Source: Prostheceraeus crozeri
Lineage: Eukaryota; Platyhelminthes; Polycladida; Euryleptidae
Reading direction: 5' to 3'
Assembly (NCBI GenBank): GCA_907163375.1
Contig: CAJQUW010008738.1
Coordinates: 165,001 to 229,000, forward strand
Length of the DNA: 64,000 nucleotides
Positions 1 through 64,000 of this stretch are shown here, piece by piece; positions within the stretch are counted from its first letter, which is position 1, and each line of letters opens with the position of its first letter. Both the position numbers and the translations under genes were made by a program. The notes under the pieces were generated by a model. It did not search any database. It worked only from the letters and a program-made list of their open reading frames with translations, and was not told where the DNA came from.

Positions 1-1170
1 CGATGAGAAAATGGCCACACGTTATCACATGCAGCATTGTTTTGCAGCAGACTCCTATTGTTAAGTCAAATTTTGCTAACGATATGAGTGATACAGACAA
101 ACTCCATGAAATTTTCCTATATTACTAACATTAACTTTATACATGTTCTATTAAAGCCCCCCCCCTTTAATGGAATTGAAACTGCTTATTGATGTTTACG
201 TGCGCAGATTTCCTGACGCAGATTGAGACTAGTAGCTGTCACCATTGAAACGGTTGATGCTGCTAATATTGTTCTTGTGAGATTATTATCATTTATTTGA
301 AAAGATGTTTTCCAATTATTCAAGACTACTCGAAAAACGCGGTGGGCAGACTTTAATTTTGTGATAGAGCAGTTCCATCGCAATGAAAATTGCAAACTAC
401 ATTTCAATTTGAATGTGTGAAAAAATCAGCAAATCGCCAAAATAGATTAAAGTGTGAAATATGAACAATTCCAAAAGAATGAAAGAATGACAATTGCGGC
501 CCCGCCTATCAAGCGTGGGATTAATGAGTGCAGCATTGGCAGCAAATGGATCGGTTGTTGCAAATTTCTGTGTCTCTATCATTTTTATGATGTGATATCG
601 ATGCGATTTCATTTGAATTTAATACATTAGCAATCATGTCAAAAAAACGTTTTCTGTATATTTCTGTCGCCAAAAATTCTCTTTAAAAGTACAATTGCCT
701 CAAGCAGCAAGGCTTAATAGATCTAATCAAAGTACCGGGAAATTGATTAAAATTCAAAATTATCAAATCCCACGCAGTCACCGCATTGTATGGAAAATGA
801 GGATCTTGTCTTAATTCATTTTTCGTGCAATATTGTCATTAATCTTACTATTTAACTAATGGAACTTTCGGTACATAAAAACATCAATTTAGATGAATTC
901 AAGAAAAATAATCGATCAATGATCGGCCACCCTGTACGGATGATTGTAATTGGGACCGATTAGCAGAATCAGTAATATGGTCCATCAGTATTTTCATGCG
1001 CTTGCACTATCTTACAAGCTCTTACCTTAGGATTTCTACATGGAAATCCATCTGAATTTCCGGGAGATTCGTTTTCGCAGGCGTCTTCATACACGCATCA
1101 ATTAGGCCTGCATACATTGTTTGATTTGCACAAATAATTGGAAATGCTGGCAATGAAACGCAGGCATAAC
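1..1170. other. Intergenic, no gene recognised
   Basis: No coding signal was found. The short open frames here show no recognisable motif and lie in AT-rich sequence. A run of nine C lies at 157-165. The string GGCCACCCTGT near 927 resembles a DNA-transposon end, but no partner end was found. Confidence 0.5.
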
Positions 1171-1744
1171 CAGAGGTGAGGAAGCGGAAGCGATGGAAGC
1201 GATCGTTTTCATTGGAAGCAGAAGCGAATGCTCGACGATCCCTTCCGCTTCCGAAAGTATCACGATACTAATGACTGACGCAATACGCATGTCTAATTTT
1301 CTCATTATGATTTGAAACGGAAGGTTGCATTTTATTCTCAGAATACTGACATTCGAAATCATAAAAAAATCAGTATCATCTCATCAATTGAAAACATTAC
1401 AGGCAAAGTCCTGGTAGCATTTTCAAACATCTCTGGTCGTTGAATATTTTTTGCTACACAGTGTTGGAATATGACGTTTTTATTTCACAATTTCCAAAAT
1501 CAAAATTTTTCATTAAATTGAATTTTTTTACTTTTTGGCAAGTCAAAAAATGCATACAAGTCAGCTGGGTCTACGTGAAAAACTGCGACGTGTGACGTCG
1601 GGACCTATATCTCATAAAAATCGAAATATGAAGAAAAAGGGGCTCGAATCGAAAATAGGGAGGGTGTGTGTCGTGTCTGATAATGGAAGCGGAAATGGGA
1701 AACGATTGAGTGGAAGCGGACGCGGAAGCGCTTCCGCAAGCCTG
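1171..1744. mobile_element. hAT-like non-autonomous element (MITE), 574 bp
   Basis: The left end reads CAGAGGTGAGGAAGCG and the right end, on the complement, CAGGCTTGCGGAAGCG, matching at 12 of 16 positions with the CAG start usual for hAT ends. Both subterminal regions are dense in GGAAGCG and CTTCCGC blocks, which are otherwise rare in this AT-rich window. The 8-bp flanks (GGCATAAC and GGCAATTA) agree only in the first four bases, so the target duplication is decayed or the boundary is off by a few bases. No transposase is visible. The hAT assignment is inferred from the ends alone. Confidence 0.42.
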
Positions 1745-1752
1745 GGCAATTA

Positions 1753-2287
1753 AACATTGTGAGGAAAGGTGCTCAATAATGCTCTTTGAAAATTAAGATT
1801 GCTTTTGATTCGATCAGATTTCGCTCAGGGAAGCTAGTCATGGTCAATGCTGCTGTGCCGCTCGCAATTAATAACATATGTAGCAAGGTATCTAGGGCCT
1901 CAATCGCATTTTAGGAAGATTAAAACAGTTAGGCCTTGAACAGGAGATAGAGGAGGACTCGTTCAGACCCTTTTCACTCCCGTCTAGCAAAATCTCGATG
2001 CTCATATTTTGAAGTCACAAATCTCACAAACAATGCTTGTCATTCAATGCTAAATTGATGCAGGCCCTCTGAGATTAGCTGTGCTAACGATTACTAAGTA
2101 ATTGTGACTTCTTGAAGTAAAAGATATAAGTATTAACTCAAAGAGAAAATTATTTCGGACATTATGACAAACATTGCAATTTATCGAAAACATTAAATAG
2201 CAATTTTCCAATAAGTAACTGATGAATTCCAATTAATATTAATAAACTTTATTTGAGTCTTTGAGCCATCTCTACACTCCAGAGCAT
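1753..2287. other. Intergenic, nothing recognised
   Basis: AT-rich spacer between two transposons. Short open frames only; no motif, splice-bounded exon or repeat was recognised. Confidence 0.45.
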
Positions 2288-2293
2288 TGTTTA

Positions 2294-3485
2294 CAGGGTC
2301 AGATTTCAAGCTTCAAATTCCCGGGCTATTTCATCCAATTCCCGTAAATTTTTTTTATTTTGATACAGTGTTTTTCCAATTTATACTGCTTAAAACATTA
2401 ATCCGGCGCTTTTCTTAATCCTTCATCATAAATCTGAGCACATTTTCCTGCATTCGAATTTGACACCAAATATTGACATGAGCGACATCTGACGTTATGC
2501 GCCCAGTTTTCAACAATTTTGAGTTCAGTAGCGATGGTTTAAGATTAACAAACAATGTTTTTTAAGATTAAAATAAAAAAATCTACAACGTATTATCTTT
2601 CTTAATGGACTGCAGCAATGTGAAAACTACGTATTGGATCAAATAATTTCATGGTTCGATAGAAAAATTAACTTATGAAATTTCCATCGATCAAAACACT
2701 TCATTTTCATCATGTGATTCATGGAATTCTATGAATTTTTATTTAACCGATTTTTCAGATTCTCAAACATTTTAAGTTGAAGCAGCAGACTGCATTTTGG
2801 AACGCAACATTTTGGACTGCGTAGCCACAATGGGCGAAGACCGCAACCGCCAGAAGAATTCCCAATTAGCCTATCATAGGTTCTTATCAGCTTGCTTAGA
2901 AACAATGCTGCATGGTTAGCCGCCAGTCATGAAATTTTTCTGAAGTTTCGAGCAAAGTGAGCTAGAATAATTCGGCAAAATCAGGTAGAAAAAATATTGG
3001 CGAATCAAGGTCTCGATCTTTCTTGATTCAGCGAATGTGGTGCAACGCGGCAATGTTGCCTCTGTATTGGATTAAACCATGGCAGAAGTTTCATTATCTG
3101 GTTATTTTTCCGCATTGTGTAATTAATTCCGTCACGTTTCTTGCAACTGGTCTTTATTGAAATAAAATTCGCAACATGCAGAAAAAAATTAAAAATTCTA
3201 AATACAATAAATTGAGAATACACAGCATTTGCAATTTGCTACTTTAACCTTGCATGCTTGAAAGTTGAAGTCTGAAAAGCTGACTAGAATCAATGATTAT
3301 GAGAAAAATTCTAAAATTATATGAATCAGTTTGATCGAAATGAAATATTTTGTGATCATAAGATGGCACGAAAAAATAATCCTTCAATCCTTGTAAAATC
3401 ATTCAGATCTCACAAATATCTCATAGGCTACAACTGAATGAAGCCTTGATCATTTGTGCCAGTTTGAAATAAAATAGCCACCCTG
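2294..3485 (-). mobile_element. TIR element, CAGGGT...ACCCTG family, 1.19 kb copy
   Basis: The element starts CAGGGTCAGATTTCAAGC and ends with ACCCTG. It is flanked on both sides by the 6-bp direct repeat TGTTTA (2288-2293 and 3486-3491). Its first 45 bases match the complement of the right end of the 12456-15273 element, including AATTCCCGGGCTATTT. Its complement from about 3440 down to 3010 aligns with 13920-14140 of that element (shared GAGATCTGAATGA, TGATCACAA, GATTCAAGAAAGATC), so the two are members of one family in opposite orientation. No transposase is recognisable. CAG/CTG termini and 5-6-bp duplications fit hAT-related groups, but the superfamily is an inference. Confidence 0.6.
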
Positions 3486-3491
3486 TGTTTA

Positions 3492-4430
3492 GCTTAAGGC
3501 ATAATTAAGAATACCAGTGCAAGATTGCCTGATTCAGCAAGCATTGAAGGAGATTTCCTATGCAACAGGTCAAACGAAGTCAAGAACACCTTCTCAAAAA
3601 CTAATTTATTCCCTTATTTACTGTGTTAAGTCTTTGAACAAGTTATGTTAACATTAATGACGCTGTAGCCACGTTGGCGAGGTTGCATCCCTTTATGTGA
3701 ATGCCGGTGATCCTGAAACAATGTCTCCATGATTGACTCATCTATTTTCGTACAGGGACACGAAGACAATGTACCGGTACTTCATAATTACACGTCCTTA
3801 GGTATAATTCCGATATGAAAATCTTGGGCTTTGCACTAATCAGGTTTGGGTCCCCTTAATAACGTCCCATGATATCATTTGCTGGAAGTCATGTTTTTTC
3901 TTTATTCTCATAGGCTATGGAATTTTTATGTGACGGAATTTCTATGATTTTCAACGCTCTTCAAAAGAGACGGCATTCAAACTTCGCAAATATGTTATCC
4001 ACGGAAAATAAATCTGGTCTCAGCCGGCAGGCGTCCCTCTGCTCATTAAAATTCACACTACAATATGATCTCATCCTCAATAAAGTGTGATAATCATCTG
4101 TCACAATGCTATGAGTTAAATCGTTTATTGCATTTAAGACACGATAGATAGCGGTATAGGCCTACACAAAATACATGGATGAAGATGTGTCAATATATTT
4201 AGACCAAACAAACGAGTTAAAACATCGCCAAATATGAATAGTCACACCACACATGCATATAAAGCTTACGCTTGGCTAAAAGCAAAATTTTTAAGTACTA
4301 CGTGAAGTTTTACAGCAATATCGTTCGTTGATCCGTAAGTTGGAACGGATTCGCTAATATATATAATGCGTACAGTAGTGTTCTTGAATTTAGATTGGCT
4401 ACTTCACACAATTACATTCACTGAGTAATC
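3492..4430. other. Intergenic, nothing recognised
   Basis: AT-rich sequence without coding signal. One TAGGCCTA palindrome lies at 4157-4164. Confidence 0.45.
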
Positions 4431-4434
4431 TAAA

Positions 4435-4720
4435 ATGATGTCAGTGGCTCCCATGACCCACACCCATCTTCAGCGCTCCCTTTCCCACCCAGCACCCAAA
4501 TATTCTACTCCTCTCACCTTCCCCTAGAGGACCCACCCATACCCGCCGATCCAAAAAAATCGTCGCCCCCAAATCCACCCTAGCCCCCCACATCTCACAA
4601 CCCCTCACCCCCGGGTGGACCAATCCATCCCCCCTTCTCGCCAAACCCTCCATTGCCCCTTCACCGCGCCAATCCCCACACACCAACCAATCCCAAACAT
4701 CCATACGTCAAGATGAATGA
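4435..4720 (+). other. A/C-skewed, C-rich tract with degraded coding character
   Basis: The plus strand is unusually C-rich and G-poor for about 280 bases. One plus frame starts with Met-Met-Ser at 4435 and stops at 4526. A second frame then stays open to about 4718 and would encode a Pro/Ser/Thr/Lys/Arg-rich basic peptide. Such strand skew and basic Pro-rich composition are common in retrotransposon first ORFs, but no domain is recognised. The minus-strand open frame (4704-4441), rich in Gly and Trp, is best explained as the complement of this skew. Likely a transposon-derived relic; function not assignable. Confidence 0.25.
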
Positions 4721-5605
4721 AGGACAATACAACTATGATGCAGACGACGTCAATCGGTACTGGCTCTTAAAGGTTTATAGGCATTAAATTGGGTGCCTTA
4801 ACTTTCAAACTTTTCTAATACTACCTAGTCCTACAATTAGATACATGGATTAATCCCTGAGTCGGAGTCCCATCAAACCCCAGAGTCGGTTTCCCATCAA
4901 ATCCTGGAGCAGTGGATCAAATTGCTAGGACTCCCCACACCTATCTTGAACTACAAATGAACTACATATTATAATGTAATTATTACTATGAATTCATTTG
5001 GCAGATGAGGTGGAGACTGAATTCTTCCTCATCTTCAAATTGTTCATTTCTAGGACGTTCGAAATTTCTGGCAAGAATAGTAAATGGCATGGAACCACAT
5101 AAGTGTCATATAAGCAAATTGGCAGTAGGCAGTGATTTTACTCCGGTTGAACCGGGATTGTCGATTCAATCATAATAAGAAAATGTTGGCAGCAAATATA
5201 ACACTAAATTGAGCCTTTGATGGAGACACATCATTGCACTTCAATCGGAGACATAAGTTTCCTTTGCTTATGAAATCAATCAACCTCTCAGCAAAAAAAA
5301 CTTGAGAAGACGAAGACGACCAAGAAAGACGGAGCAAATCAAAACAACAGATCAAGAGACATTCTGATGTGTATATATTATATTCATAGATTGTGAGTCT
5401 CTTATAGTTGGGAAATGTAAGGCACGGTAACAGACATGGAGAAATATTGTGCCACCGCAGCCGAAGTAAAAGTTAAAACCAAAGTAATAACATGATGTAT
5501 CAACATCTGATTAATTACATCAACTCTTATATGCTTAAACTCTTGAGACTATAAACAAAGTCAACAAATTTCTAAATACGTTGGCCATACCCGAGTTTGA
5601 ATAAT
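4721..5605. other. Intergenic; short 24-bp duplication
   Basis: Two tandem copies of a 24-bp unit starting GAGTCGG and containing CCCATCAAA lie at 4859 and 4883. Otherwise no gene or transposon end was recognised. Confidence 0.4.
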
Positions 5606-5802
5606 GGAGTTGATTTGTGCTAATAGCCTTGCGGGCATAAAATAAAAATACTCTGTTGAGTAAATTTTCCATTTAATCTTCGTCAGACTCTCACATTTGG
5701 TGAGAGTATTGATGTGAGAGTCTGACGAAGATTAAATCGAAAATTTACTCAACACAGTATTTTTATTTTATAACCGCAAGGCTATTAGCACAAATCAACT
5801 CC
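5606..5802. repeat. Long inverted repeat (hairpin 1), 90-bp arms
   Basis: Positions 5606-5695 and 5713-5802 are near-perfect reverse complements around a 17-nt loop, with only a few mismatches. Each arm contains TGACGAAGATTAAAT followed by GAAAATTTACTC. This resembles the TGAnGAAG...GAAAA motif in the hairpins at 17948-18127 and 55332-55457 and in the single motif at 53424-53446. Such motifs are typical of the 3' ends of Penelope-like retroelements; that attribution is an inference. The structure would fold into a roughly 90-bp duplex if transcribed. Confidence 0.7.
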
Positions 5803-7439
5803 AAAGTCAACAAAGTCCCTTAGTCCACAGTGTTCAGCAAGGGGATGGAATGATCAACGATTTCATCCATGCCAAGAGCTGTGGCAAAAGTGCTTTGTGC
5901 ATTTGAAGAACATGGGGTGATCATCATCACAGATTAGCCTTCTCGCTGCAACTGGAGAATTTTATTGTTTACAACAATAAAATAGTTAATAACATAGCTG
6001 AAAACAATTTTAGGTGATGGAGTGCTCCATCACTTGAGCAATCACTTATATTAGTTTGGTTGCTCCATCGAGAAATTTCTTCTTTAGAAGCTGTCTGTCA
6101 ATCGTTCAATGCCAAGCACAATTTGTTCACCTAATTTTATCTCTTTGGTGAAAGCCTATCGTATTATGGCGCTGAAAAGGATTTCCACGCATTGAAAAGG
6201 CTGCTAATGCACGCAAGGTATATGCATGAATGACGTTTTGTACTAAGAAATGACAATAACTGCGTCAATTTAGTTTCTTCAACGCTTTTGATGGGCGGAA
6301 GACTAACATTCTCCTTGAAATTTTCTGCAACTAAGACATTTGGCAATTCATGAAAGAAAAAAGAAAGTTGGTGTGTCCGATCCATTGTCATCTATCGACA
6401 ATTCATCATGATGAAGACATAAATTTTGAGACTTTCTCATTTTGGATAATTTTGTGTGACATTTGGTGTTTGTTTAAACGCATCAAAATAACTGATGGTT
6501 TCACAAGCTTAATCTGATCTGGTCATTTCATAGCTTCATTGGTCTTCGCAAAAATCTAAAGCAACCAGAGCAAAAGTAATATTAGTTGTGATGGCTGCTC
6601 TGGTAAGTATTTCAGTTGTTCTAGGCACATTCGCTTCATGCTGATATCTTTAACTGCACCTAAATTGGCAATCGAAAATTATCCAAGTAACTCTTCAGTG
6701 AGACCATTACGCAGAAAAAGGTTGAATAAGTCATTAATCGTCTTCTATCATCTTTTCACTATTGCTTGATGATAGATTAAATAGATTAAAATGTTGCTGC
6801 TAAAATGGGACATTGTCTAGTCATTGAAGTCGCCAATTCTGGCTTAACATGTATACTAATTCATCAATTGATCCTCTTATTATGTAGGCTATATTTACAA
6901 CTGAGTTTTATGGTTCAAGTGTTCACGTAAAATTGCAAGCTTTGCCGTCATTGTGTGGTTAAGATTTGATACTTGGCAGTTTTTTGTTCAATGCGCAAAT
7001 TTCGCATTTCATAGAAATTTTGTGAAAACGGCTTTTTGGGACAGAGGACTCTTATTTTTTTGGAGTTCATCAAATTTACCGTGCTTCAATGTTCCAGGTG
7101 AGATATATTTTCGAGATACATTGTAGCTTTTTCTGGTCCCTGTTCTTTCTTTTGGGAAATTGATTTCACTAAATTATTCTATCCGGCGAGAGTGATAGAC
7201 TTACCATGATCATTGAATGGTAGGCCCTAGAAATTTGCTTTCCCCAATGTGACTTTCGAATTTCTTGAGTATAAGTGACTTACTTCGATCGATCATAACA
7301 AGGATCCAGGTTATCTCTTTCTCATCTATTGTAAGAGTGCTCTCCACTTCCTTTTACCTGCATTCAGGGCAGAAAAGAGATTTGTCTCGATCACTAGATA
7401 TTCAACTTTTCAAAATTCAGCTCTTTCTAATACTATACA
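5803..7439. other. Intergenic; one perfect short palindrome
   Basis: No gene was recognised in 1.6 kb. A perfect 9-bp-stem palindrome, GTGATGGAG-TG-CTCCATCAC, lies at 6015-6034. Several AT-rich open frames lack any family signature. Confidence 0.4.
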
Positions 7440-8104
7440 ATCACAAACTTGAACAGGACAACAAATATCAAGCCTTTGAGGATCACATTTTAACCGACAG
7501 TATCACTTCTACTATTCAAAATGCAAAATACAGGCACTTTCATCAGACAAAATTCTCATTTCACTACAATTCATACAACCACTTTCCATCCAATATCCCA
7601 CACACTCATCCAAATCTTCACAGGACACGGACGACACAACAACTTTATACACAAAATTGACCCCAGCATCCCCCCTTCTGCCAAAACGTCATTTTCTCAG
7701 AGCGTGAAATCGCATCCCACATTATATTTCGCTGCCCTAGCTGCACGCATCACAGAAAACAACTATCACGCAGCCAGATCAGAAGATATCCCATTTGAAC
7801 ACATCGACTAGTTAATCAACAACAAAACAACACTCAACGCACTCGTAACTTTCCTCGGCCACACCAAACTCAAACGATAAACTACCTACCCTTCGTGGAC
7901 GTGAATATGCCAGGACGGACCAACGAGGACCCAGGGCTTCGAGGCAATCATCGTTGACGAGCGACCATCGTCAGAAAGCTCGGATGAAGAAGAAGGAAGA
8001 ATCATATTTGAACAATGAACAATGAAGTGTGCCCTTACTTATGTATCGCTATTGTAACTTTCGTCTTCTTTTGTGAAGTTAAACGAAATATATATATATA
8101 TATA
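7440..8104 (+). pseudogene. Degraded A/C-rich coding relic ending in a TA microsatellite
   Basis: The plus strand is A/C-rich and G-poor. One frame is open from about 7521 to 7811 and continues past a single stop into a further readable stretch. Later, near 7930-8018, a different frame gives a Ser/Asp/Glu-rich acidic tail ending in a stop. A TA repeat (about 8091-8104) closes the segment. The composition and 3' microsatellite fit the remains of a retroelement protein, but no reverse transcriptase, zinc knuckle or other domain is visible. At least one stop and one frame change break it. Family unknown. Confidence 0.25.
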
Positions 8105-8535
8105 ATTGTTGAAAAAGAGACTTGATTTAACAGAACCAAATGAAATCAAATGTGTTGTTTTTTTTATCCACATGTATTTGGGAATATCTCTACTTAGGTC
8201 CATCTGGATTATGAACAGCGCGATCAGCTTGTTTCGATCGTCAAATCTACGTTTTTTCTTAGTTCCTAATTTCTGGGAATTTTTGGCTTTTAGTTAAACG
8301 TGAGTGGAAGGACTGAGCTCTGCCTCCATGATTCTGTACCTTTGTATCGGTCAAGAACTCAACACTTCGAATCTTGAATGACGAAGAGTGATATTTGCTT
8401 AGAACAATAGACGCCGCTTATTAAAAACACATCGGGACCGTCTTAAAGTGTTGTTATTAAGCGACCTTTTTAGGCCTACATGTACTGTAATAATAATTAA
8501 TTTACGAGTTATGATATTCGATAGGAAACTCATTA

Positions 8536-10962
8536 GGGCAATTCCACGCAGTCACGAACGAACTTTGCAGGATTTATTGTTACATTTCTGATTGTCATTC
8601 CTAACCTATTGAACCGGTGATAATCATACTTTATTTGAATTGGCTGCAATATTCACTGTTTATGAAACACTAGCCAAACCGATGAAAAAATGTGTATTTA
8701 TGGTTTAAAATACAATAGTTTGATTGGTCACGAACGAACACAGAACGACACGACTTTTCGAAAAAATGTAAATGTAAATAACCTCCAAACCTCTGGATTC
8801 TTCATCACGAAATTTGCTCTGATTGAATAGACTAGTATGCTATTTGCTCAACTTAAATGCTGAAAGGAAATCTAGAAACGTTTGATTACTAGCAGTTCAT
8901 AAGTTTCGAGAAGTGCGGTCACGAACGAACATTTTGTCCGACTTCATCAGAAACATATTCGAAAAAGAAATCAGTCACAAACGCGCTCCATGCATTCCTT
9001 TGTATAAAGATGAAGTTAATAAATCATTTCGGAACATTTGCTTCGTGTCGGGCATCGAATATCTATTGGGATTCGTCGTTTTTTTGGCATACAAGTTCAT
9101 TCGCGAGATTTGACTGTTACAGTCAAGAGATGGCAGAAAGGCTTCTCCGGCGAGACTACTGCTTGCCACGACACGATTATGTCAGCAATGGAAGTGAGAG
9201 AGGCATTCCAAGCTTTACTGCCACAGTTCCAGCTGCATCATCTACTGAAAAGAAATCAACAAGCCATGTACCGCAAGGACAAAGAGCTGGCATCCTCGGA
9301 ACGCATACTGGTTCACTTTGACTTCAGTGAAAATGCAATATGTCCCTTCCAAGATGAGGTTCAGAGCGCCCACTGAAAGCAGAAACAGTTGTCTTTGTCT
9401 GTTGTCTGCGTAATCAAGTTCAACGACTGCCCTAGCTGCCGTGTGATGGTCAGTGACGATCTGGATCACTCAAAACGATCAGTGGCTCATTATCTGCAGA
9501 CAAACATTGAATCAATTGTCACATCGGAAGTGCAAGAACTGATCTTCTAGATTGACGGACCTGCATCCCAATTCAAGAACCGGTACACTGCCATGCTGCT
9601 GAATCATTCTGCGAGGAAGTATGGCCTGCAGATTAGCTGGAACTTCTTTGCGACGGCTCATGGTAAAGGGTGTGTTGACGGAGTCGGAGGTTCTGCAAAA
9701 CGGATGGTTTGGAACTGTATTCGCTCGAGACGTTACCAGGTGCAGAGTGCTCAACAGTTTGTTACCTGTCTCAACGAGTGCAACAGTAAAATTGTAGGCA
9801 CGGTCGTGTCGTCCGGTGACATTGATTGTACTTATCACCAGTTACAGATTATTATTGAGAACGCGCCAAAGATGACCGGTGTTCAGACCGATCATCAGTG
9901 GATAGCCAAAGACAATCAGCAACTAGTTCGACGCCATTCTCAATCGTCTACGCAGATTGTGATCCTCCATCCATAATCAACGAGGTTCGTGTCGGTGATA
10001 TGGTCGTCGCTAGTGTCAGCACAAGTCGTGGCACCACCAAGAACTTCATCGGAATCATCCAATCTCTAGCTGATAATGATTGAGGTGCAGTTTCTCAAGG
10101 AATGCTCGCAATCAATCTACATGATTTCTGATACAAGTGATGTTGCATGGGTACAGAGATCTGACATTCGACCAGTGGAAGTAGATTACACAGTACAGTC
10201 GTGATCGGTATATTTTTTCATCTCCTCCGAAGTGACCATGAAACATTTTATATTTTCCTGTTGCATATAGGCCTATTCAATACTTTTTAAGCTCTCCTGA
10301 ATTGATATATTGTCCTCTTTGTTACCTGAAAGGTGTTTTCATAGCTTTTTCCTAGTTCAAGTTTGCGGGATGTGATAATATTGTGAAGTTGTGGTCATGT
10401 CGCGAACCAAAATAATGCCACAGTCACGAACGAACACATCTCTTTTCTATCGACGGTCGTAAATATTAACCCCTCATAATCAAATTTCAGTCGAAGGTCA
10501 CGGTAGCCTAGGGCATCATTTACATATGCATAAATTTGTGCTAGATAAAATTGATCCAGTAGAAGATAGAAAAATAGTAGATATCTGGTCACGAACGAAC
10601 ATTTATACTAAGATTCAAACTCGTGTCAAAAAATCGGAAGAAATCATGTGCTTGACAAAAAATATTGTTTGAGCTTCGACAAAGGAGTATGAATAATAAT
10701 ATAACGCAGTATAGACTACTTGGAATTCCATTTCTAACACTGCCAACATTGTTTCAAAAATTCAAAGGGATTGTATTTTTGATATCTTAAAAATAGCAAG
10801 ATATTCCAAAATTGAATTTATTAGTAGAAGAAGTGTGTCTAAGCGATAAATTTTGTGATTCCTAATGGCTGCGGATATCCTTTCAAGAAAACACAAGTCA
10901 CTGAGAGAAAATAATGCGTTTTAAAATTTGCCCTCCGTGTCGTTTTTACCGTGGAATTGCCC
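8536..10962 (+). mobile_element. TIR DNA transposon with decayed transposase, 2.43 kb
   Basis: Perfect 13-bp terminal inverted repeats, GGGCAATTCCACG at 8536-8548 and its complement at 10950-10962, are flanked by ATTA on both sides (8532-8535 and 10963-10966). Five exact copies of GTCACGAACGAAC lie inside, all in the same orientation: 8551, 8727 and 8918 near the left end, 10423 and 10588 near the right. A broken transposase-like reading frame occupies the middle. The superfamily is not certain: the 4-bp duplication and TIR do not match one textbook family that can be named with confidence. Confidence 0.75.
9038..10204 (+). pseudogene. Transposase-like pseudogene inside the 8536-10962 element
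   Basis: The frame gives consecutive motifs of a transposase-like protein family known from invertebrate and fish genomes: an acidic block reading DFSEN near 9320, then SDDLDHSK, IDGPASQFKNR, WNFFATAHGKG and DGVGGSAKR up to about 9710, and a C-terminal segment ending in VDYTVQS at 10204. The regularly spaced Asp residues suggest an RNase H-fold DDE-type nuclease; this is inferred from the motifs. It is not functional: an in-frame TGA at about 9374 and TAG at about 9548 interrupt conserved positions, and the frame changes near 9900 and again near 10082. The N-terminal start is not resolvable. Position and orientation fit the autonomous gene of the surrounding element. Confidence 0.6.
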
Positions 10963-10969
10963 ATTAGAT

Positions 10970-11670
10970 GCATGTACGTGCATTGCACAGTATTAACGAT
11001 CAGGAAGCTATCCTTAGTATGTTTTAGTCAACTTCATCGTTAAGATACGGGAGTTTTAGATAAAGATGGTTGAGTTTGTTGTTTCTGATTTTATTTGGTA
11101 TCGTTCTGTTGTTGTTGATAGACGTTCAGGAACCATTCAAACGTAGCTTTCTGTTGAATTTTTCATCATGTTTTCGTTTTGACTCATTGGAAGTGCAACG
11201 GTCGCTGACATGCTTGCGGTCACTTCTGATGCTGGAATGTTTCACTGATGATGATAAGTGTGATCGGTGATAGACAAAAATGCTTTTCTTTGCAGATTTT
11301 CTGTGGTAGTTGAACATAGGGGTTCCTTCTTTTAAGATAACTTTGAAGTCGAGAGTATTTAGACATCGATCTTGTTGAGGAAATTCAATTTCGAATTTGA
11401 CGTTGTGGTCAATGCTGTTGAAATTAGCTAATGACTTGAGCGCTTCCGCCTGATTATGAGCTAGCACGAAGCAATCATCAACGTAACGACGAAAGAGTGG
11501 AACTGTGTATTGTAAAGTATGTAGAGTACGTAGAGATTGTAGGATGAATTGTAGATCACGTTGTTCAATAATGTCAGCATATAAGATGACTAAAATTCCA
11601 GAGTGAGAGGACCCCATTTGAAGACCCTTGATCTGTATGTAAATGCAAGAATCAAACTGTAGATAGGCCT
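10970..11670 (-). pseudogene. Penelope-like reverse transcriptase fragment
   Basis: On the minus strand the frame reads IQIKGLQMGSS, then RYVDD (the catalytic YxDD motif), then FEIEFPQ, LDFKV and YHRKS, followed by a basic stretch ending LRLNGS. After one stop (about 11126) the same frame continues with LKLPYLNDEVD, as in the region after the RT core of Penelope-like elements. The best part is 11617-11126. The order of motifs, the short distance from YVDD to the FLD-like motif and the YRKxxxxD-like box match Penelope-like RTs rather than LINE RTs. The upstream RT motifs and any downstream GIY-YIG domain in this orientation are absent, so it is a truncated relic. It abuts a plus-strand fragment of the same kind of element. 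Confidence 0.6.
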
Positions 11671-11679
11671 ACGTATTTT

Positions 11680-11975
11680 CGAGGATAATGGATGGGAGTT
11701 ATTGCAAAGTAATGTTAAGTCCGATATCGATGAAGCCAATCTTCGTCTTCGTGAAGCAATAGCAATCCAACAACAGCAGTCAAACATCAACTCCAAATGT
11801 GAAATGGACTACCTGAAAGAATTTCTGCTCCTCTAATTTGCATTTGAATTTTTGCGCAAGATTTGTTTGTCAATGATAATATAACTAAGATCTGTCACAC
11901 TAATATTTAAGTTCCCTGAAGATATATTCGTGAAGAAGACGGAAATTAATTGGAAATAATTTATTATGCTAACAT
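11680..11975 (+). pseudogene. Penelope-like element C-terminal tail and 3' UTR
   Basis: From about 11690 a plus-strand frame reads WELLQSNVKSDID, LRLREAIAIQQ, INSKCEMDYLKEFLLL and stops at 11837. This resembles the conserved tail following the GIY-YIG endonuclease of Penelope-like elements (REAIEI...LN...). The downstream sequence carries CTGAAGATATATTCGTGAAG and GACGGAAA near 11918-11944, similar to 3' motifs elsewhere in this window. The tail lies immediately beside the minus-strand RT fragment, so the two together look like one insertion whose 5' part is inverted. Confidence 0.45.
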
Positions 11976-12447
11976 AAGTTTATTTGACATTCCCTTACTT
12001 TTAAATTATTTATAATGCGCCAAGGCATTTTTTCACAATTCTGCTGGATTGCTTTTCCTGTTCAGTAGAGATCGATAAACTATTTTGTATTTCAAAACAA
12101 TGTTTTGCATTTTTGAAAATTATTGATTTTTTCTTAGCCCGTATTCAATATAAAACACTACTTCACATGTAGGTAGATAGCCCAATGACTTAATAGATGA
12201 TGTGGATTTGTTGATGTCATTTGCTATTGCTTTTAGAAGATAGCTAATTTATTTCAAAAGTCGAATGAGGTGACTTTTCGATTTCTGCGTTATAGCGATT
12301 TCTGGTCGCGATGATGAAGATAATCCACAACTCATTCAGCAAATAAAATGATCCACTACAATCATATTGACCACCATTATTATCTAACTAGACCATAGCA
12401 GCACATGTGGTCAAGATTTTTGGTGTCAAGTCAAAGTGGTCTTCGTG
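11976..12447. other. Intergenic, nothing recognised
   Basis: AT-rich spacer with no coding or repeat structure recognised. Confidence 0.4.
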
Positions 12448-12455
12448 CGATATGA

Positions 12456-15273
12456 CAGGGTGGCGGCCGAGCCCGGGAATCGCCTGGTAATTTTGTTGGG
12501 GCCCGGGAATCGCTCTTAAATTTTAACGAAATAGCCAATTATCCCTTAAATAGCCCGAGAATGCCATTTTTTATTATTTACCACTAAGTTCAATGAGCAG
12601 AATTTCTTGATTTCAACTGCTACTATACGCGCAGTTATTTTCCGTCTGTTGAATTAGTATGACTATTATTAAGCCCACTATTTCTATTAAATTTCTTCGA
12701 ATCTCAATTGATGAAACCTAGTAAATGTATATGTTTGTACAACATCTGGATGGAATATTCATGACTTCGTAAATGCTTCGTTTCCATATGACAGTTCCAA
12801 TTATACCTATGAGGTGATGGCATTGTGTCATTGATGAATTCAAAGGAGAAACCTCTCTCAATTTTACGACCGCTACGATTGTTGTAAAGCGAATTCACCC
12901 GAGGCGTTTCGTTTGCACAGACTGTCAAGGGTAGCATATTTTGTTTATATTGAAATCGCTAATGATGAAGTTTTGAAAATGAGTAACGATACATCTTATG
13001 TTGTTGTTGCATCTTATGAAAACAATTTGTGGTTATTCACATCGAAGTCGTGTGCATAATCGGGTTGACTATAATTCGTACATGCAAGTATAAACTCGTA
13101 ATCTATCGATAGGGGTCTACAAAAAATTGTTTTTCGTGTGTTTCTTAACGTGCTTACATGCAATTTCGTACCAGACTCGCAATGTAGCAAATTATGTAGC
13201 CTCTAGTGATATGTTGCCAAGATTGCGAAACGTGCTAATAAAAGTCACATCGAAATGATCTTTTATCGTCACGTCATCAATTTTTATGCGTTGTAGGATA
13301 TTTTGCAGGTACAAAGCTTTTTGAGCAATAAAAAGTCCGAGTAGGAATCGCACAATTTAGCACTTTTGCTTACTTACACACCTACATCCACACCAAGTTG
13401 GTGAAGATGTTAGTCCGAAATCATGCCAACAGAATTCTACCAACGCTGTTAGTGACAAAAAAAGTGTATGAGATTTTTCTTATTTCGAATAAAAGTCAAT
13501 GGCTAAGCTAAATGATGAGTTCGAAGCCTTGCAGTAAATGATGACAAGAAGGCCACCAACCTAATGTGGCTTATGTAAAGACCACTGCTTCCAAATGTCG
13601 GGGTCGCTAGTTTATGGAACACTCAGGAGCTTCTTCCAGCGGTAAAGATTTTATTCTCTGCTGCGATCACGACAATGCCAGAAAAGCGGGAAATATGTCA
13701 GTATTTATATATCAAATATACCATTCAAGAGTGCAGGATTACCTGATAGCCTAATGAAAATATGATGACATATTGCCGGTACTAAGCCTATTGTTTTTGA
13801 AAGTACCGTAATCAGAGCCATAAAAGTATTTTTATTAAACTTAATTAGGCCTACACATTTAATCACATTCATCTGCTTAACAATTTTTTAAAACAAGCAC
13901 AGGTGATAATGCCCTTACTCAGTGGCTTGTAACCGTGAACTATTTATGAGATCTGAATGAGTTTACCATGATTGAATGGCTCATTTTTCGTACTTGCTGA
14001 TGATCACAATATGTTAATTTTCATCAACTGATAAATTTCATTTTTGTAACATTTTTCCATATAATTTTTGCCTCGAGTCAATTTGCACCGCCATCGCTCT
14101 CTTTTGATTCAAGAAAGATCAAGACCTTGATTCTTCAGTTTTATATCTGATTTGCTGGAAACATCAGATACGAATTTTGTGACAGACGATTACCATGTGT
14201 CCATCGTTTCTACGTAAGCTGATATAAAGAGGATGATAAGGAGTACTTCTGGTGTTTACAGTTGTTGCTGTTGTTCTTTTACCCGGCTCCGTGCAGCGGA
14301 TAGGAAGCTTCGTATCAAGACAACACGAAGCGACAACCCTGTAAGCAAATAAATGCTTACTGCTGGCGAGGAGATTGTCATTCCGATACCACCGGGTGCT
14401 ACCATACCCAAGACAAAGCTGCTCACACAGTGAACAGCATTAACCGGGGGAGGCAACATCCCTAATGGTCTGTCACCACATACCTTACCTCCAAAGAGGG
14501 GCGGTGGCGGTCATCTCTGAGGGCACTTTGGAGAAGGTATAGCTAGATATGTCACAGGGGAGGCAGCTGAAAGAGCTTTGTTGCATATCCAAACAGTTAA
14601 GCTACGGCAGTCAAGACCCCGCGCAACATCAACTTAGCATAGCCACTGAGGAAAGGCAATGAGAATAAGACATAAAACTGCCGACACACAGGTGAAAGTC
14701 GGTCTTATTCTATTCAGTCCTGGGAACCGCACGCGTCGCGTTTACGGTCTTAGTCCAGTGTGTCAGTTTCCTGGCTTCTCTTGTCGATATTTCTTGATAA
14801 CTTGGTGTCATCGTGCCATTGCATTAACATGCACATTTTGATATCATGGTTGTTGCTTGTCATTTGTTACTTCAACTTGACATGTTTGAACATTTCAGTC
14901 TGATAAATCAGCTTTATACAACTTATAGAATTTTATGAATTAGATGATTAAAATGAAGAATTTTTGATCTTTGGAAAGTTCAGGAAATTAGCTTTCATGT
15001 CTAGCAGTTCAATGGGTATAGGTCATTGAGGAAAAGTACATGCTTATAAACTTAAGAACCAGCGCTTACAGATTTCAGAAATTTTGATAACTGATTGCGG
15101 TGAAGTCAGATATCGTTCACTATCTAAAGCGCGAAAATTTAGTGGTGCAGGAGTGTCCAGATAAATTTTCAGCAGTGTTATTGGAATGACATATCTGGTC
15201 AATATGAAAAATAGTGTGGAAATTCGGTAAAATAGCCCGGGAATTTGAAGCTTGAAATTTGGCCACCACCCTG
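12456..15273 (+). mobile_element. TIR element, CAGGGTGGYGGCC family, 2.8 kb copy
   Basis: The left end is CAGGGTGGCGGCC and the complement of the right end is CAGGGTGGTGGCC (12 of 13 identical). The flanks TATGA (12451-12455 and 15274-15278) form a perfect 5-bp target duplication. CCCGGGAAT-type blocks recur near both ends (12476, 12502, 15236). Its right half is collinear with the inverted 2294-3485 element. It also has 1.4 kb at the left that the shorter copy lacks, and a GC-richer block at 14230-14860. No transposase motif was recognised, so it is probably non-autonomous or heavily decayed. hAT-related affiliation is inferred from ends and duplication size. Confidence 0.6.
14230..14860. 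other. GC-richer island of unknown origin inside the 12456-15273 element
   Basis: About 600 bases are distinctly richer in G+C than the surroundings, with several CGC and GGGG blocks. No frame longer than about 67 codons is open and none shows a domain. It may be a nested insertion or the remains of the element's coding part. The shorter related copy at 2294-3485 has only a weakly similar GC-richer segment at about 2770-2900. Confidence 0.3.
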
Positions 15274-15278
15274 TATGA

Positions 15279-15640
15279 TCTCCAAAGTGGTACCGATGAA
15301 GTTGTCCAAGGGAAAGCCTAAAAATGAAATTTAGTAGGCCTATCAGAATCTATTTCAGCAACATCTAAAGCCTAGGTTTCTGTCAAAATTGTAGCCGAAA
15401 CCCAATAGACTGATAGTTTGAAAGTATGCCTTTTTGGGCCTACTTCCATGAACTGTCAAAGACTATTGACTTTCTGGCATTAATAGGTAGAAACGTTGTC
15501 TTTATGCATTGCTAAAAGCGATTCCGTCATTTAAATTCATGTTTGTGGCTTACCATTGGACAGCTTTTTCAAAACTAATCTTCACGATCAATTTGTAAAG
15601 AGATCATTTTCACCAGGATCAGATTTCTCATTAATATATA
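15279..15640. other. Short spacer between two transposons
   Basis: No gene recognised; one TAGGCCTA palindrome at 15335-15342. Confidence 0.4.
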
Positions 15641-15642
15641 TA

Positions 15643-17439
15643 CAGGGTGGGCCAGAAGTCCCCTGCACTTTTTGAAAATGGAAAAGACATCAAGTTATAC
15701 TTAATGAGTGTCTCTAACGGCTCATAATTCAATTTGTTATTGAAATTATCATCTAAATTAAAGTTTAAGAGTTGCTTTACGACTAGATTATACACATTTA
15801 TAATGATGTATATACGCCCCATTTATCTTCTAAATTTCCGAAAATAAATACAAAAACAGTAAGTATTTGGAAAAAGGATTTTCTTATTTATCAAAAGGGT
15901 CAACTTGGTTACCTTGGTGATCTATGCACAACTGCATTCGACGGAAAGTACGGTCATGAATTCTTTTCAGAGTCTCTTTATCAAAACTTTCAAACAAGTT
16001 CTTTATGACACATTTCAAATCATCAACATATTCACATTTCATTGAAATAACCTGTCGCTTCAATATTCCCCATAAAGCGTTGTCACAGGAAGACAGGTCG
16101 GGACTGCGTGCAGGCCAGGCAATCGGACCGAACTTACCAACCCATCTGTCTGGGAAAACGGTATTGAGATAGTCCCTCGTGGCATGGGCGGTATGGGAAG
16201 GGGCACCGTCTTGTTGGAAATTAGCGGAATACAAGAGTCCAAGTCTCTGCAATTCTGGTATGAAATGCGTTCGTAACAATTCAATATAGCGTGCAGAAGT
16301 TATTGCTCCTTCCATGAAAAATTGTCCAATTAAGTGATCACTACTCATTGCCGCCCATACCACTTGGAGGATGCTGATGAACTTGTTCCCAAAAGAAAGG
16401 ATTTGCTTTGCTCCAGAAAACCGAGTTGACATTACGCCCGTCACCGTAAAATGCACATTCATCAGAAAAAAAGCAGGTTCCTCCTGCGGCCAATCGGATA
16501 TCTGACTAGAATGTCGCGACAACATTTGACTCTGAGATCACGATCATCATCCGAAAGATACTGAACCTTCACGGATTTGAAAGGTCTGTAATTCAAATCG
16601 GACTTAAATATTCTTCGAAGCGTTGTTCTGGGAATATTCAATTCTTCAGACCGTCTTCTGGAACTTAGCGTAGGGTTGGCTTCCACCGAGGCCTCGACAT
16701 TTGTAGCATAATCACCTCGCTCGCTGGGACGACCAATTCTTGCACTGTCATTAATACTTCCTGTTTCAAAAAGTTTATTCATCCATTTTCGAATCTGTTC
16801 TCCTCTCGGGGGTTCCACGTCATAACACCTTCGTAACTTGTCCTTTACTTCCCGCATTGCTTTATTTGAACGATCGGATTCGTATAACCATGCCGCTGCT
16901 TGAATACGAAAAGGTATACTGTAAGGTGACGAGTCAGTCATCATAGGATTCAACAGAGCGAACTCCAGTTTACTTCAAAATGATATTTATTCAATAATCA
17001 CAATGCAGTGCGATAAAAATTCAAATCTCTTTGAAATTAAGCGATTAATGATGACATGAAATCAACCCAATCATTGTCAAATTTCCAGGTTGAGATATCG
17101 GATAATCAAATTCTTTGAAACGGAATTTTCAAATTAGGAAGTAGAGATATCGAACAATCAGTTTCTTTAAAAACTGAAAGGAACAGAAGATCAGAAGATC
17201 GGATCTCTATGAAGAGAAGAGAAGATTGGATCTTTATTGATTACACATTACACTAAACGATAATGAGGTTAATTAATGAGATTATCAGATGGAAAGTATG
17301 CCTAAAATGCTCTCATCACATGTATTTGACCTCCTATACATATGTTAATCAAACTTAAGCATTTCTACACCGATTTTTACTATATAAGTTAAGGAATAAT
17401 TCACATTTTAAAAAGTGCAGGGGACTTCTGGCCCTCGCC
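15643..17439 (-). mobile_element. Tc1/mariner-superfamily element, DD41D type, 1.8 kb
   Basis: The two ends share GGCCAGAAGTCCCCTGCACT plus TTTT as inverted repeats (left copy at 15650-15673, right copy at 17409-17432). The outer 11 bases are less well conserved. The left end begins TA-CAGGGTGGGCC, consistent with the TA target of this superfamily. The interior is filled by a minus-strand transposase pseudogene. TIR identity is high internally, so the copy is not very old despite its frameshifts. Confidence 0.8.
15884..16944 (-). pseudogene. DD41D mariner-type transposase, frameshifted
   Basis: The first ATG is at 16944. The N-terminal third is a helix-turn-helix DNA-binding region of the type common in arthropod Tc3/mariner-like proteins (IRKWMNKLFETGS, ARIGRPS, LNIPRTTLRRI). 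The catalytic part follows: FSDEC with the first Asp, QQDGAPSHTA with the second, and SPDLSSCD with the third, 41 residues after the second, hence DD41D. Full length would be about 350 residues. Two frameshifts break it: one at the run of seven A at 16464-16470 and one near 16365. The frames otherwise lack stops, so the gene died recently or the homopolymer shift is an assembly error. In a living copy it would cut and paste the element at TA sites. Confidence 0.8.
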
Positions 17440-17444
17440 AATAT

Positions 17445-17940
17445 TGGGTTTCCCGATAGACATGATGCTTTGCCTTCTCCAATTTTTACAATGAAATTCT
17501 ACGCGATTCTTGATAGAGGCGCGGTATCTAAATATATTAAGGGAAGCGGAACCCAATTGTTCCTGGATTCGCTTTATGTCAGAGAGGCCACTACGTCAAC
17601 AGTAGCAGATGGCTGACGTTCAGACAAGACTGCGATCAAATGATGAGCGTTCACCAATGAGTGCAGAGTAATGCCTCTGACTCGAACACCCAGATTCGGT
17701 AGAATTCCATAATTTGTTTTTACGTGATTGATGTGACACTATGTTTAGTATTGCAGATGAGATCATAACCACGCCTTTCGTCCTTATGTCCGATAAAATC
17801 GTGAACATGTTTGTCCGAAGGACATCGGAATGCATCGATATTAAAAGTTGAACATTTTTCGATTGGTAAAGTTTTGCTATATCCTTTATTTTTAAACATT
17901 AAAATAAATGGGCTTTTTTAACTCATAATATATATATATA
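17445..17940. other. Intergenic, nothing recognised
   Basis: AT-rich spacer between the mariner element and the paired hairpins; it ends in a short TA repeat followed by GATA repeats (about 17930-17950). Confidence 0.4.
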
Positions 17941-17947
17941 GATAGAT

Positions 17948-18127
17948 AGATAAATTAAAAAAATCAACGTAGTCTCAAGATAGAAATTGTTTATTCACGA
18001 ATTTTCGTCTAAGACTTCATCAGGTGAACGAAGTACATTTACTTCGTTCACCTGATGAAGTCTTAGACGAAAATTCGTGAATAAACAATTTCTATCTTGA
18101 GACTACGTTGATTTTTTTAATTTATCT
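17948..18127. repeat. Perfect inverted repeat (hairpin 2), 88-bp arms, 4-nt loop
   Basis: Positions 17948-18035 and 18040-18127 appear to be exact reverse complements around the loop CATT. Each arm contains CCTGATGAAGTCTTAGACGA followed by AAATTCG, close to the CUGAUGA...GAAA core of hammerhead ribozymes and to motifs at Penelope-like 3' ends. Perfect arms imply a young structure or gene conversion between the arms. It is bordered by a TA/GATA microsatellite on the left and, after about 35 bases, by an AT microsatellite and another hairpin on the right. Confidence 0.8.
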
Positions 18128-18187
18128 TTATTATTAAGTCTCATGGCGATTACTTATGATCATATATATATATATATATATATATAT

Positions 18188-18373
18188 AAGGATAAATCCA
18201 AAAACGTGGAAAGTCAAGGAAAGGACTAAGTGTATGTCCGACCGATTTCACTTGTAAACCAAGCTTCTCAAGGGCGTTCAATTTAACCCATGAGAAGCTT
18301 GGTTTGCAAGTGAAATCGGACGGGCATACCCTTAAGTCTTTTCCTTGACTTTCCACGTTTTTGGATTTATCTT
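18188..18373. repeat. Inverted repeat (hairpin 3), about 83-bp arms, 20-nt loop
   Basis: Left arm 18188-18270 and right arm 18291-18373 are reverse complements with a handful of mismatches. Both carry GTGGAAAGTCAAGGAAA and AAGTGAAATCGG or their complements. It directly follows an AT microsatellite (18163-18187) and starts only 60 bp from the end of hairpin 2. It lacks the GACGAAA motif of the other hairpins, so it may be a different foldback family sharing the same insertion preference. Confidence 0.7.
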
Positions 18374-18399
18374 TATCATTTGCCATTTTTGTTATACTT

Positions 18400-19595
18400 T
18401 TTTATGCTTTATATATATATCTGTTGGAAAATGTGCCCTGCAACAATTTTTCTTGGGGTGGAGGGGAGAAAGATCTTCTCGTGGGCTACGTGCTAAAATT
18501 AACTCAAAATAATTTCAGTAAATTCACGTAAACTTTCAAAAATGCTTGAAGATCTATTCCTGGGTGATGGCTAGATCAGGCTGCCCCCCCCCCTCTTGAA
18601 GACGCTAGTGATGCGCCTTTATACCAGTAGGTTTTTAAATGGCACCTACTGGCACCAGGATGACTTGCAATTTATGACAGCCGGAAATTTCCTTCACTTA
18701 AAATCATTTTTAGTGCAAACACAGTTTAGTGACGGCAACCCGTTAAAACAGTGCATATGTTTTCACTAATTTGGACCCACCAATTCCAGGAAATATGAAA
18801 TATATATATATAGGAAGCCTGAAATAACAACTTCAGGGCATTTCCCAAAGGCAGTCAAGATCTCATGACTGTGCGAGATCAGGAGGTGTCACTGACAGCT
18901 AACTCAAGAAAGAAATGAGTTTGAAAATGCCCAGCCATGTTTTATGGCCAACTGCATATTCGAAAAATTATGCCAAACTTTGACTGTTTCTAGGTTACAT
19001 ATCTAGAATTACCAGCGAAATAAATAACTAGCGAATTCGAACAGCTCCTGATCATACACTGGGGGAATTCTTTTACATTCATCCAAAAATCATGAACTTA
19101 GATAAGCTTCTATAAACATCGCGAAGTATTTTATATTTTTATTTCCTCTGAAGCAAGTAATAAATTCGGAGTTACCCTAGTAACTTTGTGCATCGAACAT
19201 GTGACAGGGAATTTCAAATGTGTACATTGTAAGCCGTAGTACGATGCATTCCATGTAGGCCTACGTTATAGCGAGATTATACTATAGGGGTGACAGGTGT
19301 GATATGGCAGATGGGTCCTCCTGAAAAAACTTTGATGTCAGGTAGTGAGAATATCGCGATGCCTGCTCCAGTCGTTTATTTATCAGGCAAGGATGAAGAA
19401 AGATTGCCGAGAATCGCATTTTTCGTAGTTTGGTATAATATTTTTCTAAGAGATTAGACGAGAAGAGAAAAAGAGACAAGAAATTTACACATGTTTACGG
19501 ATTCATCATTCAGACGAAAAGAACACTTACGAATGATGCTTCAAATATAAGGTCTTGTTATCAGCTTTCGTCATTATGATCATTTCCGGTAATGA
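18400..19595. other. Intergenic, nothing recognised
   Basis: No exon or transposon end recognised. A run of nine C (about 18586-18594), a short TA repeat near 18800 and TAGGCCTA at 19256-19263 are the only landmarks. Confidence 0.4.
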
Positions 19596-19603
19596 TACTA
19601 ACG

Positions 19604-21680
19604 CAGTGTTTCCGCGCTCCTGGAAACTCATGGAATTTCGAAAGCGGTTTTCCAGTCCTCTGGAAACTCCTGGAATTTTTATTTTTTACCTTACCTCCTG
19701 GTAACTCCTGGAATTTTGATTACGGTAGACAAATGAGGGCATCTCCACTTGATAACTAGAAATTTTTGATGATATATTTCAATTCGTACAAAGTAGTAAT
19801 GAATTCATTAACATTCTTTTTGCCTTGTGGCATCAGAATTTTCCACCTGCCCATCATAATGGCATTGTCAAGGTCATTTGCTGCAGGAAATTTCATTAGC
19901 GCTCTTATCATTGCAGTCCGTAGTCTATCAAAGAAACAAGTTTTGCATTGGAGAACATATTGAATACCGGCAGATATGGATTTGAAATGAATCTGCATCG
20001 TATATAATATCGTATTCACTTTTTCTTGCATTTGGGGCTGTGCGCTAGCCGCACCTGCGCGTACCGGTACCGAAAATTTTGAAAAGTAACCCTGAAGCGC
20101 TTATTAAAGTATAGACGAAATATGTCTTGTTTCGCGTTTGGTAGTCACTTAAAATATCAAAATTTTGTAGGCAGGGTCTCTATCCTTCATATTAAACATA
20201 TATAGGTCTATTTTTTATAATTTACTGCAAATTTTATAGAAGATTGGGAAAATTCTAAAAGTGTTCAAGAATTTGAAACAGACTTGCAGAGTCATTCTTT
20301 AATTCTATTTTACCAACATAGACTGTCATTATACTTGTGCGACGCGTGTATATGATAGTTCTAATAGAATTCATTGAAACTAGATGAAAATAGAAAAGGT
20401 GGATATGCAACAAAAAATGATTAAAAGAATAACAATGTCTGAATAGCTAAGTCATTGGCGGACGAAACGTTCGGTTTTTAAGTGATTCATTGAATGATAT
20501 GCAGCAAAGGAAGAATATATTTTTGATTCTTTTTCAAAATAGCTGAACACCTCAAGAAATGTAGACCGGTTCGAAGCAATTTCACATTATTTGCAAGTTA
20601 CTATGCGGAAGGTCAAGATTCGACATTATGATCGGCTTCAAGCAGCCAAGAAAAAAATCTTTCGGGCGTTTCCTTGGCCTCTGGATTGCCAAGATGGCCT
20701 ATATCCTGGCAAGAGGAGTAGCAGCAGGGTTTCAAAATTCTGAGGTCGCGGGAATCGGGATTCCGTGGCCTGCGATGATTTATCATGAACTTGAATAGCC
20801 GAATTTCCGTCACCTTCACATTTTCCCTCAATATTAGGAAATACGTTATTTATTTTATGACACAATCGTGATTTTCAAAAGGTTTCATTTTCATGATGCG
20901 GAAATTTACTGTAAATTGACTTGATATTTCAAGTTTGATTGTCGTGAAGCTTAAATTGAATTGATAAATACAATTGAGCAATGTTCTCCTGGTTGGTTAA
21001 TTATAATTGAAGCTTCACAAGCATCAATTTAATCGAAATTCGCACATTTCGGTGCACCGGCCCGAGAGCTGGCGCAAGCAAAAGAATCGGTGCACCGCGC
21101 ACAGCCCTAATTTTCAGGAAAAAATTTCTGAAGATTATTAAGTACAACACGACTGACGACATACAACATCTACTCAGTGATATGAGTGTTAGATTTCTTA
21201 AGTATTTATTTGTTCTGTAACTGCTTCTTTTATATCGCCGAAAATTATATTTTTAGAGGTACGCTGGAAGGACAAGTGAACAAATTAGAAGATTAATTGA
21301 ATAAATATGTCAAATCCTTTTTTATCAGATTATTTGTCTTGATTCATCTACTTAGTAATACAGAGGAGTTTCCAAATTATCAAAGGTGCGTTTGAACCAC
21401 ATTGAGACAACGTACTCCGAGTGCCTGAAATATATAAACTGTTACAAATTATAAGGACTGGTCAGATTCACTCGGGATTCGCATTAAGACTGAAGTAAAA
21501 ACGTGCGTTAGAGCTACTGTATAATCAGTTGCTCTTTCACTTGCATGTGTAATGCAAAGAACTTGTACTTTGTGTATCACGAATTATGTAAAATCCGTTT
21601 GGAAGTCCAATTGTATAAACCTCCTGGTAAGCTCCTGGAAACTCCTGGAAAAACGATCCTTGAAAACCGCGAAAACCCTG
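19604..21680. mobile_element. hAT-like TIR element with CTCCTGGAA subterminal repeats, 2.08 kb
   Basis: The left end CAGTGTTTCCGCG and the complement of the right end CAGGGTTTTCGCG match at 11 of 13 positions. The element is flanked by the perfect 6-bp direct repeat CTAACG (19598-19603 and 21681-21686). Several CTCCTGGAA units lie just inside each end (19615-19720 and 21615-21655), all on the plus strand at both ends. Internal minus-strand open frames (20031-19756 and 20865-20613) show no transposase motif. The former has a weak resemblance to retroelement gag proteins (QGKKNVNEFITTLYELK) and is not assigned. Superfamily inferred from ends and duplication. Confidence 0.6.
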
Positions 21681-21689
21681 CTAACGTCC

Positions 21690-23921
21690 ATGTGCTTCTA
21701 AAAGTGGAGTTAGACGATTTCTCAATTGAAAAATTTCTAATTTACTGTAGGCCTACCTGTTGTCTTTCCCATAATGTGTCGATTCTATAAGTCACAGAAG
21801 TATGTTCTCTCAATTGTTGTGTAGTCGAAACAATTGATTTGTTTTGGTTGAGATTACCACGCTTTTACTAGCTAGACTACTGACCGGATAGATATCTATG
21901 CTATCATGGCGATGACTATGAAAGTCTTCTAAAGTTCGCGGAGCATGAAGTTCCATTCTTCAATTAATCAAGAGTTGACAATATTTACGCATCACCTATA
22001 CTGATTTCCTTACACAAGCACCTCCATATACCAACTCTCCCCACCCCCTCTGCCAACTCATCCAACCTGATTACGACTAAAAGAAGTTAAGTATATGGAT
22101 TTTATTGACCATTTATGAACGAGGCTTCGATGAATGGTTAAGTGCTGGGAGTGACGCAAAGTGGTCACTATACGGACACATTACTTTCCTTTATTAAGCA
22201 GTGACAGCGTTTTTATAAAACATGCCAAGTCACCGCAGTCTCCCCTATATCATAAAGATTGCAGAGTGCCATGGACAAGTCTGTGGACATTTCTCTTAAT
22301 AGCATACATACTACACTGCAGTCGCTTGAGAATGGCCTACGATGTAGGCCGAAAGATCCCGCGCTAGAAAAGAAACGTTTTCTATGTCAATGAATGAGGG
22401 AAACCTCTACTTGACATAAAGTTTAATTCAATTTCTCTGTTTCGAAGAATGGATATTTACAGCAAAAGCGATCAACTTGCATGTAAATGTACAATATACA
22501 GTATAATAGTTGGTTAAATAAATAACTATCCGTGTATCTGGCACCGGATAGACAGCTATTCGGTTCAACCCCATTTGTGACTAGATGGAATTGTCCACAC
22601 ATTAGTAAATCACACATTGGAATGTATTGTGTAGGTCTGTTGTTTCGTTTCTCTGAAACAAAATTTAGCAGCATAAGACTGATTTTGAAATGTCTTTTGT
22701 CTTTTATATTTTACCTAACATTCTGAGAATAAGTGTAAATGTCCATCAGTCGAGGCACCTCAATCAATTCCAAAATAAAAGCAAAATCTCACCCTCAATA
22801 GCTGTAAAATTTTTTACATGAATCTGTGTTACTTTCTGATGATTTTTAAAAAGAGGATTGCAGTAATTTATTGGAAGTAAAGAATTTTTTTAAGAAGGAG
22901 ACTTTCAAAATAAAATATTCTTTGAGAAATAGCTGTTGCATTCGCTGATAGCACAACAGATTGTATAGCTTCATAATGTAGAACATATTTATGGTCCGAT
23001 TTTTTATTGAATATTTTCATTCAATGACATTTCAAGTGACTTTTTTTAAGGCTATTTGCCTGTCGTTCTTCAACCGTCTTGTGCAATGCGCATGCACATT
23101 GATGACAGCCTACAACTTCGAGTGTTAATTTGATGGCATATGGATCAACACTTCCCCGAGTGACTGATCCATGACTTCTTCCTCTTTTTAGAAGTATAGA
23201 AGTTTTATATATTTTATAGTCATAATTAGCTTTTGAGTCTTATACTCCTTTCTATTAGCTGGCTCCTTTTCATTTAATGTATACCTAGTTTACTCAACGT
23301 GTTATAGATCATGTGAATAGGCATAGGGCCGAGGCTCTAACGAGCTCACCAGTTGCATGCGCATCTACAGCAAAGCTGAAAGTAACTCTTTTCCCTTTTT
23401 GGTAGTTGAGTTGACAATACTTCCATGTGATTTGTATTCGATAAATATAGTATCTAAATGAAAATGAATTTACTGAATATTTAAAGACATTCGAAGACAC
23501 AAGTGCGTAATATTTCATATTCTATTGAAGACTAAGTATCAAATCAATGGTCGGAAGTCTATTTAGGTTTGTAAACAGCAGAAGTTATGATAGCGTATCA
23601 CAGCTGAAAAAACGTGAGGCATTGTGTTTAAAACAAAAAAACTTGTTTCTAGTTTAATTCATAAAAAGCACATTTTTTGCTCAACATTGAATGCTGCTAA
23701 GGAACACCATATGCGGCCCAGCCCTGAGCCTGTGTCAGGTCAGATAATCCTATGATTCACATGTTGAATAGGACAAGTCGTCTTTTTTGGCTTTTTTATG
23801 AAGAGCTGAAAGATTGTCAATAATTGGTAAATTGGCCTACTACATATTTAAGACCTGTTAAGTTTTTTTTAAAAGTTGTACAGCTCGTATTCTGTTGTTA
23901 TATGAATAATTGTCATTTCAG
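21690..23921. other. Upstream region of PSMC5 (probable 5' intron or promoter)
   Basis: No exon could be recognised. The sequence immediately before PSMC5 (TTTCAG at 23916-23921, after a T-rich tract at about 23862-23873) looks like a 3' splice site, so an untranslated or very short coding first exon probably lies in or beyond this stretch. No CpG-rich promoter is apparent. TAGGCCTA occurs at 21748-21755. Confidence 0.4.
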
Positions 23922-23933
23922 GAAATCGATTCA

Positions 23934-24851
23934 ATGCCACGTGGCTCAAAATTACCACGTGAGCCTGCTCGCAAGATGAAAGTTGAAGCAATGGAGGTTG
24001 AATCAGAACCTACGATCATTAAAGAGACAACTGATGGCATAAAGAATTACTACGTCAGCAAAATTGAAGAGCTTCAGCTAAGTGTGACTGAAAAGCAACA
24101 AAATTTAAGGCGTTTGGAAGCTCAACGAAATGAACTTAACGCTAAAGTTCGAATGTTGAGAGAGGAACTTCAGTTGTTGCATGAGCAAGGCTCGTATGTA
24201 GGTGAGGTTATAAAACCGATGGATAAGAAGAAAGTGCTGGTAAAGGTTCATCCCGAAGGAAAATTCGTTGTTGATCTTGACAAAAATATTGATATGTCTC
24301 AGATCACTCCTAACTGTCGTGTTGCTTTGAGGAACGACAGTTATACTCTACACAAAATATTACCAAGTAAAGTAGATCCTCTAGTGTCCCTCATGATGGT
24401 TGAGAAAGTTCCCGATTCCACGTACGAAATGATTGGAGGTTTGGATAAGCAAATTAAAGAAATTAAAGAAGTTATTGAACTTCCAGTGAAACACCCTGAG
24501 TTATTCGAATCCTTAGGAATTGCTCAACCGAAAGGTGTTCTGCTTTATGGACCTCCTGGCACTGGTAAAACGTTGCTTGCCCGAGCTGTTGCCCATCACA
24601 CAGAGTGCACATTCATTCGCGTAAGTGGCTCTGAATTAGTTCAGAAATTCATTGGTGAAGGTGCCCGGATGGTTCGTGAATTGTTTGTGATGGCAAGAGA
24701 GCATGCGCCGTCAATTATATTCATGGACGAAGTTGATTCCATCGGATCTACACGGCTAGAATCAGGATCTGGTGGTGACAGTGAAGTGCAGAGGACGATG
24801 TTGGAGTTACTGAATCAGCTCGATGGTTTCGAACCCAAGCAAAACATCAAG
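23934..24851 (+). CDS. PSMC5 / Rpt6, 26S proteasome AAA-ATPase subunit, large 5' coding exon
   Basis: This exon encodes residues 1-306 of a predicted 422-residue Rpt6. Rpt6 is one of six AAA ATPases in the base of the 19S regulatory particle, which unfolds ubiquitinated proteins and feeds them into the 20S core. Visible features: a non-conserved N-terminus of about 35 residues, the coiled coil (KIEELQL...[15 protein letters not shown]), the OB domain (GSYVGEV...[10 protein letters not shown]), Walker A GPPGTGKT at about 206-213, the pore-loop region after [17 protein letters not shown], and Walker B IIFMDE at about 261-266. The family is near-invariant and the match is unambiguous. The first in-frame ATG is at 23934. 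An in-frame TAA lies at 23907 and a 3' splice site at 23921, so an upstream exon may add a few codons. The exon ends after NIK, in phase 0, at the donor GTAAGT (24852). Confidence 0.95.
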
Positions 24852-25966
24852 GTAAGTCGGTTCAGAAGTCAATGTCATCTTCACTGTGTCCGTGAGCTAC
24901 CTATCACAAGTATAGTGGTTATATCGATGTCGTAGGAACCTTTCGAAGCACACATGCTAACGCACTGATGAGTTATGATGTTAGATTAGAAGTTTTAGCA
25001 TTATTAATTAAGTCGCCCGATAAGTTTGTTGTTCGCTCGCTGTAACTTTGAATTCAGTTGCTACAGACTGTTATCTCAGACTAATTTAATATTCATTTCT
25101 TTCGAAACTTTCTTGCGCTTTTCTGATGGAGACAATGCATAGAATATCTGCTACTTTTCATATCGTCGCTTTTATCACTTACGTATTTTCAATGTTTTTG
25201 TAGGCTATACATTCTCAAGCAGACTATTAGACGTATCTTAAGGGCCAAAGATGAGTGTTCTGTACTCGAGAATCCCAATTACAGCCAGATAAACTGCCTG
25301 TATACAGCTTTTGACGGTTGTCTATTATATCCTAGCTAACGAATGTCAACCTAGCTAGTCAAAAATTGCGTAAATAAGATAACACAGTATTTTCGTCCTG
25401 ACATCTAAGCCAAGCACCCGATTAGTTCCTTTTCTTAGTTCTACGACCCTTCGAGAATAATATTTCAATGTTGTATCGAAGACGTAGGCCATGGTTGCCA
25501 CTTGGTCTCTGCATTAACAGAATATTCTGTAAATGGTTAGCATTTCTTACTGAAGTATTATTTTTTACTCTGCAGTTATTTTCAGTTAGTATGGAAATGT
25601 GCGATGTACATATACATTGCGCATATATGGGTCTGCTAGTAACAATTTTGCCAACAATTGAACCAAATAGGTCATTGTGCTTCGTTGACGCCCAAATCGC
25701 ATCGCAGAAGATATTTCACGATAACACACCGGAAATATATTCAAAAGTCTAATGATTGACTGAAGATACTTCTTTTAAGAACAATGCATCGTAACCAATC
25801 GATGACGTAAGTATGGAGTAAAATAATGCTTTAGTACTCAGGATAAGCATGGGAAAAGTCTGGAACCATTCCCACTGCATGTAAAACTCTCAGAAAATAT
25901 TGCATGTATTCCATGCGGATTCATTCTCTATTGTGTAAGTAGCTTTATTTTTGTCCATGTCTGTCT

Positions 25967-26607
25967 TGAATATTCCGGATTGTACGAAAACGTCGCATGT
26001 CCGTTTTCGTCGTAATAGGATTCCGATTTGGTCGCAGTTGATCTATGTTACTTCTATAAAAGTCGTCATAGCCACCCTTTAGCTTCAGTATGGCTTTCTA
26101 TGTGTTAATTGATCTTTGTCCTCCAGCAAATATCTATGTGAAGCTTGTCGTCAGACATCACAGAAACTTCTTATCAATTTATACTTTACGGAATCACATT
26201 ATTGAAAATAAAGGAGATATACATAATATACAAGAAAGTTAAAACCAACATCCTTCAATAGATTAGTAACCAATGGTGATATAGTGATTTTGATTTACAT
26301 CATACATATACATCGATTTTGACAATTTTTGGAAGCATGAATTCAACAGGCTAATAAATATTCAGAAAATCCTTGATAATAACTACACGCATAATATTTT
26401 GACAGTCACTGACAATAACCGAACGTCTCGGACTAGTTAAGGATATAGGTTTTCGCACGAACCAGACGTCCTGGACTAGTTTTAAGAAATTAGTACTATG
26501 CAACGTTTGTACACTTACCCACTTGATCCGACGAATTCGGATGCGACGAATTCGGAAGTGCGACCAAAACGGAACTGCGACGTTTTGGTATAAATCCGAA
26601 TATTCCA
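25967..26607. mobile_element. TIR element in PSMC5 intron, about 640 bp
   Basis: The left end TGAATATTCCGGATTGTACG, continuing with AAAACGTCGCATGTCCG, pairs with the complement of the right end, TGGAATATTCGGATTTATAC, continuing CAAAACGTCGCAGTTCCG. The arms are imperfect but extend at least 45 bp and carry repeated CGTCGCA and GACGAATTCGG blocks. No clear target duplication or coding sequence was found. Superfamily unknown. Confidence 0.5.
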
Positions 26608-26984
26608 AGTGAGAGATTATTGTGATATTATAGCAGTGGGGAAATAATCATGCCGAACTTCAAGTCTCCGATGAGATTTTATGTTGATGGATGGGTTAGC
26701 ATCGCCTTCATTCCTTAATCCTTTGGCGTCTAAGTATACTCGCGATAATGCCTGCGCTACTTTCAAGAATCTGTTTTGTGCTTGGTAATGCAATGCAATG
26801 ATTGATTGTTAAATCGAGTTCATTTCTCAAATGAAGTCAATTTCCTGTTGTTGATAGTTGTCAAATTTACTGATCAGGAAGCTTCCATCTTTCTTTATTA
26901 GAGCGTGTGTTTTGACTGAAGCAAAAACGAGAAAGGATCTATTGTAAGCTAACATAAGCCCACAATCAGACAAAAGTAAATACA

Positions 26985-27260
26985 ATTAAATTATAATTAA
27001 TAAATTAATTAAAAATTAAAAATATTAAAAATATAAAAAATTAAAAATAATTAATAAATTCTTTCAAAAACATTCCAAAAAAACTATTATAATTCTTAAA
27101 AGTCACAAAAAAATGTTTTCTTTCATTTATACTCCTTTTTTAACGTTTCGTTTTAATATTTATTTCATTTAAGAGTTCATCATTTCATTTCTTGAATTTA
27201 ATTTTCATATTTTATTTTATTTTTTTTTTTATCATATTTTATTCATTTGTAATCTTTAAT
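26985..27260. repeat. AT-rich low-complexity tract
   Basis: Dominated by AATTAA, TAAAAAT and T-runs, with almost no G or C. It lies inside the PSMC5 intron. No function is suggested. Confidence 0.6.
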
Positions 27261-29289
27261 AAATTTAATTTTCATCTATGGGTTTAACGTCTAACTTAAA
27301 ACTAAGTTATTTGAGACAACTACAGATGTTTCACATGTTCAGTTTAATCTCCCTTTTGTTATGATTATATATAGATAAACGTTACGTGACGCTGATAGGG
27401 TCCAGATGGGAAAGGCTTAAGTGTCATCACGATGTTTAGATTAAGGTTTAGGATAGCGCCTCGAATTATCCCTCTAGTCACAATTACATAATAACGTTTA
27501 TTAACGATTCTGCTTGAATTATCAAGTCATTAGGACTTCAGACCCTTGTCAGGTAAGCAGACAATTCCAGTCTTGTGAATTATTAATAAGTTTTTTAATA
27601 TCAAGATGCTCGTAATTTGGGTTGGTATTAAGAGGTTTTCTTTGCGGTAATAATTTATTTATGGCTAATTAACTATTTCTTTTTCAACTACCTAAACACG
27701 ATTTTGTGATATTACAAGGAAGGACATGCTCTTGACTTAGGATTTGAAGTCAGTATTGCGTTGAGGAAGAACATTATGTCCCCAGCAGCCTTCTTGGGCA
27801 GTTTAGGGTTAATATAAGATATTTTTCAATATTCAAAGATACCCTTCAAGCCGATGCTTGAGTGAGCGCAATATCTACAAATAGAGCGCAGCATGCGTTA
27901 CAAGCATGATTACAAATTAGAATAACATAGACTACTTACAAAATTGTCATACTGTCTTTGAGTCGTGTCGTCTTTTTAGAACATTAGGAAAGGATGACGA
28001 GGTTAAAAAGGATGTAGATTTTGATGATATGGAGATGTCAATTGTATATTGCTGCAATATTGGGCAGAATATTGCTGCAATATCCTTCTTTCTGTTGCAT
28101 CGTGCTTCCATCAGCGCCATGCGATTCGACACGTAAGAAAGATTTTAGCTGGCTCCTCTGAATCCGAATTTCTCCATCCACATGCATGTCATTTGCTTAT
28201 TATATCGATTTAAGTAGACGTACATTGCTCAGGGTTTGAGCAAAGTTGTGCTCAGTGCTGTAACTACGTGTATTACTGATGTTTAGAATAAAGTTTTCGA
28301 CGAGTGAAGGAATTGTGACATCTTGGAAACCGAGAAATTATTGGCTTTTTTGGAATCCGCCGCCGTAGTGCTGATATTCCGCATTTACCACTGAATGACA
28401 AGATGCCGCTAGCAGCGGAATATCCTTGTGTTTGGTAGCATCCCTATTCAGGAGCATGTAAATATTCAGATAGTCAGATTCTTGCCAATCTACAAACGGA
28501 GATCTTTAATTTTCATTGAAGGAAGCCCAAAAATCAGTAGTTCATCTAAATGCGAAACAGAATTGAATATATTCACTTCAATAAATTTCGCGTATGAGCC
28601 ATTTCTAGTTCTTGGGCTTCCCTCATAAGAAATTAATTGCTCTAGCCCATTATTTTCAGATAAGTTCAATTTTTATGCTGCTATGTTTTGTTGACACCAA
28701 ATTGTAACCACCTACTGCATGCTGCCATCGTTTGACGATCATCGCACAAGTGTAGAATCTCCTTCCACCGCACATGTCTTCTGCCTACCAAAATAGCTGG
28801 TGCAACATATCAGGTGATTTTGCATTGTTAAGGCTACAAAACAGATTATTTGATGTGATAGTGGAAATTGATTATGCTGTGCGCTATTGATATGAAAGCA
28901 TCTGTATTACATCATCCGCTATCACCACCTTTGACAGGTTAGCGCTCCTGAAGAAAGGTACCAATACTGTTTGTACATTGGTTACATCGACACGCTTCAT
29001 ATAATTTTGTCATCACTTGCAACGTGACCTTGCAAATTTGCTATAGTAGCAGTGAGGAGAATTAGAGCAACATTGTCATGTCGCCTCATAGGGCAATAGC
29101 ATTGGTATCAGATGGAACATTCTATGAAGGTTTTAGAATTATTTGGTGGTCCACCTTTTCTGGATGAAAAAATGTGTCATAAGATTGTAGGGTTACTGCA
29201 GTTCTTGGAAAGCCTGGAAAAAGTTTGCTTGTAGCCAAGCATATATGATCTGTGAAATCGAATTCATTTGTAAAAATGCCTGTTGATGA

Positions 29290-30632
29290 AAAAACAAATA
29301 ATAATAATAACTGTATTTGAAGAATTTTCGCATAAGACAAGTTAAAGTTACAGAGAATGCGCTACAAATACAAAGCCCATTTCGGGCTCAAACAAATCTG
29401 TGGATGCATGAAAATAGAACGTTGCACGCATATCTGGGAAATTACCAAATATCACAACGTGAGAAATAGGTAGACACGGTTCTTTTGAAGCTTGCCAATG
29501 AAGTAGCCGAGATTTCGTCGTTTGACAGGGTGTTCCAGTGCTTGATTGTGTTGACAGTAAAGAAATTCTGATAACATCCGTGACGAGTTAACTTAAGGTC
29601 AAGCTTGAACATGTTACCACGGCTGCTGTTGCGCTTTGAAAATTGAAAAAGACTTTCAAAATCAAGATCGGCATACCCATGCAACATCTTGTACATAAAA
29701 ATCAGACGGTAACGGAGTCGACGAGCGCGCAGGCTCATGAGGTTCAACTTCTTTAGACGAACTTTGTATGGTAGGGGACGGAGGTTTGGGAAGAAATACG
29801 TGAATCTTTTCTGGACTTTCTCAATTTCTTTGTCGATGTATTTGTATTGTGGAAACCATATGACGGATCCGAATTCGAGTATAGAGCGCACATTGCTGGT
29901 ATAAATCTTTGTAAGGACATAATGATCTCTTGTTCTGAAAGCCTTCTTTATAATTCCGAGCATTCTGTTTGCCTTAGCAACAATACTAAGAATGTGCGAT
30001 GTAAAGATATTTCGTTCAACAAGGCGGTTGGAGATTGTATATGGGGAGCATAAATTCTTGTTACCGAAATGAATGACGCAGGTTTTGGAGAGATTTACGT
30101 TCATGAAGTTCTTCGAACACCAGTTGTGAAATCTATCCAAGTCTGCTTGAAGAGATTCAGATGCCCTGGCCTGGTCGATATCGTCGCTACCAAAGGTTAT
30201 CCAGATCTTGATATCGTCGGCGTATTTTTGGATTCTGCATTGTTGAATAGCTTCATCGAGGTCGTTCACAAATAATAAGAATAACACCGGACCTAGCACC
30301 GATCCTTGGATGACGCCACTAGTAATCGGCAGTTCGGATGAGATGGTATCATTAATCTTTACAACTTGTATACGATTGCTCAGGAAATCGACGATGCATT
30401 GAAAAAGTTGACCAAAAGTATGAAAAGTGTTTAATTTACTTAAAGGAAGTTCGTGCGGCACGACGTCGAAAGCTTTACTAAAGTCAACTTGGACCACGTC
30501 TGAACAATTATTCGAGTCGAGATTGTGTAAAAACTGGTCGTAGAAAACTACTCCTGCCGTTTCCACCGATCGCCCAGGCAGAAATCCATGTTGAGACTTG
30601 CGAATTAGACTATAGGAGGATATGTGTGGCTA
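29290..30632 (-). mobile_element. 5'-truncated CR1/Jockey-like LINE, antisense in PSMC5 intron
   Basis: The minus-strand element begins inside the reverse transcriptase and runs through the stop at 29442 into a 3' UTR. The UTR has a short GAGCCCGAAATGGGCTT hairpin (near 29382) and ends in a TTA-type trinucleotide repeat near 29300. Severe 5' truncation and a simple-repeat 3' end are typical of target-primed LINE insertion. Element limits are approximate. Confidence 0.75.
29442..30632 (-). pseudogene. LINE reverse transcriptase, C-terminal half
   Basis: The frame is open for about 395 codons and starts within RT, at QHGFLPGRS (motif 2). It continues with VVQVDFSKAFDVV (the first catalytic Asp), SGVIQGSVLGPVLF, KYADDIKIW (the YADD catalytic pair), LSKTCVIHFG, and the thumb/C-terminal region RSILEFGSVIWFP...VQKRFT typical of CR1/Jockey-group LINEs. 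Catalytic residues present are intact and no stop interrupts the frame. The endonuclease and RT motifs 0-1 are missing because of 5' truncation, so it cannot be a working element on its own. It is transcribed only antisense within the PSMC5 pre-mRNA, if at all. Confidence 0.85.
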
Positions 30633-31012
30633 TAAAAAATAATGTTGTGTGTCTTATAGTCTGTTATCTTATTTTTGACCTGCTAAACGTATGCTACTAC
30701 CAAAGCCTTGGTTGTCATTCAATATGCAGTAAGCTTGCGTAAAATTATTTCCACGTGATGATGTCAAAAAGTATGTTCTGAGGAGTTCAACATCCGAGGC
30801 GCATCGGCTTTGTCTCCATCCACTATCAGTGATAATACTAGAATTGTTTGTGAAGAACGATTTAAAATGTTCTCAACTCAATTCTGGACAAAAAGCTAAT
30901 TTCTGTATCTGAAGTCGACTTAACAGAGAGTGAATATGCCGACTTCATATCGAACTCAAATATCCGGACTTGATCTGTATGTAAAACTCATCAAACACGA
31001 TTTGAAAAGTCT

Positions 31013-31282
31013 ATGGATGATTGTTCTGAGATTATTGATTATTTTGCATTGACAAGCTGCAGTCGAGTCAGTTTCAGTATAAACAAAGACTTACTTCAGG
31101 AAATCATGAGTGAAACACCAGTAATTGCTCAGCGCGTCGTTTACAATGCTTTGAATTATGGTGTCCTCCGAATTCCAGTTACGATGGAAATGGTTAAATC
31201 CGTCCGATATGCCTTAAAACGTCACCAATTCCACTTGATTGGGCGACGTAGGAAAGAGAATAAAGAGAAAGCGGAAAAGTGA
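31013..31282 (+). other. Unassigned 89-codon open frame in PSMC5 intron
   Basis: Begins with an ATG at 31013 and ends in a strongly basic tail (RRRKENKEKAEK). The composition is protein-like, without low complexity, but no family is recognised and no splice sites stand out. It may be a degraded transposon ORF. It is reported only because it is the least repeat-like open frame in the intron. Confidence 0.15.
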
Positions 31283-33205
31283 ACTGGATATCGAATAGCA
31301 ATCCATCGAACATGAAAGTGCAAGGTTACAAGACCATGTTAAGCTTACGAGTAGTGAAGAAAACTACAGTGATTTCAGATGAAACCTTTTGTGCACATTC
31401 TATCACTGTACAAAATGATTGCCATATTGATGTAAAACCTAATTAAGGATTCTATATTCGTGATATGATCCAATTCGCATGACTTTAGTTGACAGACTCC
31501 TATCTACTAAATACTTGAAAATATCACAATATGCTTTGGAATATTCAGATAAGGGAGGTGACGGAGGTCAAAGTTTTAGGCTAATTTATTAGTTGGAACC
31601 ACAGCAGTTAGAGAAATGATTTTATCTGTTGATTTTATCAGCACTATGTTTCAGTTATTCTATGAAACAATCTTGAAATCTACATTAATTTGTCTAAACT
31701 TGAAGCAATCTAGTAATAGAATACAAAATTTAGTTTAATCTATAAATATGATCTGGTGCACTTGCGAATCGCTTAACAAGAAGGAAGAGAAATACCTCCT
31801 AGGAGTTTCCATTTTTGTACCAGCAAATTATATTCGTAATCTACACAGGTTCGTGTATTCGTGGTAGTGTATGGATTTGTGGTGATCATACTCGTAATAA
31901 ATATGTATGTCGTTATAAAGCTTTTATCATACTATGTCGCCATAACGCTATTCTACATCGCTTGATGTAAAAAGTAGTGGGTTCGCTTTCCTAAGTTAAG
32001 GATTCGCTTTTTTAAATTCGAATCGGCTGGGTGGTCTGTGAATGTAATGTTTAAAAAATGTATCAATAAATTTCGTTTGTTGATTGAAGCATTTAAGTTT
32101 GACAAGGTGTTACGCAAACTTTAGTAGCCGAATTTTTTCTTCATTTTTCTTACCAGTTAGACACCGAAACTTCACATATTTTACACTTCTTCGTTACATA
32201 AATATGACATATGTCCTGGTTTTCGAGCGCATATAAATCCGAGACCTAATCAGGAATCTTAGAATTTCTTCGCATGTATGAGTATATCCTGGAAAATGGT
32301 CTTCCAGATTCTGCAGAGACCCTGAATTGATAAACTTGTGCATTGTAATTCATGTTTAGTTGTATAGAAATGATAATTTGCTTAATCAGAAAAGGAATCT
32401 GACAGTAGGAACTTTTTTCCAAAACGTACGTGCACATCCGATGCGATGTAGTTATGCGTGTGCCTTACAATGGAAATGTATCTATACTAAATGTTCGCAT
32501 TCTTAAAAGCGGTTTAGGGTATTGGCTACCCTGAAAGTCAAAGTCAGATATTTTCGATCTATCCAAAAAAGTGCTCCGATGCCAAAACCTTATTGTGCCC
32601 TCATAACATCTAGGAGAGCTGGGGCATTCATGTCAACAGCAGTTAGTCCACTAATTGACTTGATGTGATTTTTTTAGTAACAAATTCTCCAAAGAATCCA
32701 GCTTACCGAAAAGAACATCAGTCTTGAAGACCACTCAATTGACTTTCATACACCATCTGGACGGCAGTTATGGTGCCAATGTGTGAAACTTCTTGTTTAA
32801 TAACTAGAATGGAAATATCAACTATGTTTGATATAAGATTTGGCAAAAGTTGAACATGTACGAATCACACGTCACCAGTTATCACACGTATATTTCTGAA
32901 ATAGATCAGCAGATGTTCAGCGGAACACAAGGAAATGTAGGACACAGAATTCACTTCTTTATCTCTGTCATTATAGATCTAAAATAAGTGAAACCTTTTT
33001 CTGTCCGCTAACCTCTGAGAAAAAATGTCATAAGTATTTCACGTGCTATTTGAATACCACATTTACATCAATAAATGACATATTTGTGAGGAATAGCAAA
33101 ATGGCACTTCAACTCGAACGCTTAATCAGCTAAATTTCTCAGCATCTATGAACAATATTGTACTCAACAACAACAAGTGTTGCAAACGGAATCATGCATC
33201 ACAGC

Positions 33206-34023
33206 TAGGGCTGATTTCATGAAATCACGAGTGCGTGAAATTCACGAATCACGGCCCATTTTTTCGTGAAAGGAGGCCTATTTTACGAAAATTCACGAAA
33301 GTATATTTTACAAATTTTATTACACAAATATGAAATCCGATGATAGTAGAATCTGAAATAGGAATACCCCACAACAAAAAGCCTTGTATTTATGAATAAA
33401 AATACAAATTTTTATAACATTTCATTAAAGTTTTGTGGTGGGAAACTCAGGATTTTGAAAGTAGATGTAACATGAGTTATTGCTCGACGGACGACAAATA
33501 ACCCTCATCGTGCAGTAAGTAGTATCAAAGAATTCATCGCAACATAGATGTTAAAATTTCTTATCGCACTGCAGTGGTATGCCATGCATTCGTTCTATGT
33601 AGACGTCTGCTTCAGGACATGCATGTAGCAATAGAACAATTGACATTTGCAATAGCTAAGTACGGAGCTACTCTAGAGCAATCTTGTGAGATATTTCGAT
33701 AAACAGCAGTATGATAGCGATGAAACAGCGTTCACTTTGAGATCTGCATAATGGAAAAATCGTTACTTGAAGCCATTGAAATGAATCATTATGACGGTGG
33801 TTTTGTTATCAATGGTATTTGTGTTATTTTGAAATGTTCTGTTGTAAAACTCGGTTTAGTTTACGTAGCGTCAGTTCATGAAGGAATACGCTGGCTTTGC
33901 GTTCCCACGGTACTGTTCAGAATTTGACACCGTGCTGAAACTGGGTAATTAGTCTCCGTCGCGCTATCAAGCAATAAGGTAGTTATCGCACTCGTCAAAA
34001 ATTTCGTGAAAGTGTCAGCCCTA
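33206..34023. mobile_element. hAT-like MITE in PSMC5 intron, 818 bp
   Basis: Both ends read TAGGGCTGA inward, a start common among hAT elements, followed on both sides by CACGAAA/TTCACGAA-type and GAGTGCG blocks. The flanks ATCACAGC and ATCAGCTG share ATCA and then differ by a two-base offset, so the 8-bp duplication is only partly preserved. No coding capacity. Confidence 0.5.
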
Positions 34024-34450
34024 ATCAGCTGTAAATGGTAACAGTATTACAACACCGTTATTACTGCAATCACGGCAATAATTGCCCGAAGCATATTTTG
34101 CCGGTAATTACTTCAGTCAATGGTGATAGAACGGGGGCACGCTTTCGCTAGCGGTTAGTGCGTCACCGTGCAGCGAGAATATGACATCAAAAGCCAATAG
34201 TTAGAATTTTGTGATTAAATTTCTTCATTCTATATTTCTATTCATCGATTTCGATGAGCAATGCATCAAAAGGAAGGTCAAAAAGGTCTCGTTCTCTCCT
34301 GTTCTTGATTCCAGGGGTGGGCCGACGTGACAATGTGCGACAATTTTTCGTATCAAAATAAAATGTAGCAATGCGTTTTCATTGTTGGTGTGAAAAAATG
34401 TGACAAATTCACAATCAAAAAATAATTAGACAGAAGTAGCATGACAAATA

Positions 34451-35238
34451 CCGTATTTACTCTATTAAGCGCCGGACCTCTAATACCCGCCCGCCTCTAA
34501 TAAGCGCCGGGTCTGGAGCATATTGAATGTAATAAGCGCCGGGTGTTGTATATTGTACTGACCATCTGTGTTCACAGATGGAAAACAGAGTTTTCATGTC
34601 ACAAAATCTGTCATTCGCTGAGGAGACAAATTAAAGGGATCGTGCTGACCTAATCTCGTCAGCTGGGTTAGATGACTGAACAATGGAATCGTGCATGACG
34701 CTGCCATAGCGCTAGCAGTCTGCCGGTATCTCTATTGTCATTTGCAACGTGTGCACGCTTTTGTAGCTCACTGACATACCGGTTACTCTATTCTAACGCG
34801 TTTTTTGCAAGCTTAATAATAGACTTGTTTGAATCCTTAGTAAATGCTATTTTCTTACTTACCAGCGTCAACGGTAAGTCCTCATTATGCACCGTAGACC
34901 TATTAAGTTCGATAGGAAAATTATGAGTCAAGTAATACCTGTGTCACGTAAGCTTAGGAGGCCTCTAGACATCGTGTAAGAACTTCAGAAATTTCATAGG
35001 TCTAATTCTCTAATTGATATAAGATAGGCCTACCTCAACGGATGAACAGATTCATGAAATTTGATCGTTTTGAAATTTAGTTTCGGCTAACCAATTTCTT
35101 CTTTTTTTTGAATTCTCAATTGAGCTGAAATTAATAGGCGCCGGGCCTCTAATACCCGCCCACCTCCAATAAGCGCCGGGTCTAAAAAATCTTCAATGTA
35201 ATAGGCGCCCCCGGGCGCTTATATTAGAGTAAATACGG
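34451..35238. mobile_element. TA-flanked MITE with AATAAGCGCC repeats, 788 bp
   Basis: The left end CCGTATTTACTCTATTAAGC and the complement of the right end CCGTATTTACTCTAATATAA share a terminal inverted repeat flanked by TA. Inside each end the GC-rich unit AATAAGCGCCGGGTCT or variants (AATAGGCGCC, CTAATACCCGCCC) is repeated several times. TA duplication and palindromic ends suggest a Tc1/mariner-type MITE, but no transposase is present. Confidence 0.6.
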
Positions 35239-35598
35239 TATATGATGAACTCAAAGTCATAAATGAGCATTAATTCGAAACGATTTGCAACGCTCTCTCG
35301 CTCTTCTATGTTTTCCGCTCACACACTCTCTCTCCACTGCTCGTTCGCTCAGAAGTATTCACCTCCAGTGTTTTTGATTATATTTCTTAAGTGTTGGGAC
35401 TTGATTGGGTCACCTCTTACAAATAGCTATGCGACATCGGCATGTTAATGTGTTAATGACGGGATGGTGCAAAGCTGAAATTGTACATCAATCGACCCGG
35501 AAAACCTAGATTTGGCATCGAAAAGCCGTAGACACTCTGCATGTATTTTCATTTGACTTTTCAGTTAGGTGTGCAAGAATCTACTGCATTAAATTTGA

Positions 35599-36027
<429 letters not shown>

Positions 36028-36095
36028 GTAATGTGTCATACACAGAACTTCTATAGAGATCAGGTCAATGAGGACGACTGGTTGCTGAAAAGTAT

Positions 36096-36101
36096 AATAA
36101 A
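36096..36101 (+). terminator. PSMC5 poly(A) signal AATAAA
   Basis: A canonical AATAAA hexamer lies 69 bases after the stop codon and is followed by a GT-containing region. It would give a very short 3' UTR of roughly 90 bases. More distal signals cannot be excluded. Confidence 0.6.
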
Positions 36102-36109
36102 AGTGTCAC

Positions 36110-38520
36110 AGAGGACCAAACATTGAATGTCGTTTCGAAAGGCTTGACTATGTTTGTTCTTCGGTTCTTCACCTCATCTAAATGATTTTCTATTCAGACG
36201 TGGTTCTTAAGACCCATCAATCAATTGATTTAAATTTTACTTAGAGTAGCCGTGTGAATTTAATGCGCACCAAAACATTTCGAGGTCTTCGTCTTTTTTT
36301 GATTGCTCAGGATACTTTCTTACCATGTCAAAACCTGCAGCTGTATATAGTCGTCATTTACATTTCCGTTGCTTTGTTTTTATCTCATGCATATCTAAGT
36401 TAAATGACGGTCATTTCGAAACGGCATTCAAGCTTAAAGACTGGAATTTTAAGTCTTATCAGCTCAAGTTCATGGCTTGGTAACTATCTCATTCATCTAA
36501 CCGTCGTCTGTCATTCTTGTTCTGTAGTGCTGTTCTGTGGCTTTGGCCAATTAAAGCCTTCTCCGTGAGCAACTTTGAAAACTTGAGAGAAATGTGATGT
36601 TCTGTTAAATGACCTCTGACTATTTTGTGCTGCATATATAAAGATTGGGAAGCCGATGTCAAAGTGGCAATCACATTTCTGCAATTTTTGATATAATGGG
36701 TCATGTATTAAAGTTCTGTCTCTTATTTAAGACATGCAACGCAAGTCTTTTTATTTATCTGATGCTTCCAACATACTTGTTTCAGATTGAATTTTGACGT
36801 CCAAATTGAATTTTTTGTTTTCTTTGAGCGGTTCGATCATTTTACCAAACATAAATTTGGGTTACCCACTCATGCGAATCAACATGTGTAGCAAAATAGA
36901 TCTTGTTATTTTTAAGAAATTAGGTTCTACAAAAAAGTTTTTCGAAAGTTTGGGAAGGGGACTCACAGACTGCTCTCAGATTTTAACGTAGATGGATTCA
37001 ATAAGCAACTCCGTAATCGCGGGATTTATGAAGACTACTCGCATCAGAGCGTAAGTTACATCATGCATTCATTTTAAACCGATGATATTTGCTCTATTTT
37101 GCCAATCCTCATCCCACTGGCTTACTCCCTATTTATTGCGTTTTCTTCCCCCAGGTCTGAGGGTCGGGCACCGGGGTTATGCACGTTGTCGTTATGATGG
37201 TGGTTATTTTTTTGGGGGTCCAGTGAATAGTTAATCATCGGTCAGTTCAGTGATTACATCTGGCACAGAATTAGACTGATTTCATGCAACCGAATGAAAC
37301 GTCAAATTTCTGTGCGTGTCTGTATTTGCTTGTGACAGTCTGTCGCAGGGCTGTGGAGCCGATGCGTTATCTCATCGGCTCCACGACACTGATGTGAAAG
37401 GCTCCCTCCGACTTCAAATTCAGGTTCTATCTATGCTGGTTATCCTGGATCCGTTGAACGGGTTTTTTGGATAACGGTGTGGCCTTTAGAGGCTTGCTAC
37501 AATCATCAAATTAGTTTTCATTAACAAGCAACGACTTAAGTTAATAACAAGCAACGACTTAAGTTAATAATAAAAATGATAATAGCCTAATATAATGACA
37601 AATAACATACTTGTCATATATTTTTGCATGAATTGACTATCTCTGAAAGATAAAATAAAGTTATAGCCAGGATTGGTTAAATTAGATAAAGATCTCCCGC
37701 ACTGGCTAAATATAAATTGGCCTAGCCTGCAACCACTACGAGGCTACATTAAATAAGACCACATGAGTGATGATGATATACCTAATTAGCCGTCACAGGG
37801 GCCGAATAGTAGTATAAGCTTTTTAACAAAGCTTGAATATGAAACTGGATAGCGTATGCCTCTAAATACCCTATCAACCACAAAAGTCGCCCAGCGGTAG
37901 TGATGAAAATTTTCCGGAAAATGCATGCATTGTGAAAGATCTGGAGCAGAAATAATGCACTTTATTTGGGAGTTTGTTTGTGGCTTGAAAGTTAAGCTTT
38001 ATTATGCAGCCTTGATTGCAATGATACAAATTCTCCATGTGTTGATGAACATGTGAAACACAAGTACACAGTCCAACACAGCATTATACATGAGCGACCA
38101 TATATTGGAAGATACAGTAGGCGCCACATTACTTGGGACACCTGAATTTTTGCAAAAATTGTCATGTTCTCGGACACCAATCGATTACGAAGAGGCTGTT
38201 TCTACTTTATTGATGTGGACATTAGCTAGATTTATGCTTAGTCCAATGAGCGTTTTCAAAGGTCATGTTCATCAATTCAACATAACATTGTATTTCCTAA
38301 ACGACAAATTACTTGGGACAATATGAGAACTATTTGATTTTCCAATGTACACTCGTATTTAATGCTGAAATCTAACATTAATGGTTTCAAAATGCACAGA
38401 AAACAAATCAGGCTCACTGTTCACGCATTTAGCCAAATCAAAACTTCGCATGTCCACCCTTAGCGTCGATCACTGCTTGCATTCTCTTGAGCATGCTGTC
38501 GATGAGTTTTGAAAGAGTAT
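36110..38520. other. Region downstream of PSMC5; no gene recognised
   Basis: No exon recognised in 2.4 kb. A perfect 12-bp stem (GTGGAGCCGATG, 8-nt loop, complement) lies at 37353-37384 within CAGGGCTGTGGAGCCGATG, which resembles a hAT terminus folded on itself. A 23-bp unit AACAAGCAACGACTTAAGTT(AAT) is duplicated in tandem at about 37523-37568. Confidence 0.4.
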
Positions 38521-38529
38521 TAGGCAGTG

Positions 38530-38921
38530 TTCCCGGCTAACAATCCTACGTAGCTGATACGTAGCAATCGGTGCCAAACGTTCCAAAGCGTAGCGTAGCA
38601 AGTTGGTTGGTGGCAGTACGCAGCAGCTACGTAGCTAATGATACTTATCCTACACTTACAGCATATTTTCAGCGCTTTTGACGTTTTGCCTACATGAGCA
38701 TTGCTGCTCGGTTGCTTCTACGTAGCAAATGCGTCGTGGATACGTAGCAATCGGTAGCTGCTCGGTTGCTTCTACGTAGCAAATAAACGTTGCGGATACG
38801 TAGCAGTCGGTAGCTGCTCGGTTGCCTCTACGTATCAGATAAACGTTGTGGATACGTAGCCATCGTCGGTAGCTGCTCGGTTGCTTCTACGTAGCACATA
38901 TGTGTTGTGTTTACGTAGCAG
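38530..38921. repeat. TACGTAGC minisatellite
   Basis: Four consecutive imperfect units start at 38703, 38757, 38813 and 38872 (54, 56, 59 and 50 bp). Each has the plan GCTGCTCGGTTGC-TTCTACGTAGCA-spacer-GATACGTAGC-ATCGGTA. Looser copies of the TACGTAGC core extend back to about 38545. Each unit carries two palindromic TACGTA cores, so the array holds about a dozen SnaBI-type palindromes in 400 bp. No coding role is evident. Confidence 0.8.
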
Positions 38922-38936
38922 TAAAAAAAATTCATA

Positions 38937-39215
38937 AACCTCTCCTCGATTTCTCTTTTCCTCTTCCTCCTCTCTCTTTCTCTGCTTCCTCCTCTCTCCA
39001 TCCTCTTTCATCCATCTCTCTTCTTCATCATCAACTTGTTCACTTGCTATTCCACTTCTTTTCCTTCGTATCTCCTCATATCTCTCTCATTTTCTCCTTT
39101 CCTTTCACTCTTTCTCTTCTCTGTTATTTTCCACTTTATCTTCTTCATATTTCTCTCTCCTTTTCTCATTGTTCGATCCCATCTCTCTTCTCATTCCTAT
39201 CTATGCATTTAGATA
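38937..39215. repeat. Polypyrimidine tract, about 280 bases
   Basis: The plus strand is almost entirely C and T, with few purines, directly after the TACGTAGC minisatellite. The long open frame across it (Ser/Leu/Phe/Pro-rich) is a composition artefact. Such tracts can adopt triplex (H-DNA) structures; no mirror symmetry was checked. Confidence 0.75.
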
Positions 39216-39534
39216 TATTTGATGCATCAAAAGCATTATTGCTATAGTCTCTTTCACGTGACAGTATTTTATGCATAGGAAAAACTGTCACACCATCTCA
39301 CAAGATTGAAATCCGCATTTCATAATTATGTCTTCAAATGAAATGATCTTTTGAGTGCTCGCTAGTTTTTAAGTCTTAAGTTTAAAAAAGATTTTAAAGT
39401 TAAAAAAGCTCTTACGTTTTTTTCTCCCCACTCTAATTTTATGACGATGACACCAGTATGACAACCTAGTAACCAATTATATAATACATTCAGTTTGCTT
39501 TTAGCAGCATGCTATGCATCTGAATCTTCAGAAG

Positions 39535-40190
39535 TTATGTGATTTTGAAAGCTTTACCACAGTCAAGTTCCGTTGCGCAATCTCCCCGCCCTTCTCGCAT
39601 TAGCGGACACATTCCATCGCTATCCATCCTTCGGCCGCATTCGTCTTTGTCCGGTTTCGCCTGCCGACAGCTACAGAATGCAGGTGGATCGATGATGCTC
39701 TGACGCGTCTCGCGTGCAGCGGGCATTAAATTCATGGCATCGCGAAGCTGAGTAATGATGATGTTACGTCAAATATAGCGGCGTGGACTTTAACAACGTA
39801 CGCCATTGCTGCCATATCCTTCATCCGTGTACAGAGATCACTTCTCAGTGTTGTCTTTTTCATCGGGCACAATGTCAGATCGAGTGACGCATGGATTAAA
39901 TAATACAACCTTCGCCGTGGTGAAGAATTCCTCGAACGAAAGCAACTTTTCATCCGCGATAGATTTACATGTACGAAAATTGATATACGAGAAAAAATTG
40001 ATTTCTCGTATTTATCCAGTGAAAATCGAAGTCAGCAGAGCAGAGCAGAACTTCTGGTGAATGAAGCAATCAAAACATATTTGATCTCCATAGACAATAT
40101 GACTTGTCGCTGTTTTCCAACTGCGTGTTTCGATCTCAATGCTTCTCATATTTCTGTGTCGATTGCTTTCGTCGCAACATGTAAGTATCA
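39535..40190. other. CpG-richer block with competing open frames on both strands
   Basis: This stretch contains noticeably more CpG than its surroundings. On the minus strand 39735-39535 encodes a 66-residue cysteine-containing peptide (FCSCRQ...DECGRR...GDCATELDCGK), overlapping 39953-39732 in another frame. On the plus strand 39806-40060 is open and a GTAAGTAT donor-like site lies at 40181. Neither strand gives a recognisable family. It could be an exon/promoter region of an unknown gene or an old insertion. Confidence 0.2.
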
Positions 40191-40239
40191 GCATGCAAAT
40201 TCATATTTTAATATGCAATTAAATGAAATAGGAGCTTTA

Positions 40240-40403
40240 TGCATATAAATATAAAAATATATATATATAAATATATAAAATATATAAAAATATATAAAAT
40301 ATATATAATATAAAATATATATATATAATATAAAAATATATGATATAATATAAAAATATAATATAATATATATAATATAAAAAAATATATAAAAATATAA
40401 GTG
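40240..40403. repeat. AT-only low-complexity island
   Basis: About 160 bases of irregular TATAAAATA-type sequence, with only an isolated G. The Tyr/Ile/Phe-rich open frame on the minus strand is an artefact of composition. Confidence 0.8.
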
Positions 40404-40540
40404 GTGTACCAAAGAATTCATTCAGACGCTAACAATCGAAACACTAGAATTATTGTGGTTATCGGAAAATTCAAGTTGATCTAATTTGAATCAGTTCGAT
40501 ATATTTCAATGGCTCACTGCTATCCTCTGTGAGCAATATA

Positions 40541-40826
40541 TATATATATACTTATCTCCTGTCTCAGCTCCACTCACATGTCCTGTCTCTGCACCACATC
40601 CCCTGTCTCTGCTCCAATTTTCAAGAAATTCATATATCGAAGTCCTGTCTCTGCACCATTCACCCCTGTCTCTGCTCCACAACATGCTGTCTGTGCTCCA
40701 AAACCCCATGTCTCTGCACCATATATCATGTCTCTGCACCACCAAAACGGATTCTTTTTGAAAGAACGCCTGTCTCTGCTCCAGTATTCCATGTCTCTGC
40801 ACCTTTTTGTCCTGTCTCTGCACCAC
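40541..40826. repeat. 16-mer array on a 21-nt pitch, adjoining a TA microsatellite
   Basis: Eleven copies of CCTGTCTCTGCWCCAC or close variants start at 40557, 40581, 40601, 40643, 40664, 40685, 40706, 40726, 40768, 40789 and 40810. Steps are 24, 20, 42, 21, 21, 21, 20, 42, 21 and 21. The pitch is thus about 21 nt, with two slots (about 40622 and 40747) occupied by unrelated sequence of one unit length. Cores alternate GCACCA and GCTCCA. Spacers of 4-5 nt vary. The first unit is a variant (CTCCTGTCTCAGCTCCAC) that joins TATATATATATACTTAT. The array is bracketed by a 10-bp inverted repeat, GTTATCGGAA (40458) and its complement (40868). Open frames in several phases are a consequence of the 7-codon period. 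Confidence 0.85.
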
Positions 40827-40879
40827 ATGTAAACGAATTCTGTTCAGACTCACGCAACTACTTAGCATTCCGATAACGT

Positions 40880-41326
40880 TACCTACAGGAAAGCATTTAC
40901 CATGGCAATATTATCAAATTAAATCAAATCTTCTTTTTTTAAGTAACTATGAAATGAGCGATGGAATGATAACTATCTACAAACTAAAGAAAACAAGTTT
41001 GCTGTAAGGCCGAATCAAAAAAGATCTGCATGGAACTTTTGCATTTTAATACTTGACACTTTTTCTAACATTCTAATCACAATAGCACAATATTATAATT
41101 TTAATTATGTGATGCTTTGCCTTCGATTTCAATGTTGTTGCACATAAATACCTCTAAACTGACATCATTTCGAATGAGATATGATATGGGAATTGTTAAA
41201 AATATACGTTTAAATACTATCTTCTGAAAGTTTGTCTTCACTAAGAAAATAGGTCGGCTGATTTATAAAAGTATTAATTGGGAATCTACATTTTATGTTG
41301 AGTTTACCAAATAACAAAGTTAATCT
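40880..41326. other. Spacer, nothing recognised
   Basis: AT-rich; no coding or repeat structure. Confidence 0.4.
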
Positions 41327-41549
41327 TTAAATATCGTCCATTCGGCAGATAGCCGCGTTGAAACATTTTCTCCGCTTTCGAGGAGGAGTGTTCACTGCGA
41401 AGTTATAAGCAGATGCCTGATGCAAACCGTCGGTAGCACCTGTTCCGGCACCACCTCTTGTGGTAGCATCTCCCGTTGTATTTACAGCAAAAATACCACC
41501 ATTTATTACAGACAATGCCTCCGTGAATATTAAACCCCTCTTTGCTGTT
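41327..41549 (-). CDS. Candidate 3'-terminal exon of an unknown minus-strand gene
   Basis: The minus-strand frame ends with a TAA at 41327-41329 and has protein-like, non-repetitive composition: a Gly/Thr-rich stretch (DATTRGGAGTGATDGL), then YNFAVNTPPRKRRKCFNAAI with a nuclear-localisation-like PPRKRRK cluster, and a short C-terminus ending RMDDI. The frame is open upstream to about 41587. A pyrimidine-containing segment ending in AG near 41550 could be a 3' splice site. No family was recognised, and a second open frame overlaps upstream (41781-41551). It may instead be a transposon remnant. No poly(A) signal is obvious close downstream. Confidence 0.25.
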
Positions 41550-41789
41550 CCTATACGTACAGATGCAGTGTAGCAGGGATCACGTAGTCAATGTTTGTAT
41601 GCTTACTCCCGAAGCACTGGAGTGGAGCTTTACACTCCGATACAAATACACTGATTGCCGATGAATGGTGAATTTGAAACCTTTTTGGAATTGTAAATCC
41701 GCTGATTAACTTGCAATTACAAAACATCCCTCTAAGTTGAGTAAGACACATTCGAATTTTAGATAAGGGACATAAAAACATTATTCATT

Positions 41790-42838
41790 CGGTCTTTTTG
41801 TAAACTAAAAATTAAAAACTTTCTTTAGCAATTCAGCTCTAACTTAACTATCACACTCATTACATTTATTTCATGAAGCATGAATGATTCACAGGCTTCC
41901 CGTTGGGTATTGGGATTCCCATTGGGATTGGGCCACCAAAAATTAAATAAGGTAGCACTACCAGGTTTTGTCCACGAAAGAAATGACATACAAAAATTAA
42001 GAAAAATGAGCATATGTTTCATACTAGCCCATTATGGAAGGAATTTATTCTTTATTACTGAAAGTTGCTTCAATTGATAATTAATAGGTATGTTTTGGAA
42101 GCACAATGCTAAAATAATGCAATGACATCTATAGAACACTATAGGCCTAATTTTTTCTTCAGGTCTACACCTTATTAGGAATAAGCCTAAATGAATTTGT
42201 GGTTTTGTTTTCCTCTTTCATTCCATCCTCGAAATCAAGTTTACATTCATTTGAAACTTGTGATTCAGATTATCGCACATCGTTATTTCTTTCTGATCTA
42301 TTGACGTGAATACATGCAATTGTGAAATTACCGGGACAATGAAAAAAATTCAGCAAAATTTGCAAAAGGAATGATAATTTAAAAATAAGGAGGAAATAAA
42401 GGATAAGGTGGAAAAATGAGAAATGGAGAATGATTTTCGGAAAAGCGGAGAATAATGAAAATAAAGAAACTCCTGGAATCACGTTCGGATTTAGAAATAG
42501 GCATGGAAGCCTGAGATTGAATCGAAAATTCTTGGAAATTTTTCTTAGAGAAAGATTAAGTGGGAGTGAACGTAAACCTAATTTTAATTGAAGTCGTCAG
42601 TAGAGCCGTGAAATTTGATTTTGCGTATCAGAATTGTTTTGTCAAAAACGTCGCCGTCCGGACCATTACTCTCTTGGACAAGCCCAGCAGAGACCGTACC
42701 CCACATTATTCTGAAGAAACTAAGCAACTAACAAAATTCCTCAACTGAAAGAGGCAGCAAACAGAATTCTATCAATCCCTGGATCCAGCGCGGATTTAGA
42801 CAATATTTAGTGAAACTGGAATAACAATTTTCCCTTAG
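41790..42838. other. Intergenic, nothing recognised
   Basis: Short open frames only (for example 42560-42748 on the plus strand, without a known motif). TAGGCCTA at 42142-42149. Confidence 0.4.
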
Positions 42839-43140
42839 CGTCGACGCATATATGCCCAGACCCAGTATGAGCCCTGGTGTACCTCCAATGTCAGGAAAGA
42901 GTACAACATCCGTTGAAATCTCTGTTGATTTCGGGAAATGCAGACCTTACAAAATCTGGGGAGGCAGTGAAAAGGGTTCTCGATTACGAGAACGAGTAGG
43001 CCAACTATGCATATGTGCAAGTACCTACTTCGAACAAGTTCTGCAGAGATTTTTGGAATCAATGATTTGTTTTAAGGATTTATTGATTGATTCATGCTAC
43101 CAATGTCATCCTCAGTAAATAAAGAATCTATTATTATTAA
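42839..43140 (+). other. Possible retroelement 3' end with AATAAA and ATT repeat
   Basis: A plus-strand open frame (42852-43118) of about 88 codons ends just before AATAAAGAATCTATTATTATTA. A stop followed closely by AATAAA and a trinucleotide repeat is typical of LINE- or SINE-like 3' ends. The protein shows no recognisable domain. Confidence 0.2.
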
Positions 43141-44760
43141 GGATGCTTTAAGGTTTTTTATACAGACCGTTTCCTAAATCGTTGCACAGCACAAAAATTC
43201 CTGTATGTTTTGTATAGACTATTCTCATCAAATGTAATCGCAAACTGATAACTAATTTCTAAATTGATTTACTTGGTCAGCAGAGACACTTGGTTTAGAA
43301 AACAGTGTGGTTTGCTTACATAAATGAAGTAATGAGTGATGGTCTGTTTTGTTATTTTGAGATATCATGTTGTTGACCCTCTTATCACTCACTGTCGTGT
43401 CATCATTGATGAGCTGCTCCTGTCGATCCATTTGTCGGACGCAGGCGTCAGCATTCCTACGGCGCAAAGAAAATGTTTTTGTTTATTGTCAACTGGTGCA
43501 GACGAGACAAGTCCTCCTCTGATTTGATATTAAAAATCTTCTGATCTCAAGTGAGGGAAATGATGACTCAACCAATGACTGAGTATGGTAATGTTATAAA
43601 TTTGAAGCCTGCCATTGAAAAGATGGGTACATATTCTCGGAGCTGATTAGACAAGCATCCTTTTAAATCCAAACTTGAAAACTCCCCAGCATTAATGCAA
43701 CAAAATATATTTTTAAAAGTTGTCTGTTGTTGACCGCAGAAAACATTGCTTCATCCAACAAATAGCGCAAAATCAGGTAAAAGTGTAAGCTGAATGAAAT
43801 TGTGCCAAGTGTTGTCGAAATTCGAAAAAAAGAGCTGATCAAAGGCGCGATTCAGTGGTGATAATCTTAATTTTCTATAATGTGAAAATTCGTCTGTAGG
43901 CATCGGTGAAGACAAAGGCTTTTGCAATCATACACATGTCAACAGAGTCACGAGTGGTGTTTCCATTACTTTCGAGTAGGCCAAATTTGAGATAGTGCTA
44001 ACATTCGTGTACTTTGAGAGAACGAACAGGTAACCTATACATTTGGTAACATATGAAAGAACTGGAGTGCAACTAGGAAACGCTTCTCTAGTTACAGAAC
44101 AAATTCTACAAACGCCTGCTGATGATATACATCCACTTGCTTGAGCTTTTCATAAATCGAAATGCGATGATATAGCAGCTGAGAAGATTATCACTACAAT
44201 GTAGTCTGGGAGTATAACATGCAGATCTATCATCAAATGAGCAATTTTAGAAGGCTCATCGTATTCTTTTCAAGTACATTCCCTTTAAAAGCATGTAATT
44301 TCGTCTATTTTCCGTTATCACCCAAAGTTACATTTACTCGTAATTATATTTTATTAGACACGTGGCATGCAGTAATGCCAATTACATGCAACAGCAGACA
44401 AACTATACTCACACGAAGTGAGCAGTGAATTTAAGGAAAAATGTAAAAGCGAATTATGAAATAACTTAAATACAAGTCTTCGAAGTATAGGCCTATGGGT
44501 TGAAAAAGTCAATTGTTTTCAATTCAACTGCCTTCATGAAAGTTCTTAGGAAATATGTTCTCTCCTACGAATTATCTAACGACAAGGTTTCACAGTCGTA
44601 AGCACTTTTGCGTGTCTACCCTTGTCTACACTTGTGCACTACCATGAAGGTCCAACATTGTACGAGCGTATGTATCAAATATTGTTTTGCATACAAATCT
44701 CAAAACAGAAAAAATCTAATTTATTTGCATTTACAAAATAAAATAAAGTACAAAAGCTAC
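43141..44760. other. Intergenic, nothing recognised
   Basis: No supported gene or element in 1.6 kb. TAGGCCTA at 44488-44495. Confidence 0.4.
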
Positions 44761-44764
44761 GGAG

Positions 44765-45490
44765 AGCTTTCGGAGAAATTTCATTCAAGGACTGATTGCA
44801 GATGAAGGAAAAGGTTCAAAAAGAAATTTCTCCGAAATTCCAACCATAGGTCAACCGCGAGGCAAGTTCGACTTAAGTTTTCGATTAACTATCCAGAAGA
44901 TTGTCCAACTATCAAGTACATTTCTGAAACTACATACACTGAAGTGCATCCCAGTCGATTGGAAGCACAGCAAACCTTTTGCTTCATCTGCAATCAGTCC
45001 TTGAATGAAATTTCTCCGAAATTCCAACTATAGGCCAACTGTCAGGTATGTTAGACTTAAGTTTTCGATTAACTATCCAGAAGATTGTCCAACTATCATG
45101 TAGATTTCTGAAACTGCATGAGAAATCTAGTAGATAGTAGAGGCATCTTCCAGATAGTGGATTTAGATTTAGGCCGACGTTAAGGAAAGTTGCATATCTG
45201 AGACCATGACTGACCTCTTGGTGATACGGGAAGCTGATGAAGATGAACCCCTTGAAATGGTGTGTCTCCAGACCTGAAATTCGACTGAGATGCACTACAG
45301 GGCATGCAGTATCAGAAATGTACTTGATAGTTGGACAATCTTCTGGATAGTTAATCGAAAACTTAAGTCGAACTTGCCTCGCGGTTGACCTATGGTTGGA
45401 ATTTCGGAGAAATTTCATTCAGAGATTGATAACAGATTATGTGAAGGGTTTGTAGGGCTTCCAATCGACTTGGATGTATTTAGGGTGTGT
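44765..45490. repeat. Cluster of about 182-bp units in direct and inverted orientation
   Basis: A block containing TTTCTCCGAAATTCCAAC, TTAAGTTTTCGATTAACTAT and AGAAGATTGTCCAACTATCA occurs at about 44825-44931 and again, in the same orientation, at about 45007-45115. It occurs a third time inverted at about 45305-45415. Flanking parts (GTCGATTGGAAGC, CATCTGCAATCAGTCCTTGA) also recur in the expected order, giving a unit of about 182 bp. The first unit is itself preceded by an inverted copy of its end (44765-44810 against 44968-45018). The open frame at 45418-44984 runs through the repeats and is not considered a gene. Confidence 0.7.
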
Positions 45491-45950
45491 TAAAGTGAAA
45501 AATATAGGAGTGCCAGAATTAATGCCATGCTGCTAATCTCTGCAAAGCTTGGAACAGCTGGCTAAGAAGCATTGAAAAAGTTCATGCATTTAATTGGTTG
45601 ATAATTCAGATCCTCTTTTTTTAATAACACGCTTGGTTTTTTTGTGTCTGTAACTTTGTTAATATTCTATTTGCGAGCACATAATTTTGCAAGCATATGC
45701 AAAATTTCTTGTTTATTCCGAAATCTTCTAGATAGTAAAGAAATCTACTAGATAGTAGACAGAAAAACAAGTTAGAAAACTTAGTTTTATATTTAATTGC
45801 ACTTAGGAATTAATTTTGAATTCCATTCAGCCACCCATGCATTGAGATGATCGAGATTGTATCACACACCGAGTTTGCAGCAATTCTACGTCGTATATTT
45901 CAAGAAATCTACTAGATAGTGAATTCCTAATTCTATTAGATAGTAAATTC
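45123..45950. repeat. Dispersed TCTASTAGATAGT motif
   Basis: Copies lie near 45125, 45146, 45724, 45743, 45908 and 45931, reading TCTASTAGATAGT or one- to three-base variants. They occur as three pairs with internal spacing of about 21, 19 and 23 bases. The pairs are scattered over 800 bp. No known element with this motif can be named. Confidence 0.45.
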
Positions 45951-47126
45951 CAGTTTACCGAGATCGGTCACTTTAGCACACATGGTGCTAAATATTTGCG
46001 AAAATTTAAATGAGCAAAACGGCTTTGTAATAAATATGTATACAATTTAAACAAACACAGTGTAAATCTGACAATGCTTCCAAAGAGCGTTTTTTTCGTT
46101 GGAAAGGAAGTGAAGCAACAATTGGCTTTCCTACATATGCACATTTACTCCCAAATCAATGTAGTTTATCTTCATATTGCCTTTGGGCTCCATGTATTGA
46201 TGTTCTCAATTTTGTTGTCCAACACACTAAACTCGGATATTTTGTTTATCTTTCTGTTTGTCAAATTAAGAGCAAAATAATTGACATGATTACTTAAAAA
46301 TATAATTGTGGTAATCCATGGATCAAGCTGATGTGGAAACAAACTTTCCAGAAATAAATTTTTACCATTTTGATGCAAAGTGGTGCAGAGACCACGGTAA
46401 ATATATATAATTTTCACATAATATCCACTAAATGAGATCAGTCAGCTGATGAAGACTCTTTTTTGTATAAGATTGATCCTTCAGACAATGTTGCAGATGT
46501 TTTGACTGATTTGCGGTCAATGCAACCCTTCAGTACATCCGTACTCCCATCTTTTTAAAAAACTAATGTATCCCTTCCTTTTAGTGTTTTTTCAATGTAC
46601 AGAGGAGAATAGTTCACCATACTAGCTAAAAAATCTGGCTACATCTGCCCAAACTATGCTATTATTGATGTGCACTTCCGAACTCAACAACAGAACCATT
46701 GTTTTGGAGAAATATGCAAAAATATTACATCTTGATGGTGCGGATTTATATACAAAATTTTCGATTTCAAGTCATGATTAGGAACATTTATCATGCTCAG
46801 ATTGCAAAACGAGCTACATATTCGGTTTCTGCGCCTAATGATACATAATATTACGTCATAAACTCAAAAAAAATTTGGACGATCTTATCGACCCTCATCC
46901 ATATTTCTCGCTTATTCTAGTATGCCCGACAACCCTATTTTCTTGGTTGAAAATCGGAGATATATATAATCTTCGATATATATTATTTTATGAATTTCTT
47001 CTGATGACACTTTCGGTGAAAAAATGTTATAGGAGCATGAACAATGGTAGAAAATGCGATGTTCCACAAAATTTCATCGTCCAATTTTGCCAAATAAAGT
47101 GGCAATCCGCGATTTTTGCCTGTAGG
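45951..47126. other. Intergenic; one short protein-like frame
   Basis: A 40-codon plus-strand frame, 46437-46556, reads SADEDSFLYKIDPSDNVADV and continues with an acidic, non-repetitive sequence to a TAA. It could be a short terminal exon, but has no recognised family and no convincing splice site. Nothing else was seen. Confidence 0.2.
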
Positions 47127-47190
47127 AAAAATGTCAAATCCCTAGTAGCCCAGCCATGGACACAGAATCCATGATCGATGATTCCAATAA
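47127..47190 (-). repeat. Dispersed-repeat terminus CCCTAGT.GCCC..CCATGGA
   Basis: The sequence AAATCCCTAGTAGCCCAGCC, then ATGGA, matches the complement of 59655-59692 (AATATCCCTAGTCGCCCGTC, then CATGGA). Both are followed by sequence rich in ATGATT/CATGCAT and then by tandem repeats. They look like the same end of one repeat family. On the strand reading outward each end is a small TCCAT/ATGGA-type hairpin followed by GGGC-ACTAG, which resembles a Helitron 3' terminus, but the similarity continues past CTAG. Confidence 0.4.
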
Positions 47191-47201
47191 ATCCATGGAA
47201 A

Positions 47202-47783
47202 ATTCAAAATTGAAAATCATTGTTGTTAAGCATGTTTAATGATTGGAAAGCTTATAAGCATTGTCAAAATACATCGATTATCATTATTGAACCAAAAATA
47301 CGCAATTACAATATCTTAAAAACTTGCATTGATGATTCATGCATAAACCTCGGTTGAACATTGATGACAAATTCGCATTGATAAAATAAAGATTATTCAA
47401 AATTGAAAATCATTGTTGTTAAGCATGTTTAATGATTGGAAAGCTTATAAGCATTGTCAAAATACATCGATTATCATTATTGAACCAAAAATACGCAATT
47501 ACAATATCTTAAAAACTTGCATTGATGATTCATGCATAAACCTCGGTTGAACATTGATGACAAATTCGCATTGATAAAAATAAAGATTATTCAAAATTGA
47601 AAATCATTGTTGGTAAGCATGTTTAATGATTGGAAAGCTTATATGCATTGTCAAAATACATCGATTATCATTATTGAACCAAAAATACGCAATTATGATA
47701 TCTTAAAAACTTGCATTGATGATTCATGCATAAATCCCGGTTGAACATTCATGATAAATTCGCATTGATAAAATAAAGATTAT
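47202..47783. repeat. Three-copy 193-bp tandem repeat
   Basis: Units start with ATTCAAAATTGAAAATCATT at 47202, 47395 and 47589 (193, 194 and about 195 bp). The first two are nearly identical and the third differs at scattered positions. Each unit carries TTGATGATTCATGCATAAA near its middle. No coding frame. It immediately follows the dispersed-repeat terminus at 47127-47190. Confidence 0.85.
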
Positions 47784-47789
47784 TATTTT

Positions 47790-50655
47790 CAATTCTTACA
47801 GTATTCCCGGGTTGAAAAAACCGAGATAATTTATCTAATATATGACTAATGGTGACAAATTTTACAAATATTAGATAATTGTTTTATAAAACAATCAAAT
47901 ACTGCATATTTGATATTTTTTAATAATTTTTGATACATCTTTGACTATTATTTGACAAATATTATCATAATCACCTAAATGTTCATATCTGAAACATTTT
48001 ACAAATATTTATGAATTAATTTGTCGATGTAACAAAAATATTCCTGCATACTTATGTAATTGTTAGCATTAAACAGTGCAGGAAGCGCACTTCTGAAATC
48101 ATCTGTTTAGCTACATGATAACAATGTTTACGTCAAATGATTGAAAAGTCACAACTTTTTATCACTAGCCAGCAGCTGGTGTCAAAACGGAACCGAATCT
48201 CCAAGACAAACACGTGAACAATGGAATTGAACTTGAACAGTGTAACTTGCACTAGCGAAGTCGATGAACATGCAGTTTGATTTCACAGACAAGCACAATA
48301 GCAGCACCCATATTTCCCATACTTCATTAATAATTGCAGGTCTACATTAATATGAGCGTTTGTTTCTTCCTTGCATGCCTTCAGTCGAGGACTTCTGTAT
48401 AATACGATCGAGTGACGTCAATCGAACAACATCAATCTTGCCTTACACGTAGGATCATTGCTTTATAGAGTGACTCACGCATAGTGTGCGCGTGTCCTCG
48501 CCCGCCGTCTTTAGCGCGCATTGACTTACTTTGCGTTTCTTTTAACAATGCGTGACCTTATACTGTCTGGCCATACTGCTGCGCTCGTTTCGATATGCGC
48601 TCCTCACTCGAACAGAAGGGCTGTGAATTGTAAAGCTTTCACTGGATGTGCCAACGACTTTTCATGCTGATTCTTTACATTGGCAAACTATGATTTCGTG
48701 AATCTTCTGAACTAAAGGAAGTATGGTAGAAGATGTGTGAATCGAATACCTGTGTGACTCAATTTCTGCCGATTCTCTCAAGTTTACGTGCTGGAGGCCT
48801 CGTAAAAGAAGGTAAGACGATCACTCATGCTACAAGCCAAGTTATTATTCCATGAAGTGTGAGTTAAATTGTATTTTAGCTGTAAGCGTACACCTTCATG
48901 GTCTCCTTTTTGAAATAATGTGCTTGAGATTGAATAAAAATTTAACATTTTTTCTAGACCTACCGGTGCTAAAGTTTTTGATTTAAAAACAATGAATATT
49001 TTTCTGAAATTCAATAGGAAAGCTCAAGCGTCGCATCATTTTCAGTGTGATCATTTTTATACTGTGCTTCAATTGAGGGTTCCATTTCTTTTTCTCACTC
49101 TGACCCGGGTTTCATTCGGGAATAGATATTGGAGAATGTAACACGGCTGTTTTAGACTGGGTAGGAATTCAAAAACAGCTTATGTTTTACTCCTTGTTCA
49201 TCCGGTAGATGTAGTGCGTACTAGGTTTACAGCATCAAGGTTTCAGGTAGTATCAGGCAAGGAAACTAAGTAGGCCAATTGATAGAGGGTAACATTATAA
49301 ATTGGAAATTAGTAAGATTTCTGCAATTTTTTAAGTGTCATGCTAAAATCATGAATTAATGAAATTGAAAAACATAATATTATAATATACTATAAAATGA
49401 ACCAACACATGAGGTCTTGAAATGAAACCTTATTTTCTCAACAACTGAACCGAATTTTAATGCGCACATTCTGCGGTCATGACTCAAAATAATTCAGAAA
49501 GCAGCGCCACTGTACTCGGTTTATACAGCATGTTTGAGACGAATAGTAGGTAGATACTTGCTTTTTTTAGATGAGGCTGCATGAATCCAAATGGTCCCAT
49601 CCCCTGATTAAGAAATAGGGCTCAAGCTAGCTACATTAGACGGTTGACCAAATGGACCTCATTTGTGATTTAGCTGGTTATAAAAGTAAGTCGTTTAATT
49701 TTCATAACGACTGATATGTCAGAGCTTCCGAATGTTTTGTAATCCTGGATATTTTGTGGCAAATGATATTGATCGGCAGTCGCGGGTATAATACTGAGTC
49801 TATTGTGAAGTACTTATGTTGCATTCTTAATATTTTTTTGAATTGTGTTTGCATGCAATACATTATTATAATTATGTCTGCTTCTATTTGTTGAATATCT
49901 ATTTTATACTTCCTACTTATTGTCAAAGTGAATGTATTTTGAACCAGTCCTCAGTATGTGGATTGTGCCATGTAAGTCATCATGTCATTTGTGTCACAAT
50001 ATATGGATGACAATCATGTACTACCGGTATCTACTTAGTTTGGGGGAGGAGTGTAGTCACAGCCACTGGTTGACTGGATTATCATACCTCGCTAGAATTC
50101 AATAATAATCAATAACTTGATACAGTAATGTGTAATACAATAACTGGAATTCAGTAATATTTTGCTGAAAACACTTTAAACATATTCATCACTCAAAAAT
50201 TTTTAATTTATAAGATTTCAATACCGCGTTGAACCAGCCCTTGCTCCCAAGACTATGAATTCACTGTCACATATTCAACCAGTATTTAACAGAATTCTGT
50301 GGTGACTATTTGGTACCACACATTTTAATTGTCTATTTAATTGCTTTTACTTTGACTACAACCAATTAAGTCTTCTATGAAATCCTCGCACGACGACTTA
50401 CAGTCGTTGGCAGCTCAGAACTAATTTATAACGAAGTTATCTAAGGATCACTTATCAAAAGTAGCGGGCACTATAACAGATCTTTGGTCTTCATATGCGT
50501 CTCTAAATTAGTTTAGACAACTAAGAAGTATCTCAGTCATAGTGAATTTATTGGTCATTCTTATTTGCAAATGATTGTAGAATTTAAATTTTAAAATTAA
50601 ATACCATGACTACAGCCTTCAAAAATTGATATTGATAGAGAGCATGCAACTTCGC
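47790..50655. other. Intergenic, nothing recognised
   Basis: No supported gene in 2.9 kb. A short GC-richer stretch (about 48480-48610, with several CGCGC-type blocks) is the only compositional feature and could be a small CpG-rich regulatory site. Confidence 0.4.
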
Positions 50656-50660
50656 ATAAC

Positions 50661-50848
50661 AGGGATGAAAATCTTTAGCGGATACGCGTTTCCGTCAGTG
50701 TCCCTTGAAAGGCTATAATGAATTTTTTTATTATGAATTTCTATAATGAATTTCTATTTAGGGCCCACGGAATTCTAGAGGATTCCGTGAGGGCCCTTCA
50801 AAAGTTGATTTTTTGTCAGAGCCCCTAACTGCCCGTTCTCATCCCCGC
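50661..50848. mobile_element. Small MITE-like inverted-end element, about 190 bp
   Basis: The left end CAGGGATGAAAATC and the complement of the right end CGGGGATGAGAACG share GGGATGA.AA. The flanks GCATAA and GCATAT are nearly identical, as expected of a target duplication. Weak: the inverted repeat is short. Confidence 0.3.
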
Positions 50849-50849
50849 A

Positions 50850-51265
50850 TATATAGATAATGTACGTTTATGTAGGCCGACCAATTAATTGCAATAATTT
50901 TATCCAAAAAATCAAATGGATTGTCAGCTTAATTTCGTCAATTGAGAAATTATTTAATTGCACCTAATTGTAGCAAATCCCTAGCAATTATTTGAAATTA
51001 ATTTTTCATTGCCCCTGTTTATCAGTGATGTTTGCGCTCGGTGAAGGTTTCTTTCTTGAAGACCATTATTTATCAGGGTGCAGTCAGAAGTCAGGTAACA
51101 TCTAAATCTGCTTGTCGTCGGTAAAAGGATAAAGGAGCTTAGCGGACGATAACTGATTTATTGTCTTGCATATCTTTCATATCACCTGTTTTTTCAAGTG
51201 AAATCAAAAATGTGTAAGCCGTCAAGTTTGGCGGTTCGTCCAAGTAAATGCGGATGAAAACGTCT
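50850..51265. other. Spacer, nothing recognised
   Basis: AT-rich; no feature recognised beyond the hAT relic that follows. Confidence 0.35.
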
Positions 51266-51267
51266 TA

Positions 51268-51455
51268 GTGAAAATTTGCTGAGCTTGCAGCTGCTGTCCA
51301 CAGTTGCCCTCCATCCAGTGCTGGTACGGAGCGAGTATTCAGCTTATGCGCACCGACACACACAAAACTGAGAAACCGTCTTTCACACCCCGTGTTGTGA
51401 AGATTGTAACAGTTCACTTAGCTCTTTAGATGATGACATTGACTTGATTGTGAAC
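51268..51455 (+). pseudogene. hAT transposase C-terminal dimerisation relic
   Basis: A plus-strand frame reads KFAELAAAVHSCPPSSAGTE, then RVFS, and on to HTKLRNRLSHP. This is the SSA.ERVFS...LRNRL signature of the hAT dimerisation region. After a frame shift the sequence continues RVVKIVTVHLAL and an acidic stretch, as in intact members. The catalytic part is missing and stops are frequent upstream. It is an old, isolated fragment with no TIRs identified. Confidence 0.6.
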
Positions 51456-51459
51456 GAGT

Positions 51460-52005
51460 GAAGGATTGTTGTAATGATTGGGGCCGTCTTGTTGGCATCT
51501 TGTTCAAAAGCCTACTCATTGCTTTTATAGGCCCATATTAAGTAAGATGATGCAAATTTGTGTAGAGATGTAATTAAGGAGTTGCTATGTTTAGACTTTT
51601 TGCACTAGTAGATTTATTTTTTTAATTGTTTTCTGATTTTCGTTAAATACACGCGTATGTTTTACAGTTTTCAACAGAAATCCTGATATTATTTACATGT
51701 AGGCCTAGTTCTTCTTTTTATATTTGTGCCTTCTTTCTGTACCAGATGAGAATATCTGTCAATTTCAGACTGATCAAACCAAAATATAGCCTATTTGCGT
51801 AGCGAGTACATGTGCATGTATTCCAAATTCATGGCATTATCAAAACTTGACATGACTAGACTACCGTATGTCATTGACCTTGAACAGTCCGGTTAACTGA
51901 GCAATGCTAACTAATTCAAATATGCCATATCAAAAGGTCGGTTGATAATTTCGTTATATATAGAAGTATCTAAATCTGTATATAATTGCACGTAATATTA
52001 AATGG
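51460..52005. other. Spacer, nothing recognised
   Basis: TAGGCCTA at 51700-51707; no other feature. Confidence 0.35.
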
Positions 52006-53423
52006 CAGATCTATAGCAGTGGTCGGACCATCTGCGAAAATGTTTAAAAAAATGAACTCGCTGGGAAAAAAATTGACTTGGTCCTGCGAAAAATTGAACC
52101 TCGTAATTCTTACATTTAAATGAATCTATGTTGTCTTATAGAATAAACACTGGTCTACAGGATGGAAAAGGCAAACTAATAACAACTAATTAGCATGTTA
52201 TTCATTACGTTATCATTTAGTTAAAGCTTCATTCATAATATTCACAGCGTCTTACATCTTGTAACAGATTCAGTAAAATAAAAGAATTGCAGCAGTAGTT
52301 CCGAGCATCTACTGAGTTACTGTGGATGTTGTAACCGCATACGAAGCTGTCAAAGCCATGTTTAAGAAGTTGCCGATAGTTCTATAGAAGAATGATAACC
52401 GACTTGATTTCAAATAATTTTTCAATTGATGTATAGACAAAACAAATAAAATTCAAATTAATATGAGTATTGTTGTCGGATATATGCATTGAAATTCATT
52501 TTGTACACTCGCTCGATGCCTGAAATTCTGAACGCAACTGGAGTCATTTGAAGCGCTCCACACTTCCTATACGATTTACTCATATTTTTGATATTCAGCT
52601 AACGATGCAACGGCTCTTATGGATGCAGAAAACACAATGTCTAGCCTTGTGTTATCAGTTGCATTGCCATTAAGTTGTCCAAAATATCCTCGAACAGCTG
52701 GTGGTTTTTAAGATCACCCGAAAAGATCAAATCAAGCGATGAGTGATGTTAAATGAATGTACTCTCATCTTACAAACGGTTCTTACCTTCCATTCAGAAA
52801 ATTTGAAAGCGCATTCTAAAGACGTGGATGCTGCAAAAAATGTACCACATTTTATACCAGATAGGCAGAAAATTTCATAGCTGACCCTGGAAAATAGACT
52901 GTTCTGGAATTTTCTCTTAAATGATGCAAAGTCCATAAAAATGAAATGTCCGAATCTCGAGACATCTGTTTTTGATCAACAGTGTGTGAGCGTTGACCTA
53001 GCTGCCGACAATCAGTTCTGCCCATAGAAATAAACTGTTTATCTGAAGTTAGCAATTTTATCTTTTTAGTTGTCTGTTTATTGTTGTCAATTTCTATGGT
53101 TCTGCCACACGTTGCCAACCACAGACAGTCTTCGTAAAAAGTGTCGTTGGCCAAGCGGCATTCCAAGGCTTGTTTTAAAGAACAAGAGGACAGATCACCA
53201 TCAAAAAAAGCGGAAAACAGTTACAGCAAAAAAAGGAAAATAATTTTGTGACAATAAATTCGATGCTTCAGAGCACTAAGAGATAAAAGATAGAGGCATC
53301 GGACAAAAAGAAACACGAGGGAATATGAACATTAATATGATGTAGAACTATCGAGCCGGAGTTGATAATACTGCAGGAAAGCACATTTTGTTCTGCTCGA
53401 ATTAGATTCATTGGCACACAAGT

Positions 53424-53446
53424 TTTCGGTCTAAGACCTTCGTCTG
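53424..53446 (-). other. Hammerhead-like / Penelope 3'-end motif, single copy
   Basis: On the minus strand: CAGACGAAGGTCTTAGACCG followed by AAAAC. GGTC-TTA-GACC can form a stem-loop between GACGA-A and GAAA, the same plan as in hairpins 2 and 4. An extra A between the GANGA core and the stem departs from the canonical hammerhead consensus. Confidence 0.4.
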
Positions 53447-54120
53447 TTGCAGAAATAATGTGATCATCAGATTAATGCGACTACCAATTATTCCTGTAAT
53501 TTCCTGCAAGCAGATGCAAAAATTTTGTTGCTTGTGCAGTCGCCGCCACTGATCGATTTCAGTTCCTCCAGGTGCCTGGAAATTTGGGGTGGACCTATAC
53601 CCTCAAGCTCGATGCATTCCGAGACAGAGAGAATTGATGGGAAATACCAGTGCAATATTAATGGAAAACCAAGCAAGACAGCAGCGTGAGGAGCAGGAGG
53701 AGTCAATGGAAAGAGAACATCATACTTGATCATACTCAGAGACATCATGCTCAATGTTTTCATGTATATGATTGTTGCATCTTTACAAGTCAAGATTTCC
53801 ACACCGCTGAATTTCTGCATCATCTACTTTTTCTCTTTCGATCCGTAATTATTACTTGTTTTCTTTTGATGAAAACTTCTGCTTTCTGTCAATTGCTGAT
53901 TGGTTTATCTCCTTTTGTTGTGACCTTCCTGTCAGCGCCTGTTATCAACTGGAACGGATCATGTCTTAAATGACATGTAATAACAAGAATTTTTGTTGTA
54001 AAATTTTTGTTGGTGGTTTAGTTGTAAGGTTAGTGACTTTTGACTATATTTGCTACATGCACATGTATGTACTAGCTGATAAGATGGATTCGGTAACAAA
54101 ATGCCAGTTTTATCTTTTAG

Positions 54121-54360
54121 GAACCGGCGCTGTGGCCTTGTGGTAGAGTGTTCGCTCTGCGTCCGGGAGACCTTGGTTCAAATCTTGGTCGGGTCAAACC
54201 TAAGACTTTTAAAATAGGTACACTCTGCATTCTTGCTAAACACTCAGCACGGAAAAGAATGAAAGTGGTAAATGACAACTCGGCCACATGGAAGAAAGGC
54301 TCCGTGCCTAATGTGCTTCCGAGTATAAACAACGTTCATTTATCTATTTATTTTTTATAA
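54121..54360 (+). mobile_element. tRNA-derived SINE nested in the hAT element
   Basis: The head has an A-box-like TGGCCTTGTGGTAGAGTG and, about 30 bases on, a B-box-like GGTTCAAATCTTGG, the internal RNA polymerase III promoter of tRNA genes. The acceptor stem does not pair as in a real tRNA. The sequence continues through a tRNA-unrelated body (GGTACACTCTGCATTCTTGC) to an A/T-rich tail near 54345-54360. This layout is that of a SINE mobilised by a partner LINE. The partner and family are unknown. Confidence 0.6.
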
Positions 54361-54729
54361 TTTAGGTAGTTAAGTATTAACAAAATGGCTCCTAAGAAAG
54401 AGTAGATGGCAGTAGTAGCAAGTTTCTGAAATCAGATATTTGCGAAAAATCTTTTGTGAGTCATCACTGACGGAACGTAGTTACTTTCGAAAAATCTGGC
54501 TTATTACAAGAAAGCACTTATTTGCGGAGATTGCACAAGACATTTTGAAAAATCAGTTTGTCCCGACAGATATTGGGCGTTGGTCAAGTTTTGATAAGAG
54601 CGGTGTTTACTCTTCATAATCATGAAATATGATACTATAATTTGCTGGTATTAGTAGGCCTGCGAAAATTTTGTAGAGCTGCGAAAAAAACGGAAAAATC
54701 TCTGGCCCGACCACTGATCTATAGATAAA

Positions 54730-55325
54730 AGTGAAAAACTTAAGTGCATGTATTTTTTCATTGGAATTTTTGATTTAATTGTGTAATAGTTGTTCTGTAA
54801 ATGTAAAACTATTATGTTGATCAGTCTGTACTTAATCCCTTCTTTGTAGATGGTTGTTTTCCCATTACACGGATTCTCTCAATTGCATGGGATGTTTCGG
54901 GCTTTTCTGCAGCTCAATTAAAGTGGTCTCGTTATTCCTGGTAAGTTGCAATTATTATGATCATTTAACAGGCATTTTTGTGTGGATTGACGTTGAAGGT
55001 GGTCGTTTTCCCGGATACACATGTTCTTCCAATTTCATTGAAAGTCATAATTGGTGCTTCTGAGTTTGGCAGCTCATTCTTTACTTGTATATTAAAGTAT
55101 GTATTTTAAAAGAGGAATCATTTTCAAAATTTGTGGCTGTTTGAAAATGGGATTAGGTCATTCTCTTTTCTCTGCAGCTCAGAAATTCTAAGTCGTTACA
55201 TGACTTTCATCATTTAGTGTAGCCTACGATGTAGATGATATAAAAGGAGTTTATCGAATATTGATAGATATAAAACACGTGATTACATAATGAACTAGAA
55301 ATAAGAATGGAAATAAATGATCACT
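54730..55325. other. Intergenic, nothing recognised
   Basis: No exon or element ends seen. Confidence 0.35.
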
Positions 55326-55331
55326 TTAAGT

Positions 55332-55457
55332 AATCGAAAATTGCCGATGCTGTTTGAAAATATATTCCCAAACTTTCGTCTGTCTCAGACCGCGTCAGGG
55401 GACGACGAAAATTTGAGAATATGTTTTCAACACAAACAGCATCGGCTATTTTCGATT
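55332..55457. repeat. Imperfect inverted repeat (hairpin 4)
   Basis: Left arm from 55332 (AATCGAAAATTGCCGATGCT) pairs with the right arm ending at 55457, with several mismatches and small length differences. The centre contains, on the minus strand, CCTGACGCGGTCTGAGACAG followed by ACGAAAG, and on the plus strand GACGACGAAAAT. This is the same TGACG...GACGAAA plan as hairpins 1 and 2. Confidence 0.65.
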
Positions 55458-55733
55458 TTTTATAGGCTGTTTATGAGGAACAATTAAATGATTATTTGAA
55501 AATGATATTCTATTCAACTACAATTTGGTCATCTTAAATCAATAAAGAATCTGTCTACTGATCCGCGCGTGTCCCGAAATTTGAAAGAGACAAGTGTGAA
55601 TTTTTGGAAAATCTGGTATACAGTTGCTATCATGTATTCATAAAAGGTGACTTAATCAGTAAAAGTCAAACATCAAATGCCAATTTTGAGTAAGCCCCTC
55701 CCCCTCCTATTTGACGTCAATTGCAGACAGCCC

Positions 55734-56018
55734 CTACAATGGTTTTAAAATAACATACTTGTAATTTTCGTTTCGTTGCAGGTGGTTAATGCTCGTGGTG
55801 ATCTCCACATTTGATGCTTTACTTCCTTTGTCCTCTATTAACTTTCGATACTCGCTGCTGATCACTGCGTCAATGTGTGCAATTGGATTGATTATGGTTG
55901 ATCTTTCAATATTTCGTGCGAATTGTATGGGATGAATACTGCGAAATAATCTTTTGTGTTTTTGGAATCCATTGAGTTTATGCATGTCATACTTGTGTGT
56001 CAGAATCTTCGACATCAA
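55734..56018 (-). other. Unassigned 94-codon minus-strand frame, possible exon
   Basis: The frame starts with two Met codons at 56018 and has ordinary protein composition without repeats (for example IERSTIINPIAHIDAVISSE, then KLIEDKGSKASN). A donor-like CAA|GTATGT lies close to its end (about 55758). No domain or family was recognised. It lies between two hAT elements and may be either a host exon or a transposon remnant. Confidence 0.25.
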
Positions 56019-56340
56019 ACGTGGCTATCGTTTTATCACTATACATATATGGCCCCTTGAAGTGTCAGTGGCTGTTTATGATGGCAAATTATACCGATGA
56101 CTTACTGATAATCATTACATCTATCGTGTATATGCATTTTTCAAGTCTTGCAATGTCCTAACGTTATGTCACCATGATTATCGTGAATGCTTCGTGAATT
56201 TGTCGTCTATGAATGTATTGCATTTCATATATATTAGACCCAGTATAGCATGGATTATACAGTGAGATTATATCAACTTCATAATACACGCATGTGTCTT
56301 GGCGTATCTATCATTTCCGTGTGTTCAAGCATGCCGGCAC

Positions 56341-56840
56341 GGGGTGGGCAAAGCCCATGCTGCCCTTTTCACAGGGTGGGCAGGGTGGGCAATGCTGCCT
56401 TTTTAGAGGAAGGGCAAATCGCCTTTTCACGGGATGGGCAAATTTGTTTAATTACCTATATTACGCTCGTATATTGCCCTTTTTTCAAGCACGATGTAAG
56501 TGACTTCAATTAGGATTTTTCCTTTAGACAGGATGGACAAGTTAATATGTGTCGCCTTTTGGTTCACAGAGTGGGCAAGTTGATCAACATGATTGCCGTA
56601 GGGTGAGCAAATTGATCTATTTTGCCTTTTTACATGGTCGGCATAAGTTATTAATGTACATATGTTGCCTTTTTTACGAGTACAAGGTGGGCACGTGTTT
56701 CTATGTTGCCTTTTTGCGCGGCGGCCAAGTTATTCGACTGTGTCTTGCATTTTGACATCTGCAATTTGCCCCTGTGCAATTTATAGAGGATGGGCAAATA
56801 GAAACAATGCTGACTTTTTCACAAGGCGTGGGCACGTCTG
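56341..56840. repeat. Asymmetric subterminal array of TGGGCAA...TGCCTTTTT units
   Basis: About twelve degenerate units of plan GGnTGGGCAA-spacer-TTGCCTTTTT-nAC lie between 56341 and 56840, with starts near 56341, 56374, 56408, 56432, 56531, 56571, 56601, 56636, 56686, 56720, 56788 and 56825. Spacing varies from 24 to about 100 bases. The right end of the element has only about one and a half units in inverted orientation (58640-58680). They are candidate transposase-binding sites; this is an inference from position. Confidence 0.65.
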
Positions 56841-56863
56841 CGGTCACATTTACAAAATAGATA

Positions 56864-57844
56864 ATGCCATACAGTTGGGAGACTCGCGAAAAGTCGAAAG
56901 GAATAGTGAATCAATTGAGGGACACCTTTTTGATCGCTAGCATTAAGTGCTCATACGACGTGATCTGTATAATGGAGAATATTTCCAGGACTACTCAAAG
57001 ATCTGCTGATGTTAGTGCTCAAGAAGCGAATTTCGTCATCAACCTTGCGAAGCAACGATTCAAAGAAATGTGCTGCAATGACGAAGCTAGTAAGATATGG
57101 AGTCATGCAGAAAAGCTACAAGCAGAATTAGGGGACGAAATGACAGATAGGATCATGGAGAGGAAGGAAAAGAGAAAAAGAAAACTGCCAGAAATATTGT
57201 CCGAAATGACAGACCTGCCTGATGTTGATACACCGGATACAACGTTCCAATCTTTTTCCCAGAAGTATTTTGATTTGATCAATTTGATCGACGGAGCAAT
57301 GCAGAGAAGATTCTTCCAAAATGATTTGAAAATATTAGAAGATATTGAAATAGCCCTGATAGACTCTGTAAATGGCAAACTCGAGAAGGAATCATTTGAC
57401 AAAATATTTCCAATTGTGTCCAGAGTAATGAAGCTTCAACAATCTCGGAAAGCAGAATTTGAAGAAGAACTAAAGGGTTTTCCAGTCCTCCTCAAAATGA
57501 GAAATGAACAGATCAAACCAAGAATAAAGACGGTTACAAAGATATCATCAATTTGTGATATATTTAACGCAATGCCAATGACGAAAAAAGCTTGCAAAAT
57601 TACCCACGACTTGCTGAAATATTATTGCACAGTACTCATGAGCTCAGCGACAGCGGAAAGAAGTTTCAGCGCAATGCGACGCCTGAAAACATGGACCAGA
57701 GCCAAGACTGGACCAAACCACCTTAACAATATCTTGTTTGCAGTATTGCATAAGGATTACATGGACGATGTTAATATCCACACCGTTGCTGATGAATTCA
57801 TCAAATTCAATGAAAAGAGACTCTCATACTTTGGACATTTCTGA
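56864..57844 (+). CDS. hAT transposase C-terminal half (ZMYM1-like group), open frame
   Basis: A 326-codon frame with ATG at 56864 and TGA at 57842-57844. Residues from about 260 (SSATAERSFSAMRRLKTWTR, then LNNILFAVLHKDY) form the hAT dimerisation domain, in the version found in zinc-finger MYM-type protein 1-like and related proteins. The upstream 250 residues fit the helical region between the second and third catalytic acids of that group (acidic/basic helices such as MERKEKRKRKLPEIL). The N-terminal zinc finger and the earlier catalytic Asp residues are absent, so it cannot transpose itself. The frame has no stop or shift. Whether the first 30-40 residues are real coding sequence is uncertain. 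Confidence 0.8.
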   Translation: MPYSWETREKSKGIVNQLRDTFLIASIKCSYDVICIMENISRTTQRSADVSAQEANFVINLAKQRFKEMCCNDEASKIWSHAEKLQAELGDEMTDRIMERKEKRKRKLPEILSEMTDLPDVDTPDTTFQSFSQKYFDLINLIDGAMQRRFFQNDLKILEDIEIALIDSVNGKLEKESFDKIFPIVSRVMKLQQSRKAEFEEELKGFPVLLKMRNEQIKPRIKTVTKISSICDIFNAMPMTKKACKITHDLLKYYCTVLMSSATAERSFSAMRRLKTWTRAKTGPNHLNNILFAVLHKDYMDDVNIHTVADEFIKFNEKRLSYFGHF

Positions 57845-58521
57845 TCTGGCTCTTGTTTTTCTTGTTTATATGAGTAGAGTTATCACAGAGGTTTAGATTA
57901 TATTGTTTGATATTTTGTACATAAATAGATCATAATGATTTGATCAAATATTTTATTTTTGAATATTTTCCGTATCAAAGCTGGATACCGGTGTCGTGAA
58001 TAATAATAACCTTACAGTTAAGTACACATTAAGAATATCAAGTTTCAGTCACTGCATGCAAAAGTGTATATAGAACCTACAATACATGATTCGATTTCGG
58101 TTATATCACATTGTCATATTTTTAACTTCTCCTTATTCTATAAGCCTCATATTTTCACACGTTATTTCATCGGAATATAACCTACTTATAATATTGCTAA
58201 ATCATGGCATTATGTTTATGCATTTGTTAAAAGAAACCTCTATATAAGATCATTTGAACTCCGTATTCATTTAAGCAGAAGAAAAGTAATTCAAAAATCA
58301 CATATAAAGTCAAAATTTTCAAATAAAAGTTCCCATACTTGAGATACAAATAAAGGTGCCGATACCGATGCGAACATGCAATACTATGGACTAATAACCT
58401 ATGGACTACGGAACTATTCCTACCGCAGCTAATTGTTATTGCAAAGCGATGATTATCATGCTCCGATGTAATGAAATCAAGCTCGATCCACAACGTTCTA
58501 CATCACGCCTAGCATGGAAAT

Positions 58522-58550
58522 CCGCGCGATTCGCGCGGCAGGGATACTAG
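58522..58550 (+). mobile_element. Helitron-type 3' terminus
   Basis: A perfect 8-bp hairpin, CCGCGCGA-T-TCGCGCGG (58522-58538), is followed by CAGGGATA and CTAG (58547-58550), and then T. A GC-rich hairpin about 8-12 bases before CTRR, inserted between A and T, is the hallmark of Helitron 3' ends. The element would extend leftward into the 57.9-58.5 kb region. Its 5' TC end was not identified, and no Rep/helicase coding sequence is present, so it is a non-autonomous copy nested in the hAT element. Confidence 0.65.
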
Positions 58551-58703
58551 TAAGTACTTCCTGGCCTATGGTTATATAATTTAAATAAATAAAGGCGTAT
58601 AAAATAGTTCAATTTCTTGTATATAGGTGTGCATATGCAAAATGCCCTTTTTTTATCCTTGCCCATGCTGCCCCTTTTACGTGCCGGCATGCTTGCGTGT
58701 GTT

Positions 58704-59545
58704 ATTCCAGTTCATAGAATCCTAGAGGCCAGCTGACAGGTCTCTTAAAGGCGAATTAGATGTAATTTTTCTGTTGGCTACTGAATTTAATTCTGTTTTT
58801 AATTAAGTTATAAATTTTGTTAGAGTAAACCCCAGAACTTTGAATTGGCTGCTGCAGCTGTGCCTGGGATAAAAGTATGTAAAACAATTCAATTTTAATT
58901 TTTTGAATTGACTCTTTTGAAGGTTTGTTCTGTTTTTCTTTTATGCAACTTAATTTAGCTTTTATTATCCAACTTCAGAAGAATCTCAATGTTTGTAAAG
59001 AGAAAGACTAGCGAACAAGTTTGTTATATGAAGTGAACTTTTTTCGTTATGTTTTGTAGCCTCCATGTTTACACTGATTAATTGTTTTTTGTTATAGATA
59101 AAATCTATTCATACCATAATGAGCTATGTATTATTTCCTTAATATGTGAATTTCAGGTAGTTCTAGCATGCAAATCAGATATGATTTACCATGCAATTGA
59201 TGAAAAACGTAGTGGCGCGTCAGGTTGGTGAAATTCATTTTTTGAACCGCATGATCGATCCAGAAATGAATTGAATAGAAATATATGTGAAGAACCCATT
59301 TGTGATTACGAGCACCCCAGTCGGCAAGTGCAATGAATCATTGCATATTTCTAACACGAACTGGTCTATTCCACACTCAGTTGGAGAATTCAATTCTGTA
59401 TCGATCGTGCTGTTTAAAAGCGCACTCCACCTTCCTGGGGACCATGGTCAACTTCATCAAGTGCATCGTAAAATCATGCATGATTTTTTGAGCAACATCA
59501 AATGTCACATTGATAAATCATTGATACTTAATGGATCATGGATAA
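58704..59545. other. Intergenic, nothing recognised
   Basis: No supported gene. An open frame at 59287-59568 runs into the ATGCAT repeat and is not considered coding. Confidence 0.35.
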
Positions 59546-59549
59546 TATT

Positions 59550-59692
59550 CATGCATGGGAATGCATGAATCATGCATTCTCATGCATGAATCATGCATTC
59601 CCATGCATGAATCATGCATTCCCATGCATGATTGATTTCTGATACATGCATGAAATCATCCATAAATATCCATGGACGGGCGACTAGGGATA
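59550..59692. repeat. 21-bp ATGCATGAATCATGCATTCCC tandem repeat and family terminus
   Basis: Units of ATGCATGAATCATGCATTCC plus one base start at 59561, 59582, 59603 and 59624, an exact 21-bp period. Each unit is an imperfect palindrome built from ATGCAT. To the right (to 59692) the sequence matches the repeat terminus at 47127-47190 in inverse orientation, so the array lies inside a dispersed element. Confidence 0.75.
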
Positions 59693-59782
59693 TTCAGAAC
59701 AAGTGATGTTTCATGAGCTCCAATCATCATCCCAATGTATTTTAGTGCATTTCCAAGGTTGACCCGAAGTTTTGGCACCTGT

Positions 59783-60230
59783 CCCACTACAAAAAGATTC
59801 GTCGGAAAGACGTCGGAACGAGGTATGGTAGTCGGAAAAAGGTCGGGAAATTTTTTTGACCCTTAACATGCTAATTCTGACCTCATTTCTTTGAATTTAA
59901 GCAGAAATTATGATAAAAATGGCTTTTTTGATTGAGTTAATTGTAGCAAGACATTGAAGACGAAGACATGCGGATATGATTGTGATGATATTGATTACTC
60001 AAGCAAGCTTCAGAAAGGGAAAGGAAAATATATAACACTTAATTCCTGATCAATTGACGTTTTCATGTAATTCTATAGACATCCTACTTGTGAAATAGCA
60101 GATAGGAGGTCTAGGGTGTCTTTTTTATAATGAGGCTTCGGTTTCCGACGTCGTATCGGCCATGCGGACATTCTGTTCCTCGGAACGAGTTCGTTTTCGA
60201 CGTCGGACCGACGTATCTTTTTGTAGTGGG
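59783..60230. mobile_element. CACTA-like MITE, about 448 bp
   Basis: The left end CCCACTACAAAAAGATTCGT and the complement of the right end CCCACTACAAAAAGATACGT are near-perfect inverted repeats, beginning with CACTAC one or two bases in, as in CACTA/EnSpm elements. Several GTCGG units follow at the left and their CCGAC complements at the right. GT flanks both ends; a 3-bp duplication is not evident. Non-coding. Confidence 0.65.
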
Positions 60231-60282
60231 GTCGAGTTGATCTTCATACTCAACTCCGCATTTGAAAAATTCGACTTTTTTA

Positions 60283-61832
60283 GTGGAGCTGAGACAGGAG
60301 ATAAGTATATATATATATATATATAAATACGAAATGTGCTCTCCTGCCCCACCGAGAATTGTACTCTCCTGCCCCACTTGTACATGAAGGGACCAGGGCC
60401 TACAACAATCGTCGGACCAGGCATTTGGAGGTGCTCTGACTGTCATATATCTTCATTCATATCAGTACATATCACAGCACAATCATATTCCGCAAAAGCT
60501 AACTCTAAATATGAAAATTGAGGGCCTACAGCAATCGATCGTCGGACCAGGCATTTGGAGGTTCTCTGACAGCCATAGCACTTCTTTCACATCAGTACAT
60601 ATCAATGCACAATCATATTCCGCAAAAGCTAACTCTAAATACGAAAATTGAGGGCCTACAGCAATGGACTGACCATGCATTTGGAGGTGCTCTGACTGTC
60701 ATATATCTTCATTCATATCAGTACATATCACAGCACGATCATATTCCGCAAAAGCTAACTCTAAATACGAAAATTGAAGGGACCAGGGCCTACAGCAATC
60801 GTCGGACCAGGCATTTGGAGGCGCTGACAGCCATAGAACTTCTTTCACAACAGTACATATCAATGCACAATCATATTCCGCAAAAGCTAACTCTAAATAT
60901 GAAAATTGAGGGCCTACAGCAATCGATCGTCGGACCAGGCATTTGGAGGTTCTCTGACAGCCATAGCACTTCTTTCACATCAGTACATATCAATGCACAA
61001 TCATATTCCGCAAAAGCTAACTCTAAATACGAAAATTGAGGGCCTACAGCAATGGACCATGCATTTGGAGGTGCTCTGACTGTCATATATCTTCATTCAT
61101 ATCAGTACATATCACAGCACGATCATATTCCGCAAAAGCTAACTCTAAATACGAAAATTGAAGGGACCAGGGCCTACAGCAATCGTCGGACCAGGCATTT
61201 GGAGGCGCTGACAGCCATAGAACTTCTTTCACAACAGTACATATCAATGCACAATCATATTCCGCAAAAGCTAACTCTAAATATGAAAATTGAGGGCCTA
61301 CAGCAATCGATCGTCGGACCAGGCATTTGGAGGTTCTCTGACAGCCATAGCACTTCTTTCACATCAGTACATATCAATGCACAATCATATTCCGCAAAAG
61401 CTAACTCTAAATACGAAAATTGAGGGCCTACAGCAATGGACTGACCATGCATTTGGAGGTGCTCTGACTGTCATATATCTTCATTCATATCAGTACATAT
61501 CACAGCACGATCATATTCCGCAAAAGCTAACTCTAAATACGAAAATTGAAGGGACCAGGGCCTACAGCAATCGTCGGACCAGGCATTTGGAGGCGCTGAC
61601 AGCCATAGAACTTCTTTCACAACAGTACATATCAATGCACAATCATATTCCGCAAAAGCTCATACGTGGGGCAGGAGAGTCAGTGGGGCAGGGGCGTACA
61701 TTTCATATTCGTCCGTGGGGCAGGAGTGTACAAGTGGGGCAGGAGAGTACAATTCGGTGGGGCAGGAGCGCACATTTCTTATTTATATATATATATAACC
61801 AGTTGTAACTCGCGCCCCACCAAAAAATACAC
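60283..61832. mobile_element. Satellite-bearing element bounded by inverted arrays and TA microsatellites
   Basis: Left arm 60306-60383 is a TA repeat, AAATACGAAATGTGC, then two TCTCCTGCCCCAC units. It is the near-perfect complement of right arm 61728-61797 (GTACAAGTGGGGCAGGAGAG, GGTGGGGCAGGAG, TTCTTATTTATATATATA). The right side has three further GTGGGGCAGG units at 61666, 61683 and 61715. Outside the left TA repeat lies AGTGGAGCTGAGACAGGAGA followed by TAAG, identical to the complement of the first unit of the 40541-40826 array. Outside the right TA repeat lies another GCCCCACC. Between the arms sits a higher-order satellite. No coding capacity is believed real. Confidence 0.75.
60396..61660. 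repeat. Higher-order satellite: three-monomer unit of about 386 bp, three rounds
   Basis: Monomers of 124-134 bp each start GGGCCTACAGCAAT and end TCTAAATAYGAAAATTGA. Starts are 60396, 60522, 60652, 60786, 60910, 61040, 61170, 61294, 61424 and 61558. Monomers fall into three classes by internal variants (TCGATCGTCGGACC / TGGACTGACC / TCGTCGGACC after GGGACCA). They recur in the order A-B-C: 60522-60909 (388 bp), 60910-61293 (384 bp) and 61294-61660 (last monomer cut at 61660). Identity between rounds is clearly higher than between neighbouring monomers. The long open frames across the array are artefacts. Confidence 0.88.
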
Positions 61833-61834
61833 TT

Positions 61835-62905
61835 TTACATATTCGCCTAGTGAAAGCGATTGACTGAAATTCAACGCGGTTTGCGACTTGAAGCTTATGA
61901 ACAGTTGCCTCAAGTATGTTTTTGCTGTATTTCCAATGGCTATTGACCTCACCAGCATGTGGAAATAAGAAAAAACCCGATTTTCCACTTTTCCATGTGA
62001 CAAGTGTTAGCACTCCCCAATGCTTCCGGGGATTGTTTGACAGTCTTTCCATCTTAATTTATAGCAAAATGACATTTCCTAAGCTTTATTGAAGTCTTAA
62101 GATTCAATGTAGAAAAATACATATTTAGGAAAATATAATTAAAGTCGAAGTTTTGTAGTTGTGCAGGGCCTATGGGGTGCTACGACCACAACTTCATATT
62201 GAAGTGAGTGTTTGATTGAGAAAGTTTGGATCGATGAATTTTCAAGCAATTTTTTGCATACCACCTTATTTTTGGTCATAAATCTCGAATCTGTCCTCAG
62301 TTTTTCCAAAATCGGTCATTAAGTAGGTCACCCAGATGACCTACTTTGACATACAAACCTTGTATAACCCTTGTTTGCGGATATCCGTTCTCATTCATCA
62401 TCATTTACCACTTTCATGAGCATCCACATATGATTTTGATGTGAACATGTATATGACATAAACATTTGCTTGATTGAAGGCCAATAAGTAGGCCAACCAG
62501 ATGACCTGCTTTTAACCAAAAACTGTCTTTATCCTTAATTGTCGGATATTTCATATCACAAAGTATCATTGACCTCCTTGATGGGCGTAAAGCATGATTT
62601 TAAGAAAAGAAAGCTCCTAGAATATTTTTTTTGCATGCTTGGAAATCAAGAAGCAAGCCAAATACTCATGTTGTTTTGCTCACAAAAACTTATCACGAAG
62701 TCCGTCATCGCTTGACGCTGTTGATGCTGCAGATTTTGTTGTTCATTAGCTGCGACATTGTGTATTGGTCTCATTTTGTACCATATTAATGTCTCGGCCG
62801 TGTATAATGGTCCTCACCATGCAAAAAACCTTGAAATGGACATGAATGACGGAATTTCTTGAATTCTAGGATTTATTGTTTGACAACACAACCACAGATC
62901 CATAA
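61835..62905. other. Intergenic, nothing recognised
   Basis: No gene or transposon end identified before the LTR element. Confidence 0.35.
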
Positions 62906-62907
62906 TA

Positions 62908-63244
62908 TGTCACGAACAACTCAAACTAGAGATGTACAAAGCACAAAGCATAAAGATTCTATCTTTTTATGGAACAATACTCTCTCTACACCGAAAATAT
63001 GAAAATCTTTTCATGATTACAGAACATTGTGTGAATTGTTTTACTGTACACAGGAATTGGAATGAACGTGTTTCAAAAAATGTTTTCACAGCTGGATGCT
63101 AAATATGTAGTAAATGTGACTTTATTTTGTTTTAATTTGCATGTAAATAGCCATATGAACGTTTTGTGTGAAATAAACAGAACTTGTGTTTTCGATCGTG
63201 AAGATCTTGCTTTGAAACCGTAAATTCATGTACCGCACCCTGCA
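62908..63244 (+). mobile_element. Possible 5' LTR of an LTR retrotransposon
   Basis: Only one LTR lies in the window, so its limits are a guess: TGTCACGAAC at 62908 to CCCTGCA at 63244, two bases before the putative primer-binding site. AATAAA lies at 63172 within it. Confidence 0.35.
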
Positions 63245-63247
63245 AAT

Positions 63248-63260
63248 TGGTGTCAGAAGT
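63248..63260 (+). other. Putative tRNA primer-binding site TGGTGTCAGAAGT
   Basis: Begins TGG, complementary to a tRNA CCA end, just after the presumed LTR end and 58 bases before the gag start. TGGTGTCAGAAG-type sites occur in gypsy-group elements of invertebrates; the tRNA is not identified. Confidence 0.45.
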
Positions 63261-63317
63261 TAAAAGTCGCGAATATTTGAGTCTTTTTATAAAGTTTGTA
63301 AATTGAAAGTTCCTATA

Positions 63318-64000
63318 ATGTCTAGTGTTGATTTCAAAGATATCAAACTGTCGGTGGTGAATCGAAATTCGATTGAAGCGTTTAAGTTCAAGTCTCAAGC
63401 TTTACTTGCGTTAGGCGTTGACGAAACTCTGTTTGTGAATCACATTATTTTGCATCTGCCCGATGAAGTCGTTGTAAAGTTGGGTCCTCAGTTGAGCAAA
63501 GCCAAAAAAATTAAGGATTTGGTTGCAATTTTGGAAGAATTTGTAGGTGGTCTGCATCTGAGCATTGAATACGTCCAAAAGTTTGAGGCGATTAGGCAGC
63601 ATCAGGATGAAACACTTGCTGAAACGGTTACTAGGTTTTTGGAAGTTGGAAAAAAGGCGTTTCCCGATTTTGATGATAATCACTTGCAGCAATTAGTTTT
63701 CTTCCAAGATTGCACGAGCGTCATTGACGGACGAAGGTGCAAATTTTTTTATGGAAAATATCGGAAAAGGTCTTTCTCTTGATGTTGCGATTGAAGAAAC
63801 TGATAAGCGTCTTCTTATTTTCAAGTCTGTCCGAGAAGTCCGTTCAAGTCTTACGCAGACTCCACGATCGGGGTCAGGTCAATCAAAACCTTCGCTCAGC
63901 AACCATTATGTTGATCATAGACGCACAGCATCGTTCAAAGAGAGGGGGAGAGTAAATCCAAACCCCATTCGGAAAGAGGAAGGTGCATCCAGTTCTTCAG
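63318..64000 (+). pseudogene. LTR retrotransposon gag, partial and frameshifted
   Basis: ATG at 63318 (MSSVDFKDIKLSVV). The first 140 residues read like a retrotransposon capsid domain: helical segments LLALGVDETLFVNHIILHLP and EEFVGG, then RQHQDETLAETVTRFLEVGK, with the QxxxETLxxFxxRL-like signature. The frame stops at about 63780. The continuation lies in another frame after a T-run at about 63743-63749 (MENIGKGLSLDVAIEETDKR and onward), giving a Ser/Arg/Lys-rich region open to the window end. The shift at a homopolymer may be a mutation or an assembly error. Nucleocapsid, protease and polymerase would lie beyond 64000. Probably gypsy-like, by inference. Confidence 0.55.

Follow-up and report, generated by a model that had tools for sequence, protein, structure and literature searches.

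A satellite-like array of three-monomer rounds between inverted arms in TA-rich DNA of Prostheceraeus crozeri: a putative foldback-like transposon

Results

The window, by which we mean the whole stretch of 64,000 nucleotides that was analysed, holds the N-terminal part of a PSMC5 (proteasome) gene, an RT ORF and a hAT-like ORF with a 98% match in one sample contig. A search with the PSMC5 part scored 7995 proteins; among the 120 listed, the highest-ranking named entries include the flatworms Spirometra, Calicophoron, Schistosoma, Clonorchis, Fasciola and Macrostomum, together with a mole rat (in first place), a mite, a mussel, rotifers and a coral, so that by sequence the source is an animal and perhaps a flatworm. 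The unit described here consists of a tandem array between two inverted arms, with a TA tract at the outer end of each arm; a further short module, which may or may not belong to it, lies beyond each tract. Its parts are listed below by position in the window and strand, with the basis of each call in brackets.

60282..60305, plus strand: left outer module AGTGGAGCTGAGACAGGAGATAAG (39-nt identity, together with the start of the TA, to 40574-40536)
60306..60325, no strand: left TA tract, 20 nt (tract scan)
60312..60384, plus strand: left inverted arm with two CTCCTGCCCCAC motifs, its outer part overlapping the TA tract (blastn)
60385..60395, plus strand: first 11 nt of the array, the end of a C-type monomer (monomer alignment, TRF start)
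60396..60785, plus strand: round 1 (390 bp), made of m1 (A position, C-type middle), B and C (monomer alignment)
60786..61169, plus strand: round 2 (384 bp), made of A, B and a C that has a 4-nt gap (monomer alignment)
61170..61557, plus strand: round 3 (388 bp), made of A, B and C (monomer alignment)
61558..61660, plus strand: final A monomer, broken off after 103 nt (monomer alignment)
61661..61726, plus strand: inner right arm, with three additional motif modules that have no collinear counterpart in the left arm (motif search)
61727..61797, minus strand: right inverted arm, terminating in the TA tract (blastn)
61784..61797, no strand: right TA tract, 14 nt (tract scan)
61799..61820, minus strand: right outer module, related in inverted orientation to the one at 61715 (local score)

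Tandem array

TRF placed the array at 60385-61660 (period 388, 3.3 copies, 97% matches), a length of 1,276 bp within the 64-kb window, and a second call covered 60408-61660 with a period of 130 and 9.7 copies. Cut at a conserved site, the array gave ten monomers of ~130 bp, m1 to m10, with lengths of 126, 130, 134, 124, 130, 130, 124, 130, 134 and 103 nt, the last being incomplete. They fall into three types, A (m4, m7, m10), B (m2, m5, m8) and C (m3, m6, m9), which from m2 onward follow one another as B-C-A. Identity was 100% among the three B monomers, among the three A monomers and between m3 and m9, and m6 differed from m3 and m9 solely by a 4-nt gap; the figure of 99.2% for m6 in the MAFFT alignment is due to MAFFT's gap placement. 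Between types, identity ranged from 85 to 96%.

Measured from the start of m1, the three rounds are 390, 384 and 388 bp long. A comparison of round 2 with round 3 gave 384 identities, 0 mismatches and 4 gap positions; for round 1 the corresponding figures were 377, 11 and 2 against round 3, and 373, 11 and 6 against round 2. All 11 mismatches and both gap positions that separate round 1 from round 3 come from the comparison of m1 with type A. The array begins with an 11-nt C tail and its last A monomer is incomplete at 61660, which puts both edges out of register with the round. An earlier note on this DNA had described a compact three-round repeat in a discrete 1.5 kb unit at 60306-61797; TRF and the monomer alignment both found it there, and its spacings of 388 and 384 bp were recovered and could be refined to the three round lengths given above.

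The first monomer stands in the A slot, directly before a B monomer, and has a composite sequence. Over the first 40 alignment columns it matched A and B at 4 of 4 C-unique sites, with one private base at column 10, and over columns 50-85 it matched C at all 8 C-unique sites; it then returned to the A/B base at column 90 and to an A-only base at column 121, and it is without the terminal 8 nt of C. To judge from the alignment, this pattern is a trace of conversion or of double exchange, presumably from C into A. The rounds are without substitution where complete A, B and C monomers are compared and the arms differ from one another, which suggests that enlargement or homogenisation of the array came later than the divergence of the arms; the arms, however, were perhaps never identical.

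Inverted arms

In a blastn comparison within the window, the left arm (60312-60384) matched the right arm (61727-61797) at 94.5% over 73 aligned columns (E 4.6e-26), and the pair includes one perfect 29-nt inverted piece. The motif GTGGGGCAGGAG, with up to 2 mismatches, had 13 matches in the window, compared with a mean of 1.05 and a largest count of 5 in shuffled sequences, 0/100 of which reached 13. Of the 13, two fall in the left arm and five in the right, one of these five with 1 mismatch; one is just outside the arms and five are elsewhere in the window. A chance origin of the arms is ruled out by the blastn E value of 4.6e-26 together with the excess of motifs over the shuffles.

The left-arm motifs lie at 60341 and 60366 on the minus strand, and those of the inner right arm at 61666, 61683 and 61715. 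Part of the right arm is duplicated, 61680-61709 being an 87% copy of the terminal module at 61754-61783. The description of the two ends as inverted copies built from motifs and TA repeats stands with an amendment: the arms are unequal, and the right one begins at 61661.

TA tracts and outer modules

The earlier note had placed the limits of the unit at 60306 and 61797. TA tracts lie there on both sides, and related sequence continues outside both of them. On the right, the outer module resembled the module at 61715 with a local score of 14, which 4 of 8848 native 30-nt windows reached, and a GTGGGGCAGGAG motif with 2 mismatches lies at 61809-61820, beyond the TA tract. When 61660-61826 was folded as single-strand DNA, the 61715 module and the outer module paired across the TA tract as an imperfect hairpin (-19.2 kcal/mol, a value without a shuffle control). 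On the left, the likeness between outer module and arm was not significant, 1868 of 8848 native windows reaching the score, and the module at 60282-60305 may be a part of the element or a relic of another insertion.

A second locus carries sequence identical to this left flank. At 40536-40825, a (TA)7 tract adjoins a minisatellite of 11 TGGWGCAGAGACAGG copies ~21 nt apart, which account for 11 of the 15 matches to TGGWGCAGAGACAGG in the window (up to 3 mismatches; shuffle mean 1.54). The outermost minisatellite unit with its TA (40574-40536) shows a 39-nt identity to the left flank of the element. Kinship between the arm motif and the TGGWGCAGAGACAGG array was considered and found not significant, the score being reached by 99 of 1083 native 114-nt windows. 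Windows around the two compared loci were excluded from these native-window tests, both for the outer module and for the minisatellite.

The presence of outer modules flanking both TA tracts means that the structure possibly reaches from 60282 to 61822. As far as the sequence allows, either the element may span about 60282-61822 or it may lie next to what other insertions into TA left behind. No target-site duplication above chance was found outside the TA tracts: exact 7-mers numbered 0, and nine-mers with one mismatch flanking the tracts numbered 1, compared with 1.28 in random pairs. A duplication of TA itself is unreadable, since it would be indistinguishable from the TA tracts.

Coding content and relatives elsewhere

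Two ORFs of at least 150 aa lie in the unit (60515-61039 and 61287-61808), and both are repeat-derived. The array ORF at 60515-61039 matched 0 Pfam families; by these two observations the unit has no transposase of its own. Rfam gave 0 matches in the window at gathering scores. A coding or RNA reading was considered, and the absence of Pfam families (ORF 60515-61039) and of Rfam matches (window) speaks against it. Searches for relatives gave no match in plasmids and phages and, for two patterns, 0 stretches in viral contigs. In prokaryote genome contigs (257 billion bases) a pattern with 17 fixed bases was found in 8 stretches, which is no more than chance, because ~30 were expected by our estimate.

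Discussion

We read the unit as a putative non-autonomous foldback-like TIR transposon in TA-rich DNA that carries a locally homogenised satellite-like array, and put the probability of this reading at roughly 0.62. Its ends are inverted and made of short repeats in unequal number (2 left, 5 right), as in foldback elements, and the array lies between terminal inverted repeats, as in tandem-repeat-bearing non-autonomous elements of the MITE-like kind. The likeness of the arms, the motif excess, the TA tracts at both arm ends, the duplicated right-arm module, the substitution-free rounds 2 and 3, the C-type middle of m1 and the lack of a Pfam family in the ORF 60515-61039 are in keeping with it, as is the wealth of other mobile-element-like features in the window. 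Counting against a transposon are the outer modules, which leave the true ends ambiguous, the lack of a target-site duplication above chance outside the TA tracts, and the lack of a second copy of the arms or the monomer in the 64-kb window. The earlier note had proposed a mobile satellite carrier. "Carrier" is a fair reading, because a TIR element with a satellite-like array would have this anatomy. Array and arms occur a single time in 64 kb, which neither refutes nor supports a carrier.

If the unit is such an element, its motif modules would presumably be bound by a transposase that another element supplies in trans, the arms would delimit the mobilised unit, and the TA microsatellite would be its preferred target. 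The array may have expanded from about one round inside the element, via unequal exchange or slippage, and may then have been patched by conversion.

A much wider claim can be built on the same anatomy, namely that this is an undescribed foldback transposon family of the TA microsatellites of this animal, with a higher-order satellite as its standing cargo, seeding three-monomer-round arrays at TA microsatellites genome-wide, with the outer modules and 40536-40825 as relics of the same system. We consider this claim speculative and would expect it to fail more often than it held.

The outer modules bear on a composite origin, in which at least two insertions entered one TA microsatellite, so that arms, outer modules and array would each have a history of their own and the 1.5 kb would not have been mobilised as a single unit. 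The left outer 24 nt with its TA group with the minisatellite at 40536-40825, and the motif array of that minisatellite shows no significant likeness to the arms (99/1083); the right outer module is of the arm type but inverted across the TA tract, as such a history would allow. The inner arms, however, match each other as a pair and enclose just one array, and we regard a composite origin as unlikely.

The unit could also be immobile, with a G-rich, TA-bordered minisatellite duplicated in inverted orientation on either side of an array formed in place. A sole copy in the window, the unreadable target duplication, the different motif numbers of the two arms and the out-of-phase array edges would all agree with this; both arms nevertheless share the order of their modules from the TA inward and co-terminate beside TA, in the manner of a transposon, and a purely local origin seems to us about as unlikely as a composite one. 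It is very improbable that the unit is a non-autonomous element of the Helentron type (HINE) with a satellite-like array at its centre: HINEs do often hold a short satellite-like array and a microsatellite, but in the available sections of the oyster account (PMC7492417) the microsatellite closes the left flank and the array follows it, whereas here both TA tracts are external to the arms, which are themselves long inverted copies.

For the putative foldback-like transposon, the closest parallels come from the available portions of the cited papers, and by analogy with these the kind of element would already be known, having the plan of Tetris and of the miDNA4 MITE. Tetris of Drosophila virilis carries ~220-bp TIR-220 repeats in its TIRs and has been proposed as a source of longer arrays; its repeat number differs between alleles, which the authors attribute to possible unequal exchange (PMC4079207). 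Like this foldback element, our unit is non-autonomous, with inverted ends and satellite-like tandem repeats within. The layouts differ: as described there, Tetris has its repeats within its two TIRs, which are long (up to 1,735 bp), and has target duplications of 8-10 bp (PMC4079207), whereas our unit has one central array between short arms and no readable duplication. The miDNA4 element, a Tc1/mariner MITE of Xenopus tropicalis, has an internal satellite of variable copy number and so resembles our unit, being small and non-coding with an array flanked by inverted ends; its superfamily is Tc1/mariner, whereas that of our unit is unassignable, and the available passages on it do not mention a three-monomer round (PMC12628747, PMC9659126).

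Other systems match the ends better than the array. MuTAnT elements are Mutator-like elements of Medicago that lie in TA microsatellites, whose repeats mask most target duplications; TA-repeat flanks, modular foldback-like inverted ends and a target duplication that is hard to read are features in common with our unit, but MuTAnTs are plant MULEs, mostly of 200-300 bp, with terminal GGGG/CCCC, and the portion of the paper available mentions no satellite array (PMC4486113). In Tm1, a Mutator/Foldback element of root-knot nematodes, the ends are likewise made of short tandem motifs in numbers that differ between the ends; by the available account, its 14-bp motif has another sequence, its target duplications are of 9 bp and it has no TA preference (PMC3169594). 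The non-autonomous Helentron element Cg_HINE carries short satellite-like arrays dispersed through the genome of the Pacific oyster, but its described ends comprise subterminal inverted repeats, a left-flank microsatellite and a 3' palindrome (PMC7492417); those found here are long, inverted and TA-bordered, and the right one can fold into an imperfect hairpin. The statement that our unit, though comparable in plan to Helitron-associated elements, has different ends is in agreement with this.

The unusual point is the three-monomer round inside so small a carrier; otherwise the unit brings together features that are each known. Higher-order repeats are mentioned for the euchromatic tandem families of Tribolium (PMC5844308), and in the available text of the literature on the compared elements we did not find a higher-order repeat described inside a TIR element. 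The array shares with centromeric-type satellites a multi-monomer A-B-C round, with rounds 2 and 3 free of substitutions, over 1,276 bp in this window, and the earlier note had called such a round normally a feature of large centromeric satellites. A centromeric origin does not follow from it, because near-identical rounds and a patched m1 would be products of exchange or conversion that are possible in any short array. The array appears instead to show higher-order repeat formation by exchange in a very short array, with the patched m1 as its trace, and a higher-order repeat alone should therefore not signal a centromere. If the unit is mobile, it would add a further small TIR transposon able to spread and grow satellite DNA, with the round structure pre-formed inside a 1.5 kb unit.

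Other repeats in the window

The window is otherwise rich in mobile-element-like features. Just left of the element, 59783-60230 is likely a separate MITE of 448 bp, with 36-nt inverted ends that are 86% complementary and begin CCCACTACAAAAAGAT. The region 44820-45481 is foldback-like, with copies of up to 179 nt (85-95%) nested in direct and inverted orientation, and at 34445-35244 direct repeats of 78 nt (85%) with AATAAGCGCC-type motifs lie inside a 23-nt inverted pair (91%). A perfect 25-nt inverted pair at 15649-17434 encloses two ORFs, one with a sub-threshold match to DDE_3 (21.4 bits; cut-off 28.6), and this region is probably a Tc1/mariner-like element. Two near-perfect palindromes were also seen, one at 5605-5803 (92-nt arms, 96%, 15-nt loop) and one at 17948-18127 (88-nt arms, 100%, 4-nt loop), and an AT-rich tandem repeat of 193 bp occupies 47202-47784 in three copies with 97% matches.
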